64,000 nucleotides of DNA, taken from Arenicella chitinivorans (GTDB lineage: Bacteria > Pseudomonadota > Gammaproteobacteria > Arenicellales > Arenicellaceae). The position numbers and the translations under genes were made by a program. The first letter of the stretch is position 1. Each line of letters opens with the position of its first letter. A model generated the notes under the pieces. That model ran no database searches, had not been told where the DNA came from, and saw nothing but the letters and a program-made list of their open reading frames with translations. Location: positions 806,001 to 870,000 of the forward strand of contig NZ_BMXA01000001.1 of assembly GCF_014651515.1 (NCBI RefSeq), in the 5' to 3' direction. Of the stretch, positions 1-64,000 are shown piece after piece.

Positions 1-1
1 C

Positions 2-1156
2 TACATAGATGACCGCGTACCGCATATGTATTTTGGTTCTGGTTTTCCACGATCAAACTTTATTGTGAACTGCCTTGCTGGTGCCGGATATCGAGTCTCA
101 ATTCTGCCGCTGAACTTTCCCAATGAGGAATCAGTAACAAGTTTATACAGTGATATCGATCGACGAATAGAAGTGATTCCAAGTGTTGGGCGGCCTGAGT
201 TTATGCAGTTTTGGGACATGCATAAAGGTTACTATGACTTAGTTTGGGTCAGTCGCCCGCATAATATGGAGTTTGTGCATCCGGTTATGGCTGCTGCGGG
301 TGGCATTAAAAAAGTGGTCTATGATGCGGAAGCAATTTACGCAGATCGTGAGCATGCGCTTAGAAATCTTGGTCTAGGTAATTCCGAGCTTGAGTTAACC
401 TATGACGAGATGGTTAAAAATGAGTTAGTTCTAGCGGCGTCGGCGGACGCGTTGGTGGCAGTGTCGAGACGCGATAGAGATATCATTGCATCAAACATCG
501 CTAGGCCAGTGCCGGTCATTGATTGCGGGTACGGTGTGAAGATCAGACGCTCAAAGTCGAGTTTTGAAGTTCGAAGCGGCCTGCTTTTTGTCGGTAATCT
601 TGATCGGAGTGAATCGCCCAATGTGGACTCGCTATTGTGGTTTTACGATTTGGTATGGCCATTAGTGAAAAAGCAGCTTCCGAATATTACGCTGCATGTC
701 GTCGGCTCGAATCAAGCCGATGTTTTGGAGTGCGTCGAAGATCCCAACATTGTGTTTCATGGTGTGGTCGATGACTTGTATCAATTTTACGACGCAGCAG
801 CCGTATTCATTGCGCCAACACGCTATGCCGCCGGTATACCGTTGAAGGTCCAGGAAGCGGCGGCCAATGGTTTACCTACGGTGGTAACGGATTTGTTGAC
901 GTCGCAACTAGGGTGGCAAAATGAGCGCGAGACCCTGAGTTCTGAGGTTGGTGATCCGTGCAGATTTGCCGAGAATTGTGTCAGATTGCATTCCGAGTCA
1001 GCGCTTTGGCGCACGATTCAAGACAATGCATTTACTGCGGTGCAATCTGATTGTGATGTGGCGGTGTTTGAAAACAGAATTCTGACGATGTTGCGTGATG
1101 TGTTGAAAGCCAATAGCAATGTTACATTACTCAGTAAGCACCGGGAGTACAAGTAG
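2..1156 (+). CDS. Glycosyltransferase, GT4-like (5' end cut by window edge)
   Basis: The frame is open from base 2 and reads YIDDRVPHMYFGSGFPR before the first internal ATG at 26. That looks like the conserved N-terminal strand and nucleotide-binding region of group 1 glycosyltransferases, so the true start lies left of the window and the ATG at 26 is internal. The C-terminal half is a clear GT-B donor-binding domain: LLFVGNLDRSESPNVDSL near nt 580-640, then AAGIPLKVQEAAANGLP near 825-880, where the acidic residue and Gly-rich loop contact the sugar nucleotide. It probably transfers a sugar during exopolysaccharide or O-antigen assembly at the cytoplasmic face of the membrane. The donor and acceptor cannot be told. 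Sulfotransferases 5-6 kb downstream fit a modified surface polysaccharide. Confidence 0.85.
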   Translation, partial: YIDDRVPHMYFGSGFPRSNFIVNCLAGAGYRVSILPLNFPNEESVTSLYSDIDRRIEVIPSVGRPEFMQFWDMHKGYYDLVWVSRPHNMEFVHPVMAAAGGIKKVVYDAEAIYADREHALRNLGLGNSELELTYDEMVKNELVLAASADALVAVSRRDRDIIASNIARPVPVIDCGYGVKIRRSKSSFEVRSGLLFVGNLDRSESPNVDSLLWFYDLVWPLVKKQLPNITLHVVGSNQADVLECVEDPNIVFHGVVDDLYQFYDAAAVFIAPTRYAAGIPLKVQEAAANGLPTVVTDLLTSQLGWQNERETLSSEVGDPCRFAENCVRLHSESALWRTIQDNAFTAVQSDCDVAVFENRILTMLRDVLKANSNVTLLSKHREYK

Positions 1157-1250
1157 TGCGAATGGAGCTTAGTCTATATTGCTTATTGCACTGTGGTTAG
1201 GCCCATCCTTAAACTTGTGATAACTAAATGATAATAAAGACTTACCATCC

Positions 1251-3575
1251 ATGAATAAAATACACACTTTTGCGGCCACACTTGGTTTGTTGACGATTTT
1301 TGCTTGTGGATACACACCGTCACATGCTCAAGTTCCCGCACCCAGTGATGAGGAAATTCTCGCTAACAAAAATCGTGCAATTAGTTTGGTGGAAACTCGA
1401 CGTAAACTCGATAAGTTAGTATGGGGCCCTGAAGAATTAGCCCAAGAGTACGAGCAACGCATCGTGAAACTATGGGATGATTTATTAAAGGCAGAGCACA
1501 AGTTCGAGGTATTGAAAGCGTTTCCGTTTGGGTCGTTGCAGCTCGCAAAGCACAAAGAGAGTGAGCCGCTTGAGCTGCAAATAGCAAAGTACACTTTTGA
1601 GGGAGAGGGCGAAACCTGGTCGAATACCAAGTTCCAGAATTTTATTACCGAAATGGTAGCAGCGGATTATGTGCTTGAGCAGACCGAGTGGCACCACGCT
1701 AAGTTTACACCGCCAAGCAAGGGCGAGGGCGCGATATCTGAGGTCAGTTTTGCTTTGCATGTTGCGCGTGCGAATCCTGCCCATCGTTTGGTGTTTAAAG
1801 GGTTGCTTGAAATTGACTGGATGGTCGCAGCGGCATCGGGTGTCAGCCTGCAAGCAGACAAGTTAAAACTACTTGATTTGACCATTCTAGAGCGTGAACA
1901 GCCAGCTCCGTTTCAAGAAGTGTTTACCGTTACAGGCACCAAGGAGCAACCATTGGTGCATCCTATTCTGGTGTACGACCTAGATAAAGACGGTAACTCT
2001 GACATCGTGGTCGGTGGACAAAATTTGCTATTGCGAAACAAAGGCGGTGGCGAACTGGTCACGGAGCAGTTATTTGATAAGTTCCGTAACCTGTATGACG
2101 GCGCCGTGTTAGCAGACTTTAACAACGATGGAAATGTCGACTTCGTCGGCGTTGACGAGCGCGGGTACCCCATGATGTACGTTGGTAGTGCTGAGGGACG
2201 GTTTAGTGGTAGTGCCATCAAGATATCAGAGCACCACTTGGGGCTGCCCAAGACCTTTACCGCAGGTGATATAGATGGTGACGGTGATTTAGATATCCAC
2301 ATTGCAAACTACAAATATGCCTACCGTCAAGGGCAGATGCCAAACCCCTATTTTGATGCAAACGACGGCTATCCTGCGGTGATGTTGCGCAATGACGGCG
2401 ACGGTAAATTCAGTGATATCACCGAGCAGTCAGGATTGGCCGCAAAGCGTTATCGTCGTTCTTATAGCAGCTCCTTCGTCGATTTGGATGACGATCAGGA
2501 CATGGATTTGATCGTGGTTAGCGACTACGCTGGCTTCGATGTTTATACCAATGATGGCAAAGGAAAGTTTACCGATATCACCGATCAATTTGGCCTTGAT
2601 CGTCATTTCTTCGGGATGGGACATACTTTTGACGATTTTAATGGTGATGGAAAGCTCGACTTTTACGTCATCGGCATGAGCTCAACGACGGCGCGTCGAT
2701 TGGAAAATATGGGGCTGGGCCGTGAAGATTTTAAACAGCATACGGATATGCGTATGGCCATGGGTTACGGAAATCGCATGTTCCTGCGAGACGGTGATGG
2801 TTTCAGAAAAGCCCCTAATAATGATCAAGTGGCTCGCACCGGTTGGTCATGGGGGACCAGCACCTTCGATTTTGACAACGATGGCGACAAAGATATCTTT
2901 GTCGCCAACGGCCACTACAGCGGCGAAAGTACCCAAGACTACTGCACGACCTTTTGGCGGCACGATATTTATGAAGGCGGCCAAGAAGATGTTGCCCGAG
3001 ATATGCTATTTCAGGCTGAATCAACCGATCTTCGGGAGGCCAAAATCTCCTGGAATGGGTATGAGCATAAAGTGCTGTACCTAAAGCACGGTGACGATTT
3101 CATCAATATTGGGTATTTGATGGGGGTTGCATTTGAGTACGATGCAAGAGCCGTTGTTACCGAAGACATCGACAGTGATGGCCGTGTGGATCTGCTGGTG
3201 GTTGAACACATTGCAGACAGCCTGAGCCCAGCGCGCTATCGATTGCACGTCTACCGAAATGGTTTGCAACAGGCTGGAAACTGGATTGGTGTTGCGTTAC
3301 ACGATACGCCCGCAATGTCGACCATCGGCGCGACCGTACGTATTGAAGCGGAAGGTGGGAGTCAGATGACTCGCGTAGTGACGGGGGATTCTTTCTCAGC
3401 ACAGCATTCTGCTAAGTTGCACTTCGGTCTGGGTAAGAGTGACAAAGTGTCTAAGATGAGTGTAACTTGGAGTGATGGTAGTCAAGTTGTCTTGGATAAT
3501 CCGAAGTCCGGTGTCTATCATCGCCTGTCACCGGGGAAAGATGCTGGGTCAGCAGCTCAAACTACTTCAAATTAG
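1251..3575 (+). CDS. Secreted FG-GAP/VCBS repeat protein with C-terminal ASPIC/UnbV domain
   Basis: This is a 774-residue exported protein. The N-terminus has a basic start, a hydrophobic core and a likely signal peptidase I site after S-H-A26. A Cys at 19 follows I-F-A, a poor lipobox, so a soluble secreted form is favoured. From about residue 240 there are at least seven Ca-binding-type FG-GAP loops, for example DLDKDGNSDI, DFNNDGNVDF, DIDGDGDLDI, DFNGDGKLDF, DFDNDGDKDI and DIDSDGRVDL, expected to form beta-propeller blades. Residues about 680-765 (GATVRIEAEGG, HFGLGKSDKV) match the ASPIC/UnbV domain that often ends such proteins (CRTAC1-like). The biochemical role of the family is poorly known; adhesion or extracellular matrix binding is an inference. 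About residues 30-230 are unassigned. Confidence 0.88.
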   Translation: MNKIHTFAATLGLLTIFACGYTPSHAQVPAPSDEEILANKNRAISLVETRRKLDKLVWGPEELAQEYEQRIVKLWDDLLKAEHKFEVLKAFPFGSLQLAKHKESEPLELQIAKYTFEGEGETWSNTKFQNFITEMVAADYVLEQTEWHHAKFTPPSKGEGAISEVSFALHVARANPAHRLVFKGLLEIDWMVAAASGVSLQADKLKLLDLTILEREQPAPFQEVFTVTGTKEQPLVHPILVYDLDKDGNSDIVVGGQNLLLRNKGGGELVTEQLFDKFRNLYDGAVLADFNNDGNVDFVGVDERGYPMMYVGSAEGRFSGSAIKISEHHLGLPKTFTAGDIDGDGDLDIHIANYKYAYRQGQMPNPYFDANDGYPAVMLRNDGDGKFSDITEQSGLAAKRYRRSYSSSFVDLDDDQDMDLIVVSDYAGFDVYTNDGKGKFTDITDQFGLDRHFFGMGHTFDDFNGDGKLDFYVIGMSSTTARRLENMGLGREDFKQHTDMRMAMGYGNRMFLRDGDGFRKAPNNDQVARTGWSWGTSTFDFDNDGDKDIFVANGHYSGESTQDYCTTFWRHDIYEGGQEDVARDMLFQAESTDLREAKISWNGYEHKVLYLKHGDDFINIGYLMGVAFEYDARAVVTEDIDSDGRVDLLVVEHIADSLSPARYRLHVYRNGLQQAGNWIGVALHDTPAMSTIGATVRIEAEGGSQMTRVVTGDSFSAQHSAKLHFGLGKSDKVSKMSVTWSDGSQVVLDNPKSGVYHRLSPGKDAGSAAQTTSN

Positions 3576-3689
3576 ACTTTAGTCGCACGACATTTTCTCG
3601 GCGTCCATATTAAGATGATTTGACGTTTTATGTTAATCGGCATTGTTCGGGCAATTGTTTGCCGGCATGAACTAATAAATACACTGTAG

Positions 3690-4424
3690 ATGAAGTTATA
3701 CAACAAAACTAATTTTAGATTCTGTGTTGTCAGCACACTGTCTTTGTTACTGGGTGCTTGCTCGAATGAGCCACCGGAGCATATGCCTGCGAGTGCTAGT
3801 CGGTCGTCTCAAACTGAGGTTGTGAATACGGTTGAACATGCCGTTTCGTTACTCAATACGAGTCCGCAGGATCCGGCGCTTACCGCAGAATTAACGAGTT
3901 CTCAGCGGGTAGAATCTGCGGCTGAGCCTTCAAGCACTGCCAACTCTGAAGATGAACTTGAGTTGCATGTCGATGACACACTTTACGAGAACTTTGAAGC
4001 ACCAGCTGAAACCGTGGCTTTGGTGCCATTGACTTCTAACAGAGTCGAGTGGAGCTCGCCATTGGAACGTAGTTATGAGCGCGTCACGGTCACCCTAGTG
4101 GGTCCGGATGGCGTGCTCAACAGACGAGAGTTCGCGCCAGGTCAATCAATTGAATGGGACTCCGGTCTCCAAGATGGTCTGTACACATGGGAGTCGGTAC
4201 TTTCGCCTGAAGTAGATCCGTATGTGCGTGAACAAATGAATCAAGTTCGGTCACAAGGGAACCTTGAGGCGGAACAGGCGCTTCTGGCGAGGCTACGATC
4301 TGAGGGCAGTTTGCCGTCAGAAGAACAAGGTAATCAAAACCGTCAGTCGGGCACATTTACCGTGGTGGATGGTGTTGTCAGGCCAACCTTGGTCGATGTT
4401 CAGAAAGAGGTGGTTGATCGTTGA
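3690..4424 (+). CDS. Putative lipoprotein, unknown function
   Basis: The 244-residue product begins with a lipoprotein signal: basic N-region, hydrophobic stretch and lipobox L-G-A-C with the lipidated Cys at 24. It is followed by a Ser/Glu-rich low-complexity linker (about 25-110). A compact C-terminal part (about 115-244) contains VTLVGPDGVLNRREFAPG and WDSGLQDGLYTWE, beta-rich segments ending in a short extension. I do not recognise a named family. Residue +2 after the Cys is Ser, which by the E. coli rule does not retain it in the inner membrane, so the outer membrane is likely. It lies in the same direction as, and 147 nt before, a secreted tail-fibre-like protein and may anchor or assist it (inference). 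Confidence 0.7.
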   Translation: MKLYNKTNFRFCVVSTLSLLLGACSNEPPEHMPASASRSSQTEVVNTVEHAVSLLNTSPQDPALTAELTSSQRVESAAEPSSTANSEDELELHVDDTLYENFEAPAETVALVPLTSNRVEWSSPLERSYERVTVTLVGPDGVLNRREFAPGQSIEWDSGLQDGLYTWESVLSPEVDPYVREQMNQVRSQGNLEAEQALLARLRSEGSLPSEEQGNQNRQSGTFTVVDGVVRPTLVDVQKEVVDR

Positions 4425-4571
4425 GATTCGACTATACTATTAACTATAATTAAGAATACTGTGCTAACCGAAGGTGAGAGTTAAGCGCATGGGTCGCAGA
4501 TATCTACGTTGAGTAGTAGAAGTTCAGATAGCTGCATAATCAAATTGAGCTTCAGGCTCAGGGGTACATTT

Positions 4572-5705
4572 ATGAAACTTCTAACATGCAGCTTTCTAGC
4601 TCTGTCGGCTAGCTTTTGCATATCGCCGTTCGCGCACGCCGACCAAGTAATCAATGATGATTTAATCGTCACGTCTAGTGAATGCATAGGTTTTGATTGT
4701 GTCAATGGTGAAAATTTTGGCTTCGATACCCTTCGTTTAAAAGAGAATAATATACGCATACATTTCAATGACACGAGTATCTCAGCGAGTTTCCCAACTA
4801 ACGATTGGCGTATTGTAGCGAATGACTCCGGAAACGGTGGTGAAAACTACCTTGGGATTGAAGACTCCAATACCGGGCGATTTCCTTTTCGCGTGCAAGC
4901 TGGCGCGCCAGCAGACGCGTTGGTCGTTGAAGCAGACGGAGACATTGGCGTCAAAACCCGGAACCCGGTAGTCGATATTCATATTGTTGAAGGCAACACG
5001 CCGACTGTTCGACTCGAGCAAGATGGCTCTGATGGTTTCACGCCTCAGACCTGGGACATGGCCGGTAACGAAGCAAATTTCTTTATTCGTGATGTGACTA
5101 ACGGTAGCCAGCTGCCACTGCGTATTGAGCCGGGTGCGGATACTAATTCTTTGTATGTTAACTCTAATGGCCATATTGGTATCGGAACTAATAGTCCTGA
5201 TACCCAAGTGCATTTAGTGGAAACCGCCAATACAAACACGGTATTCCGAGTTGAGAACAAAAACGCGACGGGATCAAACGCTGAAGTATCGTTAGTGAAT
5301 TCCATTCGTGAATGGAAATTTAGAAACAATACTGTTGGCAATTTCGTTATCAACGCCCCTGGTGATACTGGTTTTGAGTTGGAGCTCAGAGAGGACGGTA
5401 CACTAATCTTAGAGGGCGGCTTAATAACAGGCACACCTTCTGGTACGTGTAATCCCGGTCCTTGCGACGCGACGTTCCAGCCAGATAAGTTTACGGTTCC
5501 GTCCATCGAGGATCACGCAGAGTACATGTGGGAAAACAGCTATTTGTGGGGCGTTGGACCAACGCGGGAAGGTATACCGATGAATCTGACTAAGAAGACT
5601 GGTGGTATTCTTCATGAACTGGAGGTGGCTCACATCTATATTGAGCAATTACACCATCGGCTAAAGGACATGGAAAACCGACTCGAGGCTTTTGAACAGA
5701 AGTAA
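4572..5705 (+). CDS. Secreted tail-fibre-like repeat protein with C-terminal coiled coil
   Basis: The start at 4572 is chosen because it opens a signal peptide (MKLLTCSFLALSASFC, cleavage near AHA-D) and has a GGGG run about 8 nt upstream; an in-frame start at 4509 would bury the signal. The mature part contains two related units about 76 residues apart, near nt 4863-5000 and 5092-5225. Each has P-[FL]-R-[VI], then ALVV or SLYV, then G-[DH]-I-G, T-x-[NS]-P and H-[IL]-V-E. This GIGT-P pattern is typical of phage tail fibres and bacterial surface proteins with trimeric beta-structured stalks. The last 35 residues (LEVAHIYIEQLHHRLKDME) form a coiled coil. No S74 peptidase residues were seen. A surface-exposed trimeric filament is inferred. 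An intrinsic terminator follows directly. Confidence 0.75.
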   Translation: MKLLTCSFLALSASFCISPFAHADQVINDDLIVTSSECIGFDCVNGENFGFDTLRLKENNIRIHFNDTSISASFPTNDWRIVANDSGNGGENYLGIEDSNTGRFPFRVQAGAPADALVVEADGDIGVKTRNPVVDIHIVEGNTPTVRLEQDGSDGFTPQTWDMAGNEANFFIRDVTNGSQLPLRIEPGADTNSLYVNSNGHIGIGTNSPDTQVHLVETANTNTVFRVENKNATGSNAEVSLVNSIREWKFRNNTVGNFVINAPGDTGFELELREDGTLILEGGLITGTPSGTCNPGPCDATFQPDKFTVPSIEDHAEYMWENSYLWGVGPTREGIPMNLTKKTGGILHELEVAHIYIEQLHHRLKDMENRLEAFEQK

Positions 5706-5730
5706 ATTCCCTCGACCACTGTCTCTTAAA

Positions 5731-5767
5731 CACTCAGATCGCGTTAACTGCGGTCTGGGTGTTTTTT
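5731..5767 (+). terminator. Intrinsic terminator after the tail-fibre-like gene
   Basis: Arms 5731-5742 and 5750-5761 pair over 12 bp with a few G-U pairs around a 7-nt loop, followed by six T at 5762-5767. It closes the transcription unit ending at 5705 and overlaps the upstream GTG (5759) that might otherwise be taken as the start of the next gene. Confidence 0.85.
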
Positions 5768-5800
5768 AATGTTTGGCATACATTTTTTAAGCAATCCACT

Positions 5801-6538
5801 ATGGAATCACGCGTTAATTTTACGGTCATTGGAACGCAAAAAGGGGGGACTCAAGCGTTAAACCAGTTTTTAAAAGCGCACCCGGAAATCGGCATGGTGA
5901 CGCCCCCAGTGATCGCACCTCATTTTTTCGATAATGAGAAAATTTTTAGCGATATACCTGATTACGAGGTATATCATCGAATGTATTCGGAAAAAAGTTT
6001 GGCCATGCTGACTGGGGATGTGACGCCGATATACAGCTATTGGCCGAATGCAGTGGCGCGTATCAAGGCATACAACCCAGACATGAAAATTATCTTTCTG
6101 CTCAGAGACCCGGTGCTGCGTACCTATTCTCACTGGAATATGGAGTATTCTCGAGGTGATGAGAAGCTTGGATTCTTAAAGGCGATCCTGACTGAGAATC
6201 GTCGTCGAGCAGGAGGCGCGCACAGGATCTATTCTTATCTCCACCGTAGCTTATATGCGCCTCAGGTTGTCAATTTACTTGAATACTTTGAGAGGAAACA
6301 ATGTCTGTTTATCAAAAGTGATGAGCTTCAAAGGAGCCATGTTGAGGTAATGTCTCGGATATTTTCCTTTCTTGATGTGGATAGTACTATCATCCCAGAG
6401 CAACAGTCTGTGCATGCAAGACACTACCCTCAGATGCCATCATGGTTGAATTTTACGCTCAGACTCTATTTTCAACGCGATATTGTTTCCGTCGAACAGT
6501 TAACCGGTTTAGACTTGAAAGCGTGGCGTCTGATCTAA
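5801..6538 (+). CDS. Sulfotransferase (PAPS-dependent), first copy
   Basis: The 245-residue protein transfers sulfate from PAPS, probably to a carbohydrate. The 5'-phosphosulfate-binding loop is GTQKGGTQAL at residues 11-20, with Lys14 as the phosphate-contacting residue. The motif GDVTPIYSYWP (72-82) resembles the conserved TPxY segment of heparan-sulfate-type sulfotransferases. The 3'-phosphate motif is LLRDPVLRTYSHW (100-112), with Arg102 and Ser110. The in-frame GTG at 5759 is rejected because it lies inside the terminator hairpin and precedes the P-loop by an unneeded 14 residues. It may sulfate a polysaccharide made by the neighbouring glycosyltransferase region (inference). A second, unlike sulfotransferase is convergent and ends 17 nt away. 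Confidence 0.88.
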   Translation: MESRVNFTVIGTQKGGTQALNQFLKAHPEIGMVTPPVIAPHFFDNEKIFSDIPDYEVYHRMYSEKSLAMLTGDVTPIYSYWPNAVARIKAYNPDMKIIFLLRDPVLRTYSHWNMEYSRGDEKLGFLKAILTENRRRAGGAHRIYSYLHRSLYAPQVVNLLEYFERKQCLFIKSDELQRSHVEVMSRIFSFLDVDSTIIPEQQSVHARHYPQMPSWLNFTLRLYFQRDIVSVEQLTGLDLKAWRLI

Positions 6539-6554
6539 TTTAAGCGGCGCGGAG

Positions 6555-7415
6555 TCAGGCGCCAAGTTGCGTTGTTCTGAGCGCGCTGCCGCTGGATTTG
6601 AGTTTACGATAGCAGTTTAGTGCCTGAGTGGCATGACTGTCGAAAAACATGGTTAAGCGCTCACTCATTTGTGATTTCCAATAATCAATACTTCCCCGGT
6701 GGAAAGTCGAGCTCCCGGGATCAAACACGTTTGACTGCACATTATGAATTTGATCCGAATCAAGCCCAAGGTCGAGGAAAGCAGATAGTTGCTGGATTGC
6801 GTCAAATTGTTTCCTCTGATCGCCACCACCGTGAATCCCGACCACGTCTTCATAGTCAAGAAAGTGGATGTTCGGGTAGTCAATCCAGCCCATCATAGAG
6901 TCGTACCACTTATCGAGTGGTAGAAACACTGGGTCGCCGCTTCCGTACTCAGGCACAAGCCCCAAAACAACGCTCTTAAGCTGGTCTTCTCGAGATTCCA
7001 GCGACGCGAAAAGGTTGTGGTAGGGGTGATCTGGTAACTTGAGTACAAAGTTCACAAGTGATAAAGCAACAGCCCTTGGATCTCTATAGATCATAATCAT
7101 GGAAATCCCTGATTGCTCCAATATTTCGTGAGCGAGCCTAGAGTAGGGAATGTGGCCGTAATGAAAATGGCCATAGGCTATATTTGATATTATCGAGTCG
7201 AAATAATTTGCGTCAATACCCGCCGGTGAGGACACACCAACCAATAGGCTGGTATCAGAGTCTGGGGCCTCAAGTGCGGTGGATGCAGCAATTATTTCAC
7301 CAGTGTGCCTAAATCCCAACATCTGAGTGATACCCGTCAGTAAGTGTGTGCCGGATTTTGGAATGCTATTCAAGAATAATTTCTGTCGTAGAATGTGATC
7401 GCTGTCTGGCGACAT
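6555..7415 (-). CDS. Sulfotransferase (PAPS-dependent), second copy
   Basis: The 286-residue product carries the 5'-PSB loop SIPKSGTHLL (residues 17-26, Lys20) and the 3'-PB motif MIYRDPRAVALSLVNF, both standard for sulfotransferases. It differs from the plus-strand neighbour in loop sequence (PKSGTH against QKGGTQ), so it is not a recent duplicate. The start at 7415 is preferred to the longer frame at 7487 because GGAG lies 4 nt before this ATG and the extra N-terminal 24 residues have no family counterpart. The acceptor is unknown; a surface glycan or small molecule is possible. It is convergent with the first sulfotransferase and divergent from the beta-helix gene. Confidence 0.87.
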   Translation of the reverse strand: MSPDSDHILRQKLFLNSIPKSGTHLLTGITQMLGFRHTGEIIAASTALEAPDSDTSLLVGVSSPAGIDANYFDSIISNIAYGHFHYGHIPYSRLAHEILEQSGISMIMIYRDPRAVALSLVNFVLKLPDHPYHNLFASLESREDQLKSVVLGLVPEYGSGDPVFLPLDKWYDSMMGWIDYPNIHFLDYEDVVGIHGGGDQRKQFDAIQQLSAFLDLGLDSDQIHNVQSNVFDPGSSTFHRGSIDYWKSQMSERLTMFFDSHATQALNCYRKLKSSGSALRTTQLGA

Positions 7416-7533
7416 AACGCTCCATCCGCAAAAAAAGCGGTTTTTCAAGGTTGTTGTGTATTGGTGATGTGAAAAATACCTAAGCAAAGGCCGGTTTTAA
7501 TTATACTATGAGACTTTGAATTCAAATCTAAAA

Positions 7534-8661
7534 ATGGCTTCCACAACACGCACTGTCATAATGTTGGGTCTTGTCGCTAACGCCTCTTGTGCGATAGCGT
7601 CCGACGCTGATTCGATTCTCGACTACATTCCAAGCTTACTGGCCTCCATAGACACTAAGGTCACTTTACAGTCGGCTATACCACAACCAAATGGTGGGTT
7701 CTGTTCGATACCAAGCGGTGGTGGTGAAGAGAATACCAGTCAACCAGATCATGTCATTGGCAACGGCACTGCAGCAAGTTGTACGAGTGCAGCGGTGGTT
7801 TCGGCGGTGGCCAAGGGTGGTGTAATTACCTTCAACTGTGGTGCGAGGCCGGTTGAGATTGTGATGCAAAAGACGGCGAAAGTGGTTAACAATACTGGCC
7901 CAAAGATCGTATTGGATGGGGGCGGCAAGGTGACCTTGAGCGGTGGTGGTGCACGTCGAATCCTGTATATGAATACCTGTGACCCAGACCAGGTCTGGAC
8001 CACTTCACACTGTCAAAACCAGGATCATCCTCAGTTGACCGTACAGAATTTAACCTTTAAAAATGGCAACTCAAAATCCGAGACTGAGTACGATGGAGGC
8101 GGGGCGATCTGGGTACGAGGGGGACGGTTTAAGATTGTGAACTCGCGCTTTGAAAACAATGTCTGCGCCAACACGGGGCCGGATGTTGGCGGTGCGGCTG
8201 TGCGGGTTTTTAGCCAGTACCAAGGGTTGCCCGTCTATGTCACGAATAGTGTCTTTGGTGGTGCGAGCGATAAAGCCAATGTGTGCTCCAACGGTGGTGG
8301 CTTAAGCAGTATTGGTGTTTCCTACACCGTGACCAATTCATGGTTCAGTCACAATCGTGCTATCGGCAATGGTGCTAACCCAAGTCAACCTGGAACCCCA
8401 GGTGGTGGTAGTGGTGGCGCTATTTACAATGATGGCAACAACTTTGATCTTAAAATCTGTGGCACCACGATTGAGAACAATGCGGCCAACGAAGGGGGCG
8501 GAGCGATCTTCTTCGTCAGCAATAACCGCCAAGGAACCTTGAGCATTACCAATTCCACCTTAAAACGTAATCCGAGTAACGGGTTTGAGACTGCCGGCTA
8601 CCCAGGGATATTTTTTCTAGGTAAAGGTCAGCCGTCGATCGCAAATTCTGTCATACAATAG
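7534..8661 (+). CDS. Secreted right-handed parallel beta-helix protein
   Basis: The 375-residue product starts at ATG 7534, preferred to an in-frame TTG at 7516, and opens with a signal peptide cleaved near CAIA-S. The rest is made of short degenerate coils rich in G, N and V, for example LTVQNLTFKNGNS, FKIVNSRFENN, YTVTNSWFSHNRAIG and LSITNSTLKRN. This N-S-x-[FL]-x-x-N pattern recurs every 20-30 residues and is the signature of pectate-lyase-like or Pmp-like parallel beta-helices. Several Cys pairs suggest disulfides, consistent with export. No catalytic residues of a named polysaccharide lyase could be assigned, so it may be a carbohydrate-active enzyme or a structural adhesin. Its place near sulfotransferases is compatible with action on a sulfated glycan. 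Confidence 0.78.
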   Translation: MASTTRTVIMLGLVANASCAIASDADSILDYIPSLLASIDTKVTLQSAIPQPNGGFCSIPSGGGEENTSQPDHVIGNGTAASCTSAAVVSAVAKGGVITFNCGARPVEIVMQKTAKVVNNTGPKIVLDGGGKVTLSGGGARRILYMNTCDPDQVWTTSHCQNQDHPQLTVQNLTFKNGNSKSETEYDGGGAIWVRGGRFKIVNSRFENNVCANTGPDVGGAAVRVFSQYQGLPVYVTNSVFGGASDKANVCSNGGGLSSIGVSYTVTNSWFSHNRAIGNGANPSQPGTPGGGSGGAIYNDGNNFDLKICGTTIENNAANEGGGAIFFVSNNRQGTLSITNSTLKRNPSNGFETAGYPGIFFLGKGQPSIANSVIQ

Positions 8662-8755
8662 CGATCATCCCGCAGCAGCTTGATTGCAAACTGTTGCTTC
8701 AGCGGCGCGACTATTTTTGTCCCGCCACTTAACTATTTTTAACAATGAGAACCCA

Positions 8756-10666
8756 ATGATGAAACGATTTATAGGCATCAGCCTACTTGTTTTGTTGCTT
8801 GCGGCTTGCAGTCAGGACGCGCCTGAAGCAACCCAGCCTGAGACTGGAAATGCCGTAGACAGCATCACGCCCGAACAAACTACGCCCGCCTCGATTCAGG
8901 TTGGCAAAGACTACCATTCATTCTCAAATCCAGCGCAAATGAAGGTGCGCAATGTCGCACTAGACCTGACTGTGGATTTTGATCGTAAAGTGCTGGATGG
9001 CAGCGCGGTCCTCAAGATCGAACGCGTAGCGAATGACGCACAAACCCTGGTCCTGGATACCAAAGATCTAACCATTCACAGCGTTGAAGCGGCCGGAACA
9101 CCATTGGAATTCGAGCTCGGGGCGGCAGACTCGTTTTTAGGTGCACCGCTGTCTATTGTCGTACCCCATGGCGTGGATGAGATTAAAGTGGCTTACACCA
9201 CCTCACCAAGTGCATCCGGTTTGCAATGGCTTACACCGGCCCAAACGGCGGGTGGTGAATATCCCTTTCTATTTTCACAGGCGCAAGCAATTCATGCTCG
9301 CAGCTTTATTCCCTTGCAGGATTCACCGCAGGTACGCGTGACGTATCAAGCGGTACTGCGTACTCCGCCGGCATTGCTTGCAGTGATGAGTGCCTCCAAT
9401 GAGCCTGATGCTGAGCTGGATGGTGTGTATGAATTCAACATGCCGCAGCCCGTGCCCTCCTATCTGATCGCACTCGCAGTCGGTGATCTGCGCTTCAAGG
9501 CCATGGGTGAGCGCACCGGCGTCTACGCGGAGCCAGCGCTGTTGGAAGCCGCAGCGCAGGAATTTGAGGACACGGAATCTATGTTGATCGCAACCGAAAA
9601 GCGTTATGGTCCATATGGCTGGGACCGCTATGATCTTTTGATTTTGCCGCCGTCCTTTCCATTCGGAGGCATGGAAAACCCGCGCTTGTCTTTTATTACT
9701 CCAACAGTGATCGCCGGTGACAAAAGCTTAGTTTCATTGATTGCGCACGAATTGGCGCATTCCTGGTCTGGCAATACTGTTACCAACGCAACGTGGCGCG
9801 ATTTATGGCTGAACGAGGGTTTTACCACCTATTTGACCTACCGTATCATGGAAATTATTTACGGAACCGACCGCTACAAAATGGAAGCCGTGTTGGGGTT
9901 CCAAGACCTTGAAGCAGATATCACTCGACTGGACCCGAACGACGCTATTCTTGCGATTGATTTGCGTGGACGAGACCCTGACGACGTATTCTCGAATGTG
10001 CCCTATGAGAAAGGCGCGCTGTTTCTACGTGAGCTAGAGCAGCGTGTCGGCCGTGATAATTTTGACGCCTTTTTAAAGGCGTACTTCAAAGAGTTCGAAT
10101 TCGAGAGTATCACCACCGATCAGTTTATTGATTACCTCGATAAAACGTTGCTAGTGACCCATGCCGATGTACTCGACAAGGCACGTATTGAGCAATGGAT
10201 ATTTTCACCGGAGTTGCCAAACGATCTGCCGCTGGAAGAGTCGGATGCGTTCTCGCTCGTGGATAACGCGCGCATGCAATGGTTGGGCGATGAATTAGCG
10301 GCTGCGGATATCGAAACCGATAGTTGGACCGTGCATCAATGGCTATATTTTCTTAACAACATGCCGGAAGAAATTGATGATAAGAAGTTGTCTGAGCTGG
10401 ACGCGGCGTTCGACTTGACCGAATCACGCAATAATGAGATTGCGCACAGCTGGTTGTTGATTAGCGTGAAGAACTGGTATGAGCCTGCTTTGCCGAGATT
10501 GCATGATTATCTGACATCCATTGGGCGCAATAAGTTGGTGAAGCCGCTGTATCGCGAACTAGCCAAAACGGATCGAGGTAAAGCATTGGGTCGACAGGCA
10601 TTTGCGGAAGCCAAAGCTGGCTACCATCCGCTTACGGTGAAAGCGAATACGCCTTTTGTAGAGTAA
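8756..10666 (+). CDS. M1 family zinc aminopeptidase, lipoprotein
   Basis: The 636-residue product opens with a lipoprotein signal (FIGISLLVLLLAAC, Cys18). The start at 8756 gives this signal; an upstream in-frame start at 8684 would bury it, and a second ATG follows at 8759. The zinc site is HELAH at 331-335 with the third ligand Glu354 in WLNEGF, the HEXXH-x18-E arrangement of M1 peptidases. FGGMEN stands in for the canonical GAMEN exopeptidase loop. The domain order is the N-terminal beta saddle, the catalytic domain, and an alpha-helical C-terminal domain from about 480, as in the leukotriene-A4-hydrolase-like branch. It should remove N-terminal residues from peptides in the periplasm or at the outer membrane. 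It is convergent with the lipase gene across a shared terminator. Confidence 0.9.
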   Translation: MMKRFIGISLLVLLLAACSQDAPEATQPETGNAVDSITPEQTTPASIQVGKDYHSFSNPAQMKVRNVALDLTVDFDRKVLDGSAVLKIERVANDAQTLVLDTKDLTIHSVEAAGTPLEFELGAADSFLGAPLSIVVPHGVDEIKVAYTTSPSASGLQWLTPAQTAGGEYPFLFSQAQAIHARSFIPLQDSPQVRVTYQAVLRTPPALLAVMSASNEPDAELDGVYEFNMPQPVPSYLIALAVGDLRFKAMGERTGVYAEPALLEAAAQEFEDTESMLIATEKRYGPYGWDRYDLLILPPSFPFGGMENPRLSFITPTVIAGDKSLVSLIAHELAHSWSGNTVTNATWRDLWLNEGFTTYLTYRIMEIIYGTDRYKMEAVLGFQDLEADITRLDPNDAILAIDLRGRDPDDVFSNVPYEKGALFLRELEQRVGRDNFDAFLKAYFKEFEFESITTDQFIDYLDKTLLVTHADVLDKARIEQWIFSPELPNDLPLEESDAFSLVDNARMQWLGDELAAADIETDSWTVHQWLYFLNNMPEEIDDKKLSELDAAFDLTESRNNEIAHSWLLISVKNWYEPALPRLHDYLTSIGRNKLVKPLYRELAKTDRGKALGRQAFAEAKAGYHPLTVKANTPFVE

Positions 10667-10700
10667 TAACCAGTTTGCGCGGTAGTTGTGCGCAAACGCG

Positions 10701-10732
10701 AAACAGGGCCGCGTGAGAACACGGCCCTGTTT
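10701..10732. terminator. Bidirectional terminator between convergent aminopeptidase and lipase genes
   Basis: A perfect 11-bp stem (10701-10711 with 10722-10732) encloses a 10-nt loop. The stem ends are AAA/TTT, so a short U-run is present in both directions. It sits between stop codons at 10666 (plus) and 10731 (minus), the second overlapping the stem. The U-tract is short, so efficiency is uncertain. Confidence 0.7.
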
Positions 10733-11762
10733 ACATAAACTTGGCGACTGAATTTAGATCCCGGCGAACCTGCATTAGATTGCCGGTGCTCCAATCCAGC
10801 ATTGTTGTGCCGGGGTCGTAACTGGTCATTGGCCAAGATGGGTGTTTTTGAGCTTGGTCTTTGAAGTGACCAGTCCAGACCTGCGGTGTGTTTACCGTAG
10901 CGCGATGAAGGACATAACGATAATTGAGCAGCGAGTGCCACGCTTCAATAATCACTACGGGGTCATGGGTATAGCTGTCCAGCGTAAACGATACGGTAAA
11001 TTTTTGACCGATATGACGGAAGTCAAATGGCCGATACTCAAAAGGGACTTTCGGGACCAGGTCGTAATTATTGCGCACACGTACCGTACGGGACTTGAGT
11101 TGGTACAGGTCATCGTAGGCGTGTTGCCACGTTGACGTGCCGACACGTGGGCTGGCGAAATTAAAATTAAGGATGTTGATGCCCGGTAAGCTTGCTGCCA
11201 GGTCGAGAGCGAACAGGCTGCCTAGCGCGCAACCTAAGCTGTGGCCCGTGATGTAAATGGTTTTCGGAGGTGTCGGCAATTGGCTGATTTCAGCAAACAG
11301 TTGATCTTGCATGCTGGCCGTCATGACTGCGTTTTTTTTGGTATAGATGCTATTGAAGCCTTCACCAACATGTACTGTGGTTGGGAAGTTGGCGGGACGG
11401 CGATAGGGGGCAAAATTACTGACTTCGGCTGACTCTAGGTCCTTCCACATATCGTAAACTGATGACGTGCCGCGAAACGCGAACAAATAAACGTCCGGTA
11501 TCGCTGTCCATTGGTAGATCAACCCGAATCGCTCTTCCTTACCTGTGCCCCACGGTGTGGTGTCGTAGCCTGTGAAGCGCGATACATATTTAAACGGCTT
11601 GGTTCCGAAGCTAAGGTTTGGTGGATCGGTGTACGGTGGACAGTTTTCTTCGAGGTAATCGGTATAAGCTGCCAAAGATGCTGCACCGGTGAGTTCAGTG
11701 AACGCGGAGCTTATTCGGACTGATCCGTCCTCTACATGAAACTCGGGTTGCTGGTTTGGCAT
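10731..11762 (-). CDS. Class 3 lipase (alpha/beta hydrolase)
   Basis: The 343-residue protein has the lipase_3 layout: substrate-lid segment YLFAFRGTS (92-100), nucleophile elbow GHSLG with Ser175, general Asp at 234 in NNYDLVP and His at 276 in EAWHSLLNY. It should hydrolyse acylglycerols. The start at 11762 is chosen because GGAGAG lies 4 nt upstream, whereas the longer frame from 11846 has no ribosome site. No convincing signal peptide is present, so it may be cytoplasmic or exported by another route. The promoter region is shared with the divergent BlaI-type repressor gene, whose two operator palindromes lie about 175-210 bp upstream of this start. Repression by that regulator is possible but untested. 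Confidence 0.85.
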   Translation of the reverse strand: MPNQQPEFHVEDGSVRISSAFTELTGAASLAAYTDYLEENCPPYTDPPNLSFGTKPFKYVSRFTGYDTTPWGTGKEERFGLIYQWTAIPDVYLFAFRGTSSVYDMWKDLESAEVSNFAPYRRPANFPTTVHVGEGFNSIYTKKNAVMTASMQDQLFAEISQLPTPPKTIYITGHSLGCALGSLFALDLAASLPGINILNFNFASPRVGTSTWQHAYDDLYQLKSRTVRVRNNYDLVPKVPFEYRPFDFRHIGQKFTVSFTLDSYTHDPVVIIEAWHSLLNYRYVLHRATVNTPQVWTGHFKDQAQKHPSWPMTSYDPGTTMLDWSTGNLMQVRRDLNSVAKFM

Positions 11763-11923
11763 TAGACTCTCCGGTGGCGTTGCGATAAGGAAACGAGCTG
11801 AGGCTCGGTCAGAGAACTCAGGTCGCTGGTCGGTTGATGATTCCATATGGCAAGTAAACCCGTTTAATGAGAATCTGCCTATTACACAAATGGACTAGCT
11901 GCGGGCTTGTGTGCAAATTTTGC

Positions 11924-11952
11924 TTGACGAAATTCGATTACGGATGTAATCT
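11924..11952 (+). promoter_or_regulatory. Candidate promoter of the blaI-like/M56 operon
   Basis: TTGACG at 11924-11929 is followed after 17 nt by TAATCT at 11947-11952. The -35 is strong and the -10 is weak (3 of 6). The proposed -10 overlaps the right half of the first operator palindrome, a geometry that would allow autorepression. Confidence 0.4.
11936..11951. promoter_or_regulatory. BlaI/MecI-type operator, site 1
   Basis: GATTACGGATGTAATC is a perfect 6-bp dyad (GATTAC/GTAATC) around 4 nt. BlaI/MecI repressors bind dyads with a TAC...GTA core, and this one lies directly upstream of a BlaI-family gene and over the candidate -10. Confidence 0.65.
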
Positions 11953-11959
11953 TTATCTT

Positions 11960-11975
11960 GATTACAAGTGTAATC
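11960..11975. promoter_or_regulatory. BlaI/MecI-type operator, site 2
   Basis: GATTACAAGTGTAATC has the same perfect half-sites as site 1 with a different 4-nt centre. The two centres are 24 bp apart, close to two helical turns, which would put two repressor dimers on nearly the same DNA face, as at bla and mec operators. Confidence 0.65.
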
Positions 11976-12075
11976 CATGATTTCGAGAGTACATGAGCAA
12001 GGCAATTTCTGAATACCATTGTTACCTCACGCGCAGGTGAGTCGACAAATTTTAAACGTGTCCCTAACAACAATT

Positions 12076-12462
12076 ATGTCGAATAGAATTAGCGAGTCCG
12101 AACAAAGAGTTATGGAGGTTCTGTGGCAGGAATCGCCATTGACCAGTACTGATGTGGTCGCTAGGTTATCGTCGCAGGACTGGAATGAGAAAACAGTAAA
12201 AACATTTTTGAACCGCTTGGTTAAAAAACAGGCGGTCGCATTTACTCGAGATGGGCGTCGCTATCTCTATTCGCCGTTAATTAGCCAGGACAAGGTCTTA
12301 AAACAAGAAAGTCGAGGCTTTTTAAACAAAGTGTTTAATGGCGACATGAAGGCGTTATTGGCCACGTTTGTTGATGATAAAAAGCTGTCTGAGCGTGAGT
12401 TGCACTATTTGCGCAGTTTGCTCGATCAGCAGTCTGATACCAGCGATGAGGGCGAACAGTGA
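12076..12462 (+). CDS. BlaI/MecI/CopY-family transcriptional repressor
   Basis: The 128-residue product has the winged-helix fold of BlaI/MecI: ISESEQRVMEVLWQ (helix 1), then TSTDVVARL and NEKTVKTFLNRLVKK (recognition helix), then the wing FTRDGRRYLYSPL, and a C-terminal dimerisation helix. In this family the repressor is inactivated by proteolysis triggered by a partner M56 membrane protease, encoded here by the next gene with a 4-nt overlap. The ATG at 12076 matches the family N-terminus; an in-frame ATG at 12019 would add 19 unneeded residues. Two operator palindromes lie 100-140 bp upstream, so autoregulation is likely. No beta-lactamase or penicillin-binding protein gene is nearby. Confidence 0.9.
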   Translation: MSNRISESEQRVMEVLWQESPLTSTDVVARLSSQDWNEKTVKTFLNRLVKKQAVAFTRDGRRYLYSPLISQDKVLKQESRGFLNKVFNGDMKALLATFVDDKKLSERELHYLRSLLDQQSDTSDEGEQ

Positions 12463-14204
12463 GCCTGCACCTGGCCACACTGTGGCAATACAACGTTGAG
12501 TTCAGTATCTTATTGTTGGTGGTTCTGGTGGCGCGATTCCTCGTGCGCAAGACCACTCGCGTTTATAACGCTTATTTATTGTGGTCCAGTATTCCGATCG
12601 GTGTTCTGCTGGCGGGTCTTGTGTCATTTGTCGAGTTTAGTCAGCCGCCTATCGCGTCGGTGAATGTGCTCGTAACACAGTACGTGGTCGCGCCCGCCAC
12701 GGCGCTTGACAAACAAGACAGTCATCTCAGCCAGATCTGGTTTTGGATCGCGCTCGCTTTGGTTTTGAGGTTGTTATGGCAACACATTCAGCTGCGCAGG
12801 CGACTGGCGTCAATCACAGTGCCCATAAATCTGCCGCATAATTCACAATACCGTTTAGTCGGCGTCATTCAGACGGATTTTTCACCAGCGGTTTATGGTT
12901 TTTTTAGGCCGACGATCTATTTTCCTATCCACCTTCAATCGCAGTTGTCCAATGAGCAGATTCGTCTGATCTTGGCGCACGAAGAACAGCATATACGTCA
13001 ATGTCACCTGTGGTTAAACCTCACGTGGGACTTGGCAGTGTGTTTGTTGTGGTTCAATCCACTGGTGTACTTGGCGCGACAATCTTTTCGTCATGACCAG
13101 GAACTATTTTGTGACTATTTGGTGTTAAATCGCACTGCGCCGCGACAACACCAATCCTATGGTCATGCGTTGTTAACCACGGTGTCGGCAACACACTCAG
13201 TCAGTCTGCTTTGCTCATGGAAATCGTTCAACCAACTTGAGGAACGAATTATGAATATCAGAAAGTCAACCAGCCTGACGGCAACATTGTTAATCACGCT
13301 TGCCGGTATGCTGATTGTTGCAGCGACGTCGGTATATGCTGCCAGCGTGGATGGGGATCACCACGAATCACGCTCGGTGCACCGGATTGTGGATGATAAG
13401 ACCGGCAAACACGCCGTTACGGTAAAGATTAATGACAAAGTGATGCATGAAGAAAACGGTGTGCGATTCGTAAGCGGGGAAGACGGCCGCAGACCGCTCA
13501 CCAATGAAGAGAATGCAGTGTTTAACGAAGCATTAACTTTGCGCACAGTAACACCACCGGCACCACCAGCGACGATGGCCGTAGCGCCAGGGCAGGAGGG
13601 TGTGCATGTCGAGATCAACGATCTGGGGGAGCAGACTTATATCTGGCACAAGAACGGTCTCGTGTACACACAGGATAAAGCGCAGCGCTATGTGCTTGAT
13701 GATGGGCGACGGCGTGCGCTAACGCGAGAAGAATCCGTTGGATTTGAAGCGATCATCTCCGAGGTTAACGCCAATTTGAAAGTGCGTTCTCTTGCGCCGC
13801 GTGTAGACGGTGAGAAACGTAACATTCAAATTGATCTAGACCTAACGAAACAGGGCGTCCCGCATGCGGTGCATGATGTTGGTATATTGACAGAAGAGCA
13901 GCAGCGCGCATTCGAGTACCATCACGAGGCACAACAAAAAGTACGTCAGGAAGCACACCAGAAGCGGGTAGAATTTGCGCGTTCGCAATCGCTGGCCCAA
14001 CGCGAAGAGCAGGTTCTTCGGGCACGCAAAACTGCGCATGAACGTCAGGTCATGCAAGCCGTGATGGCCTCCTCACACGCACGTCCACAGGCAGCTGCGT
14101 TGCCGATGAGAAGCCCGCAGCCAATCGTTGCACTGCCGGTTTCGATCCTCTCGGACGACATACGTGTCGCCCCAATTTTCCACTCCGAGTCCGTACCAAA
14201 TTAG
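12459..14204 (+). CDS. M56-family (BlaR1/MecR1-like) membrane sensor protease with novel periplasmic domain
   Basis: The 581-residue protein starts at a GTG overlapping the repressor stop codon (GTGA). Transmembrane helices lie near 12-30, 38-60 and 93-110. The gluzincin motif HEEQH is at 174-178, followed by hydrophobic LTWDLAVCLLWFNPLVYLA and QELFCDYLV, as in M56 peptidases. A last helix (about 272-294) leads to a roughly 285-residue periplasmic region. That region is not a penicillin-binding domain: no SxxK serine motif or SxN/KTG was seen. It holds two similar units about 73 residues apart (EDGRRPLTNEENAVFNEA and DDGRRRALTREESVGFEA), then a charged Gln/Arg/Glu-rich helix and a Pro-rich tail. 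It probably senses an envelope signal and cleaves, or triggers cleavage of, the BlaI-like repressor. The ligand is unknown. Confidence 0.85.
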   Translation: MSLHLATLWQYNVEFSILLLVVLVARFLVRKTTRVYNAYLLWSSIPIGVLLAGLVSFVEFSQPPIASVNVLVTQYVVAPATALDKQDSHLSQIWFWIALALVLRLLWQHIQLRRRLASITVPINLPHNSQYRLVGVIQTDFSPAVYGFFRPTIYFPIHLQSQLSNEQIRLILAHEEQHIRQCHLWLNLTWDLAVCLLWFNPLVYLARQSFRHDQELFCDYLVLNRTAPRQHQSYGHALLTTVSATHSVSLLCSWKSFNQLEERIMNIRKSTSLTATLLITLAGMLIVAATSVYAASVDGDHHESRSVHRIVDDKTGKHAVTVKINDKVMHEENGVRFVSGEDGRRPLTNEENAVFNEALTLRTVTPPAPPATMAVAPGQEGVHVEINDLGEQTYIWHKNGLVYTQDKAQRYVLDDGRRRALTREESVGFEAIISEVNANLKVRSLAPRVDGEKRNIQIDLDLTKQGVPHAVHDVGILTEEQQRAFEYHHEAQQKVRQEAHQKRVEFARSQSLAQREEQVLRARKTAHERQVMQAVMASSHARPQAAALPMRSPQPIVALPVSILSDDIRVAPIFHSESVPN

Positions 14205-14276
14205 CGTCTACCCGTCACCCGGCGCGTGCGATTAATGTGCCGGGCTCGATGGCCTGCAGCAGATTTAGCGCTATTT

Positions 14277-15041
14277 TTATTCGTGCGGCACGACGAGTTC
14301 AGGGCGCTGGTCTGACGTGGTATCCGGTAAAGGACGGGTGGACTCCCCGTGATAGGTGAACACCAGCGAGTATTTAGCCTTGTCGGTTGTGTTGCGGCCA
14401 GCGGCATGGAAGCAATGCGCACTGAATAATAAAACGTCGCCTGCATCCAGCTCTACTAAACGCTGGGTCTTGAGTCTGCCAATATTGTCGGCGTGATCCA
14501 CGCGTAGAAACTGGGCCTCATCCAATGCTGATTCGCGCACGTCCCAACGATGTGAGCCGGGTAAAATTTTCATTGCGCCATTTGGTTGGCGTTCATCGCC
14601 GAGTGCGCACCAGGCGTTAACTAGGTACTTGTCGCTGAAGTGCCAGTACCGCGTGTCTCGGTGCCACAGTGTTTCTGAGCTGTGCTGTGGTAGCTTAGTC
14701 ATCACGCAATTGTGATGATTCGGGTTCAAAAACAAGGATTTGGAGCCAAGTATTTGGCGGATGCCTGCGGTGATTTCAGAACGCTCAGCGATGGCACGAA
14801 ATGTGTTGTCGCGATGGTATGCCTGCTTTAGGCGACGGATCGTGCTGCCGCCCTCAGCGGTGGTACTTGCCGGCGCGCCAGGATAATGGACCTCGGCCTC
14901 TAGCTCAAATGGTGCTATGCGCTTATTTAAATGCGCCTTGGTGATGCTACGTAGCGCAACGAGTTCGCGTTCATTAATCAAACCGCGTAGTACCAGATAG
15001 CCGTCGATCTTAAATTGTTGGATTTGCGCGTGAGACAGCAT
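14277..15041 (-). CDS. Phytanoyl-CoA dioxygenase (PhyH) family protein
   Basis: The 254-residue protein is a non-heme Fe(II)/2-oxoglutarate oxygenase. The facial triad is visible: His127 and Asp129 in LWHRDTRYW and His212 in HCFHAAGRN, with Arg216 placed to bind the 2-oxoglutarate carboxylate. PNGAMKILPGSHRWD is the usual family loop between the metal ligands. The length is normal. The substrate cannot be predicted; PhyH relatives hydroxylate phytanoyl-CoA, ectoine, halogenated metabolites and others. It stands alone on the minus strand, convergent with the M56 gene and divergent from smc, so the neighbours give no pathway hint. Confidence 0.87.
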   Translation of the reverse strand: MLSHAQIQQFKIDGYLVLRGLINERELVALRSITKAHLNKRIAPFELEAEVHYPGAPASTTAEGGSTIRRLKQAYHRDNTFRAIAERSEITAGIRQILGSKSLFLNPNHHNCVMTKLPQHSSETLWHRDTRYWHFSDKYLVNAWCALGDERQPNGAMKILPGSHRWDVRESALDEAQFLRVDHADNIGRLKTQRLVELDAGDVLLFSAHCFHAAGRNTTDKAKYSLVFTYHGESTRPLPDTTSDQRPELVVPHE

Positions 15042-15421
15042 TGTCGAGCCAGCTTATGGTTGTTCATGGTGGTATTCTCCTCGTGTGCTCGTAAGGAATC
15101 AACGGGGGAGTGCGTAATTTTGCTATTTAGCGTGAAACAACGGTTTTCTCGCGACGCATTTTCACTTAATCTTAGGGATTAACCCAAAGTTCACTCAAAC
15201 TCGGCGTACCACACTGGCTGGCGGCCGATATTGGGCCGTGCGGAAGGTCTACGCCATGAATGTTGTCGCCGCTGGTGCACCGAGCCGATTAAGGCTCTGT
15301 CATAAATGCCGGTGTGCGGCACGCAATGTTGTAGCGTTCCGCTTGGGTACGGGCTTTTAGAATTTTTAATACTTGGAGTCAGAGTTACATGCATACCTCT
15401 GGCCTTCCATAGGACCCATTA
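15042..15421. other. 380-bp intergenic region upstream of smc
   Basis: No convincing gene is present; a 67-codon minus-strand frame here has no ribosome site and no recognisable sequence. No tRNA-like TPsiC signature was seen. It should hold divergent promoters for the PhyH gene (minus) and smc (plus). AGGA at about 15411-15415 serves as the smc ribosome site. Confidence 0.5.
15343..15372 (+). promoter_or_regulatory. Candidate smc promoter
   Basis: TTGGGT (15343-15348) and TAATAC (15367-15372) are separated by 18 nt, leaving about 40 nt of leader before the smc start at 15422. The match is moderate and made by eye. Confidence 0.35.
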
Positions 15422-18400
15422 ATGCGCCTAAAACACATTAAACTTTCCGGCTTCAAGTCGTTTGTAGATACGACGAAAGTGTCGGTACCGAACAATTTAA
15501 TCGGCATCGTCGGCCCCAATGGTTGTGGCAAATCCAACGTGATTGACGCCATTCGTTGGGTAATGGGTGAGTCCTCAGCAAAGACGCTGCGCGGTGATAG
15601 CATGGAAGATGTTATTTTTAATGGCTCTGCGGTACGCAAGCCGGTAAATCGCGCGTATGTGGAACTCGTCTTTGATAACACTGACGGTTCCGCACCGGGC
15701 AGCTACGCCAAGTTTGCCGAGATTGGTATTCGGCGCGAGCTGACTCGTGATGGTGGCTCGAAGTACTTCATCAACAGAGATCGCTGCCGACGTAAAGATA
15801 TTCAGGATATTTTTCTTGGTACTGGACTTGGTCCGCGTTCGTACTCGATTATTGAGCAGGGCATGGTTGGTCGTATCGTAGAATCTAAGCCCGAAGACCT
15901 GCGGGTCTTAATTGAAGAAGCTGCTGGTATTTCGAAGTACAAAGAGCGTCGACGTGAAACTGAAAACCGCATTCGCCATACCCGCGACAACCTGAGTCGC
16001 GTCGAAGATATTATTGGCGAGCTTGAGACCCAATTACGTCGATTGAAGCGTCAAGCGAATGAGGCAGAGCGTTACAAGACATTGAAGGCCGAGCAGCGTG
16101 ACTTGGACAGCCATCTCAAGACGTTGCGCTGGTCTGGTCTGCATAACCAAGTCAAAGCCAAAGATCTCGAGCTCGAACGGCTGCAAACTGAGTTTGAGTC
16201 ACAGGTCGCGGAGCAGCGTGATGTTGAGTCTAGGATTGAGTTAATGCGCGAGCAGCAGGCTGAACTGACCGAAACCTTAAACACCGTTCACGCTGAGTAT
16301 TATGGTGTTGGTGGCGAGATCGCAGCGCTGGAACAATCGATCGAACACACACGCACCACCCGGCAGCGTCAGCAGGAAGAGTTTGAACGCTTAGTAAACT
16401 CTGAGTTGGAGGCGTCGCAGTTATTAGAGCAGGACCAAATTCGACTGGAGACGGCGCAAGAGCAGCTTATTGAATTAGAGCCGATGGCCGAAGCGTTAGC
16501 AGAAAGCTATGAAGTCGCCTTGGGAGAGTTTCAGTCGGCGGAGCAGGCATTCAACCACTGGCAGACTGAATGGGAGCAATTGAATCGCGACGCAGCCAAC
16601 CCTGAAAAAGAGCGCGAAGTACAGTCAACTCGAATCGAAGAACAGCAACGTCAGATTCATCATTTCTCACAACGTAGTGAGCAAGTCGCCAGCACGCTTG
16701 CCGATATCGATGGGAAGTTGAATATCGACGAAATAAACCAGTTAAAAGAAGACGTGGCGATCATCGATGAAGAATGCACCACGCTCGAGACCCAGTTGCA
16801 GGAACGTGATCAAGAGATTGTGACCTTGCGTGATGCACTGGACGAAAATCGTGAGCGCCACAACCTCGTGCGCCATAAGCTGCAGGATGACTCAGCACAA
16901 TTGAAGTCGCTTAAAGCTTTGCAGGCGGCCGCGCTTGGGGAAGACAATCCGGAAGTTAATAAATGGCTTCAAATGCGTGGAATCAAAGACAATCCACGTC
17001 TGGCCGCCAGTTTGCAGGTAAAAAGTGGCTGGGAACTGGCAGTGGACACGGTTCTCAGTAGCCAGCTGAATGCAATATCGGTGCAGCAATTGGAAGAGTT
17101 GGCTGGCGAGTTCGACTCGTTTAAGGCTGGCCGCGTTTGGGTGGTTGACCAAACTTCTGCACCCGTCGTAAACAGTGATGCCAAGTTGGATGTACTGGCC
17201 GATAAAGTCAGTTCCACGGACATTCAAATCGACGGTTGGTTTAACGGTGTGTACGTCGCAGACACGGTGAAGGAGGCCCTGTCTCAACGTCACCAGTTAG
17301 CGGCGCACGAATCAATTGTCACCCGTGAAGGTTGCTGGATCGGGACCAATTGGGCGTCTTTTGGTCTGGATCAAGCCAAAGGTGGTGTTCTGGCGCGGGA
17401 AGCTCAAATTGAGAAGCTGGCCGACAGCGTCGATCTTGCTAGCCACGAGTTACAGAAAATCCAAGCCGCGACCGAAGCCGATCAAGCTCGAATCAAAGAG
17501 TTGGAGTCGACGCGCGAACTCGCGCGAAATGAATTTCGCAACAAGTCTCATCAGCGTTCAGATCTGCATAATCAACTTGGGCGCATTGAAGCGCGAAGCG
17601 CAGAACTGCTCAAGCAGCGTGATAATTTGCTGATTGAGCAGCAAGAATTGAGTGATCGCCTTGCTAACGCGAAGGAGCAGGTCGCACTGGCCCAGAAATT
17701 GATGGAAGACGCTCAAGAGCTGGCATCGAATTTTGAGTATCGACGTGAGGAACTGACGCAGCAACGCGCAGAGCTAACCGGTCAGTTGGAGTCAGCGCGA
17801 CAACGCGAGCGCGCTGCGCGTGATGAGCGACAAGCGAAACAGATTGAGTTAGAGCGGTTACAGTCCAGTACCAGTAATTTACAGGAGAGTATTGCTCGAC
17901 TATCTCATCAGCTGGAAGGACAAGCCGCGCGGCGAGCGGAGTTGGCGGCATTGATTGACAATGAAGACGACCCGACCGAAGCCATGCGTGAACAACTGCA
18001 GGAATTGATTGAAAAGCGCTTAGTGGTTGAGCAGTCGCTGTCCAAGGCGCGCAATGAGCTCGCCGAATTTGAGAATCAAATGAAGTCGGCAGACCAGGCT
18101 CGTCTGGGCTTCGATCGTCATTCAAAATCCGTGCGTGACAATCTAGAAGGTGTGCGTATGGCACGTCAGGAGCTGGTTGTTCGACGGAATACGATCTCGG
18201 AAGAGATGGGTAAGGACGAAGAGGCCATGCTGCTGTTGCAGCAAAACCTACCGGATGATCTTGCTTTGCAGACGATTGAGCAGAATTTGGCCGAGGTGTC
18301 ACGCAAGATCGAACGGATTGGTGCGGTCAACTTGGTGGCGATTGATGAGTATGAAGAGTGCTCAGAACGGAAAGTCTACCTCGATAAGCAACACGCTGAT

Positions 18401-18931
18401 TTGACTGAGGCCATGGCCACTCTCGAAGCGGCAATTGCCAAAATTGACAAAGAAACACGTACGCGTTTCAAAGAAACCTTTGATAGTCTGAACGAGGGTT
18501 TCAAGGAGTTCTTTCCAAAACTGTTCGGTGGCGGTAGTGCGTATCTGGAACTCACCGGGAACGACATGCTCAATACCGGAGTCGGCGTAATGGCACGCCC
18601 GCCGGGCAAACGTAACAGCACGATTCACCTTTTGTCTGGTGGTGAGAAAGCACTGACCGCGGTGTCGCTTTTGTTTGCATTCTTTGAACTGAATCCCGCG
18701 CCATTTTGCGTGCTGGACGAGGTTGATGCACCGATGGATGACGCCAATGTGGAGCGTTATGCAGGCGTGTTAAAGCAGTTGGGTGAGAAAACTCAGTTGC
18801 TGTTTATCACGCATAATAAAATTACCATGGAGGTGGCCGATATCCTCGTTGGCGTGACGATGGCAGAACCCGGTGTCTCTCGCTTGGTGGCAGTGGATGT
18901 TGCCGAAGCAGCAGCAATGGCGGCGCAGTAG
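15422..18931 (+). CDS. smc: Chromosome partition protein Smc
   Basis: This 1169-residue protein has the full SMC architecture. The N-terminal head has Walker A GPNGCGKS at residues 31-38. Long coiled coils flank a hinge at about 500-650. The C-terminal head has signature LLSGGEKALTAVSLLFAFF and Walker B FCVLDEVDAPMDD. It is an ATPase that forms the bacterial condensin ring on DNA, with ScpA and ScpB as partners (not in this window). The ATG at 15422 is preceded by AGGA. Its last base overlaps the GTG of zipA by one nucleotide, so smc-zipA-ligA is probably one transcription unit, as in Pseudomonas and relatives. Confidence 0.98.
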   Translation: MRLKHIKLSGFKSFVDTTKVSVPNNLIGIVGPNGCGKSNVIDAIRWVMGESSAKTLRGDSMEDVIFNGSAVRKPVNRAYVELVFDNTDGSAPGSYAKFAEIGIRRELTRDGGSKYFINRDRCRRKDIQDIFLGTGLGPRSYSIIEQGMVGRIVESKPEDLRVLIEEAAGISKYKERRRETENRIRHTRDNLSRVEDIIGELETQLRRLKRQANEAERYKTLKAEQRDLDSHLKTLRWSGLHNQVKAKDLELERLQTEFESQVAEQRDVESRIELMREQQAELTETLNTVHAEYYGVGGEIAALEQSIEHTRTTRQRQQEEFERLVNSELEASQLLEQDQIRLETAQEQLIELEPMAEALAESYEVALGEFQSAEQAFNHWQTEWEQLNRDAANPEKEREVQSTRIEEQQRQIHHFSQRSEQVASTLADIDGKLNIDEINQLKEDVAIIDEECTTLETQLQERDQEIVTLRDALDENRERHNLVRHKLQDDSAQLKSLKALQAAALGEDNPEVNKWLQMRGIKDNPRLAASLQVKSGWELAVDTVLSSQLNAISVQQLEELAGEFDSFKAGRVWVVDQTSAPVVNSDAKLDVLADKVSSTDIQIDGWFNGVYVADTVKEALSQRHQLAAHESIVTREGCWIGTNWASFGLDQAKGGVLAREAQIEKLADSVDLASHELQKIQAATEADQARIKELESTRELARNEFRNKSHQRSDLHNQLGRIEARSAELLKQRDNLLIEQQELSDRLANAKEQVALAQKLMEDAQELASNFEYRREELTQQRAELTGQLESARQRERAARDERQAKQIELERLQSSTSNLQESIARLSHQLEGQAARRAELAALIDNEDDPTEAMREQLQELIEKRLVVEQSLSKARNELAEFENQMKSADQARLGFDRHSKSVRDNLEGVRMARQELVVRRNTISEEMGKDEEAMLLLQQNLPDDLALQTIEQNLAEVSRKIERIGAVNLVAIDEYEECSERKVYLDKQHADLTEAMATLEAAIAKIDKETRTRFKETFDSLNEGFKEFFPKLFGGGSAYLELTGNDMLNTGVGVMARPPGKRNSTIHLLSGGEKALTAVSLLFAFFELNPAPFCVLDEVDAPMDDANVERYAGVLKQLGEKTQLLFITHNKITMEVADILVGVTMAEPGVSRLVAVDVAEAAAMAAQ

Positions 18932-20238
18932 TGGCTGATCTGTATTTGATTTTCTTCCTGGTTGGTGCGGTCCTGTTTCTGGGGATTGTCGGCTATTCGT
19001 ATTGGCAGAAAAGTCGTGTGCATGACGATAAGAAGTCCGACTATGTTGATCCGCTATTCGCCCAGATTTCTGGCGATAAGACCGATGTGTCGACACCGAG
19101 TGGTCACACAGAACAATCCGACACCACGCTAAGTCTGTCCACCGCAGATGAAGGCGCGAGTGGTGCTGAGAGCGTACTGCCTGACATTAAACCAAGTGCC
19201 AATGCGTCCACGCCTTCTGGCCACACTAAGGTGCACAAGGAACCAAGCCTGACCAAACCCAGCAGCAGCCAGCAACCGGTGCCTGAGTCACCGCAGGTGC
19301 GTGAACCGAGTCTGCGCGAAGCCGCAATAAATTCCATGCCGAATGACAAGCTGGCTGAAGGTCAATCCGCTGCCGAACTTGTCAAGCCACATACTGATCC
19401 GAAAACCTCCAGTATGGTGACTGAGCTGGTGGCAAGGATTAAAAATCCCGGCCCGATAGAGCAGCAAGGCTTGCTCGGGCTATTTCGAAAGCATGATTTT
19501 AAGTTTCATCGCAAGGTGCATATCTACGGTCTCAATGAGTTGACGGATATGTGGCGAGACATTGAGTTTGAGCTGCCATCGGCACGGTTTACAGAATTGG
19601 GCGTGTCCATTCAGCTGGCAGATCGAGAGGGAGCGATGTCCAAGAAGGAGCTGCACGACTTTCAGCAAATGGTACTTGAGTTTACCAACGCCTATGACGC
19701 GCCATTTGAATTTTCGATGGACTTGGATGAAGCATTGGCCCAGGCGGCCGCGTTGGACAAGCTGGGACGCCGGTACGATTCTATGGCTGTGCTAAATGTG
19801 GTTCCGCGTTCCAAGTCTGGGTTTCGCATGGCGGATATAGAGAGCTGTGCAAGAGATTTGATGATGTCGACTGATAAAAACGGCATCTTCATGAAAACCG
19901 AAGGGCATAAATCGAATATGACGGTATTGTATCGCCTTGCCTGTACGGATGGCACCGGCCAGTTCGGAATTACCGTGAGCAGTGCCGCTCCGGTTCACGA
20001 TTTAGTGGTGTATATGAATGTGCCCACCACCAATGATCCCGAGCGCGTGTTTGAAGCGATGGTCAAGGATGCTAATAGTCTGGCAACCTGGCTCGATGGC
20101 AAAGTGGTTGATCGCGTGGGGAAGGTGATGACGCAACGGTCTTACTCAACGCTTATGCAGCAGGTTTCTGACATTGCCTTCAGTATGCAGCAAGACGGGT
20201 TGACGCCTGGCGATGCGGTCTCCAAGAAACTTTTTTAG
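18931..20238 (+). CDS. zipA: Cell division protein ZipA
   Basis: The 435-residue product anchors FtsZ to the membrane at the division site. An N-terminal-out membrane helix (LYLIFFLVGAVLFLGIVGY, about 4-22) is followed by a short basic stretch, then a long Ser/Thr/Pro/Glu-rich flexible linker (about 35-170). The C-terminal FtsZ-binding domain follows (about 180-400; HRKVHIYGLNELTDMW, GIFMKTEGHKSNMTVLYRLA). The linker makes it longer than the E. coli protein of about 330 residues. Translation starts at a GTG overlapping the smc stop by 1 nt, which suggests translational coupling. The position between smc and ligA is conserved in gammaproteobacteria. Confidence 0.95.
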   Translation: MADLYLIFFLVGAVLFLGIVGYSYWQKSRVHDDKKSDYVDPLFAQISGDKTDVSTPSGHTEQSDTTLSLSTADEGASGAESVLPDIKPSANASTPSGHTKVHKEPSLTKPSSSQQPVPESPQVREPSLREAAINSMPNDKLAEGQSAAELVKPHTDPKTSSMVTELVARIKNPGPIEQQGLLGLFRKHDFKFHRKVHIYGLNELTDMWRDIEFELPSARFTELGVSIQLADREGAMSKKELHDFQQMVLEFTNAYDAPFEFSMDLDEALAQAAALDKLGRRYDSMAVLNVVPRSKSGFRMADIESCARDLMMSTDKNGIFMKTEGHKSNMTVLYRLACTDGTGQFGITVSSAAPVHDLVVYMNVPTTNDPERVFEAMVKDANSLATWLDGKVVDRVGKVMTQRSYSTLMQQVSDIAFSMQQDGLTPGDAVSKKLF

Positions 20239-22281
<2,043 letters not shown>

Positions 22282-22326
22282 TCTAGCAAGCACGTTTCGG
22301 CACGGCAACCCAACCGGCGGTGAGTG

Positions 22327-22794
22327 TTAAAGGCGACGATTCGCCTGTAGAATTTTGACTTTATCGAGTGCAATGATCCGCGTGTTGGTGCCACCGTCGA
22401 TGTTCGACTGAGTGGATTGGGGAATGTCGAGGTGATGTAGATAGCGTTGGCTGATAATCCAAGCCAATTCTTCGAGCAATTCAATGTCCAGCAAGTCATC
22501 GGCTTGTTGGCCCTTTAGGGAGTAGGCTGTTTCGCCCAATACATCTAAAACTACATTTAGGTTGATCGTGTCACGTAAATGTTGGCAGCGACTGCGCTGA
22601 TAGCTTTGCAGCAAAATTTTAGGTAAAAATTCGCGATGATCACTGTTGGCGGCCAAAAGCTGCTTCGCAGATTGCGCATTGGGATTTATTTTTAGTCGTG
22701 CATCACCCAGTTCTTGCGCCGCTACCAACCAGAACTCAAGGAATGAGAGCGTTCCAGTGGTGTTTTCTGAGTTTGGGGCGGATTGCTTGTTCAT
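22327..22794 (-). CDS. Hypothetical protein, 155 residues
   Basis: I do not recognise this protein. The frame is open with nothing competing, and AAGAAGAG lies 3-4 nt before the ATG, so it is probably real. The predicted product is soluble and mostly helical, with no signal peptide: SFLEFWLVAAQELGDARLKI, then INLNVVLDVLGETAYSL and LLDIELLEELAWIIS. It sits convergent with ligA and divergent from asd, where many gammaproteobacteria have no gene. It may be a lineage-specific small protein. No function is proposed. Confidence 0.55.
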   Translation of the reverse strand: MNKQSAPNSENTTGTLSFLEFWLVAAQELGDARLKINPNAQSAKQLLAANSDHREFLPKILLQSYQRSRCQHLRDTINLNVVLDVLGETAYSLKGQQADDLLDIELLEELAWIISQRYLHHLDIPQSTQSNIDGGTNTRIIALDKVKILQANRRL

Positions 22795-23027
22795 TTACTC
22801 TTCTTTGCTGAATTAGATGCGTGCTAAAATCGCGCGGATGTTCGCGTTGGCGTGCATTATGGAGTTGGTTCAATTACCCTGCAGCGCTCTACGATCTAAA
22901 GTAACGCTTGCCTGTGAGCCTGTCAATTTAACCCGTTGCGAATGATTATTGTGTGCCATTGGCAGAAATCTCTGTGATGGCCAGTTTTCATCGACTACCT
23001 AATTCCAATCGAGAGATCCATAGTCCC

Positions 23028-24074
23028 ATGAATGACCCAGTCAATTCACACTCGTCAAAACGTTTTAATGTTGCCATTGTCGGTGCCACCGGTGCCGTTG
23101 GTGAAACACTGATCGAAGTTCTGGAGGAGCGTAATTTTCCTGTGGATACATTGTATCTGCTGGCAAGTGAGCGGTCGGCTGGTTCAAGTCGTACTTTTCG
23201 CGGCAAGAGCATTCGGGTCCAGGATCTTGCGAATTTTGATTTTACGCAAGCACACATCGGCCTGTTTTCAGCTGGTGGTAGCATTTCAGCCGAGTATGCG
23301 CCGAAAGCGGCGGCGGCTGGTTGTATCGTCGTCGACAATACGTCCCACTTTCGTTACGACGATGATAAACCTCTGGTTGTGCCAGAAGTGAACCCAGAAG
23401 CGATCGCACAATACAAAACTACGAACATTATTGCCAACCCAAATTGTTCCACTATTCAGATGTTGGTGGCACTGAAGCCGATTCATGACGCCGTAGGAAT
23501 TGAGCGTATTAATGTATGTACGTATCAGGCTGTGTCGGGTACCGGCAAGCCAGCAATGGAAGAATTGGCTGCTCAAACAGCCAGCTTACTGAATGCTAAA
23601 TCCATTCAGTCCAAGGTCTACCCAAAACAGATTGCCTTTAACGTACTGCCACAGATTGATGTATTTCTTGATAATGGTTACACCAAGGAAGAGATGAAAA
23701 TGGTTTGGGAAACTAAGAAAATCATGGGTGACGACAGCATTGAAGTCAACCCAACTGCGGTCCGTGTGCCGGTGTTTTATGGGCACTCCGAAGCGGTTCA
23801 TATTGAGACCAAACAAAAGATCTCAGCTGAGAAAGCAACTGAGCTGTTAAACGCATTTCCAGGAGTTGTGGTGCTGGACGAGCACGTCGATGGCGGGTAC
23901 CCAACGGCGGTGACCGATGCAGCAGGCCAGGACCCAGTTTATGTTGGGCGGATCCGTGAGGATATTTCCCATCCGCGTGGTCTAAATTTATGGGTCGTTG
24001 CCGATAATGTGCGCAAGGGCGCTGCGACCAACAGTGTGCAGATTGCTGAATGCTTAGTGCGCGATTATTTATAG
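23028..24074 (+). CDS. asd: Aspartate-semialdehyde dehydrogenase
   Basis: The 348-residue enzyme reduces aspartyl-4-phosphate to aspartate semialdehyde with NADPH, the branch point for lysine/diaminopimelate, methionine and threonine. The Rossmann motif is VAIVGATGAVGETL (15-28). The catalytic cysteine is Cys140 in NPNCSTIQ. VSGTGKPAMEEL is also family-typical, and the active-site His is probably in VFYGHSEAV. The start at 23028 puts the Rossmann strand close to the N-terminus, as in the family; in-frame starts at 22953 and 22977 give an unneeded extension. The window also holds dapA, dapD and dapE of the same pathway. asd next to fimV is the Pseudomonas-type order. Confidence 0.96.
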   Translation: MNDPVNSHSSKRFNVAIVGATGAVGETLIEVLEERNFPVDTLYLLASERSAGSSRTFRGKSIRVQDLANFDFTQAHIGLFSAGGSISAEYAPKAAAAGCIVVDNTSHFRYDDDKPLVVPEVNPEAIAQYKTTNIIANPNCSTIQMLVALKPIHDAVGIERINVCTYQAVSGTGKPAMEELAAQTASLLNAKSIQSKVYPKQIAFNVLPQIDVFLDNGYTKEEMKMVWETKKIMGDDSIEVNPTAVRVPVFYGHSEAVHIETKQKISAEKATELLNAFPGVVVLDEHVDGGYPTAVTDAAGQDPVYVGRIREDISHPRGLNLWVVADNVRKGAATNSVQIAECLVRDYL

Positions 24075-24179
24075 CAAATTAGGGCATTTAAGTCGCCAGC
24101 CCGGCAGTCTGCTGCGGTGAGCTGCGTTTTTAAAAAAACGGTTTCAATCGGCGACTTTTGATCAGAATGCACTATTGAT

Positions 24180-24209
24180 TTGCTAAAAACTGATGTAAGT
24201 TGTTACAAT
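24180..24209 (+). promoter_or_regulatory. Candidate fimV promoter
   Basis: TTGCTA (24180-24185) and TACAAT (24204-24209) are 18 nt apart and would give a leader of about 110 nt before fimV. The rest of the 253-nt gap after asd shows a T5A7 tract at about 24127-24138 and no recognisable gene. Confidence 0.45.
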
Positions 24210-24327
24210 GCGTTGCTAACTACCTAAAACTATTACAAAAACCTTCTTTTTGATGAGCCTAATGCGTAGAACTAACCAGACGGGTCGCAGCGATATGGCC
24301 GCAGCATCTTAAAGATTGGAGTGCTTT

Positions 24328-27327
24328 ATGGCAGACCGAAAAATGACCTTCAATAAAACCAAAACAGCAAATTCAGTACTAAAACAGCTGGGGATTTCTG
24401 CCGCATTGCTTATGGCATCCAGCACCGCGAACGCCCTGGGGTTGGGTGCGCTAGAGGTTCAGTCGAATCTCGAACAACCACTGAATGGCACCATCGAGTT
24501 GCGTACGTCGCCAAGTGATGATGTGTCCAGCTTGAATGCTCAGATCGCACCACGAGAAGATTTTGAAAAACTAGGCATCGATTACCCAGCCTATATGCAG
24601 AACATTAGTCTGGCGTTGGAAAACACCGCTGCTGGCAAAGTCCTGCGTGTGCGTAGCAATGATGTGGTTATCAATGAGCCATTTATCCACTTCCTGATTC
24701 GTGTTGATTGGTCTGGGGGCAGTTTCTTGCGCGAATACACCGCGCTGATTGATCCGCCAGTCTACGCAGCAGAAGCACCACGTTCATTTTCTGAACCGCG
24801 GGCTGTGGGAACGGATCAATCGTACGCAGCCGATGAGTCATCAAGCCTGGAAGTTGAATCGATGGATGATGACGTGGCATACGACGAGGTGGCGGTAAGT
24901 GACCCGCCAGTTGAAGAAGATGCGCCGTTGATTGAAGATGATTTTTACGAAGAGTCTGGATCGAGTACTGAAGATTCGTATGCTGATACTGCGTCGTCGT
25001 CCACAACCAGCAGCTACCCCGAGGGTACTGATGCACGTTATGGTCCTGTTGCCAGCGGCGAATCATTGAGCATGATCGCCCAAGAATTGCAGCGTCAGTT
25101 TCCCGATTTGAGTATTTACTCGATCATGAAGGTTTTGTTTGAAGAAAACCAATCTGCCTTTATCAATGGCAATATCAACGGCTTGATGCAAGGTTCCGTC
25201 TTGGATATCGGTGATCTTGATGCAATTCGCGCCGTCGATGCTGCTGCTGCAAAAGAATTTTTTAGCAACCAGGTGGCCGCTTGGGATCCGAGCGTGTTGG
25301 CGCCAGCCGATGATTATGACAGCATCAGTGTTGGCCAGGATTCTTATTCTTATAATGACGATGTCTTTGGGTCTTCCAGTTCCACGTCATCGAGCAGTGG
25401 TTCTGACAATTTTCAGGTAGGCGCTTCGCGTGATACCGCCGAGTTCGTATCGTCTGACCAGGGCAGCCGCGAAGGCGAGGTCTTAGCGCTACGTCAGGAA
25501 ATTTCCCAACTGGAATCTTCACTGGCTTCCAGCGAGCTAGAAAATCAAGAACTGACAGAACGAATTTCATCACTCGAAGGGCAGCTCGCAGATATGAATC
25601 GTTTGATGAATCTGAACGTGGAAAGCGCCGAAATGGCAGCGGTCGAGCAAACGCTGGCTGAGCAGAATGCGGCCACGAGTGATGTAACCGAGTTTGATTC
25701 TGGCTCTACGGGCACAGACAGCGTGCTGGACGAGTTCTTGGGTGACACCAATACCGACTTAGATGAATTTGGCTTAAGCACCGAGACTGATTCTCAATCA
25801 GCGGTTGATGAATTCTTGTCTGATTCTGGCGATGCGGTTGACGAGGTGGCAGCCGATGCTACCGACGCGGTTGATGAATTTCTGGCTGATGCGGAAACTG
25901 GCATTGATGAGTTTACTGACACCGTAGCTGGCGATGAATTTGAAAGTGTCCTTGAGGATGCAGCCGACTCAGGTGTTATTGAAGAAGCTGAAACTGTCGA
26001 GACTTCAGCACCGTCGCTTCCAGCGGCAACTCAGCCTGAATCACAGTCTTTTATGGACAAAGTCATGTCGGTTTTGACCGGCGGCTTACTCTGGAAAGTG
26101 TTAGCTGGCTTGGGCGCATTGATTGCGGCTGGACTGGCATTGTTCTTCATCCGTCGACGCAAGGCTGATGAAGAATTCGAAATTAGTATGTTGTCGATTG
26201 AGAGTAATTCTCAAAGTATGGACACCATGCAATCTGATTCAAGTTCAATGTCCGCGTCTATGTCGGCCTCGGTCGCCTCGGTCGCGGAATCCGTGGCTGA
26301 TAAAGAGACATCATTCCTAACCGTGTACAGCGACAGTGACGCTGTGGTGCAAGCGGATGAAGTGGACCCAGTCGCCGAAGCGGACGTGTACATTGCTTAC
26401 GGTCGTGATGAGCAAGCCGAAGAGGTGTTGTTGGATGGCATTGCGAATCACCCAGATCGTGTTGACATTAAGCATAAATTGCTGGGCTTGTATCAAAAAA
26501 CTAAGAATGTCGAGGGTTTCGAGCGCGTGGCCGAAGAGTTGTATTCGCAGCGCGAGTTAGTGAGCCCAGAAATGTGGGAAGAAGTCAGTAAGATGGGTAA
26601 GGATCTGTCTGCGGATAACCCTTTGTTTGACCTATCAATTGACGACCTAAGTGCGGCTGCGGTCAGTGCTGGTGTGGCGAGTGACGCGGCAGCCGAAGTT
26701 GATGGCTCTGCTGCAAAAGATGAAGATTTACTGGGTATTGATGCTGACGATGGTGACAATTTGTCCTTCGATTCAGATCTTATTGATACCAGTGACGATG
26801 GGAATGCGGCTGACGTCGATGGCCATTCAATGATGGTGGAAGACTCGCTGAGCGAAGATGAAGATGTGCAGTTGATCAACTTTGACGAAGGTCGTAGTGA
26901 AGTGAGCGAGCTGGATGATGTTGAGATCGATGCCATTGAATTGGATCCAGGTGATTCTTCCGATATGCTCGAGTTCAGCTCTTCTGCGCTGGATGATAGT
27001 ACCCCATTGATTGATATTGACGAAGCAGAAAGCGACGACGATGATTTGTTGAGTTTCGATACCGCTCCTGCGCCTGCGGCGGAAGCCACACTGGATTTGG
27101 ACGATGATCACGAGACATCCATTGGTGAGGTGCGCGAAGTAAGTGATTTGGAGATCGATCCGGATTATGACGAAGCGCGCACGCAGTATGAGTTGGCCAA
27201 AGTATTTGTTGATCTGGGTGACGAAGATGGTGCTCGTAAAATTCTCGATGAATTAGTCGCGAATGCTGGTAATGCACCTGCTGTGGTGAGCGATGCACAA
27301 GCGTTGCTGGACTCTATTAATAAGTAG
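24328..27327 (+). CDS. fimV: FimV/HubP-like polar hub protein
   Basis: The 999-residue acidic protein has the FimV layout: signal peptide (to about residue 30), N-terminal FimV domain (LGALEVQSNLEQPLNGTIEL), a LysM-like peptidoglycan-binding segment (about 236-292, GPVASGESLSMIAQEL), a coiled coil (about 385-425), a Glu/Asp-rich segment with VDEFL-type repeats (about 465-542), one membrane helix (about 586-610, LLWKVLAGLGALIAAGLALF), a cytoplasmic TPR-containing region and the conserved C-terminal FimV domain (YELAKVFVDLGDEDGARKIL). Relatives organise type IV pili and polar complexes. The ATG at 24328 has GGAG 8 nt upstream; the in-frame TTG at 24316 overlaps that site. An intrinsic terminator follows at 27373. 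Confidence 0.95.
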   Translation: MADRKMTFNKTKTANSVLKQLGISAALLMASSTANALGLGALEVQSNLEQPLNGTIELRTSPSDDVSSLNAQIAPREDFEKLGIDYPAYMQNISLALENTAAGKVLRVRSNDVVINEPFIHFLIRVDWSGGSFLREYTALIDPPVYAAEAPRSFSEPRAVGTDQSYAADESSSLEVESMDDDVAYDEVAVSDPPVEEDAPLIEDDFYEESGSSTEDSYADTASSSTTSSYPEGTDARYGPVASGESLSMIAQELQRQFPDLSIYSIMKVLFEENQSAFINGNINGLMQGSVLDIGDLDAIRAVDAAAAKEFFSNQVAAWDPSVLAPADDYDSISVGQDSYSYNDDVFGSSSSTSSSSGSDNFQVGASRDTAEFVSSDQGSREGEVLALRQEISQLESSLASSELENQELTERISSLEGQLADMNRLMNLNVESAEMAAVEQTLAEQNAATSDVTEFDSGSTGTDSVLDEFLGDTNTDLDEFGLSTETDSQSAVDEFLSDSGDAVDEVAADATDAVDEFLADAETGIDEFTDTVAGDEFESVLEDAADSGVIEEAETVETSAPSLPAATQPESQSFMDKVMSVLTGGLLWKVLAGLGALIAAGLALFFIRRRKADEEFEISMLSIESNSQSMDTMQSDSSSMSASMSASVASVAESVADKETSFLTVYSDSDAVVQADEVDPVAEADVYIAYGRDEQAEEVLLDGIANHPDRVDIKHKLLGLYQKTKNVEGFERVAEELYSQRELVSPEMWEEVSKMGKDLSADNPLFDLSIDDLSAAAVSAGVASDAAAEVDGSAAKDEDLLGIDADDGDNLSFDSDLIDTSDDGNAADVDGHSMMVEDSLSEDEDVQLINFDEGRSEVSELDDVEIDAIELDPGDSSDMLEFSSSALDDSTPLIDIDEAESDDDDLLSFDTAPAPAAEATLDLDDDHETSIGEVREVSDLEIDPDYDEARTQYELAKVFVDLGDEDGARKILDELVANAGNAPAVVSDAQALLDSINK

Positions 27328-27372
27328 TTGAGATTTTTATCATAATATAAACAACGATTTAGTAGTTTATTT

Positions 27373-27408
27373 AAGCCCAGGCTCATTGAGTTTGGGCTTT
27401 ATTTTTTT
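27373..27408 (+). terminator. Intrinsic terminator after fimV
   Basis: Arms 27373-27384 and 27388-27399 pair over 12 bp (two G-U) around a 3-nt loop, followed by TATTTTTTT. It separates fimV from truA, whose own promoter must lie close by or which depends on read-through. Confidence 0.9.
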
Positions 27409-27430
27409 GGTCCTGAGACGAGGTTGACCG

Positions 27431-28228
27431 GTGACAAGACGATACGCTGCATGTGTCGAATATGATGGCTCTGCGTTTAGTGGATGGCAGACTCAGCTGC
27501 ATGATGTGCGAACGGTGCAAGAAACAGTAGAAGCGGCACTCAGTCGCGTTGCTAACCAGGAAATCGCGATTGTCACGGCTGGGCGCACAGACACGGGTGT
27601 GCATGCAACGCACCAAGTGATCCATTTCGACACCGATGTTGAGCGCAGTGAGTTTGCTTGGTGTCGAGGAACAAACCGGTTTCTGGATCAGGATGTTCGT
27701 ATGAACTGGGTGCATGAATCCAATCTTGAGTTTCATGCGCGGTTTGGCGCACTGTCTCGATCGTATCGTTTTGTAATCTACAATGCGCCAATAGCCAGCG
27801 CCTTGCACCGTCACCACGTGACACACGAGTTTCGGCCCCTGGATATTGAGCGCATGGTGCGAGCCTCGCGTTGCCTGTTGGGCGAGCACGATTTCAGTGC
27901 ATTTCGCGCTGCAGGATGTCAAGCACACTCGCCCGTGCGAACGGTTACGAATTTGTCACTGAATGCGCACGGTGCGTGGATTTGGATAGACATCACGGCC
28001 AACGCATTTCTTCAGCATATGGTGCGCAATATAGCCGGGAGTCTGATCGAAGTCGGATACGGCAAGCGTTCGGCAGACTGGCTTGCCGATGTGCTGGAAT
28101 CGCGCGACCGAAAGCGCGCTGGGGTTACCGCACCACCACATGGCTTGTACTTGGTTGGTGTGACCTATCCTAGCCAGTTTTCATTACCCTCAGAGAAGCG
28201 CTCAGTGGCATACTGGGCAGATAATTAA
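27431..28228 (+). CDS. truA: tRNA pseudouridine(38-40) synthase TruA
   Basis: The 265-residue enzyme isomerises uridines 38-40 in the tRNA anticodon arm. The catalytic Asp is Asp54 in AGRTDTGVHA. Other family segments are VEYDGSAFSGWQ (9-20), SRSYRFVIYNAP and FLQHMVRNIAGSL. The start is GTG at 27431, which gives the usual N-terminus; no better ATG exists. It opens the truA-trpF-folC run seen in Pseudomonas-type genomes. The spacing to trpF is 33 nt. Confidence 0.96.
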   Translation: MTRRYAACVEYDGSAFSGWQTQLHDVRTVQETVEAALSRVANQEIAIVTAGRTDTGVHATHQVIHFDTDVERSEFAWCRGTNRFLDQDVRMNWVHESNLEFHARFGALSRSYRFVIYNAPIASALHRHHVTHEFRPLDIERMVRASRCLLGEHDFSAFRAAGCQAHSPVRTVTNLSLNAHGAWIWIDITANAFLQHMVRNIAGSLIEVGYGKRSADWLADVLESRDRKRAGVTAPPHGLYLVGVTYPSQFSLPSEKRSVAYWADN

Positions 28229-28261
28229 CCCTTCCACTCAAGCTCAACTCCCATTAAATAA

Positions 28262-28894
28262 ATGGCCAGAACGCGAATCAAACTATGTGGCATGACGGAC
28301 CCGCTTGAGGTTCGGCATGCAGTTGCTTGCGGTGTTGATGCGATCGGGGTTATCTTGCATGCAGATAGCCCACGCACAATTAGCGTGACACAGGCGCAGA
28401 AGATTCGCGCGGTGGTACCACCGTTCGTGAGTCTGGTAGGCGTGGTCGTCGATTGCGCGACGGAGCAGGTGAATCAATACATACATACGATTGGGTTAGA
28501 TCTGGTTCAGTTGCATGGCGCCGAAAAACCGGATGCCGCAGAACAGTTGATGCGGCCCTATATCAAAGCTATCCGTGCGCAAAGCCCGGATCAGGTGGCG
28601 CGGGATATTGCGCGCTATCCCAACGCTGCAGCGATATTGTTGGACCCCTATGTTGAAGGGCAGCACGGTGGCACTGGGTCGGTGTTATCCGATGCATTAT
28701 GGCCGCCATCGTTGGGTGCTCAACCGACGATTCTTGCTGGTGGTTTGAGTCCAAAAAATATCGCAGCTCGCATTCGGGCTTGCTCGCCGTACGCGGTCGA
28801 CGTCAACAGCGGTGTTGAGTCCGCACCAGGCGTGAAAGACCCGTCAAAGGTAGCTGAAATGGTCGCTCGCGTATTCGCGGAGGATGCACGATGA
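28262..28894 (+). CDS. trpF: Phosphoribosylanthranilate isomerase
   Basis: The 210-residue TIM-barrel enzyme converts phosphoribosylanthranilate to CdRP in tryptophan synthesis. It starts with the family motif RIKLCGMTDPLEV, Cys9 being the general base, and ends with ILAGGLSPKNIAARI and YAVDVNSGVESAPGVKD, the phosphate-binding half with catalytic Asp. Its stop overlaps folC by 4 nt (ATGA). trpB, trpA and accD, which often follow trpF in relatives, are absent here. Confidence 0.95.
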   Translation: MARTRIKLCGMTDPLEVRHAVACGVDAIGVILHADSPRTISVTQAQKIRAVVPPFVSLVGVVVDCATEQVNQYIHTIGLDLVQLHGAEKPDAAEQLMRPYIKAIRAQSPDQVARDIARYPNAAAILLDPYVEGQHGGTGSVLSDALWPPSLGAQPTILAGGLSPKNIAARIRACSPYAVDVNSGVESAPGVKDPSKVAEMVARVFAEDAR

Positions 28895-30177
28895 GACGCA
28901 CTGTTGCGGATTGGGTGGACTATATTCAAACTCTGCATGCGCGAGAAATTGAACTTACTTTAGAGCGAGTCCAACAGGTGTATCAGCGCTTGCTTGATGA
29001 TGAACTCGGTTTTAAGGTGATCAGTGTTGCGGGTACCAATGGTAAAGGCAGCTCCGCCGCAATGTTGGCTGCTATCTACCAAGCGGCAGGCTATCGAGTA
29101 GGTAAGTACACGTCGCCACATTTGAAAGACTTTAATGAGCGTATTGAAATTCAAGGTCAGGCAATTTCGGACGTGGAACTGTTAAGCTCGTTTGTAGCGG
29201 TTGAAAAAGCACGCGATAAAACACCGATCACGTACTTTGAATTCGCGACGCTAACAGCAATCGAGGCGTTTGAACGAGCCAATATTGACATCGCCATTAT
29301 GGAGGTCGGTCTCGGTGGTCGCTTGGATGCGGTCAATATTCTCGATGCGGATGTAGCGATTGTTACCAACATTTCTATCGATCATACTGCTTGGCTGGGT
29401 AACACAGTTGAAGAGATCGCGGTGGAGAAGGCCGGAATTGCGCGCCCTGGTAAGCCGTGTGTCATTGGAATGATCGACCCGCCAACAACTTTGCTTACGA
29501 GCTGCGCTGAAATTGGTGCTGCTTGTCATCGTCACGGGCTAGCCTATCAGATAATTGAGCAGCCAAGCCAGAGTTGGAACCTGATTACGCCTGAGCGTGG
29601 ATTGCATGATTTACCATTGCCATTTGGTCAGTCAGGTATGCAGTTGCAAAATGCCGCCGCCGTTGTTTACGCCTGTTTGCTGCTGAATCCAGTACTGCCG
29701 GTGAGCGAAGCACAGCTGCGTGATGGGCTGACTCAAGCGCGTATTTACGGTCGATGCCAACTTGTACAAGAAAAACCCGCGATTGTGGTGGATGTGGCAC
29801 ACAACGTCGCGTCGGTGGCTAGGTTGCATGATTTTCTAATGCAACACTCGATCTCGGGACGAGTTATTGCCGTCTGTGGCATGCTGAAGGACAAACAGAT
29901 CGAGCTTAGTCTCGAGCACATACATAAATTGGTGGACGTCTGGCACCTTGGCTCGATTAACAATCCTCGTGGTGCGTCATCGCAGCAACTTGCCGCGACC
30001 CTAGCGCAACTCGGTGCTGACACCGCCTCACTGCATGCCTATGAGAGTCCATTGGTTGCTTTCGAAGCCGCTAAAGCAACATTAACAGTGGATGACCTTC
30101 TTGTGGTTTTTGGATCGTTTTTTGTGGCAGGTGATATACTTCGCGTGCTTGAAAGTAGCGATCATTCTGATCGGTAG
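28891..30177 (+). CDS. folC: Bifunctional folylpolyglutamate/dihydrofolate synthase
   Basis: The 428-residue ligase adds glutamate to dihydropteroate and to folates, using ATP. The P-loop is VAGTNGKGSSAAML (about 45-58), followed by GKYTSPHLKDFNERI, the omega loop and substrate region. EVGLGGRLDAVN and TNISIDHTAWLGNT are the Mur-ligase metal and nucleotide motifs. VVDVAHNV and VCGMLKDKQ mark the C-terminal domain. The start overlaps trpF by 4 nt, so translational coupling is likely. Its neighbour downstream is the SPOR-domain gene, as in E. coli (folC-dedD-cvpA-purF). Confidence 0.96.
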   Translation: MRRTVADWVDYIQTLHAREIELTLERVQQVYQRLLDDELGFKVISVAGTNGKGSSAAMLAAIYQAAGYRVGKYTSPHLKDFNERIEIQGQAISDVELLSSFVAVEKARDKTPITYFEFATLTAIEAFERANIDIAIMEVGLGGRLDAVNILDADVAIVTNISIDHTAWLGNTVEEIAVEKAGIARPGKPCVIGMIDPPTTLLTSCAEIGAACHRHGLAYQIIEQPSQSWNLITPERGLHDLPLPFGQSGMQLQNAAAVVYACLLLNPVLPVSEAQLRDGLTQARIYGRCQLVQEKPAIVVDVAHNVASVARLHDFLMQHSISGRVIAVCGMLKDKQIELSLEHIHKLVDVWHLGSINNPRGASSQQLAATLAQLGADTASLHAYESPLVAFEAAKATLTVDDLLVVFGSFFVAGDILRVLESSDHSDR

Positions 30178-30190
30178 GGTTTTTGGGATA

Positions 30191-31015
30191 ATGAGTAAAA
30201 GTACAACAACACCAGAAGAAAAAGGCCTGGAGTTCAATCTAAAGCACCGTGTTACCGGCGCGGCCGTGCTTCTGTTCTTTGGTGCGTTGGTGATTCCGTG
30301 GTTGTTGGGGCCGCCGAGTGCTGCCAGCAAGGCAGGCGTTGATGAAATGGTTGACGAGGAAGCGACGTTGGCCTCTGCAAAAGAAATCGAACGAGTACTG
30401 CTTGGGCCCGATGCGCAAACGGCGGAGGTGCCAGAAGAAACCGTCTATATTTCGAAGATTACCCCGTTGGACGGAACGTCGCAGACTCAGGAGGACGAAG
30501 CTGCGACCACCAAGCAGGTGGACTCCAAAGCAGAGAAAGTCGCTGAGCTGAATGACGATGCATCGTCATCTAGCTCTGAGGCGGTCACCAAAAAAACGCC
30601 TGAAGTGGCAAAACAAGCTACTACAAAAACAGAGACTAAGCCGACTCAAAAGCCCGTTGACGATGCCAAGCAAGTAGCGGTTAAGCAAGGACAGACCGAG
30701 CAGAAAGCACGCGAAAAAGCGTTGTTGGCAGCATTAGAGGCAGAAAGTAAAACCGAAGCCAACAAAAATTTGACGGTTGGCTGGATTGTGCAGGTCGGCC
30801 TCTTTGTCGAGAAAAGTGGTGCGCAAGCGCAGGTTAACGCGTTGAAAGAAAAGGGGTTCAGCGCACACACGACCGTGGTCGATACCAATCGTGGGCCAAA
30901 AACAGGAACTCGCGTCTGGATTGGGCCATTTGAAAAGCGCACCGACGCCGAATCACATAATCAGCAGTTACGTGCAAAAATGGGGAAGGCCGGTTTTATT
31001 CGGGTGTATCCTTAA
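30191..31015 (+). CDS. dedD: SPOR-domain inner-membrane protein (DedD-like)
   Basis: The 274-residue product has a single membrane helix near the N-terminus (GAAVLLFFGALVIPWLLG, about 22-39) followed by a long Lys/Glu/Thr-rich periplasmic linker. The C-terminal SPOR domain is about 195-272 (WIVQVGLFVEKSGAQAQVNA ... TRVWIGPFEKRTDAE). SPOR domains bind denuded glycan strands at the septum, and the folC-dedD-cvpA-purF position supports DedD. The start at 30191, 13 nt after folC, has GGGAT just upstream; an ATG-like start inside folC at 30092 would add 33 residues and is rejected. Confidence 0.88.
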   Translation: MSKSTTTPEEKGLEFNLKHRVTGAAVLLFFGALVIPWLLGPPSAASKAGVDEMVDEEATLASAKEIERVLLGPDAQTAEVPEETVYISKITPLDGTSQTQEDEAATTKQVDSKAEKVAELNDDASSSSSEAVTKKTPEVAKQATTKTETKPTQKPVDDAKQVAVKQGQTEQKAREKALLAALEAESKTEANKNLTVGWIVQVGLFVEKSGAQAQVNALKEKGFSAHTTVVDTNRGPKTGTRVWIGPFEKRTDAESHNQQLRAKMGKAGFIRVYP

Positions 31016-31067
31016 CGTTTGATTAGATGGCAACTTAAACGCACTATTTACAGCAAGAGAAATAATT

Positions 31068-31667
31068 ATGGGTGGATTTGATTGGATTATTGCGGTGGTT
31101 TTTCTGATTTCCGTTTTAATCGGTGCAATGCGAGGATTCGCCAAGGAAGCATTGTCACTAGCTGCTTGGATCGTATCAATTTGGCTGGCCTTCACTTTTT
31201 GCTCTGAAGCCGGGGAGTTTGTAAACCAGTATGTTCGGATTCCAAACCCAACGTTCCGAGACTGGGCAGGCTTTGCTGTAATTTTTCTGGGCGGATTGAT
31301 TGCCTTCGAATTGGCGAGTTATCTAATCATCAAACTATTGATTCGTGGTCCTGTTCGCGGGGTTGACCACGTGCTTGGAATTGGCTTTGGCGCCTTGCGT
31401 GCTGCTGCGATTGTTGTGGCTTTTGTCATCGTTGGTCGTGGCTTCGCATTAGAAGATTCTGGTTGGTGGCAAAACTCAAGGCACATCGGCTACTTTGAAA
31501 TGATGGCGGATTCGATCGAGCCGTTATTTCCTGAGAGTTGGCGTGTTCAGACTGAGGAAGCAGTTGATCAGAGCAAGGCAGTGATTGATGTCGCTGGCAA
31601 CTTGACTCCCAAGACTGAGACGGCCCAGGAATTTGAATCCGACCTTGATGAGGCAACTCAGGAATAA
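31068..31667 (+). CDS. cvpA: CvpA family membrane protein
   Basis: The 199-residue product has four predicted membrane helices (IIAVVFLISVLIGAMRG, ALSLAAWIVSIWLAFTF, WAGFAVIFLGGLIAFELASY, AAAIVVAFVIVGRG). The conserved charged turn MRGFAKEALSL is typical of CvpA. The family is required for colicin V production in E. coli and for envelope or bile tolerance in some species; its molecular function is unsettled. It sits directly before purF, the conserved order. GAGAAATA precedes the ATG. Confidence 0.93.
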   Translation: MGGFDWIIAVVFLISVLIGAMRGFAKEALSLAAWIVSIWLAFTFCSEAGEFVNQYVRIPNPTFRDWAGFAVIFLGGLIAFELASYLIIKLLIRGPVRGVDHVLGIGFGALRAAAIVVAFVIVGRGFALEDSGWWQNSRHIGYFEMMADSIEPLFPESWRVQTEEAVDQSKAVIDVAGNLTPKTETAQEFESDLDEATQE

Positions 31668-31674
31668 AAAAAGT

Positions 31675-31708
31675 TGCAACATGTCAGCAAGTGCTGAGAA
31701 ATGTTGTA
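31675..31708 (+). other. Hairpin in the cvpA-purF intergenic leader
   Basis: TGCAACAT (31675-31682) pairs with ATGTTGTA (31701-31708), enclosing a second stem TCAGC/GCTGA with a 4-nt loop. No T-run follows, so it is not a standard terminator. It may be an attenuating or mRNA-processing hairpin before purF. No PurR-like operator was recognised. Confidence 0.4.
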
Positions 31709-31792
31709 TGATTCGGGCTTTCCGATGTGCTGCAGGTTATGTCGTTCGTGCAGCATACAAATCACCACCTTAGATTTGCCAGAGAGAAGATT

Positions 31793-33322
31793 ATGTGCGG
31801 TGTGTTAGGTATTGTCGGTAAGTCACCCGTCAGCACCAGCTTGTACGATGGGTTGACCGTGTTGCAGCACCGGGGCCAGGATGCCGCTGGTATCTTGACT
31901 TGCGATGAAAACGGGTTTGTGAACCTGCGCAAGGACAACGGTCTGGTCAAGGATGTGTTTTTTACACGTCATATGCAGCGTTTGACCGGAAATATCGGGA
32001 TAGCACACTGCCGCTATCCGACCGCCGGGTCAAGTTCGCCTGCTGAGGCGCAGCCGTTTTATGTCAATTCACCATTTGGTATTGCCCTAGCGCATAATGG
32101 TAATCTCACTAATGCGGATAATCTGCGTCGCCGTATTTTTCGTGATGACCTACGTCACATCAATACCACATCGGACTCGGAAATTTTACTCAATGTGTTA
32201 GCGCATGAAATCTACAATGCGTTAGGCAAGAATACTTACACGCTTCGCAATAAACATATTTTTCAAGCAGTCGAAGGTGTATTCAAGCGTTGTCGTGGTG
32301 GTTATGCGGTCGTGGCTTACATTATGGGTGTCGGTTTGGTCGCGTTTCGTGACAAATTTGGCATTCGCCCTTTGATCTACGGGTATCGAGACACCGACAA
32401 CGGCCGCGAGTATATGGTGGCGTCCGAAAGTGTTGCGTTGGACAGTCAGGGCTATAAAGTCATTGCCGATGTAAAGCCCGGTGAAGCGATTATTCTGCCG
32501 ATTGAAGGCGAGATCGCCACGCATCAATGCGTAACCGATTACAGTTATGCGCCATGCATTTTTGAGCAGGTCTACTTGGCGCGTCCAGATTCCATGATCG
32601 ATGGCATCTCGGTATACCGTACGCGTATGCGGATGGGTGAGAAATTAGCGCGCAAAATTCTGCGTGAATGGCCTGATCATGACATCGACGTTGTGATCCC
32701 GATTCCAGATACCAGTCGCACCGCCGCGCTCGAGATGTCTCAGTTGTTGGGTGTGCGATACCGCGAAGGTTTTATTAAGAATCGTTACATTGGCCGCACG
32801 TTTATTATGCCGGGTCAAGAGCAGCGCAAAAAATCGGTACGGCAGAAGCTGAACGCGATTGAGCTCGAATTTCGCGACAAGAACGTGATGCTGGTGGACG
32901 ATTCTATCGTGCGCGGTACCACCTCAAAGCAAATTGTGCAGATGGCTCGCGAAGCGGGCGCGAAACGAGTGTATTTTGCCTCTGCCGCGCCTCCAGTGCG
33001 CTATCCAAACGTGTACGGGATTGACATGCCTGCTGCCTCTGAGCTGATCGCGAATAACCGCACAGTTGAGCAGGTGCAGGAGCAAATTGGTGCAGATCGG
33101 TTGTTCTATCAGGATCTACAAGATTTGATTGATTCGGCATCGGAGGGTAATCCACAAATCACCGAATTTGATACTTCCTGCTTTAGCAAGCGTTATGTTA
33201 CTGGCGATGTGGATGACGCATATTTCAAGCGACTGGAACGACTTCGTAGCGACGATGCAAAGAAATCCAAAAGTGGTGCGGGAACCTCTGAGCTGCGTGA
33301 CGTCAGTCAGGTTTCCAATTAA
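31793..33322 (+). CDS. purF: Amidophosphoribosyltransferase
   Basis: The 509-residue enzyme makes phosphoribosylamine from PRPP and glutamine, the first purine step. The start at 31793 is fixed by the N-terminal nucleophile: MCGVLGIVG, Cys2 becoming residue 1 after Met removal. An in-frame start at 31727 would destroy this and is rejected. The glutaminase domain contains [11 protein letters not shown] and NGNLTN. The PRTase domain carries the PRPP loop [24 protein letters not shown] is a good ribosome site. It is followed 5 nt later by metZ. Confidence 0.97.
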
Positions 33323-33327
33323 AGAAC

Positions 33328-34518
33328 ATGGTGAAAAAAGCACTCAAAGATTACCGGCCCGCCACCCAAGCTGTCAGAGTGGGACAGTTACGCGGTTCAG
33401 AAGGCGAGCATAGCGAGCCGATTTATACGACATCGAGCTTTGTGTTCGATTCAGCTGCCCAATGTGCGGCTCGGTTCTCGTATGAAGAGCCTGGGAATAT
33501 TTACTCACGTTTCACCAACCCCACGGTACGCGTTTTCGAAGAACGTCTGGCCGCGCTGGAGGGCGGTGAGTCTTGTGTCGCCACAGCCTCGGGCATGTCT
33601 GCTATGTTGGCGGTGTGCATGTCAGCCTTGAGTGCAGGGGATCACGTAGTCTCGGCACGCTCGATCTTTGGTGCGAGTCAGATATTGTTGAGTGGTTTGC
33701 TGGCAAAGTTCGGTGTTACGACCACGTTTGTGGATCTGAGCGACCTTGCCGCATGGCGGGCCGCACTGACTGATAAAACACGCATGGTGTTTTTTGAAAC
33801 GCCGACCAATCCGTTAATGGAAATTGCGGATATTGCTGCGATTTCAAATCTGGTGCATGACTATGACCCGAACATTAAGGTGGTAGTCGACAATTGCTTC
33901 TGTACTCCGGTGCTACAACAGCCGCTAAGCTTAGGCGCCGACGTTGTATTACACTCGGCCACCAAGTTTATTGATGGGCAAGGTCGATGCGTTGGAGGGG
34001 CAGTTGTCGGTGACCAGTCCTTTGTTGGTGAATCAGTGCTTGGGTTTATGCGAACAGCCGGTCCGTCGATGAGTCCGTTTAATGCATGGACGTTTGCAAA
34101 AGGTTTGGAGACGCTGGCGCTGCGGGTAAACCAAGCCTGTGATAACGCGGCTCAATTGGCTGACTATCTCTACACACACAAAGGGGTCGCCAATGTCTAT
34201 TACCCTGGTTTGACCAGTCATCCGCAACATGCGCTGGCAATGCAACAGCAGGGTAAGGGCGGTGCGGTGGTGTCGTTCGAGGTCAATGGCGGTCGAGATG
34301 CTGCTTGGCGCATTATTGATCAAACACAGTTGTTGTCAATTACCGCGAACCTGGGTGATACGCGAACCACAATCACGCACCCATACACTACGACGCATGC
34401 GCGCTGGTCCGAGGAAGATAAAGCTGCCGCTGGCATAACGGAAGGACTAATCCGAATTGCGGTTGGTTTGGAAGACCCGCTCGACATTATCGAAGATATT
34501 CGTTTGCCAAGCCTCTGA
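33328..34518 (+). CDS. metZ: O-succinylhomoserine sulfhydrylase
   Basis: The 396-residue PLP enzyme of the Cys/Met-metabolism family makes homocysteine from O-succinylhomoserine and sulfide. The PLP Lys is Lys213 in HSATKFIDGQGR. Other family motifs are YSRFTNPTV, ATASGMSAM and ETPTNPLMEI. The purF-metZ order is that of Pseudomonas-type genomes and supports MetZ over MetB or MetC. The spacing of 5 nt suggests co-transcription with purF. Confidence 0.92.
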   Translation: MVKKALKDYRPATQAVRVGQLRGSEGEHSEPIYTTSSFVFDSAAQCAARFSYEEPGNIYSRFTNPTVRVFEERLAALEGGESCVATASGMSAMLAVCMSALSAGDHVVSARSIFGASQILLSGLLAKFGVTTTFVDLSDLAAWRAALTDKTRMVFFETPTNPLMEIADIAAISNLVHDYDPNIKVVVDNCFCTPVLQQPLSLGADVVLHSATKFIDGQGRCVGGAVVGDQSFVGESVLGFMRTAGPSMSPFNAWTFAKGLETLALRVNQACDNAAQLADYLYTHKGVANVYYPGLTSHPQHALAMQQQGKGGAVVSFEVNGGRDAAWRIIDQTQLLSITANLGDTRTTITHPYTTTHARWSEEDKAAAGITEGLIRIAVGLEDPLDIIEDIRLPSL

Positions 34519-34577
34519 TTTGCACGCTAACAAGGTTGCACGACCTTGTCTCGCCAGTATTGCCTCTTATCGCAGTT

Positions 34578-34614
34578 AAAAAAAAGCCCCGCAAAGCATG
34601 TGCTTGGCGGAGCT
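34578..34614 (-). terminator. Intrinsic terminator for the minus-strand outer-membrane protein gene
   Basis: Read on the minus strand, AGCTCCGC pairs with GCGGGGCT (one G-U) and an inner AAGC/GCTT extends the stem. Eight T follow (plus-strand A-run 34578-34585). It lies about 120 nt beyond the stop at 34731 and 60 nt past the metZ stop, so it could also slow transcription from the other side. Confidence 0.8.
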
Positions 34615-34730
34615 CACGGTCTTAGCTTTGTTATCGCTATTTATCGTGCTTCATGAAAACTGAATCAATAAATCACGAAGGCTGCTAGGTTGGTTGTTAG
34701 AGTTCAGCGCGATAACTTTGGCGACAAATA

Positions 34731-35333
34731 CTAGAATGTCAGTAGGGCATTCACACCCAGAGTGCCGACATCTGCGTCGCCGGAATCTTGGGTATATTCA
34801 ACTTCGATAATACCTAACTCATTGATGCGATAGCCGATACCAACACCGACGGCGATCGAGACATCTTCATAGTCACGGTCTAGCAGGCTGACCGGCGCGA
34901 TGTTCAGATCAACATACGATAGACCGCCTTTGAGCTTGTAAAACAGAGCGCCTGGCGAGCGATAGGTAAAATAAGCGTTAATGATGTCGGCTTCATAGGT
35001 GCCAAATGCATCTGGTCTTGCTGGTACGAGGGCGAGATTGTTCACCACAGAAACTTCACCTTCGTCCGCATTAATGTATTCGATTTCAAAGCTGGACGTA
35101 CCTTGGCCAACGCTGGTAGCAAATTCATAACCCAGAACGATGCCAACGCCATCGGCATCTTTGGTGTCCGCAACATTCGGGTCGACATTGACGTATTTGG
35201 CGCCAACTATCCATTTGCCTGGTGCCTTTTTGCCGAAGAAAGGCCCATCTGCGTCATCGGCAGCAAACGCTGGCGCGCTGGTAGCCAGGCACGCAATCGC
35301 AGCGAGACTGCTTATGAGATTTAATTTTTTCAT
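34731..35333 (-). CDS. Outer-membrane beta-barrel protein
   Basis: The 200-residue product has a clear signal peptide (MKKLNLISSLAAIACLATSA, cleavage AFA-A). The mature part shows alternating amphipathic strands and ends in LLTF, a C-terminal Phe as recognised by the BAM complex. Its size fits an 8-stranded barrel of the OmpA-like/opacity-porin type. Strands such as KWIVGAKYVNV, IVLGYEFATS, FYKLKGGLSYVDL and GIIEVEYTQ are visible. Ligand or transport role is unknown. It is a monocistronic unit with its own terminator, convergent with metZ. Confidence 0.8.
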   Translation of the reverse strand: MKKLNLISSLAAIACLATSAPAFAADDADGPFFGKKAPGKWIVGAKYVNVDPNVADTKDADGVGIVLGYEFATSVGQGTSSFEIEYINADEGEVSVVNNLALVPARPDAFGTYEADIINAYFTYRSPGALFYKLKGGLSYVDLNIAPVSLLDRDYEDVSIAVGVGIGYRINELGIIEVEYTQDSGDADVGTLGVNALLTF

Positions 35334-35629
35334 TTTTGTATCACTCCCTCTTTCATCTAGTCGGGTCTGAATGTGTCAAACGGGTCGACAAACCGAGGTC
35401 TACAGCAGGGGAGAATCCTACAATTGATCCACGGATGACACAGATTTTACGGTTAGGCCGATCTGAATCGGTTTGTATGAGGCTAAACCTTATAATAAAA
35501 AACGTTACACTTCAATGATTTGAGTATATTCCTTTGGGTAATTTAAGAAGTTGTTTCTAGGATTAATTCGGCCTGTCTATCGTGTAATACGGCTTGGTGC
35601 GAGGCCTCGCACATTGTAGAATCGCGCGC

Positions 35630-35932
35630 ATGAGGATTCTTGCCAGTATGCTGTTTATTCTGTTGATCTACCTACAGGCCAAATTATGGTTTGGCGGTCA
35701 CGGTGTATTTCAGTTATGGTCACTGCAAAATACCATCGCGCAAGAGCGTGCACGTAACGACGAACTTAGTCAACGAAATGAAGCGTTGCATGCCGAGGTC
35801 AAGGAGTTGAAAGAAGGGCGTGAAGCACTCGAAGAGCGTGCGCGGAGTCAGCTTGGGTTTATCAAGGACGGCGAAACCTTTTACCGAGTGATTCCACACG
35901 CGTCAGATAACACCGCCGATTCACAGCCCTGA
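35630..35932 (+). CDS. ftsB: Cell division protein FtsB
   Basis: The 100-residue bitopic protein has an N-terminal membrane helix (ILASMLFILLIYLQAKLWF, about 3-21) followed by a coiled coil (about 28-70, LQNTIAQERARNDELSQRN). The conserved end is ARSQLGFIKDGETFYRVI, the FtsB/DivIC signature. It forms the FtsQLB complex that activates septal peptidoglycan synthesis. The start at 35630 gives the normal length; an upstream in-frame start at 35594 lacks support. The common partners eno (upstream) and ispD (downstream) are not adjacent here. Confidence 0.92.
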   Translation: MRILASMLFILLIYLQAKLWFGGHGVFQLWSLQNTIAQERARNDELSQRNEALHAEVKELKEGREALEERARSQLGFIKDGETFYRVIPHASDNTADSQP

Positions 35933-35933
35933 A

Positions 35934-36665
35934 TCACGCGATACTCTGGTTGTCGATGTGTAGGCCGTTGGCATCGGCTCGAAGAATGCTGCTGGTTTTG
36001 TCCCAGTCTCCCAGCACATAACGTGTTAGTTGGCCGCCATCTGCGCCAGCATAGCGATGGATATTTTGGCGGTGCGTATGGCCGTGGATCATCTGCGTAA
36101 CGGCATGCTGTTCAAAGGTTTTCAGTACCGCTGATTCGGTGACATCCATGATTGACATGCTGACTTCGGCTTTATGTTCATGGCTCTGCATGCGTGCTTC
36201 TTTGGCTTTGGCGATACGTTCTGGGATGGAAAGAGTCAGAAAGGCATCGCAGAATGGGCGATTAGTCATCATTTGTTGCCGAAACGCCTGATGCGCCACA
36301 TCATCGGTGCACAAGCTGTCGCCGTGCAGAAGCAGTGTTGGCGTGCCATACAGATCAATGACGCTTTCATCAGGTAGAATCTCAAACCCAGTACGTTGGG
36401 TAAATGTGTCCCGTACCAAGAAGTCTCGATTACCTGCGATGAAATAACATGCTGTGTGCTGGCTGAGCTGTTTCATGGCGTCCAGCAGTGGATCCGCGCC
36501 GAGCATGCTGGCGGCGTCATCGCCGATCCAGAATTCGAATAAATCCCCCAGCACATAGACGCGCTCTGCGGTTGGTGCGAGTGAGGACAAAAAGTGTAAA
36601 TACGCCGAAATTAGCTCTGGCCTTTCCGGCGTCAAATGCAGGTCAGAGAGGAAGTAAGTATGCAT
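35934..36665 (-). CDS. lpxH: UDP-2,3-diacylglucosamine diphosphatase
   Basis: The 243-residue metallophosphoesterase hydrolyses UDP-2,3-diacylglucosamine to lipid X in lipid A synthesis at the inner face of the cytoplasmic membrane. Metal-binding motifs are FLSDLHL, LGDLFEFWIGDD, AGNRDF, LHGDSL and HGHTH, in the LpxH order. The start at 36665 places MHTYFLSDLHL at the N-terminus, as in the family; the 36701 alternative adds 12 residues. It is convergent with ftsB and the genes nearly abut. Confidence 0.95.
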   Translation of the reverse strand: MHTYFLSDLHLTPERPELISAYLHFLSSLAPTAERVYVLGDLFEFWIGDDAASMLGADPLLDAMKQLSQHTACYFIAGNRDFLVRDTFTQRTGFEILPDESVIDLYGTPTLLLHGDSLCTDDVAHQAFRQQMMTNRPFCDAFLTLSIPERIAKAKEARMQSHEHKAEVSMSIMDVTESAVLKTFEQHAVTQMIHGHTHRQNIHRYAGADGGQLTRYVLGDWDKTSSILRADANGLHIDNQSIA

Positions 36666-36834
36666 CCGTGTATTGTATGCGAGCTTGTCGGCAAAGGGCA
36701 ATCCTGCAGTATTTTGTGCTGTGAGCTATCATCTTGATGAATGTTTTACATTGCTAAATTTACGAAATGCCTAACATTCAACGGTTTAAGTGTTTGCAAG
36801 GCCGCGAAAACACTGGAAAAAAGCCGAATTGGCC

Positions 36835-36863
36835 GTTGCGTTTAATCCCTCTGCGTTTATAAT
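36835..36863 (+). promoter_or_regulatory. Sigma-70 promoter of the ilv operon
   Basis: TTGCGT (36835-36840) and a perfect TATAAT (36858-36863) are 17 nt apart. Transcription would start near 36870, about 100 nt before the GTG of the acetolactate synthase gene. Confidence 0.75.
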
Positions 36864-36876
36864 TTCTCGCTCGACC

Positions 36877-36905
36877 AAAGCGCCCGCCAGCGGGCCTTTT
36901 TCTTT
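36877..36905 (+). terminator. Terminator-like hairpin in the ilv leader
   Basis: AAAG-(C)-GCCCG pairs with CGGGC-CTTT (9 bp with one bulge) around CCAG, followed by T-rich TTCTTT. It begins only about 8 nt after the predicted transcription start, which is too near for a classic leader-peptide attenuator. It may be an attenuator element, an mRNA-stabilising 5' hairpin, or the end of a transcript from upstream. Confidence 0.6.
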
Positions 36906-36970
36906 GGAAGTCATACGTGCCGCTTCAGCACAGACAACCAAACCAGCTGATCTAATAGACGGAGACTACG

Positions 36971-38674
36971 GTGCAGTTAACCGGCGCAGATATTGTTGTC
37001 CAAAGCCTTAAACAAGAAGGCGTAGATTATGTATTCGGGTACCCGGGCGGTGCCGCGCTGCATATTTACGATGCGTTTCATCGACAAGATGATGTGCAGC
37101 ACATACTGGTGCGCCATGAGCAGGGCGCCACACATGCCGCAGATGGTTATGCGCGCGCGACAGGTCTGCCCGGTGTGGTGCTGGTTACGTCGGGTCCAGG
37201 CATTACTAATGCGATTACCGGAATCGCGACCGCCTACATGGATTCGATACCGATGGTGGTGTTGTCGGGCCAGGTGATGGCACCGCTGATCGGGTATGAT
37301 GCGTTTCAGGAGATTGATGCCGTTGGTATCAGCCGACCCTGTGTGAAGCACAACTTTTTGATTCAAAATGTGGAAGATATCGCGTCGACCATCAAAAAGG
37401 CATTCCACATCGCAACCTCTGGTCGTCCGGGGCCGGTGTTGGTGGATATTCCGAAAGACATTACAGCGCACGTTGCTGAGTTTATTTACCCTGAGTCGCT
37501 AACTATGCGTTCCTACCCGCCGGTGCCGTCGGCACGTCCGGCGGAGATTGTTGGTGCGGTTGAAGCGATTCTGAATGCTAAGAAACCGGTTGTTTATACC
37601 GGCGGTGGTGTCGTGCTAGCCAAAGCACAGGCCGAGTTACGTGATTTTGTCCGTACGCTTGGGTTCCCTTGCACAAATACGTTGATGGGGTTGGGCGCTT
37701 ATCCTCATGATGACCCTTTATTTTTGGGTATGTTGGGTATGCACGGCACCTACGAAGCGAACATGGCGATGCATGAGGCTGACCTGATTGTTGCGCTCGG
37801 TGCGCGCTTTGATGATCGTATTACCGGTGCGTTGGATGATTTTGCACCCGGTGCAAAAATTCTGCATGTTGATATTGATCCATCGGTGATCGATAAAAAC
37901 ATCAAAGCTGACATCGCTATCGTGAGTGATGTCAAGCAGGTGCTCACGCAGTTCAATCGAGAGCTGCAGCGTCGCAAAAACGATATTAATCCTGAGCTAA
38001 CCAAAGCCTGGTGGCGACAAATTAATGAGTGGCGCGGACTGGATAGTCTGTGGTACGAACAGAGTGATACGGTGATCAAACCACAATTTGTGGTTCAAAA
38101 ACTGCACGAGGTCACTGGTGGCGAAGCTTACGTGACATCCGATGTTGGCCAACATCAGATGTTTGCCGCGCAGTTCTACGGTTTTTCTGATACGCACAAG
38201 TGGATCAACTCTGGTGGTCTTGGCACCATGGGGTTTGGTTTGCCGGCGGCCATGGGTGTGAAATTTGCCCACCGTGACGCTGACGTAGCGTGTATCACCG
38301 GTGAGGGCAGCATTCAAATGTGTATTCAGGAAATGGCGACCTGTAAGCAATATGACCTGCCAGTCAAGATCATTAACCTGAACAACCGTTATCTAGGGAT
38401 GGTGCGTCAATGGCAGGAATTCAGCTACGAGAAACGCTATTCGAACTCGTACATGGATTCGCTGCCTGATTTTGTCGCTTTATCTGAAGCTTACGGGCAT
38501 GTTGGTATGCAGATCACGCAGCCAAGTGATGTCGAGGGCGCATTAAAAGAAGCCTTTGCATTGAAAGATCGACTGGTGTTTTTGGACTTTATTACGGATC
38601 GTGAGGAGAACGTATACCCCATGATCGAGGCAGGTAAAAACCACCACGAAATGCGTCTTCGTCCGGCCAAATAG
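36971..38674 (+). CDS. ilvI: Acetolactate synthase, large (catalytic) subunit
   Basis: The 567-residue ThDP enzyme condenses pyruvate with pyruvate or 2-ketobutyrate, the first common step to Val/Leu and Ile. The catalytic Glu is Glu50 in LVRHEQGATHAADGYAR. The ThDP/Mg motif is GEGSIQM ... NLNNRYLGMVRQW; the Glu variant of the GDG motif is, as I recall, seen in close homologues too. The FAD-type central domain is also present. The start is GTG at 36971 with GGAG 6-7 nt upstream. It lies 40 nt before the regulatory subunit and then ilvC. It could equally be named ilvB; I follow the ilvIH arrangement. Confidence 0.95.
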   Translation: MQLTGADIVVQSLKQEGVDYVFGYPGGAALHIYDAFHRQDDVQHILVRHEQGATHAADGYARATGLPGVVLVTSGPGITNAITGIATAYMDSIPMVVLSGQVMAPLIGYDAFQEIDAVGISRPCVKHNFLIQNVEDIASTIKKAFHIATSGRPGPVLVDIPKDITAHVAEFIYPESLTMRSYPPVPSARPAEIVGAVEAILNAKKPVVYTGGGVVLAKAQAELRDFVRTLGFPCTNTLMGLGAYPHDDPLFLGMLGMHGTYEANMAMHEADLIVALGARFDDRITGALDDFAPGAKILHVDIDPSVIDKNIKADIAIVSDVKQVLTQFNRELQRRKNDINPELTKAWWRQINEWRGLDSLWYEQSDTVIKPQFVVQKLHEVTGGEAYVTSDVGQHQMFAAQFYGFSDTHKWINSGGLGTMGFGLPAAMGVKFAHRDADVACITGEGSIQMCIQEMATCKQYDLPVKIINLNNRYLGMVRQWQEFSYEKRYSNSYMDSLPDFVALSEAYGHVGMQITQPSDVEGALKEAFALKDRLVFLDFITDREENVYPMIEAGKNHHEMRLRPAK

Positions 38675-38714
38675 TTGCGTCACTAGCAACTGACCAAATC
38701 TAGTAGGAACTCGT

Positions 38715-39206
38715 ATGCGACACATTATCTCGGTACTTCTTGAAAACGAATCCGGCGCGTTATCACGCGTGTCTGGCTTATTCTCCGCGCGTGGTTACAA
38801 TATTGAGTCATTAACGGTAGCGCCGACCAATGACCCAACGTTGTCACGCATGACCATTGTGACAGTCGGCGATGATCGCAAAATTGATCAGATCGAAAAG
38901 CAGCTAAACAAGTTGGTGGATGTTGCTGCTTTGGAAGACATTACCGTTAGTGGCCACCTGGAGCGCGAGGTTATCCTGGCAAAGGTGGTCGTGACACCTG
39001 AGCAGAAAACGGATTTGGATCGTGTTGTCGCTGCCTTCAATGGTTCGTTGATTGACGTGTCTGCGTCACAATCGATCATTGAGATGAGTGGCAGTAGCGA
39101 AAAAATTGACGAGCTACTGAACAGCTTGTCCGGGGTTCAAATCATCGAAATCGCGCGCTCAGGCGTGACCGGTTTATCTTCCAGTGAAGGCGCGCTGACG
39201 GTATAG
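38715..39206 (+). CDS. ilvH: Acetolactate synthase, small (regulatory) subunit
   Basis: The 163-residue protein has an N-terminal ACT domain (RHIISVLLENESGALSRVSG, then ARGYNIESLTV) and the C-terminal IlvN-like half (LAKVVVTPEQKTDL, VQIIEIARSGVTGLS). It binds valine for feedback inhibition and activates the catalytic subunit encoded just upstream. TAGGAAC precedes the ATG. The length equals the E. coli IlvH length. Confidence 0.96.
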   Translation: MRHIISVLLENESGALSRVSGLFSARGYNIESLTVAPTNDPTLSRMTIVTVGDDRKIDQIEKQLNKLVDVAALEDITVSGHLEREVILAKVVVTPEQKTDLDRVVAAFNGSLIDVSASQSIIEMSGSSEKIDELLNSLSGVQIIEIARSGVTGLSSSEGALTV

Positions 39207-40271
<1,065 letters not shown>

Positions 40272-40323
40272 ATCCAAGTTAATTTGCCTGAGTATGATAG
40301 GCTCTGGGCATCTATGCTGTGTG

Positions 40324-40364
40324 CGGCGTACTGAAGCAGTCTTCAGTACGCCGTCTGGTTTTTT
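40324..40364 (+). terminator. Terminator after ilvC
   Basis: A perfect 13-bp stem (40324-40336 with 40341-40353) with loop CAGT is followed after 5 nt by six T (40359-40364). The gap between stem and T-run is slightly long, so termination may be partial and let transcription continue into psd. Confidence 0.75.
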
Positions 40365-40406
40365 GGGCTGGCTGTTTGCCGCCTTCTCTCTAAAAGGTAG
40401 AACACT

Positions 40407-41057
40407 ATGAAACTGATCGACTCACACCCGATCCTGGCCCGGGAAGGGTGGTTTTATCTCGCGCTGACTCTGTTTGCGGCAATTGTGACCAGTGCGGTTT
40501 TCCCATGGTATGTGGCGATTCTGTTCTGGGTAATTTTTCTGTTCGTGTTGCAGTTCTTTCGCGATCCGCATCGTCAAATTCCAGAACAAGACAATGCGCT
40601 GATATCACCGGCCGACGGCAAGGTTATTTTTACTGGTGTGGTGGATGACCCGTATCTAGATCGTAAGGCGTTTAAGATCAGCGTTTTCATGAATGTCTTC
40701 TCGGTGCACTCGAATCGCGCACCCGTCGCGGGCACGGTTAAGAAGGTTTGGTATCATCCCGGTTTGTTTGTGAATGCCGCGTTTGATAAAGCATCAGAGC
40801 AAAACGAGCGCAATGCTATTTGGTTGCAAACCGCAGAAGGCCGTGACGTGATCTCCGTGCAGGTGGCCGGATTGGTTGCGCGTCGAATACTATGTTATGT
40901 CAAACAAGGCGATTCTCTGGAGCAGGGGCAGCGCTACGGGTATATCCGTTTTGGAAGTCGGGTTGACTTGTTCTTGCCGGTCGAATTCTCTGCTGCGGTG
41001 AAACTGGGCGATAATGTCAGTTCAGGCACATCGATTCTTGGCAGCTTCACGGCGTAA
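40407..41057 (+). CDS. psd: Phosphatidylserine decarboxylase, short form
   Basis: The 216-residue proenzyme makes phosphatidylethanolamine. Two N-terminal hydrophobic segments (about 15-50) anchor it in the membrane. Catalytic-domain motifs are FFRDPHR, LISPADGKV and FSVHSNRAPV. The self-cleavage site is Gly183-Ser184 in RFGSRVD, the Ser giving the pyruvoyl group of the small alpha chain. This is the short (PSD-A) type, not the roughly 300-residue LGST-type enzyme of E. coli. AAAAGGTAG precedes the ATG, and the next gene makes its substrate. Confidence 0.93.
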   Translation: MKLIDSHPILAREGWFYLALTLFAAIVTSAVFPWYVAILFWVIFLFVLQFFRDPHRQIPEQDNALISPADGKVIFTGVVDDPYLDRKAFKISVFMNVFSVHSNRAPVAGTVKKVWYHPGLFVNAAFDKASEQNERNAIWLQTAEGRDVISVQVAGLVARRILCYVKQGDSLEQGQRYGYIRFGSRVDLFLPVEFSAAVKLGDNVSSGTSILGSFTA

Positions 41058-41109
41058 GCGCGAATAAAATCATGTCCATTTCCTGCTTTGAGCTTGTATA
41101 ATCGCGGGC

Positions 41110-41904
41110 ATGAGTTCAAAGCAGCCTAAACTTACGTCAGTTGAGCCGGAATCGGAGTCTGATCAGTTCGAGAACCGTGCTAAACCCGCTAAGGGCATCT
41201 ATGTGTTGCCCAACCTATTTACGACAGCAGGGTTGTTTGCTGGTTTTTACGCGATTATGCAAGCGCGGCTTGGGCACTTTGAAGCCGCGTCATTGGCCAT
41301 CTATGCGGCCATGGTTATGGATATCTTGGATGGTCGGCTAGCGCGTCTTACCAATACTCAGAGTGCATTCGGTTCTGAGTATGACAGTCTGTCGGACATG
41401 GTTTCCTTTGGGGTCGCGCCAGCAATGGTGTTGTTTGAATTTGCGCTGTCGGAGTTGGGGCGTTTTGGTAGTCTGGTTACCTTTGTTTATATCGCCTGTG
41501 CGGCCTTGCGTCTGGCACGATTCAATGTGGTGGCGAGTTCAGATAAAGCCTATTTTACCGGTATGCCCAGTCCTGGTGCGGCCGCCATCATGGCCTCAAT
41601 TGTCTGGGTGTCCGTGGATTATGATATCGATGTGTCGGCCATTTCGGGGCTGCTCGCCGTGGTGATGCTGGCAACTGCCCTCGCGATGGTTAGCAATATC
41701 AAATACCGTTCATTTAAAGATGCAAACTTCCGCGATCAAATGCCCTTTGTCGGTCTGATCATCGGTGTCATGATCTTCGCCTTAATTTACTGGGATCCAC
41801 CGATGGCGTTCCTGTTGTTCGGTCTCGGCTATATGCTCAGTGGCGCGCTTTTTTACGTATTAAACAAATTTAAACACCCGTCCGAGGATGCAGAAGAAGA
41901 GTAA
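41110..41904 (+). CDS. pssA: CDP-diacylglycerol-serine O-phosphatidyltransferase (type II)
   Basis: The 264-residue integral membrane enzyme makes phosphatidylserine from CDP-diacylglycerol and serine. The CDP-alcohol phosphotransferase motif is complete: Asp74-Gly75, Ala78-Arg79, Gly88, Asp92 and Asp96 within DGRLARLTNTQSAFGSEYD. Six to eight membrane helices follow. It differs from the soluble PLD-like PssA of E. coli. Being next to psd, it supplies the decarboxylase. The ATG lies 53 nt after psd. Confidence 0.93.
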   Translation: MSSKQPKLTSVEPESESDQFENRAKPAKGIYVLPNLFTTAGLFAGFYAIMQARLGHFEAASLAIYAAMVMDILDGRLARLTNTQSAFGSEYDSLSDMVSFGVAPAMVLFEFALSELGRFGSLVTFVYIACAALRLARFNVVASSDKAYFTGMPSPGAAAIMASIVWVSVDYDIDVSAISGLLAVVMLATALAMVSNIKYRSFKDANFRDQMPFVGLIIGVMIFALIYWDPPMAFLLFGLGYMLSGALFYVLNKFKHPSEDAEEE

Positions 41905-41955
41905 GCTCTGCGTTCCCGTTTTAGATATCTTGAAACCTACGGATTATACGAACTA

Positions 41956-42837
41956 ATGAAGCTAGAAGGCAGCATTGTTGCTTTAATAACGCCGATGCAG
42001 GCTGATGGCAGTGTGGATTTTGCTGCACTGACCCGTCTTATTGAGTTTCACATTGCTGAGGGTACCGATGGCATTGTTGCGGTTGGGACCACGGGTGAAT
42101 CTGCGACTCTAACGGTCGACGAACATTTGTCGGTAATTGAACACACTATTAAGTGCGTGAATAAGCGTATCCCGGTGATTGCCGGAACGGGTGCAAACTC
42201 AACACAGGAAGCGGTGCATTTAACCAAGCATGCGGAACGCTTAGGCGCGGATGCGGCTCTGTTAGTGGTGCCGTACTACAATAAGCCTACGCAGGAAGGC
42301 CTGTATCTGCACTACAAAAAAATTGCAGACTCTGTACCGATCGCGCAGCTGCTGTATAACGTGCCAGGACGGACCGTCGCAGACCTGCATAACGAGACGG
42401 TTGCTCGACTCGCTGATATTGACAATATCGTTGGTTGCAAAGACGCAACCGGTGATTTAATGCGTGGCAAGGCGTTGGTGGATCTGTGCGGGGACCGATT
42501 AACAATTTTGTCTGGCGATGACGCTACGGCTTTGGAGTACATCAAACTCGGCGCACGTGGAGATATTTCTGTAACTGCAAACGTCGCGCCGGGATTGATG
42601 AGCAAAATGTGCGCTGCTGGATTGACGGGCGATTTCGCGGCTGCGGAGCAATACGATGAAAAACTACGTGGATTGCACCGTGATCTGTTTTTGGAATCAA
42701 ATCCTATTCCGGTTAAGTACGCCGTGTCAAAAATGGGCTATACTGCGAACGCCTTGCGTTTACCGTTGACACCGTTAAGTGCCAAACACGAACACGCTGT
42801 CGCGGTCGCGATGACAGAAGCGGGTATTTCACTCTAA
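41956..42837 (+). CDS. dapA: 4-Hydroxy-tetrahydrodipicolinate synthase
   Basis: The 293-residue TIM-barrel aldolase condenses aspartate semialdehyde with pyruvate in lysine/diaminopimelate synthesis. The Schiff-base Lys is Lys162 in GCKDATGD, and Tyr134 in YNVPGRT is the proton-relay residue. VAVGTTGESATL is the conserved pyruvate-binding loop. The gene is followed by bamC and purC, the same order as in E. coli. Asd, the preceding enzyme, is encoded at 23 kb. Confidence 0.97.
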   Translation: MKLEGSIVALITPMQADGSVDFAALTRLIEFHIAEGTDGIVAVGTTGESATLTVDEHLSVIEHTIKCVNKRIPVIAGTGANSTQEAVHLTKHAERLGADAALLVVPYYNKPTQEGLYLHYKKIADSVPIAQLLYNVPGRTVADLHNETVARLADIDNIVGCKDATGDLMRGKALVDLCGDRLTILSGDDATALEYIKLGARGDISVTANVAPGLMSKMCAAGLTGDFAAAEQYDEKLRGLHRDLFLESNPIPVKYAVSKMGYTANALRLPLTPLSAKHEHAVAVAMTEAGISL

Positions 42838-42850
42838 GAAAACCAATATA

Positions 42851-43579
42851 ATGATGAATGTAATTCAGCAACAAAACAGGCACAAAACGCTCGCTTTAGA
42901 TGCTAAGGCGTCGGGTCTCACACTCTTCAGCGCAGCCCGTTGGATCATGCTCAGCTTGATAGCGGCCTGTCTACTGACTGGCTGCAACAATAAGCGGATC
43001 ATCCAGACTGTGGACGACAGCGCGGAGTATCAGTCAGCGCGCGCCTTGCCGCCGTTGATCAAACCTTCCGGTTCGCCAGCCAGTGAACCCGTTTTGGACG
43101 ACGAGCCTGAGATGCCTGAAGATGTGGTCATTACCGAGCCGGAAGAGCCTGCTGTAGCGGTGCAAGCTGCACCGGTCTCAGAGCCAGTGTCGCAAGCCCC
43201 GCAACGCACATTGACGGCTCGGGTGGTTGAAACGCGAGACGGCCGTTCCAAGCTTCTAATCGATGCGCCCCTCACTGAAGCTTGGGCGTACCTGGCGGCA
43301 AACTTGCAAAAGTCAGATGTCACCATTTTTTCTCGCAACGAAACTGCCGGCCGATTCGCGATCGGCTGTACCGACATCCCTGAACAAGCAGTGCGTGTTC
43401 AGAAGCGCGGCGGATGGTCTATTTTTACGCGCGACAAGACCGAACCAAGCGAGTATTGTGGTCTACAAACCGTGGAAGAAAAAGGTCAAACGGCGGTGAC
43501 CGTATTAAACCGTGCGGGGGTTGTGGTGCCCGCGGAGAGCAGCAACAAGATCTTTGCTCGAATATTAAATAACCTATAA
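42851..43579 (+). CDS. bamC: Outer-membrane assembly lipoprotein BamC-like
   Basis: The 242-residue product has a lipobox LTGC (Cys45). The first 32 residues precede the hydrophobic signal core, so the true start may be the in-frame ATG at 42947, which would give a normal lipoprotein signal; neither site has a strong ribosome signal. After the Cys an unstructured segment is followed by a Pro/Glu-rich linker and a single helix-grip-like domain (LLIDAPLTEAWAYLAANLQK ... TAVTVLNRAG). E. coli BamC has two such domains and is about 344 residues, so this is a short form. The dapA-bamC-purC synteny makes the assignment good. Confidence 0.82.
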   Translation: MMNVIQQQNRHKTLALDAKASGLTLFSAARWIMLSLIAACLLTGCNNKRIIQTVDDSAEYQSARALPPLIKPSGSPASEPVLDDEPEMPEDVVITEPEEPAVAVQAAPVSEPVSQAPQRTLTARVVETRDGRSKLLIDAPLTEAWAYLAANLQKSDVTIFSRNETAGRFAIGCTDIPEQAVRVQKRGGWSIFTRDKTEPSEYCGLQTVEEKGQTAVTVLNRAGVVVPAESSNKIFARILNNL

Positions 43580-43636
43580 GTAACGCCGGACTCCCTACGT
43601 TACGACGACCAGTGACAGTTGAAGTGAGATAGATTT

Positions 43637-44347
43637 ATGCAACGTGGTGAAGAACTTTACAGTGGCAAGGCCAAATCAGTGTTTGCGTCTGAGCAAGACG
43701 ACGCGCTGATCTTGCATTTTAGAAATGACACTTCGGCGTTCGACGGTGAAAAAGTGGCACAGCTTGACCGCAAAGGTATGGTCAACAATAAGTTCAATGC
43801 ATTCATCATGCAGCACCTTGAAGCCAACGGTGTTACCACGCACTTTCTAAAAGTCCTGTCAGAGACCGATTCACTGGTACGTAAGCTCGACATGATTCCG
43901 GTTGAGTGCGTGGTGCGAAATATTGCTTCTGGGTCGATTTGCCGCCGCCTTGGTGTTGACGATGGGTTGGTGTTAAATCCATCGACGTTTGAGTTTTTTC
44001 TCAAGAACGATGCCCTACATGACCCGATGATCAACGAGTCTCATATAGCTACGTTTGGCTGGGCAAGTCAGGCCGATATTGAGCAGATGAAGAAAACCAC
44101 GCTGCAGGTAAACCAGATTTTGTCCAAGCTATTTGCTGATGCAGGGATGACTCTGGTCGATTTCAAGCTGGAGTTTGGCCGTCAAGGTGACACCTTGTAT
44201 TTGGGGGACGAGTTCTCGCCAGATGGTTGCCGAATCTGGGATGCTGAATCGCGTGAGAAACTTGACAAAGACCGCTTCCGCAAAGGCCTCGGCGGCGTCG
44301 TCGAAGCGTATGAAGAAGTGGCTAAGCGTCTGGGGTTGCAGATTTGA
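43637..44347 (+). CDS. purC: Phosphoribosylaminoimidazole-succinocarboxamide synthase
   Basis: The 236-residue SAICAR synthetase joins aspartate to CAIR with ATP in purine synthesis. Family motifs include [10 protein letters not shown] at the N-terminus, [28 protein letters not shown], and LVDFKLEFG with [12 protein letters not shown]. The length is standard. It follows bamC and is separated from purL by a strong terminator. Confidence 0.97.
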
Positions 44348-44395
44348 CGCCCGCTGCTGTCACCATTGCCTAAACAAGGCTATGCATAAACAAAT

Positions 44396-44438
44396 AAACG
44401 CCAGACTGCGGGCCAAGCAGTCTGGCGTTTGACTTTTG
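44396..44438 (+). terminator. Intrinsic terminator after purC
   Basis: A perfect 14-bp stem (44396-44409 with 44417-44430) and a 7-nt loop end in TTT and TTTT. It lies only about 40 nt before the purL start, so a purL promoter must overlap it or lie inside it unless read-through occurs. Confidence 0.85.
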
Positions 44439-44478
44439 ATCCTGACTGAAAATTTAATCTCTACCGATGGAAATTACC

Positions 44479-47400
44479 ATGTTGCGACTCCGTGGCGGCC
44501 AAGCGCTTTCCAGCTTTCGAATTCAAAAAATTGTGGCTGACTTACAGCAACGCGTTCCTGCATTGCAGTCTATTCAGTCTGAATACCAGCATTTGGTGTG
44601 TTTGAAACCGGGTGTCGAATCGTTAGATACGCCCAGCATGCAGACATTAGAACGGATACTCGCCTATGGTCCGAGCGGCCCTGAGATAGAACATCAAGGT
44701 CAGAGAGTGTTTGTAGTTCCACGTATCGGTACGATCTCTCCATGGTCAACTAAGGCGACGGATATTGCGCATCATTGTGGCCTTCGTGATATCGCACGAA
44801 TCGAGCGTGGAATCGGGTTCTATATACAATCCAGCTGCGAGTTTTCGAGTGCAGAGGTGGCGCATATCGCTGCGGCGTTGCACGATCCGATGACGGAATC
44901 GGTGTTACAGCAGATTGATGACGCAAATGCATTGTTTAAAGCCGAAGCACCAAAAAGCCTCTTTGAAGTGCCTTTGTTGTCGGAAGGGCGAACCGCATTG
45001 GAGTCAGCGAACACAGAATTAGGGCTGGCGTTATCCGATGATGAAATCGACTATTTGGTTACGCAATATACGCAGTTGAAAAAGAATCCGACTGACGTTG
45101 AGTTGATGATGTTCGCACAGGTTAATTCGGAGCACTGTCGGCACAAGATTTTTAACGCTGACTGGATAATCGATGGCGAGCAACAGGCACATTCTTTGTT
45201 TCGCATGATTCGCGAAACACATAGACAAAATAGTCGTGGCACGCTGGTTGCCTATTCCGACAATTCGTCGGTCCTCGAGGGCAGTACTGCGGCTCGATTC
45301 TTTGCCGATCCAGCGTCACACGAGTACGGCACGTCGGATGAGCCTATTCACATTTTGTGTAAGGTGGAAACACACAATCACCCGACGGCTATATCCCCAT
45401 TTCCAGGTGCAGCCACCGGGTCCGGCGGGGAGATTCGTGATGAGGGCGCAACCGGTCGTGGGTCAAAACCTAAGGCGGGCCTGTCTGGCTATTCAGTCTC
45501 GAACCTGCGTTTACCGAGTCTGCCGCAACCCTGGGAGACACCGGAAAATAAACCGGCACGAATTGCATCGCCTTTACAGATCATGCTGGAAGGCCCGATC
45601 GGCGGAGCGTCGTTTAATAATGAGTTCGGGCGGCCAAATATCGCTGGCTACTTTAGAACGTATGAGCAGTCGATTTCATCGGCGGAAGATGTACGCGGTT
45701 ACCATAAACCAATCATGTTGGCTGGTGGACTTGGAAACATACGTGCACAGCATGTTGAGAAAAACATCATCCCTGACGGCGCATATATCGTGGTTCTTGG
45801 TGGTCCGGCGATGCTGATCGGTCTGGGCGGTGGTGCTGCTTCCAGTGTGGCTTCAGGTGAAAGCAGTGAACAACTGGATTTTGCCTCCGTACAACGTGGT
45901 AATCCCGAAATGCAACGCCGCTGTCAGGAGGTTATCGACACTTGCTGGGCGATGGATGAACATAATCCGATTATTTCAATTCACGATATTGGCGCCGGTG
46001 GTTTGTGTAACGCCTTGCCTGAACTTGTCGGTGATGCTGGTCGTGGTGGTCGCTTTGACTTGCGCAAGGTGTTGAATGATGAACCGGGTATGTCACCAAT
46101 GCAGATCTGGTGCAATGAAGCGCAGGAGCGCTACACATTGGCGGTGGCGCCAGAACGCCTGGCTGAATTTGAAGCAATTTGTCAGCGTGAGCGCTGTTTA
46201 TATTGCGTGGTTGGTCAAGCCACAGACGATGAAGTACTTGTCCTGGATGATCCACATTTTTCAGAGGGGACAGAGCGTCAGAAAAAACCAATTGATTTGC
46301 CAATGGCAACGTTGTTCGGTAAACCGCCGAAAATGCTGCGAGATGTCGCTACTGCGGAGCGCCACGCGCCGGCATTGTCGCTCGATGAAGTCGACCTGGC
46401 TGAGGCGCTAGAACGTGTCTTGGCATGCCCAACTGTGGCGGATAAAACGTTTTTGATCACCATTGGTGATCGCAGTGTTGGGGGCATGATTGCACGAGAT
46501 CAAATGGTGGGCCCATGGCAGGTGCCGGTAGCCGATGTTGCGGTCACTACGTCGGCGTATACTGGGGTCAGTGGTGAAGCAATGGCGATGGGCGAACGTA
46601 CCCCCTTGGCATCGGTAAACGCGCCTGCCAGTGGTCGGATGGCCATCGGCGAAGCGCTGACGAACCTGTGTGCTGCCAACCTGCGAGATTTATCCGAGGT
46701 AAAACTATCCGCTAACTGGATGGCCGCGGCGGGGCATGAGGGCGATGATGCGGCGCTCTATGCCACCGTGAAAGCAGTCGGTATGGAGCTATGTCCACAG
46801 CTTGGTATTGCGATTCCGGTTGGCAAGGACTCCATGTCGATGAAGAGTGTGTGGCAAGACGATCGCGGACAACAACACAGTGTAACTGCGCCAGTCTCAT
46901 GTGTGATCAGCGCTTTCGCCCCGGTATCGAATGTGCACAAGGTGTTGACGCCGGTGTTGGATCAGGCCCCAGATGCTGCGATTTACTTGTTGGATTTGTC
47001 TGGCGGTCAACAACGTCTAGCGTGTTCGATTTTGGCTCAGGTTTATCGTCAGGTTGGTACTGAAACGCCCGACGTCAACGACCCTGGATTACTTAAGAAT
47101 GGGCTGCTTGCTATCCAGCAACTGGTTGCTGATGGCTTGCTGAGTGCATACCACGATCGCTCAGATGGCGGTATGTTGACTGCGTTATGTGAAATGGCGT
47201 TTGCCAGTCGTAGCGGAATGCACATCGAGTTGGATTGCGCGCCGGAGGCTGCGCTAGCTCAGCTGTTTAATGAAGAGTTGGGTGTTTTGGTGCAGATTCA
47301 ATCACAGAATCTGGCCGCGGTGCACGCGGTGTTGAGAGAACATGGTATTGAAGCCGCATTAACCCGTGTTGCAGTGCCAGATACGAACGGCCGGATTTCA

Positions 47401-48375
47401 GTGCATGTTTCGGGGCAGGAACGGCTTAATGCCGACCGTAAGGCACTGCATCGCGTCTGGTCTGCAACCAGTCATGCGATGCAAGCGTTGCGTGACAACC
47501 CAGAGTGTGCACAGCAAGAGTATGATCGGCTTTTAGATACCGAGGATACCGGTTTGTTTGCAAACCTGAGCTTCGATCCAAATCACGATATTTGTGCGCC
47601 GTATGTCGGTGGCAGTAAGCCGCGCATTGCGGTGCTTCGAGAGCAGGGCGTCAACGGACATATCGAAATGGCGGCGGCATTCACGCAAGCCGGTTTCTCT
47701 GCAATTGACGTTACCATGAGTGATTTGCACGAAGGCAGAGTTAGCTTGGAGGAATTCAAAGGGCTGGTCGCGTGTGGCGGCTTCTCGTATGGTGATGTGC
47801 TCGGTGCTGGTGAGGGCTGGGCCAAATCAATTCTGTTTAATGCGCATTTGCGTGATGCCTTCAGTGCCTATTTTGCACGCACAGACGCCTTTGCACTGGG
47901 TGTGTGCAATGGTTGTCAGATGATGTCGAATTTGAAAGAAATTATCCCCGGCGCAGACGCATGGCCGCATTTCGTGAAAAACGCTTCTGAGCAATTTGAG
48001 GCACGTTTGGTGCAAGCCGATATTCCCGCTGATACACAGTCGATATTTATGGCCGGTATGCAGGGCTCGCAGTTACCAGTGGTCGTTGCTCACGGTGAGG
48101 GTCGTGCAGAATTTGCTGATGGGGTATCCGCGCGCAATGTGGCAATGCGTTACATTGATTATCGTGGTCATGCTACCCAAACATACCCGTCGAATCCCAA
48201 CGGTTCGCCGCAGGGGATCGCTGGATTAAGTAATGATGACGGACGAGTCACGATTATGATGCCGCACCCAGAACGCATTTTCCGCACAGTCACGAACTCG
48301 TGGCGCGATGCGCGCTGGGGCGAGTACGGCCCATGGATGCGTATGTTCCGTAACGCGCGTGCTTGGTTGGACTAG
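44479..48375 (+). CDS. purL: Phosphoribosylformylglycinamidine synthase (single-chain)
   Basis: The 1298-residue enzyme converts FGAR to FGAM using glutamine and ATP. It is the large single-chain form. N-terminal PurS-like domain ([17 protein letters not shown]), linker, two FGAM synthase halves ([51 protein letters not shown]) and a C-terminal class I glutaminase ([15 protein letters not shown], nucleophile Cys in [10 protein letters not shown], His/Glu in PHPERI). The ATG at 44479 is preferred over 44467 because homologues begin MLxLRG and GGAA lies about 8 nt upstream. Confidence 0.97.
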
Positions 48376-48384
48376 CCTTATAGG

Positions 48385-49332
48385 CTATAGAGCGCGGATA
48401 AACTCGCTTATTGCATTGAGTAGTAGGTCGACTTCGTTCGGTGAACTGGCGTCTCCGACCAGGACATGTTGGGCCGGGTCTTTGGATTGGGTGAACGGCA
48501 ACACGACGGTTTGTTCGCTACCCAGTGCGTCAGCAAATTCAATGATTTTGCTGACGTCGATCACATGATCTTGTGGTGAATACACGATCATATGTGGCGT
48601 GGTGATTCGCTGCTTGTCAATTTCGGCTACCTCGTCTACCAAGTCCAACATCGGCGCAATTGCGTCGATGGGGTAGCGTTCAGTCCAATACTTAGCGTGA
48701 AATTCATTGTGTGGTGTGAATGAGTAATAGTCACCTTTGAGTATTTTCACAAGCCAGCGACCCAAGCGCCATTGCAGCAGTTCGGAACTGCGACTCTTAA
48801 CGGCGAAATTGGGTGAGATGAGAATCGTGGCAAATGGGGCATCGGCGTCGCTGATGTTCGCATTCAGCCAAGTGGCGAGCGTGCCGCCAGTCGAGGTGCC
48901 GATGACAATGATTTTTCTGCCTAAACGTTGCGCTAGCGCCAGTGCTTCCTCAGTGTCTTGTTTCCAAGCCGCCACCGAACCGTCAAGCATGGCATCTTGG
49001 CTTCGACCATGTCCCGTGAGGCGAGTATAAAATACGTTTGCCTGTAACGCGTCAGCCAGTCGATCAACTAACGGGTGTAGCTCCATTCGCGTCGCTGAAA
49101 ACCCATGCAGGTACACGATGGCGAAATCTGTTTGTTGTGTCTCTGCGTAAAACCGAATGTGCTTCTCGGTATTTTCGACAATGTCGGAATGGTTGGCTTC
49201 GAGTTGTGCCAAGCCAGACTGCATCTCGGCCAAAGGTGCTGAAATCACGCCGCTTAGATCAGCAGAGGCGGCGCTGGATAGTATTGTCGCTTGTATGATT
49301 AAAGTGATAAAGATCAATAACTTGTATTGCAT
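48385..49332 (-). CDS. Exported alpha/beta hydrolase
   Basis: The 315-residue product has a signal peptide (LLIFITLIIQATILSSAASA). Alpha/beta-hydrolase elements: oxyanion loop LHGFSATR, the nucleophile Ser147 in GTSTGG, acidic residue in IVYSPQDHVID and a late His in PAQHVLV. FYTRLTGHGRS is a typical second strand turn. It is a periplasmic esterase or lipase-like enzyme whose substrate cannot be inferred. It is convergent with purL, 9 nt away, and divergent from the small exported protein. Confidence 0.82.
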   Translation of the reverse strand: MQYKLLIFITLIIQATILSSAASADLSGVISAPLAEMQSGLAQLEANHSDIVENTEKHIRFYAETQQTDFAIVYLHGFSATRMELHPLVDRLADALQANVFYTRLTGHGRSQDAMLDGSVAAWKQDTEEALALAQRLGRKIIVIGTSTGGTLATWLNANISDADAPFATILISPNFAVKSRSSELLQWRLGRWLVKILKGDYYSFTPHNEFHAKYWTERYPIDAIAPMLDLVDEVAEIDKQRITTPHMIVYSPQDHVIDVSKIIEFADALGSEQTVVLPFTQSKDPAQHVLVGDASSPNEVDLLLNAISEFIRAL

Positions 49333-49476
49333 TTTTAGACTAAGTTTTGAGTTGGTTGACTGACTATCTACTAAATTATTACTGAAACCGGGCCAAAAAG
49401 CTTGATATATCCCAATTGCGATTGCGACTGTTCTTTGATAATGTGCTTTTACCCAATACTTGAAGGAAAATTTAAA

Positions 49477-49806
49477 GTGTCAAATCAAACAGTTATAGGA
49501 TTCTTTTCGAAGAGTCTCTCAATGCCGGTCGGTATTTTGGCGAGTCTGTTGTTGTGCAGCGCCTTACCCAGCGCTGCCGTAGCTCAGGACGTCAATCAAA
49601 TCCGTTGGAAAAGTGAAGCGCAGGTACGCCAAATTCTTGGTGAGCCCATCAGTACCACACCGCCGGTCGGCACACATGCAACGTATACCCTGTGGCGATA
49701 CGATGGGTATACGGTGGCGTTTGCGAACAGCAAGGCGTTCCACCTGTTTCGCACAGACAGCTTGAATACAATGGAATTGAACGAGAATCGAGCGGAAGGA
49801 AGTTGA
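49477..49806 (+). CDS. Small exported protein, SmpA/OmlA-like fold suspected
   Basis: The start is GTG at 49477, with GAAGGA 9 nt upstream, and gives a 109-residue product with a normal signal peptide (MPVGILASLLLCSALPSAAV, cleavage VAQ). The 49402 ATG would put 25 hydrophilic residues first and is rejected. The mature domain, WKSEAQVRQILGEPIST then TLWRYDGYTVAFANSKAFHL, has the helix-then-hairpin pattern of SmpA/BamE-like domains (VRxxLGEP ... WxY). That fold assignment is my inference; the function is unknown. The gene is convergent with dapE. Confidence 0.65.
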   Translation: MSNQTVIGFFSKSLSMPVGILASLLLCSALPSAAVAQDVNQIRWKSEAQVRQILGEPISTTPPVGTHATYTLWRYDGYTVAFANSKAFHLFRTDSLNTMELNENRAEGS

Positions 49807-49822
49807 CGCTCTGTTACTGGAG

Positions 49823-49899
49823 TGATCAGCGTTTGATCATGCCGCCTCGTTTCCACAACGCCCCAAGGAGTTGGGGCGCAATAGGTTGGGCGAAACCTA
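49823..49899. repeat. Three successive hairpins between convergent genes
   Basis: TGATCA/TGATCA (49823-49828 and 49834-49839), CGCCCCAA/TTGGGGCG (49859-49866 and 49871-49878) and TAGGTT/AACCTA (49882-49887 and 49894-49899) are perfect stems with 4-6 nt loops. No T-run follows any of them. They fill the gap between the small exported protein and dapE and may act together as a weak bidirectional terminator. Confidence 0.5.
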
Positions 49900-49918
49900 A
49901 CGACCATACCCTTACGTG

Positions 49919-51070
49919 CTATGTTAGTAGCTCTCGAAGGATGCCGGCATAAATTCGCGATAACTTGGCTGGCGTTTCCAGCGCAACACACTCGTTAACC
50001 TTGTGGATGGTCTCATTGACTGGTCCAAGTTCGACCACTTGGGCACCAGTTGGCGCAATGAAGCGACCGTCAGAGGTACCGCCCGAAGTCGAAAGCACCG
50101 TATCGATACCACACTCCGATTTTATTGCCTTTGTGCAGGCCGTCACTAAACTGCCTTTTTCAGTTAGAAATGGTAAACCGTACAAATTCCACTCCATCTC
50201 ATACTCAAGGTCCAGCGCATCCAGCGTAGAGATCACCTTTCGTTTTATACCCTCTTCATCAATCTCCGTTGAGAATCGCAGGTTGAAAGTCAGGGTGGTT
50301 GTGGCGGGGATGACATTGGTCGCCCCAGTGCCACCAGCGATGTTCGAAATCTGGAAGCTAGTTGGTGGGAAATACTCGTTGCCCTGATCCCATTCAATCT
50401 CGGTCAGCGCCGTGATCACGCGACCGCAATGATGTATGGGATTGTCTGCCAGATGCGGATACGCCACGTGACCTTGATGACCAATAATGGTGAGTTCGCA
50501 ACCAAGAGAACCCCGTCGTCCATTCTTGATTACATCGCCGAGCTGCTTCGTGGAGCTTGGTTCACCGACTAGACAATAATCAATTTTTTCGTTGCGCGCT
50601 TCCAGTGTTTCAATCACTTTGACAGTGCCACAGGTTGACGGACCTTCCTCGTCGGAAGTAATCAGCAGCGCAATCGAACCCGCGTGATTTGGGTGCTCTG
50701 TGACAAATTGCTCTATCGCGGTGACGAACGCTGCGAGGGAAGTTTTCATATCCGCTGCACCGCGCCCATAGAGCATGCCATCTCGCTCGGTTGGCTCAAA
50801 CGGGTCACTGTGCCAGCGTTTTAGGTCGCCTATAGGTACCACATCGGTATGCCCAGCAAACGCGAGACATGGACCATCAGTGCCGCGACGCGCCCAAAAA
50901 TTTTGCACAGTGCCGTGTTTATCGGAGAAATTCAAAGCTTCAATTTCGAAGCCAATCACACTGAGACGCTCAGTCATCAGCATCTGGCAACCGGCATCAT
51001 TTGGGGTCACTGATTGCGCAGCAATAAGCTGCTTAGTCAGTGCCAGCGTAGCGTCGTCTTGGCGAGGCAT
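49919..51070 (-). CDS. dapE: Succinyl-diaminopimelate desuccinylase
   Basis: The 383-residue di-zinc hydrolase releases L,L-diaminopimelate from the N-succinyl form. Metal and catalytic residues: His74 and Asp76 in AGHTDVVP, Asp107 in [10 protein letters not shown], Glu141 and Glu142 in TSDEEGPS, and the late His in NETIHKVNE. It lies 20 nt after dapD on the minus strand, completing the lysine/peptidoglycan branch. GGAG precedes the ATG by 9 nt. The length matches the family. Confidence 0.96.
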
Positions 51071-51090
51071 GGTAAAGAACTCCGAGTAAA

Positions 51091-51915
51091 TTAATCGACG
51101 CGCAACAATTCGTTTAGGCCCGTTTTTGCGCGTGTTTTGGCGTCAACCTTCTTCACGATAACAGCGCAATACAGACTATGAGACTTATCGTCACTCGGAA
51201 TCGACCCAGACACCACAACCGAACCGGCTGGAATACGGCCATAGGTGATTTCACCGGTGGCGCGGTCGAGAATCTTGGTGCTTTGGCCGAGGTAAACACC
51301 CATGGAAATGACCGAACCTTCTTCCACGATGACGCCTTCAACGACTTCGCTGCGAGCGCCGATAAAACAATTGTCTTCGATAATCACTGGGCCTGCCTGG
51401 ATCGGTTCCAGCACACCGCCGATGCCGACGCCTCCGGATAAGTGTACGTTCTTGCCGATTTGCGCGCAGGAGCCAACGGTAGCCCAGGTATCAACCATGG
51501 TGCCAGTGTCAACGTAAGCCCCAATGTTGACGTAGCCAGGCATGATAACAACGCCGGGTGCAATGTAAGAGCCTTTGCGCACCGCAGCCGGAGGAACCAC
51601 GCGGAAGCCTTCTTGGCGAAAACGGGCTTCATCGTAATCTGCAAACTTAGAGCTGACTTTATCGAAATAGTTGGTTTCGCCACCTGGCATCAGCTCGTTA
51701 TCACGAATTGCGAAAGACAGCAGGACTGCTTTCTTCAGCCACTGATTGACCTGCCACTCACCGTCGATTTTTTCTGCCACGCGTGCGTCTCCTCGATCGA
51801 GTAGTTCAATGGTGGCTTCAACCGCATCTTTGATCTGCGGATCAACACGGTTAGGGCGAATGGTGCTGCGTTGCTCGAACGCGTCATTGATTGTGGATTG
51901 TAATTGGACAGACAT
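51091..51915 (-). CDS. dapD: Tetrahydrodipicolinate N-succinyltransferase
   Basis: The 274-residue enzyme succinylates tetrahydrodipicolinate using succinyl-CoA. It has an N-terminal helical domain and a left-handed beta-helix of hexapeptide repeats ([46 protein letters not shown]) ending in the family C-terminus. The length is that of E. coli DapD. It lies between glnD (89 nt) and dapE (20 nt), as in many gammaproteobacteria. Confidence 0.97.
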
Positions 51916-52004
51916 GGTGAGTTGCGGAAGGTTAGTAAAATTTTTGGGCGGAATTATCTATCAAGCGCCGCCGGACTACCACCGTAAATCGGTGCATTTA
52001 TAGT

Positions 52005-54692
52005 CTAAGCAGATTTTTTTGTGGTCGAACCCTCTAACAGGGCATCACAAATCTGTTGCTGCAGAGTTTTCAAGATGGCGTCATCCACGACTGGAGCGTG
52101 ATCTCCGTGGCGGATGTAGAAAATATCCTCAGCTCGCTCACCGAAGGTTGCGATGCGTGCGCTGAGTAAAATCATATTGTGGTTGCGCAATACCCGAGCC
52201 ACTTTGTGCAGTAATCCTGGCTGATCCTGTGCGACAACTTCCATTGTGGTATAGCTTTGGCTATTGAATAAAAAGTTAACGCGAGGCTGAATTGGGAAGT
52301 GTTTGAGCGCCCGTGAGGAACGTTGCCTTGGTTGAAACTTGGTGTCGTCATGATCCAACATCAAAGTGCGCAAGCGCTTTTCGAGAAACCGCGCATACTC
52401 CGGATCGCGACCAGAGTCCAGGTCGGGCACCGTGGCGTTAAAAGTATAGAGCGCAAAGCCGTTCGAGCTTAGTTGTAAGCGTGCTTCTATTATATTCAGT
52501 TCCATTGAGTCGAACGCACCGGTTACCTGAGTTAGAAGTTTGTTGGTTTCAGGTGCGAACACAAAAAACATATTCGCTTCCAATCGCTCGCTGTAGCGCG
52601 TAGTAACCAGTGGGATCTCAATCGCAGACCCAGTGAGTAGACTGGTTGCGTGCCAAGCGATGTAATACGGTTCGTTACGAACAAAGTAATCGCCTGGCAA
52701 AGTACTCCAAAACTGCTGCACGGAATCTTCGGAAAAATGACGAGGTCCGAGTTGTTGTGAAATTAGCTCCAATGCAGCACGTTTATCGTCTTCGACGTGC
52801 TCACGCACGTTGTGCGGTTTGGCGACGCCTTGACGCAAAGCTTTGCGGGTAGCGTTATACAGTTCCAGTAAAAGCTGACCCTTCCAAGCATTCCAAACTT
52901 TTGGGCTCGTGCCGCGGATATCCGCCAAGGTTAATAGATAAAGATTGTCCAAATGCTCGATATCGCCAACAATATCAGCAAACTCCTTGATGACGTCCGG
53001 ATCTGAGATGTCACGTCGTTGCGAAAAGTGCGACATCATCAAGTGTTTCAGTACCAGCCAGCCAACCAGTTTGGCGTCATATTCACTCAGGCCGTGCTCG
53101 ATACAGAATTCATAAGCGTCAGACTCGCCAAGTACAGAGTGGTCACCACCACGGCCTTTGGCAATGTCGTGAAACAGTGCGCCGAGAAACAGGCGTTCGG
53201 GTCTGTACAGGTCAGCAAGCAGTTGGCTCGCCATGGGGAATTCATCCGGGTATTTGCGTAGACGTGTGAGATTTTCGATGACTTTCAATGTATGACCGTC
53301 GACCGTATAAACATGAAATAAATCATGTTGCATTTGTCCCACGATGGCGCCGAAGGAGGGGATATAGGCACCGAGCAGGCCGTACGCATTCATGCGTGCC
53401 AGCGCGTTGGTCAGGCCGATACCGTCGTGCTTGAATAAATCCAGAAACAACGCCTTGGTTTCAGGATCGTTGCGAAACTGGTTGTTTATCTGGCTCAGGT
53501 TGGCACGAATCGCACGAATCGTATCTGGGTGTATAACCGTGATTTTATGCTCTTGCATCAGATTGAACAGCTTGATCATTGCGCTTGGCTCACGCTCAAA
53601 TACGTTGCTGTTACGTTGCTCAATCATCTTGTTCTTGAGGACAAAATTTTTATCCAAATTCTTGCCGACGGCCAGCGATAGGCGCTTGTTGTGCGTCACT
53701 CGGTAGCTGGCAAGCAACACCTCATTGAGATAGATTACTTGCTTCGCGGTACGGTAGTAGCGCTTCATTAGCTGCTCGACTGCCAAGTGCGTCGGCGAAT
53801 CTTGATAGCCGAACTCCTCGGCGAGCTTTCGTTGTGTGTCGAACAGCAGGCGATCCTCATGCCGCTGGGTAATGAGATGCAGACCACAACGCATGCGCCA
53901 TAATATGTTGCGGGCGCGAATCAAAATGCGGTACTCGTCTTTGTCAATGAGCTGCTGGTCAGCCATGTCGCGAAACGAGCGTACGCCGTAGCGTCGGTTA
54001 TAGATCCATAGAATAGTTTGCAAGTCGCGTAAACCGCCGGGCGACTCTTTTAAGTTCGGTTCAAGCGAGTAGGCGGTGTCCTGATACTGAGCATGGCGCA
54101 CATCCTGCTCGGCCTTTTTGGCTTGATAGAATTTATCGGGTGACCACATACGTGGCGCACGGATTTTTTGATCCAGTGTCTCGAACAGACTTGCGTCCCC
54201 GGCCAGATGGCGTGCCTCGAGCAAGTTGGTCATGATGGTGACATCGGCGCGTGCTTCTTTAACACAGTCTTTAACAGAGCGCACACTGTGACCAATATCC
54301 AATCCAATATCCCACAGAAAGCGCAGAAAGGCTTCGACGCATTCGCCAGCATCATCATACTGGTCTTTAGCCAGTAATATCAGTAAATCAACGTCCGAAT
54401 GGGGATGCAGTTCACCGCGGCCGTATCCGCCAACAGCAACTAATTCCGCCGTGACCTTGTTTGGTAGCCGCGTCCGGTGGTGCTCCCAGATCATCACGAC
54501 CAGCTGATCAATCATCCAGGTAAAGTGGTTGACCAGATCCGATGAAGAAGCACCTTGCAGTTGGTGATCCTGGAGTACAGTGAGTGCGCGTTTAATCGCC
54601 GCTTTAAACGGGGCGATGGGGAGCGTATCGGTGTCACCCAGCGCCTGTTTAAAGGCGGCTCGGTTAAATAACTTGCTCTTGGCAAAGTGCAT
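52005..54692 (-). CDS. glnD: PII uridylyltransferase/uridylyl-removing enzyme
   Basis: The 895-residue nitrogen sensor adds UMP to PII proteins when glutamine is low and removes it when high. Domain order: nucleotidyltransferase (GGYGRGELHPHSDVDL, 88-103, Asp100 and Asp102 binding metal), a helical domain, HD hydrolase (LGALFHDIAKGRGGDHS, about 505-520), and two C-terminal ACT domains (about 710-790 and 820-890; LEANMFFVFAPETNKLL, VVAQDQPGLLHKVARVLRN) that sense glutamine. The length and order are normal. It lies 22 nt after map on the minus strand and is probably co-transcribed with it. Confidence 0.97.
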   Translation of the reverse strand: MHFAKSKLFNRAAFKQALGDTDTLPIAPFKAAIKRALTVLQDHQLQGASSSDLVNHFTWMIDQLVVMIWEHHRTRLPNKVTAELVAVGGYGRGELHPHSDVDLLILLAKDQYDDAGECVEAFLRFLWDIGLDIGHSVRSVKDCVKEARADVTIMTNLLEARHLAGDASLFETLDQKIRAPRMWSPDKFYQAKKAEQDVRHAQYQDTAYSLEPNLKESPGGLRDLQTILWIYNRRYGVRSFRDMADQQLIDKDEYRILIRARNILWRMRCGLHLITQRHEDRLLFDTQRKLAEEFGYQDSPTHLAVEQLMKRYYRTAKQVIYLNEVLLASYRVTHNKRLSLAVGKNLDKNFVLKNKMIEQRNSNVFEREPSAMIKLFNLMQEHKITVIHPDTIRAIRANLSQINNQFRNDPETKALFLDLFKHDGIGLTNALARMNAYGLLGAYIPSFGAIVGQMQHDLFHVYTVDGHTLKVIENLTRLRKYPDEFPMASQLLADLYRPERLFLGALFHDIAKGRGGDHSVLGESDAYEFCIEHGLSEYDAKLVGWLVLKHLMMSHFSQRRDISDPDVIKEFADIVGDIEHLDNLYLLTLADIRGTSPKVWNAWKGQLLLELYNATRKALRQGVAKPHNVREHVEDDKRAALELISQQLGPRHFSEDSVQQFWSTLPGDYFVRNEPYYIAWHATSLLTGSAIEIPLVTTRYSERLEANMFFVFAPETNKLLTQVTGAFDSMELNIIEARLQLSSNGFALYTFNATVPDLDSGRDPEYARFLEKRLRTLMLDHDDTKFQPRQRSSRALKHFPIQPRVNFLFNSQSYTTMEVVAQDQPGLLHKVARVLRNHNMILLSARIATFGERAEDIFYIRHGDHAPVVDDAILKTLQQQICDALLEGSTTKKSA

Positions 54693-54714
54693 CGTTAGTG
54701 ATCGCCGTGGCGGC

Positions 54715-55485
54715 TTACGGCAGCACCGCGCCGTCGGATAAAGTCAAAATCTCGTAGCCATCACTGGTCACCAGAATGGTGTGCTCCCATTGTGCAGACA
54801 AGGAATGATCGCGCGTCACGACGGTCCAGTTATCCGCCAGTAATCGCGTTTCTTTTTTGCCTGCATTGATCATCGGCTCAATGGTAAACGTCATACCTTC
54901 CTTGAGTGCCATGCCAGTGTCTGGGCGTCCGTAATGTAAAACTTGTGGCTCTTCGTGAAATACACGGCCGATGCCGTGACCGCAATACTCGCGCACCACA
55001 GAAAAATTACCGGCTTCAGTATGCGTTTGAATTGCGTGGCCAATATCGCCAAGACGCACGCCGGGTTTCACCATGTCAATGCCGATTAGCATGGCCTCCT
55101 TTGCTGTTTCACACAGACGCTTGGCAAGAACGTTGGGCTTACCAACGTAGTACATGCGGCTGTTGTCGCCGTGGTAACCATCTTTAATGACGGTGACATC
55201 AATATTGATAATGTCGCCTTTTTTGAGTTTTTTGGCACCAGGAATACCATGACAAATTACATGGTTGACGGAAGTGCAGATGGATTTTGGGAATCCTCGA
55301 TAGTTGAGTGGCGCTGGAATCGCTTGCTGCTCATTCACGATGTAGTCGTGGCAGAGCGTGTTCAGCTCCTCTGTCGTTACCCCTGGTTTTACGTGCGCTT
55401 CGATCATATCAAGCACCTCGCTCGCCAAGCGGCCAGCAACGCGCATTTTTTGGATTTCGTCGGGCGTTTTTATAGAAACAGTCAT
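54715..55485 (-). CDS. map: Methionine aminopeptidase, type I
   Basis: The 256-residue enzyme removes N-terminal Met from nascent proteins. Metal ligands are visible in order: His in ICHGIPGA (substrate), Asp in INIDVTVIKDGYHGDNS, His in GHGIGRVFHEEP, Glu in FTIEPMI and Glu in AQWEHTILVT. It begins the minus-strand run map-glnD-dapD-dapE. In many gammaproteobacteria map lies directly divergent from rpsB; here three lipid genes intervene. Confidence 0.97.
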   Translation of the reverse strand: MTVSIKTPDEIQKMRVAGRLASEVLDMIEAHVKPGVTTEELNTLCHDYIVNEQQAIPAPLNYRGFPKSICTSVNHVICHGIPGAKKLKKGDIINIDVTVIKDGYHGDNSRMYYVGKPNVLAKRLCETAKEAMLIGIDMVKPGVRLGDIGHAIQTHTEAGNFSVVREYCGHGIGRVFHEEPQVLHYGRPDTGMALKEGMTFTIEPMINAGKKETRLLADNWTVVTRDHSLSAQWEHTILVTSDGYEILTLSDGAVLP

Positions 55486-55634
55486 GGTGTGTTCTTGATG
55501 CTAGATTCGAGGCTGATTGTAGCAAATTCCTAATCGCAATGACCTAAAACCATGTGCTTGCAGCAAAATATTGTCGAAATTAACAGGCTGTGGCGTTAAG
55601 CTGTGGATAAAGTTGTCAAAGTAGGGTTAAAACA

Positions 55635-56444
55635 TTGAGTCCATTGCGTCGTGCAAAATTCCGTTTTTGGCGTCTGGCTGAGCCCAGAGCCTTGTTTGAG
55701 TGGCAAAGTTTTTACGCATTTCGCCCTTGGTTGAAACGCCTGCCGCGCGGTGATGGTCATCCAGTCATTGTTTTTCCTGGATTTGGTGGTGGTGATCTGT
55801 CTACTCGGCCGATGCGTGCCTTATTGACCAGCTTGGGTTACGAATCTCATGGGTGGGGATTGGGTTCCAATATATGGGTCGATGAACATTTAGAGGCTGA
55901 AATGGTGGCGCTGGTTCGTGAAGTGGCGTCGAACTCAGGACGCAAAGTGTCATTGATTGGCTGGAGCTTGGGTGGTTTATTTGCACGCGAAGTTGCTAAG
56001 GCATGCCCCGACTGCGTGCGCAGTGTTATTTCATTGGGTAGTCCGATCTCGGGTGAGCCGCGCCACTCTGGCGCGCACGCCTTGTTTACGTTACTCAATG
56101 GTGCGGCGTCCAGTCTAGATCATGCTCGTCGAGCGAGCTTCAAATCTCCGCCGCCTGTGCCGAGTACGTCGATCTATTCGAAAACTGACGGCATTGTGGC
56201 TTGGGAGGGATCAATCCAAACCGCACATCCACAATCGGAAAATATCGAAGTGCCAGCCAGTCATCTCGGTATTGGCGTTAACCCATTGGTTATGTACGTG
56301 TTAGCGGACAGGTTACGCCAACCAGAAGGGCAGTGGCGAAAGTTTCGGGCTACTGGAATCCATAAGCTGTGGTTCTCTGTGCCGAAGCAAAGCGTTAACT
56401 CAGTGCCGGCGCACAACGCCCGTTCGGCCAGCGTATCTAGCTGA
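55635..56444 (+). CDS. Alpha/beta hydrolase (lipase/acyltransferase-like)
   Basis: The 269-residue product starts at TTG (55635) with AGGG about 9 nt upstream; the next Met would remove the first strands. The catalytic triad is Ser111 in IGWSLGG, Asp185 in SKTDGIV and His210 in ASHLGIG. The strand VIVFPGFGGGDLSTRPM carries the oxyanion loop. No signal peptide is seen. It may act on acylglycerols or related esters. It is the first of three lipid genes placed between map and rpsB and is transcribed away from map. Confidence 0.8.
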   Translation: MSPLRRAKFRFWRLAEPRALFEWQSFYAFRPWLKRLPRGDGHPVIVFPGFGGGDLSTRPMRALLTSLGYESHGWGLGSNIWVDEHLEAEMVALVREVASNSGRKVSLIGWSLGGLFAREVAKACPDCVRSVISLGSPISGEPRHSGAHALFTLLNGAASSLDHARRASFKSPPPVPSTSIYSKTDGIVAWEGSIQTAHPQSENIEVPASHLGIGVNPLVMYVLADRLRQPEGQWRKFRATGIHKLWFSVPKQSVNSVPAHNARSASVSS

Positions 56445-56493
56445 GCCGGTTTCAAGGCTTAGTGAGATGCCGTACAGCTCAGCCTGACATGTG

Positions 56494-57381
56494 TCAGATG
56501 GTTTGGATATGTTGATCGATCGAGTCGACAAATCTCGGCAGTAATTGCTTAGGGAGATCGTGCCCCATACCCTCGATTAGTTCCAGTTTGGCGTGTTTGA
56601 TATTCGTCGCGGTATCGATCCCGCCCTCGACCGGCACCAGGACATCGGCTTTACCGTGGATGACCAGTGTTGGCGCGTCAATCTTACGCAACAGACCCCG
56701 CCGGTCACCGGATTCCAAGATCGCTGCCATTTGGTTCGCGAATCCTTTGGGTGAATAGGCGCGTCGGACCGCCGTCAGTATGCGTTCAGTGAGTTCTTCT
56801 TGCGTCGGCGGATAATCTGGACTGCCGATGATGGCCCAGGTTTTCAGTGCATGCTTCAAGAACGCCTGTTCGTTGGTAATGCCGGGCTGGCTGATAAGTT
56901 GTCTAGCGACTCGCCAGCTCGCCTGCGGTAGTTCAGGATTGCCAGAGGTGGACATAATAGAACATAGCGATAAGCTGCGTTCTGGGTACTCGGCGGCCAG
57001 CACTTGGGCAATCATTCCCCCCATAGAGGCACCGACCCAATGCGCCGAATCAATCTCAAGTTGATCGAGCAGGCCGACCGTGTCCGCCGCCATGTCGCGC
57101 AGTGTGTACGGCACACGAATCGATAATCCAACTCGCTTGCGTAATAATAACTTCAGGACATTGGTGTCTTTCTTTGTCTCAATACGTTGTGACAAGCCGA
57201 TGTCTCGATTGTCAAACCGGATAACATGGAAGCCACGATCAGCCAATCCATTGCACAAGGCATCTGGCCACGCAATCATCTGGGTGCCAAGTCCCATGAT
57301 TAGCACAATTGCAGGATTGGCGGGTTGGCCGAATTCTTCATATGCCAAGCGTAAGCCGTTGGCCATTAAATACTTTTCCAT
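56494..57381 (-). CDS. Alpha/beta hydrolase
   Basis: The 295-residue protein has VLIMGLGTQMIAWPD (oxyanion loop), IRFDNRDIGLSQ, the nucleophile Ser119 in GASMGG, acidic residue in HGKADVLVP and His in GMGHDLP. This is the classic layout of esterases and epoxide-hydrolase-like enzymes (closest in type to aclacinomycin methylesterase-like proteins). There is no signal peptide, so it is cytoplasmic. It lies 81 nt after the wax-ester-synthase-like gene on the same strand and is probably co-transcribed; it may turn over the storage lipid (inference). Confidence 0.85.
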   Translation of the reverse strand: MEKYLMANGLRLAYEEFGQPANPAIVLIMGLGTQMIAWPDALCNGLADRGFHVIRFDNRDIGLSQRIETKKDTNVLKLLLRKRVGLSIRVPYTLRDMAADTVGLLDQLEIDSAHWVGASMGGMIAQVLAAEYPERSLSLCSIMSTSGNPELPQASWRVARQLISQPGITNEQAFLKHALKTWAIIGSPDYPPTQEELTERILTAVRRAYSPKGFANQMAAILESGDRRGLLRKIDAPTLVIHGKADVLVPVEGGIDTATNIKHAKLELIEGMGHDLPKQLLPRFVDSIDQHIQTI

Positions 57382-57462
57382 AACTCGATACTCAGAGCTG
57401 ATAGGGTTTAGGGGGCGGTTTCAAGGAGCCTGTGTCTGCCTGGCATATTCTTGGTTTGGACG

Positions 57463-59007
57463 TTATTTAGAAGCAGGTTTGCTGGTTGTTGACCTATTTT
57501 TATTGCCGCTTTTCTTCTTGCGTTTGGTCATGACCTTGGTTTGGTTCTTTTCTGAGCGTACTTGTTTGGTGGTGGACTGTGCTTCGCGGACCCCATCTGC
57601 AGATGTTGCTTGATGTAATTCGGCAAATGCGTCATTGAGGCAGCGAGCGTAAAATGCCGGGTCCGGCATCATCTCACGACACGCACTAATGGTGATGTTG
57701 AATTTGCCGCAGTAACTTCCCAGCCCGTGAAATAAACCCATGCCATCAATGGGTGGTCCAAGCGCGAACGAGCTTAACATTTTTGCGCCGGTAAAATACA
57801 GCGGAATTTGAGGTCCTGGAACGTTGGTAATCACACAGTTGTATGCTGGCTTAACTCGATTGGCCATGCCGAGCTGGCTGTAAAGCCGAGCTGCCGCTGC
57901 AGACAGTGTGGAGGGGATGAATTGAGCGTAATCGGTCATGGTTTTTGCGCCAACCGCATTCGTCAATTGTTTTGCCGCGCGTGTGCTTTTATGCACGAAA
58001 TCTAGACGCGCGAGCGGGTCATCAATCTGGCTGCCTACTTCTACGGTCATCTGAGAGACTTGGTTTCCGGCTGTTCCGCGTTTGTCATGTGTGCGCACGT
58101 TGATTGGTGCCATTGCAACCAAAGAGCGTTCCGGTAATTCCTGTTTATCGGCGAGGTATCGTCGTAATGCACCACCGCAGATTGCAATTGCCACGTCGTT
58201 GACGGTCACGCCGGGCACGGCGTTCTTAATGGCTTTGATTGCGTCAAGGTCGAACTCGGCGGCTTCGACCACGCGGTGTGGTGATACATTGGTGTTAAAT
58301 CGTGTGCGCGGAATATCTGTAATGCGTTTTAGTCGCCCGCGGGCTAATCCGGTGGCCATCTTTGCTAAACCGGGTACGGAGTTTTTGGCGACCTCGAATA
58401 CTCGACGAGGGGTCCTCAACGAATTGATTTGTGAGCGCCAGATGAGTTCCATGGCAGTTGGTTTGCGGTCGGTAGTCACTGGCTCAATCTGTTGATCTAC
58501 GTTGTAGTCCGGGCTCAAATCATGGATGGTCGCGGCAATTTCAATGCCAGACGCACCATCAATTGCGGCATGATGCATCTTTGTCACCAAAGCGAAGCAG
58601 CCGGATGGATAGCCTTCAAGATTGTCCAGTCCTTCGATTACATACATTTCCCACAAGGGTCGCGCTCGATCTAATGGGCGTGCATGTAGGCGCGCAACTT
58701 GAATACATAATTGTCGCCAATCGCCAGGCTTGGGCAGCGCGATGTGTCGAATATGAAACTCGGGATCAAATTGACCGGCTGAGCGCCAATACGGGTGGTC
58801 GAGTTTGAGTGGGACTTCGAGTAACACGTTGTTGAAAGTAGCAACCATATGGGCGCGCTGCGCTACGTTGGCGAGAATCTGCTTAAAGCCAACTTTGCCA
58901 TCCTTTGCTGTGCTCGGATCGTAAATCGTTAGCCCGCCGATGTGCATTGGCGAGTTTGGGGTTTCTAGGTATAAAAACGACGCATCTAAACCGCTTAGCT
59001 GTTGCAC
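57463..59007 (-). CDS. Wax ester synthase/diacylglycerol acyltransferase (WS/DGAT)
   Basis: The 514-residue acyltransferase joins acyl-CoA to a fatty alcohol or diacylglycerol. The active site HHxxxDG is complete: His145, His146, Asp150 and Gly151 in KMHHAAIDGASG. PLWEMYVIEGL and the later NVPGPQIPLYFTG are family segments. The last 30-odd residues (from nt about 57560) form a Lys/Arg/Ser-rich tail not usual for the family. It should produce wax esters or triacylglycerol inclusions. It is divergent from rpsB. Confidence 0.9.
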   Translation of the reverse strand: MQQLSGLDASFLYLETPNSPMHIGGLTIYDPSTAKDGKVGFKQILANVAQRAHMVATFNNVLLEVPLKLDHPYWRSAGQFDPEFHIRHIALPKPGDWRQLCIQVARLHARPLDRARPLWEMYVIEGLDNLEGYPSGCFALVTKMHHAAIDGASGIEIAATIHDLSPDYNVDQQIEPVTTDRKPTAMELIWRSQINSLRTPRRVFEVAKNSVPGLAKMATGLARGRLKRITDIPRTRFNTNVSPHRVVEAAEFDLDAIKAIKNAVPGVTVNDVAIAICGGALRRYLADKQELPERSLVAMAPINVRTHDKRGTAGNQVSQMTVEVGSQIDDPLARLDFVHKSTRAAKQLTNAVGAKTMTDYAQFIPSTLSAAAARLYSQLGMANRVKPAYNCVITNVPGPQIPLYFTGAKMLSSFALGPPIDGMGLFHGLGSYCGKFNITISACREMMPDPAFYARCLNDAFAELHQATSADGVREAQSTTKQVRSEKNQTKVMTKRKKKSGNKNRSTTSKPASK

Positions 59008-59300
59008 ACCACACCTTCCTTTACGTTACGTGAAAGCATGCATCATACCGTGTCCTCGTTGCTGCGTTCCAGTGGCTGCTTGGCGTCCGCAAAACAGCTC
59101 TTTTTAGCGCATAAATTCTTTGCATTCACGGGTCCCTGTGGTATAAACGCGCCTCAACTTAAATCATCCGATTATCACTACTGACAGTTGGGTGCTTTCT
59201 GAGCCTGTAAGTAATTGAAAATTCAGTTTTTTTAAGGGTCAGAAGGTTAACTGTCTAGATCATTCGGATTTGTCTAAACCCGTACAATTTGGAGTACATT
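59008..59300. other. 293-bp region with the rpsB leader
   Basis: It contains the rpsB promoter listed separately and a leader of about 145 nt. A 60-codon frame at 59002 crosses the promoter and is taken as chance. A structured leader for autoregulation by S2 is known in E. coli; I did not verify one here. Confidence 0.5.
59120..59147 (+). promoter_or_regulatory. Promoter of rpsB-tsf
   Basis: TTGCAT (59120-59125) and TATAAA (59142-59147) are 16 nt apart. The start would fall near 59154, leaving a leader of about 145 nt, similar in size to the E. coli rpsB leader. Confidence 0.65.
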
Positions 59301-60320
59301 ATGTCAGACGTTACCATGCGCCAGATGCTTGAGGCAGGCGTACATTTCGGCCATCAAACTCGTTACTGGTCACCTAAAATGCGCCCGTTTATCTTCGGTG
59401 AGCGCAACAAGATCCATATCATTAACCTGGAAGAAACACTCCCAATGTTCAATGACGCGATGAATTACATCGGTCAGATCGCCGGTAATGGTGGGCAAGT
59501 GATGATGGTTGGTACTAAACGTTCTGCCAGTAAGCTGATTAAAGAAGCGGCTGAGCGTGCAGGTACTCCGTATGTTAACCATCGCTGGTTGGGCGGCATG
59601 CTGACCAACTTCAAAACGGTAAAGAATTCAATCAAGCGTTTGAAAGAGCTCGACACCCAGTTAGTCGAGGGCACCAACACACGTTTGAGCAAAAAGGAGT
59701 CGCTGACCCTAGAACGTGAGCGCGTCAAGTTAGAGCGCAGTTTGGGCGGTATCAAAAACATGCAGGGTCTGCCTGATTGCTTGTTTATTGTTGATGTGAA
59801 AAACGAGTACATTGCGATTCAGGAAGCAAACAAACTGGGTATTCCAGTGGTTGCAGTGGTGGACACAAACTGCACGCCAGACGGTGTTGATTATGTAATC
59901 CCAGGTAACGACGATGCGATCCGTGCCATCAGCTTGTATTCAGAAGCCGTCGCGGAAACCATCATCAATGCACGCGCGGCAGCGCAGATTAAATCTGCAC
60001 TGACAGATGGCGATGAAGAGTATGTTGAAGTTGTCGAAGCCGTCGAAGCTCAAGAGCCTGTTGCTGAAGCCGTGCCAGAAGCGGTCGAAGCTGTTGAAGC
60101 GACACCTGTGGCCGACGCGGCGAGTGGTGATGAGTTGACCGAAATTAACGGTATTGGCCCGGTTATCGCTGGCAAGCTGAAAGACATTGGTATTACCACG
60201 TTTAAGCAAATTGCTGATTTCACAGCTGAAGACATTGAGCGTGTGGATGCCGAGCTGAATTTCAAAGGTCGCATCGAGCGTGAAGAGTGGGTTGCTCAAG
60301 CGAAAGAAAAAATCGCTTAA
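59301..60320 (+). CDS. rpsB: Ribosomal protein S2 with C-terminal helix-hairpin-helix extension
   Basis: The 339-residue product contains a complete S2 of the 30S subunit in about residues 1-233 ([53 protein letters not shown]). It continues through an acidic EAV/PEA-rich linker (about 237-275) into a helix-hairpin-helix domain (about 276-339; [20 protein letters not shown], then [18 protein letters not shown]). Usual bacterial S2 is about 240-250 residues, so some 90 residues are added. The extension is in frame and not a separate gene. The ATG at 59301 has GGAG 8 nt upstream; the in-frame TTG at 59289 overlaps that site. Confidence 0.95.
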
Positions 60321-60379
60321 TCTGCTAAGTTATTGAATTGGCAAGAATATAACCTCGTAAGAATTAGATAGGTGAAATT

Positions 60380-61258
60380 ATGGCAATTACTGCCGCATTA
60401 GTTAAAGAGCTGCGCGAGCGTACTGGCGCGGGCATGATGGAATGCAAGAAAATGTTGACCGAAACCAACGGTGACATTGATGCAGCGATTGAAGAACTGC
60501 GTAAGCGTGGTGCTGCTCAGGCTGACAAAAAAGCCGGTCGTGTTGCTGCCGAAGGGACTATCGTGACCTTGGTAGAAGGTAACAAGGCTGTCGCCGTGGA
60601 AGTGAATTCAGAAACTGATTTCTCTGCCAAAGATACGTTTTTTGTTGAGTTCGCCAATCAGGTTGCTCAAACCGTTATGGCCGCGCAACCTGCCGACCTA
60701 GAAGCGTTGATGAACGCTGAAATTGAAGCGGGCAAAACAGTGGAATCGGCTCGGCAATCATTGATTCAAAAAATTGGTGAGAACATCACTGTACGTCGTT
60801 TTGAGCTGGTGGAAGCTGGTGATGGCGAAGTGGTAGGTGCATATCAGCACGGGACAAAAATTTCAGTGTTGACGCGCCTTGCGAGCGGCAGTGAAGAGCT
60901 TGCTAAAGACATTGCCATGCATGTCGCCGCGAGTAGCCCAGTGTGTATATCTGCCGATCAAGTACCGACTGAGCTGCTGGAAAAGGAGCGTGAGATTTTC
61001 GCGGCGCAGGCAGCTGAAAGCGGTAAACCTGCTGAAATCATGGAAAAAATGGTTGAAGGTCGGATTCGTAAGTACTTGAATGAAGTCACCTTGCTCGGCC
61101 AGTCTTTTGTTAAAGACCCTGACCAAACTGTTGAGAAGTTGTTAAAATCAGCAGGCGCAAGCGTGGTGCAATTTGTGCGCTATGAAGTCGGTGAAGGTAT
61201 CGAGAAGAAAGAAGATGACTTTGTTGGCGAGGTGATGGCTCAAGCTGGTAAAGCTTAA
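60380..61258 (+). CDS. tsf: Translation elongation factor Ts
   Basis: The 292-residue guanine-nucleotide exchange factor reloads EF-Tu with GTP. It has the N-terminal UBA-like domain ([19 protein letters not shown]), the core with the conserved [19 protein letters not shown], a second subdomain and the C-terminal module ([17 protein letters not shown]). It follows rpsB by 59 nt and is terminated by a strong hairpin at 61275. Confidence 0.97.
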
Positions 61259-61274
61259 GTTCGAACCGTAAACT

Positions 61275-61317
61275 AACGACTTCTCACCGCGCATGCAGTG
61301 AGAGGTCGTTTTTGTTT
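61275..61317 (+). terminator. Intrinsic terminator after tsf
   Basis: A 13-bp stem with one G-U pair (61275-61287 with 61298-61310) and a 10-nt loop is followed by TTTGTTT, the stem itself ending in TT. It separates rpsB-tsf from pyrH-frr-uppS-cdsA. Confidence 0.88.
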
Positions 61318-61372
61318 CTGCACGACCCAAAATTGAAAAACTAATCTAAACTGACCACGAGACAACACGCTT

Positions 61373-62113
61373 ATGTCGACTAAAACCCCTAACTCCGGCT
61401 TTCGACGTATCTTGCTCAAGTTGAGTGGTGAAGCACTGGCCGGAAGCGCTGAAGACAAAAAATTTGGCATTGATGCCAAGACGCTCGATGGCGTGTGCAA
61501 GGAAATCGCTGGTGTGATTGAGTCCGGTACACAGGTCGCCGTCGTGATTGGTGGCGGTAACTTTTTTCGCGGTATCTCGGCATCCGAGTCGGGTATCGAG
61601 CGAGCTACAGCCGATTATATCGGCATGCTGGCCACCGTCATGAATGCACTGGCCGTGCAACAAGGATTAAAACAAGTTGGTATCGAAGCTCGGGTGCAAT
61701 CTGCTATCCCGATCTCCCCAGTATCTGAACCTTACGTTCGTTTGCGCGCGCTTAAGCATCTGAATTTAGGCCGCGTGGTTATCTTCGCCGCCGGTACCGG
61801 CAACCCTTATTTTACGACGGATACTGCGGCCAGCCTGCGTGCTGCCGAGATCAATGCAGATATTCTGGTTAAGGCGACTAAAGTGGACGGTGTGTATGAC
61901 TCCGATCCGGCCACAAATCCTGACGCCACGCGTTATGAGCAGGTTACTTACGATGAAGTGTTGCAAAAGCGTTTAGGGGTTATGGACGCGACAGCCATTG
62001 CCTTGTGTCGAGACAACAATATGCCAATGCGTGTACTGTCAATCAGCGAAGAGGGCGCATTGCGTCGTATGGCTACCGGTGGTTCGGTTGGCACGTTGAT
62101 AACCAGTGCCTGA
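61373..62113 (+). CDS. pyrH: UMP kinase
   Basis: The 246-residue enzyme phosphorylates UMP with ATP. Amino-acid-kinase-fold motifs are [37 protein letters not shown] and [16 protein letters not shown]. The hexameric bacterial UMP kinase length is about 240. It lies between tsf and frr, the conserved order, but a terminator precedes it, so it should have its own promoter or depend on partial read-through. Confidence 0.97.
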
Positions 62114-62216
62114 TGCTTAGCTGGATTCCCCGGCCTGGTTTGCGTACACTGTGGACGCGCGCCAAACGCGATATTTCCCCATACTTGATTGAGTCCCCGA
62201 TTATAGAGGCGAAGAC

Positions 62217-62774
62217 ATGATTGAAGATATTCTAAAAGACGCTGAACAGCGCATGAAAAAAAGTATTGAAGCTATGCGTGGCGAAATGGCGAAGATTCGG
62301 ACTGGGCGTGCCAGTTCGGCACTAATCGACCATTTGACCGTAGACTATTATGGTACGGCGACGCCGATCAACCAGGTGGCGAATGTGTCCGTGCAAGATG
62401 CGCGCACCTTAGCAGTACAGCCTTGGGAGAAGAACATGGTTCCCGTCGTTGAGCGTGCGATTATGGAGGCGAACCTCGGATTCAACCCGGTTACAGCGGG
62501 CGATATTATTCGTATTCCAATGCCGCCGTTGACGGAAGAGCGCCGCAAGGAAATGGTCAAGGTCGCAGCCGCGGAAGGCGAGAATGGTAAAGTTGCAATT
62601 CGGAATATTCGTCGTGACGCGAACAGTGATTTCAAGTCGCTTTTGAAGGATAAGGAGATCAGCGAAGATGAAGAGAAACAAGCTGAAGACAGCGTGCAAA
62701 AGCTAACTGATAAATACGTTGCTGAAGTCGACGAAGTCGTCAAAGAGAAGGAAGCCGAAATTCTGACGGTGTGA
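62217..62774 (+). CDS. frr: Ribosome recycling factor
   Basis: The 185-residue factor splits post-termination ribosomes with EF-G. It has the three-helix domain and hinge domain; [38 protein letters not shown] and the [19 protein letters not shown] helix are family-specific. The length is 185, as in E. coli. Its stop overlaps the uppS GTG by 4 nt. Confidence 0.97.
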
Positions 62775-63658
62775 AGCTGACAGAGATTGATCTGTTGAGC
62801 GCACTTCGCCTTCCTATGCTAACTAAATTACGCACACTTTTGGGTTTGTATCGCTCATCTGCTCCAAGGCGGATTCCAGATATCAACCCTAAGCCGAACC
62901 ATGTTGCCGTCATCATGGACGGCAACGGTCGTTGGGCCAATGCGCAGGGTTTGTCTCGTGTCGCTGGCCACAAACGTGGTGTTGATTCGGTCAAATCCTT
63001 GATCAAGAGCTGCATTCAACACGATATCGGCTATCTTTCTATCTTTGCGTTTAGTAGCGAAAACTGGCGCCGCCCACAGTCCGAAGTCGATGCCTTGATG
63101 GACCTGCTTGGTAACGCGTTAGAGACTCAAACCAAGAAGCTTAATGAAAATGGTGTGCGTCTAAAATTGCTGGGTGACCTGACACGTTTCAGTCCTCGAA
63201 TTCAGCAGTTAGCCGCGCAGGCTCAAGCAGAGACTGCGCATAACACCAAGTTGGTGTTCGCAGTGGCGATTAATTATGGTGGACGTTGGGACATCGCACA
63301 AGCGAGTCGTCGTTTAGCCGAAAAAGTAGAACGCGGTGAGATGGCCGCGGCACACGTCACCGAAGATGCGATCGCCAGTGAGCTCGTGACAGCGGACATG
63401 CCTGACCCCGATTTGTTTATTCGCACCTCAGGCGAGTATCGCATTAGCAATTTCTTGTTATGGCAGGCTGCGTACGCCGAGTTTTATTTTACCGACGTGT
63501 TGTGGCCGGACTTTGATGAGCACGAGTTCACCGAAGCTTTACTAAAATATACGCGGCGTGATCGTCGTTTCGGCGGGGCTGTGGATAAAGTTCAAGGTGA
63601 TGGTGTCGCGCCCGCCGAAAATGACAATACCGATCCGGCGCGCGGAGAAGCAGCCTAG
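62771..63658 (+). CDS. uppS: Undecaprenyl diphosphate synthase
   Basis: The 295-residue cis-prenyltransferase builds the C55 carrier for peptidoglycan and other surface polymers. [11 protein letters not shown] (Asp50 catalytic), [24 protein letters not shown] and FTDVLWPDF are the family motifs. It is longer than the usual 250 residues, with about 37 residues before the core and a Glu/Asp/Ala tail. The start is GTG at 62771, overlapping frr by 4 nt; an internal ATG at 62816 is an alternative. cdsA follows immediately. Confidence 0.95.
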
Positions 63659-63659
63659 T

Positions 63660-64000
63660 ATGTTGAAACAACGAGTTATAACGGCATTGGTGCTGGCCGC
63701 CATAGTTCTGTGTGCCTTATTTATTCCCAATCCATTGCTCTGGCGTGCGCTGATTACCCTTGTGGTGTTGCTGGCATTTTACGAGTGGCTGCGGTTTTGT
63801 CAAATCGAAGCCTTACCGATTAAAGCGTTAGCCTATGGTGTGTTCGGTGCGGCTGTGTACTTTACCCAAAGTGGCTGGTTGGCGCTCGACTGGGTGATTC
63901 CGGTGGTGTGTGTTCTGTGGTTAGTGCTGCTGGTTTTCACGATGACCGACGCTCTCAACATACTGCATATCAAGTGGCTTAAGCTACTGATAGGTATCGT
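63660..64000 (+). CDS. cdsA: Phosphatidate cytidylyltransferase, N-terminal part (cut by window edge)
   Basis: An open frame starts at ATG 63660, one base after the uppS stop, and reads to the end of the window (113 codons). It begins MLKQRVITALVLAAIVLCAL and continues with further hydrophobic helices (ALITLVVLLAFYEWLRFC, WVIPVVCVLWLVLLVF), typical of CdsA, which makes CDP-diacylglycerol for the phospholipid pathway including PssA. The catalytic C-terminal signature lies beyond the window. The uppS-cdsA order supports the call. Confidence 0.85.
   Translation, partial: MLKQRVITALVLAAIVLCALFIPNPLLWRALITLVVLLAFYEWLRFCQIEALPIKALAYGVFGAAVYFTQSGWLALDWVIPVVCVLWLVLLVFTMTDALNILHIKWLKLLIGI

Follow-up and report, generated by a model that had tools for sequence, protein, structure and literature searches.

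The window analysed here, a stretch of 64,000 nucleotides from Arenicella chitinivorans, carries rpsB, the gene for ribosomal protein S2, on the forward strand at 59301..60320. The 339-codon frame opens with an ATG at 59301 and is followed at 60380-63658 by frames that, by eye, look like tsf, pyrH, frr and uppS, in the gene order rpsB-tsf-pyrH-frr. No leader RNA was detected by Rfam at E<=1 within 58900-60500. The 339-residue product consists of a normal S2 core (residues 1-226; 59301..59978), a linker (residues 227-276; 59979..60128) and a C-terminal helix-hairpin-helix (HhH) module (residues 277-339; 60129..60317). The core matches PF00318 at residues 9-223 (316.9 bits) and TIGR01011 at residues 4-226 (334.4 bits), both above cut-off. 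This confirms the original prediction that S2 is fused to a C-terminal extension. The length first given for it, about 90 residues past the S2 end, holds provided that an ordinary S2 retains a short tail; counted from the core models, which end at 223 (PF00318) and 226 (TIGR01011), the extension amounts to about 113 residues.

The linker start is marked by an EYVEV stretch (residues 240-244; 60018..60032). A loose pattern detects EYVEV-like stretches in 24 of the 31 rows of the S2 alignment, and they recur in the S2 tails of the order, whether module-bearing or module-free. Over the 37 residues counted, the linker has a net charge of -12, in agreement with its earlier description as acidic. 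Structure prediction of the tail, proposed as a check on the extension, was performed with AlphaFold2 using 31 S2 homologues, and shows a confident core, pLDDT below 50 at residues 238-251 and 255-274, and then a confident module, whose blocks average 94-97 starting at residue 281. The isolated module, modelled on an alignment of 141 of about 167 modules that had been merged where more than 88% identical (pLDDT 90.4, pTM 0.75), is predicted to form five helices. HHH_5 (PF14520) matches residues 277-315 with 26.0 bits in the whole protein and 31.1 bits in the module alone, against a gathering cut-off of 27. The HhH fold first proposed for the tail holds as a predicted fold. As modelled, the tail is a mostly disordered acidic linker ending in a compact HhH module.

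Two segments of the module stand out in the column table and residue counts. The 12-residue hairpin (residues 282-293; 60144..60179) includes G284, G286 and K292, the last being of the type found in ribosomal modules, and the C-terminal signature (residues 323-334; 60267..60302) includes R324, R327, W330, Q333 and A334. These five signature residues are near-invariant across most hosts and are partly lost in f227, a family outside the class. The module of the window S2 has every shared position: the G-x-G hairpin, Q303 and all five signature residues.

An S2 of this kind is already annotated, with no function attached: NF008966 (PRK12311), a 334-position model of 30S S2, resembles the window protein in both core and module, with residues 2-337 aligned to model positions 4-329. 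The window S2 is not called a member because its score of 385.1 bits lies below the cut-off of 526. It also falls outside the sunset-domain variant of S2 (NF051451), where it scores 282 bits against a cut-off of 710 and aligns to only positions 1-269 of 382. The window protein shares its C-terminal module with other host proteins too: stretches starting at 196-227 and ending at 336 match NF008915, NF008916, NF009040 and NF045508, which model L21 (PRK12278), NuoE (PRK12373) and the phasin PhaH, in the C-terminal parts of those models. In the literature searched, a scope which leaves most subscription papers outside, we found no discussion of a fusion of S2 or L21 to a helix-hairpin-helix.

Two chains from solved complexes carry the module at their C-termini: protein-O of the Dinoroseobacter shibae RC-LH1 complex (8yy9 chain O; profile E 1e-26) and 9wqv chain a (profile E 5e-29), which is named as a complex I subunit and is non-ribosomal. 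Protein-O belongs to a photosynthetic complex and is anchored in the membrane, whereas the host in the window is ribosomal. The available text of the protein-O report (PMC12079452) describes a long flexible loop before the module, leaves the module untraced in the map and calls its function obscure. The nearest solved structures outside the family, by fold or by sequence, are the HhH domains of RadA and of Y-family polymerases, but the N-terminal domain of RadA/Rad51 is part of a recombinase while the module here is a C-terminal tag. NusA acidic repeats AR1 and AR2 also resemble the module in fold, yet they are 19-21% identical to it over the aligned part and form a separate family. The model for these repeats, TIGR01954, is absent from the NCBIfam matches of the window S2 up to E 1, in a search whose filters drop most matches above 0.1; it matches the organism's own NusA frame twice, corresponding to two acidic repeats.

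The extension is a constant feature of the genus. Among 18 same-genus (Arenicella-like) genomes including its own, 17 S2 genes were found, each with the module in the same reading frame; the remaining genome, 82% complete, has no full S2 match and yields just a match to the tail, in a frame that is shorter. A sequencing error, frameshift or lost stop codon near nt 60010 is therefore ruled out as the source of the extension, and its presence in close relatives is established. Pairwise comparison within the genus gives mean identities of 0.89 for the core (residues 8-226), 0.42 for the linker (241-275) and 0.79 for the module, and the best named matches of the module come from uncultured Arenicella. 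We also considered whether the extended rpsB was acquired whole from another class, which is disfavoured: the window S2 is 56-69% identical to S2 proteins of its own order outside the genus and 46-54% identical to those in 20 hand-picked genomes outside the class, a comparison of identities for which no S2-core tree was built.

Outside the genus, S2 tails in the order are variable: they may hold the module, a Lys-rich H1-like stretch, an HTH-like stretch or a plain acidic sequence, and one relative of the same family has an S2 with no module. At seven loci of order relatives, this one included, Lys/Ala-rich tails that look histone-H1-like by eye replace the module. At four others an HTH-like stretch, also recognised by eye, recurs at the S2 C-terminus; for the two such tails tried, no Pfam family matched below E 0.07.

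In the organism's own genome, which is 99.6% complete, a profile built from 141 modules detects two hosts, L21 (E 2.7e-32) and S2 (E 5.3e-31), one per ribosomal subunit. The original prediction was correct in stating that such HhH tails are attached to L21. No third module is found by the profile in this genome; the next match, at E 0.04, lies in a frame reading as DinB by eye, and this frame was dropped as a host for its weak match, as was an FtsK-like frame (by eye; E 0.018) matched in another search. The own S2 and L21 modules are 74% identical to each other. Across the genus, mean identity is 0.65 between S2 and L21 modules, 0.79 among S2 modules and 0.84 among L21 modules, with a mean of 0.47 between genus S2 modules and five TM-anchored modules; the own S2 module has a mean identity of 0.57 to 70 further L21 modules. 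At five loci of genus relatives we observed a third module protein, with 142-206 open codons and, by eye, a hydrophobic N-terminal stretch; the profile search found no protein of this type in the own genome.

The linkers of the two ribosomal hosts are of opposite charge. All 16 linkers counted from the 17 genus S2 rows are acidic (-7 to -21), and six S2 linkers from outside the genus range from -20 to +6, the remaining S2 rows having been missed by the pattern or merged. L21 linkers are basic in contrast to these Arenicella-type S2 linkers: 72 of the 73 distinct ones read across all taxa are positive, with a median of +7. The own genome combines an acidic S2 linker with an L21 linker of +9.

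The module is widespread and has many hosts. It was detected in 47 of 369 genomes in a sample of the class (E<=1e-6) and in 98 of 398 genomes in a sample of the phylum (E<=1e-8). Alphaproteobacteria are named among the carriers of L21 and S2 modules. In the class sample S2 is a host in at least six of the 369 genomes, the organism's own and G183 among them, a lower bound since 52 matched stretches were read and weaker matches were left out. Outside the class, S2 modules are present in 9 of 20 genomes, which were hand-picked and do not give a frequency; a further 15 genomes were hand-picked too. Pfam assigned part of 82 other host frames, which are fetched matches rather than a random sample, to NuoE-type ferredoxin (11), PHA synthase subunit E (3), phasin (2), RND pump (2), alanine dehydrogenase/PntA (2) and ribosomal L19 (1), and many of the remaining frames start with a hydrophobic stretch by eye. 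Four loci, assigned by eye, have the module on a PntA-type transhydrogenase and an RND efflux permease, and three proteins contain two copies each, one of them an L21. In G651, a genome of the phylum, the module is on L19, where it is followed by an acidic tail (locus L076, 931-1830), making L19 a third ribosomal host; S2 of the same genome carries the module as well. L21 and L19 belong to the other ribosomal subunit than S2.

S2 can also be the sole host found. G183 (95% complete) has one module, on S2, and G049 (98% complete) has both of its module matches in the S2 frame, with none found on L21 in either. In f227 there is one module per genome, on S2, in all 11 genomes read, and no L21 module was found. 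A rule by which S2 and L21 modules depend on each other is unsupported: genomes with the module on S2 only were found, although most of them are drafts.

In trees of 88 modules, constraining the full set of 29 S2 modules to a single clade is rejected (p-AU 0.00135), as is the same constraint on all 53 L21 modules (p-AU 0.0105). Placing 24 S2 modules, from the order and its nearest gammaproteobacterial look-alikes, in one clade gives a borderline result (p-AU 0.055), and a branch with support 87/86 separates the 15 genus S2 rows from all other modules. These trees rest on 66 columns and are rough, and none of their 29 S2 modules comes from f227. Because a single origin of the 29 S2 modules is rejected, the simplest reading of the module sequences is that the module has been joined to S2 repeatedly, or exchanged with L21.

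We infer that the module docks, that its partner is a protein and that the ribosomal copies share one partner. Our leading reading, to which we give a little less than even credence, is that the module is a portable protein-docking domain which works like the NusA acidic repeats and tethers ribosomes to a partner. The small HhH-class domain, rigid and acidic, would be free on its disordered acidic linker to sweep the 30S surface around S2; on meeting the partner protein, the roaming module would capture it, and the ribosome would be held nearby. The proposed parallel with NusA is that its acidic repeats, too, are compact C-terminal HhH domains, though of a separate family. On this reading the family of the S2 module was fused repeatedly to S2 and L21 and once to L19, and likewise to proteins of complex I, to transhydrogenase, to phasin and to proteins anchored in the membrane.

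The original prediction had the module binding rRNA, mRNA or DNA, and a related alternative is that the GIG hairpin and conserved Lys and Arg residues grip DNA of the nucleoid, or mRNA, and hold the ribosome there. The hairpin of the window protein is intact, and residue counts (rows merged if their modules were identical, as also in the linker counts; modules with more than 12 gaps dropped) show GxG in all 81 L21 modules, in 34 of the 35 S2 modules from outside f227 and in 85 of the 89 on other hosts, with K292, R324 and R327 conserved in ribosomal modules outside f227. The nearest solved relatives, the RadA and Y-family polymerase HhH domains, act on DNA, some other S2 tails in the order look H1-like, and the module is also found on phasins, while PhaM ties PHB granules to the nucleoid in Ralstonia, according to the available text of PMC3556143. 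However, the modules on ribosomal proteins are net acidic almost throughout (34 of 35 S2 rows outside f227, 11 of 11 in f227 and 79 of 81 L21 rows), the window S2 joins its module through a strongly acidic linker, and none of the 11 f227 S2 modules has GxG, nor does any of them have the R..R pair. Plain DNA or RNA binding is disfavoured because ribosomal modules are mostly acidic and f227 keeps the module without GxG; binding as first proposed is unsupported, and we consider a nucleic-acid tether unlikely.

Improbable by our estimate is direct contact between ribosomes, in which modules bind each other or another ribosome and so pair or stack ribosomes through S2-L21 or S2-S2 contacts. We keep it as an alternative because uS2 lies at the 100S dimer interfaces of S. 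aureus and E. coli (available text of PMC5620080) and two known dimer makers seem to be missing: RMF was found in none of the 61 genomes searched (60 relatives besides the own genome), and the long-HPF C domain was not found in the own genome, which has one HPF N-domain protein in a 165-codon open frame. That S2 and L21, with their oppositely charged linkers, are the only hosts found in this genome would suit such pairing. It fits poorly with G183, G049 and the 11 f227 genomes, in which S2 has the module and no L21 module was found, and RND pump and PntA hosts do not fit it either.

We regard it as just as improbable that the S2 module couples transcription to translation by imitating NusA AR2 and binding alphaCTD or a Nus factor near the RNA polymerase docking site. 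The fold is like that of AR1 and AR2, AR2 binds SuhB and the RNA polymerase alphaCTD (available text of PMC6614801), and uS2 is named as an RNA polymerase binding site on the ribosome in the available text of PMC5620080; but the own NusA already has its two acidic repeats, the NusA repeat family is absent among the NCBIfam matches of the window S2 up to E 1, the L21 and L19 hosts sit on the other subunit, and proximity to RNA polymerase would make no sense for NuoE, PntA or phasins. Finally, we consider about as improbable a neutral or biophysical addition, in which a mobile domain is passed on by fusion to C-termini and persists because it is harmless or aids solubility or folding. This would account for the promiscuous hosts and the variable S2 tails of the order, including the module-free S2 in the same family. 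Against it, the module is kept on every genus S2 found, at a mean identity of 0.79, retains its ribosome-type residue set and has either been added to S2 on more than one occasion or been exchanged with L21.

The docking reading bears on a module which went untraced in a solved photosynthetic complex and is annotated on S2, L21, NuoE and phasins without a role. Because the module is found on only two proteins in this genome, one per subunit, Arenicella-type bacteria offer clean systems for determining its binding target, as does f227, where S2 is the sole host found. A more far-reaching version, which we consider quite unlikely, casts the module as a cellular address tag that can be transferred between proteins and has a single receptor common to all. 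If so, S2, L21 and L19 would draw ribosomes to a receptor shared with complex I, transhydrogenase, phasins and membrane-anchored proteins of other species, and translation would be placed beside energy membranes or granules by an undescribed bacterial docking code. One such receptor would provide a general way to position ribosomes and other large assemblies.
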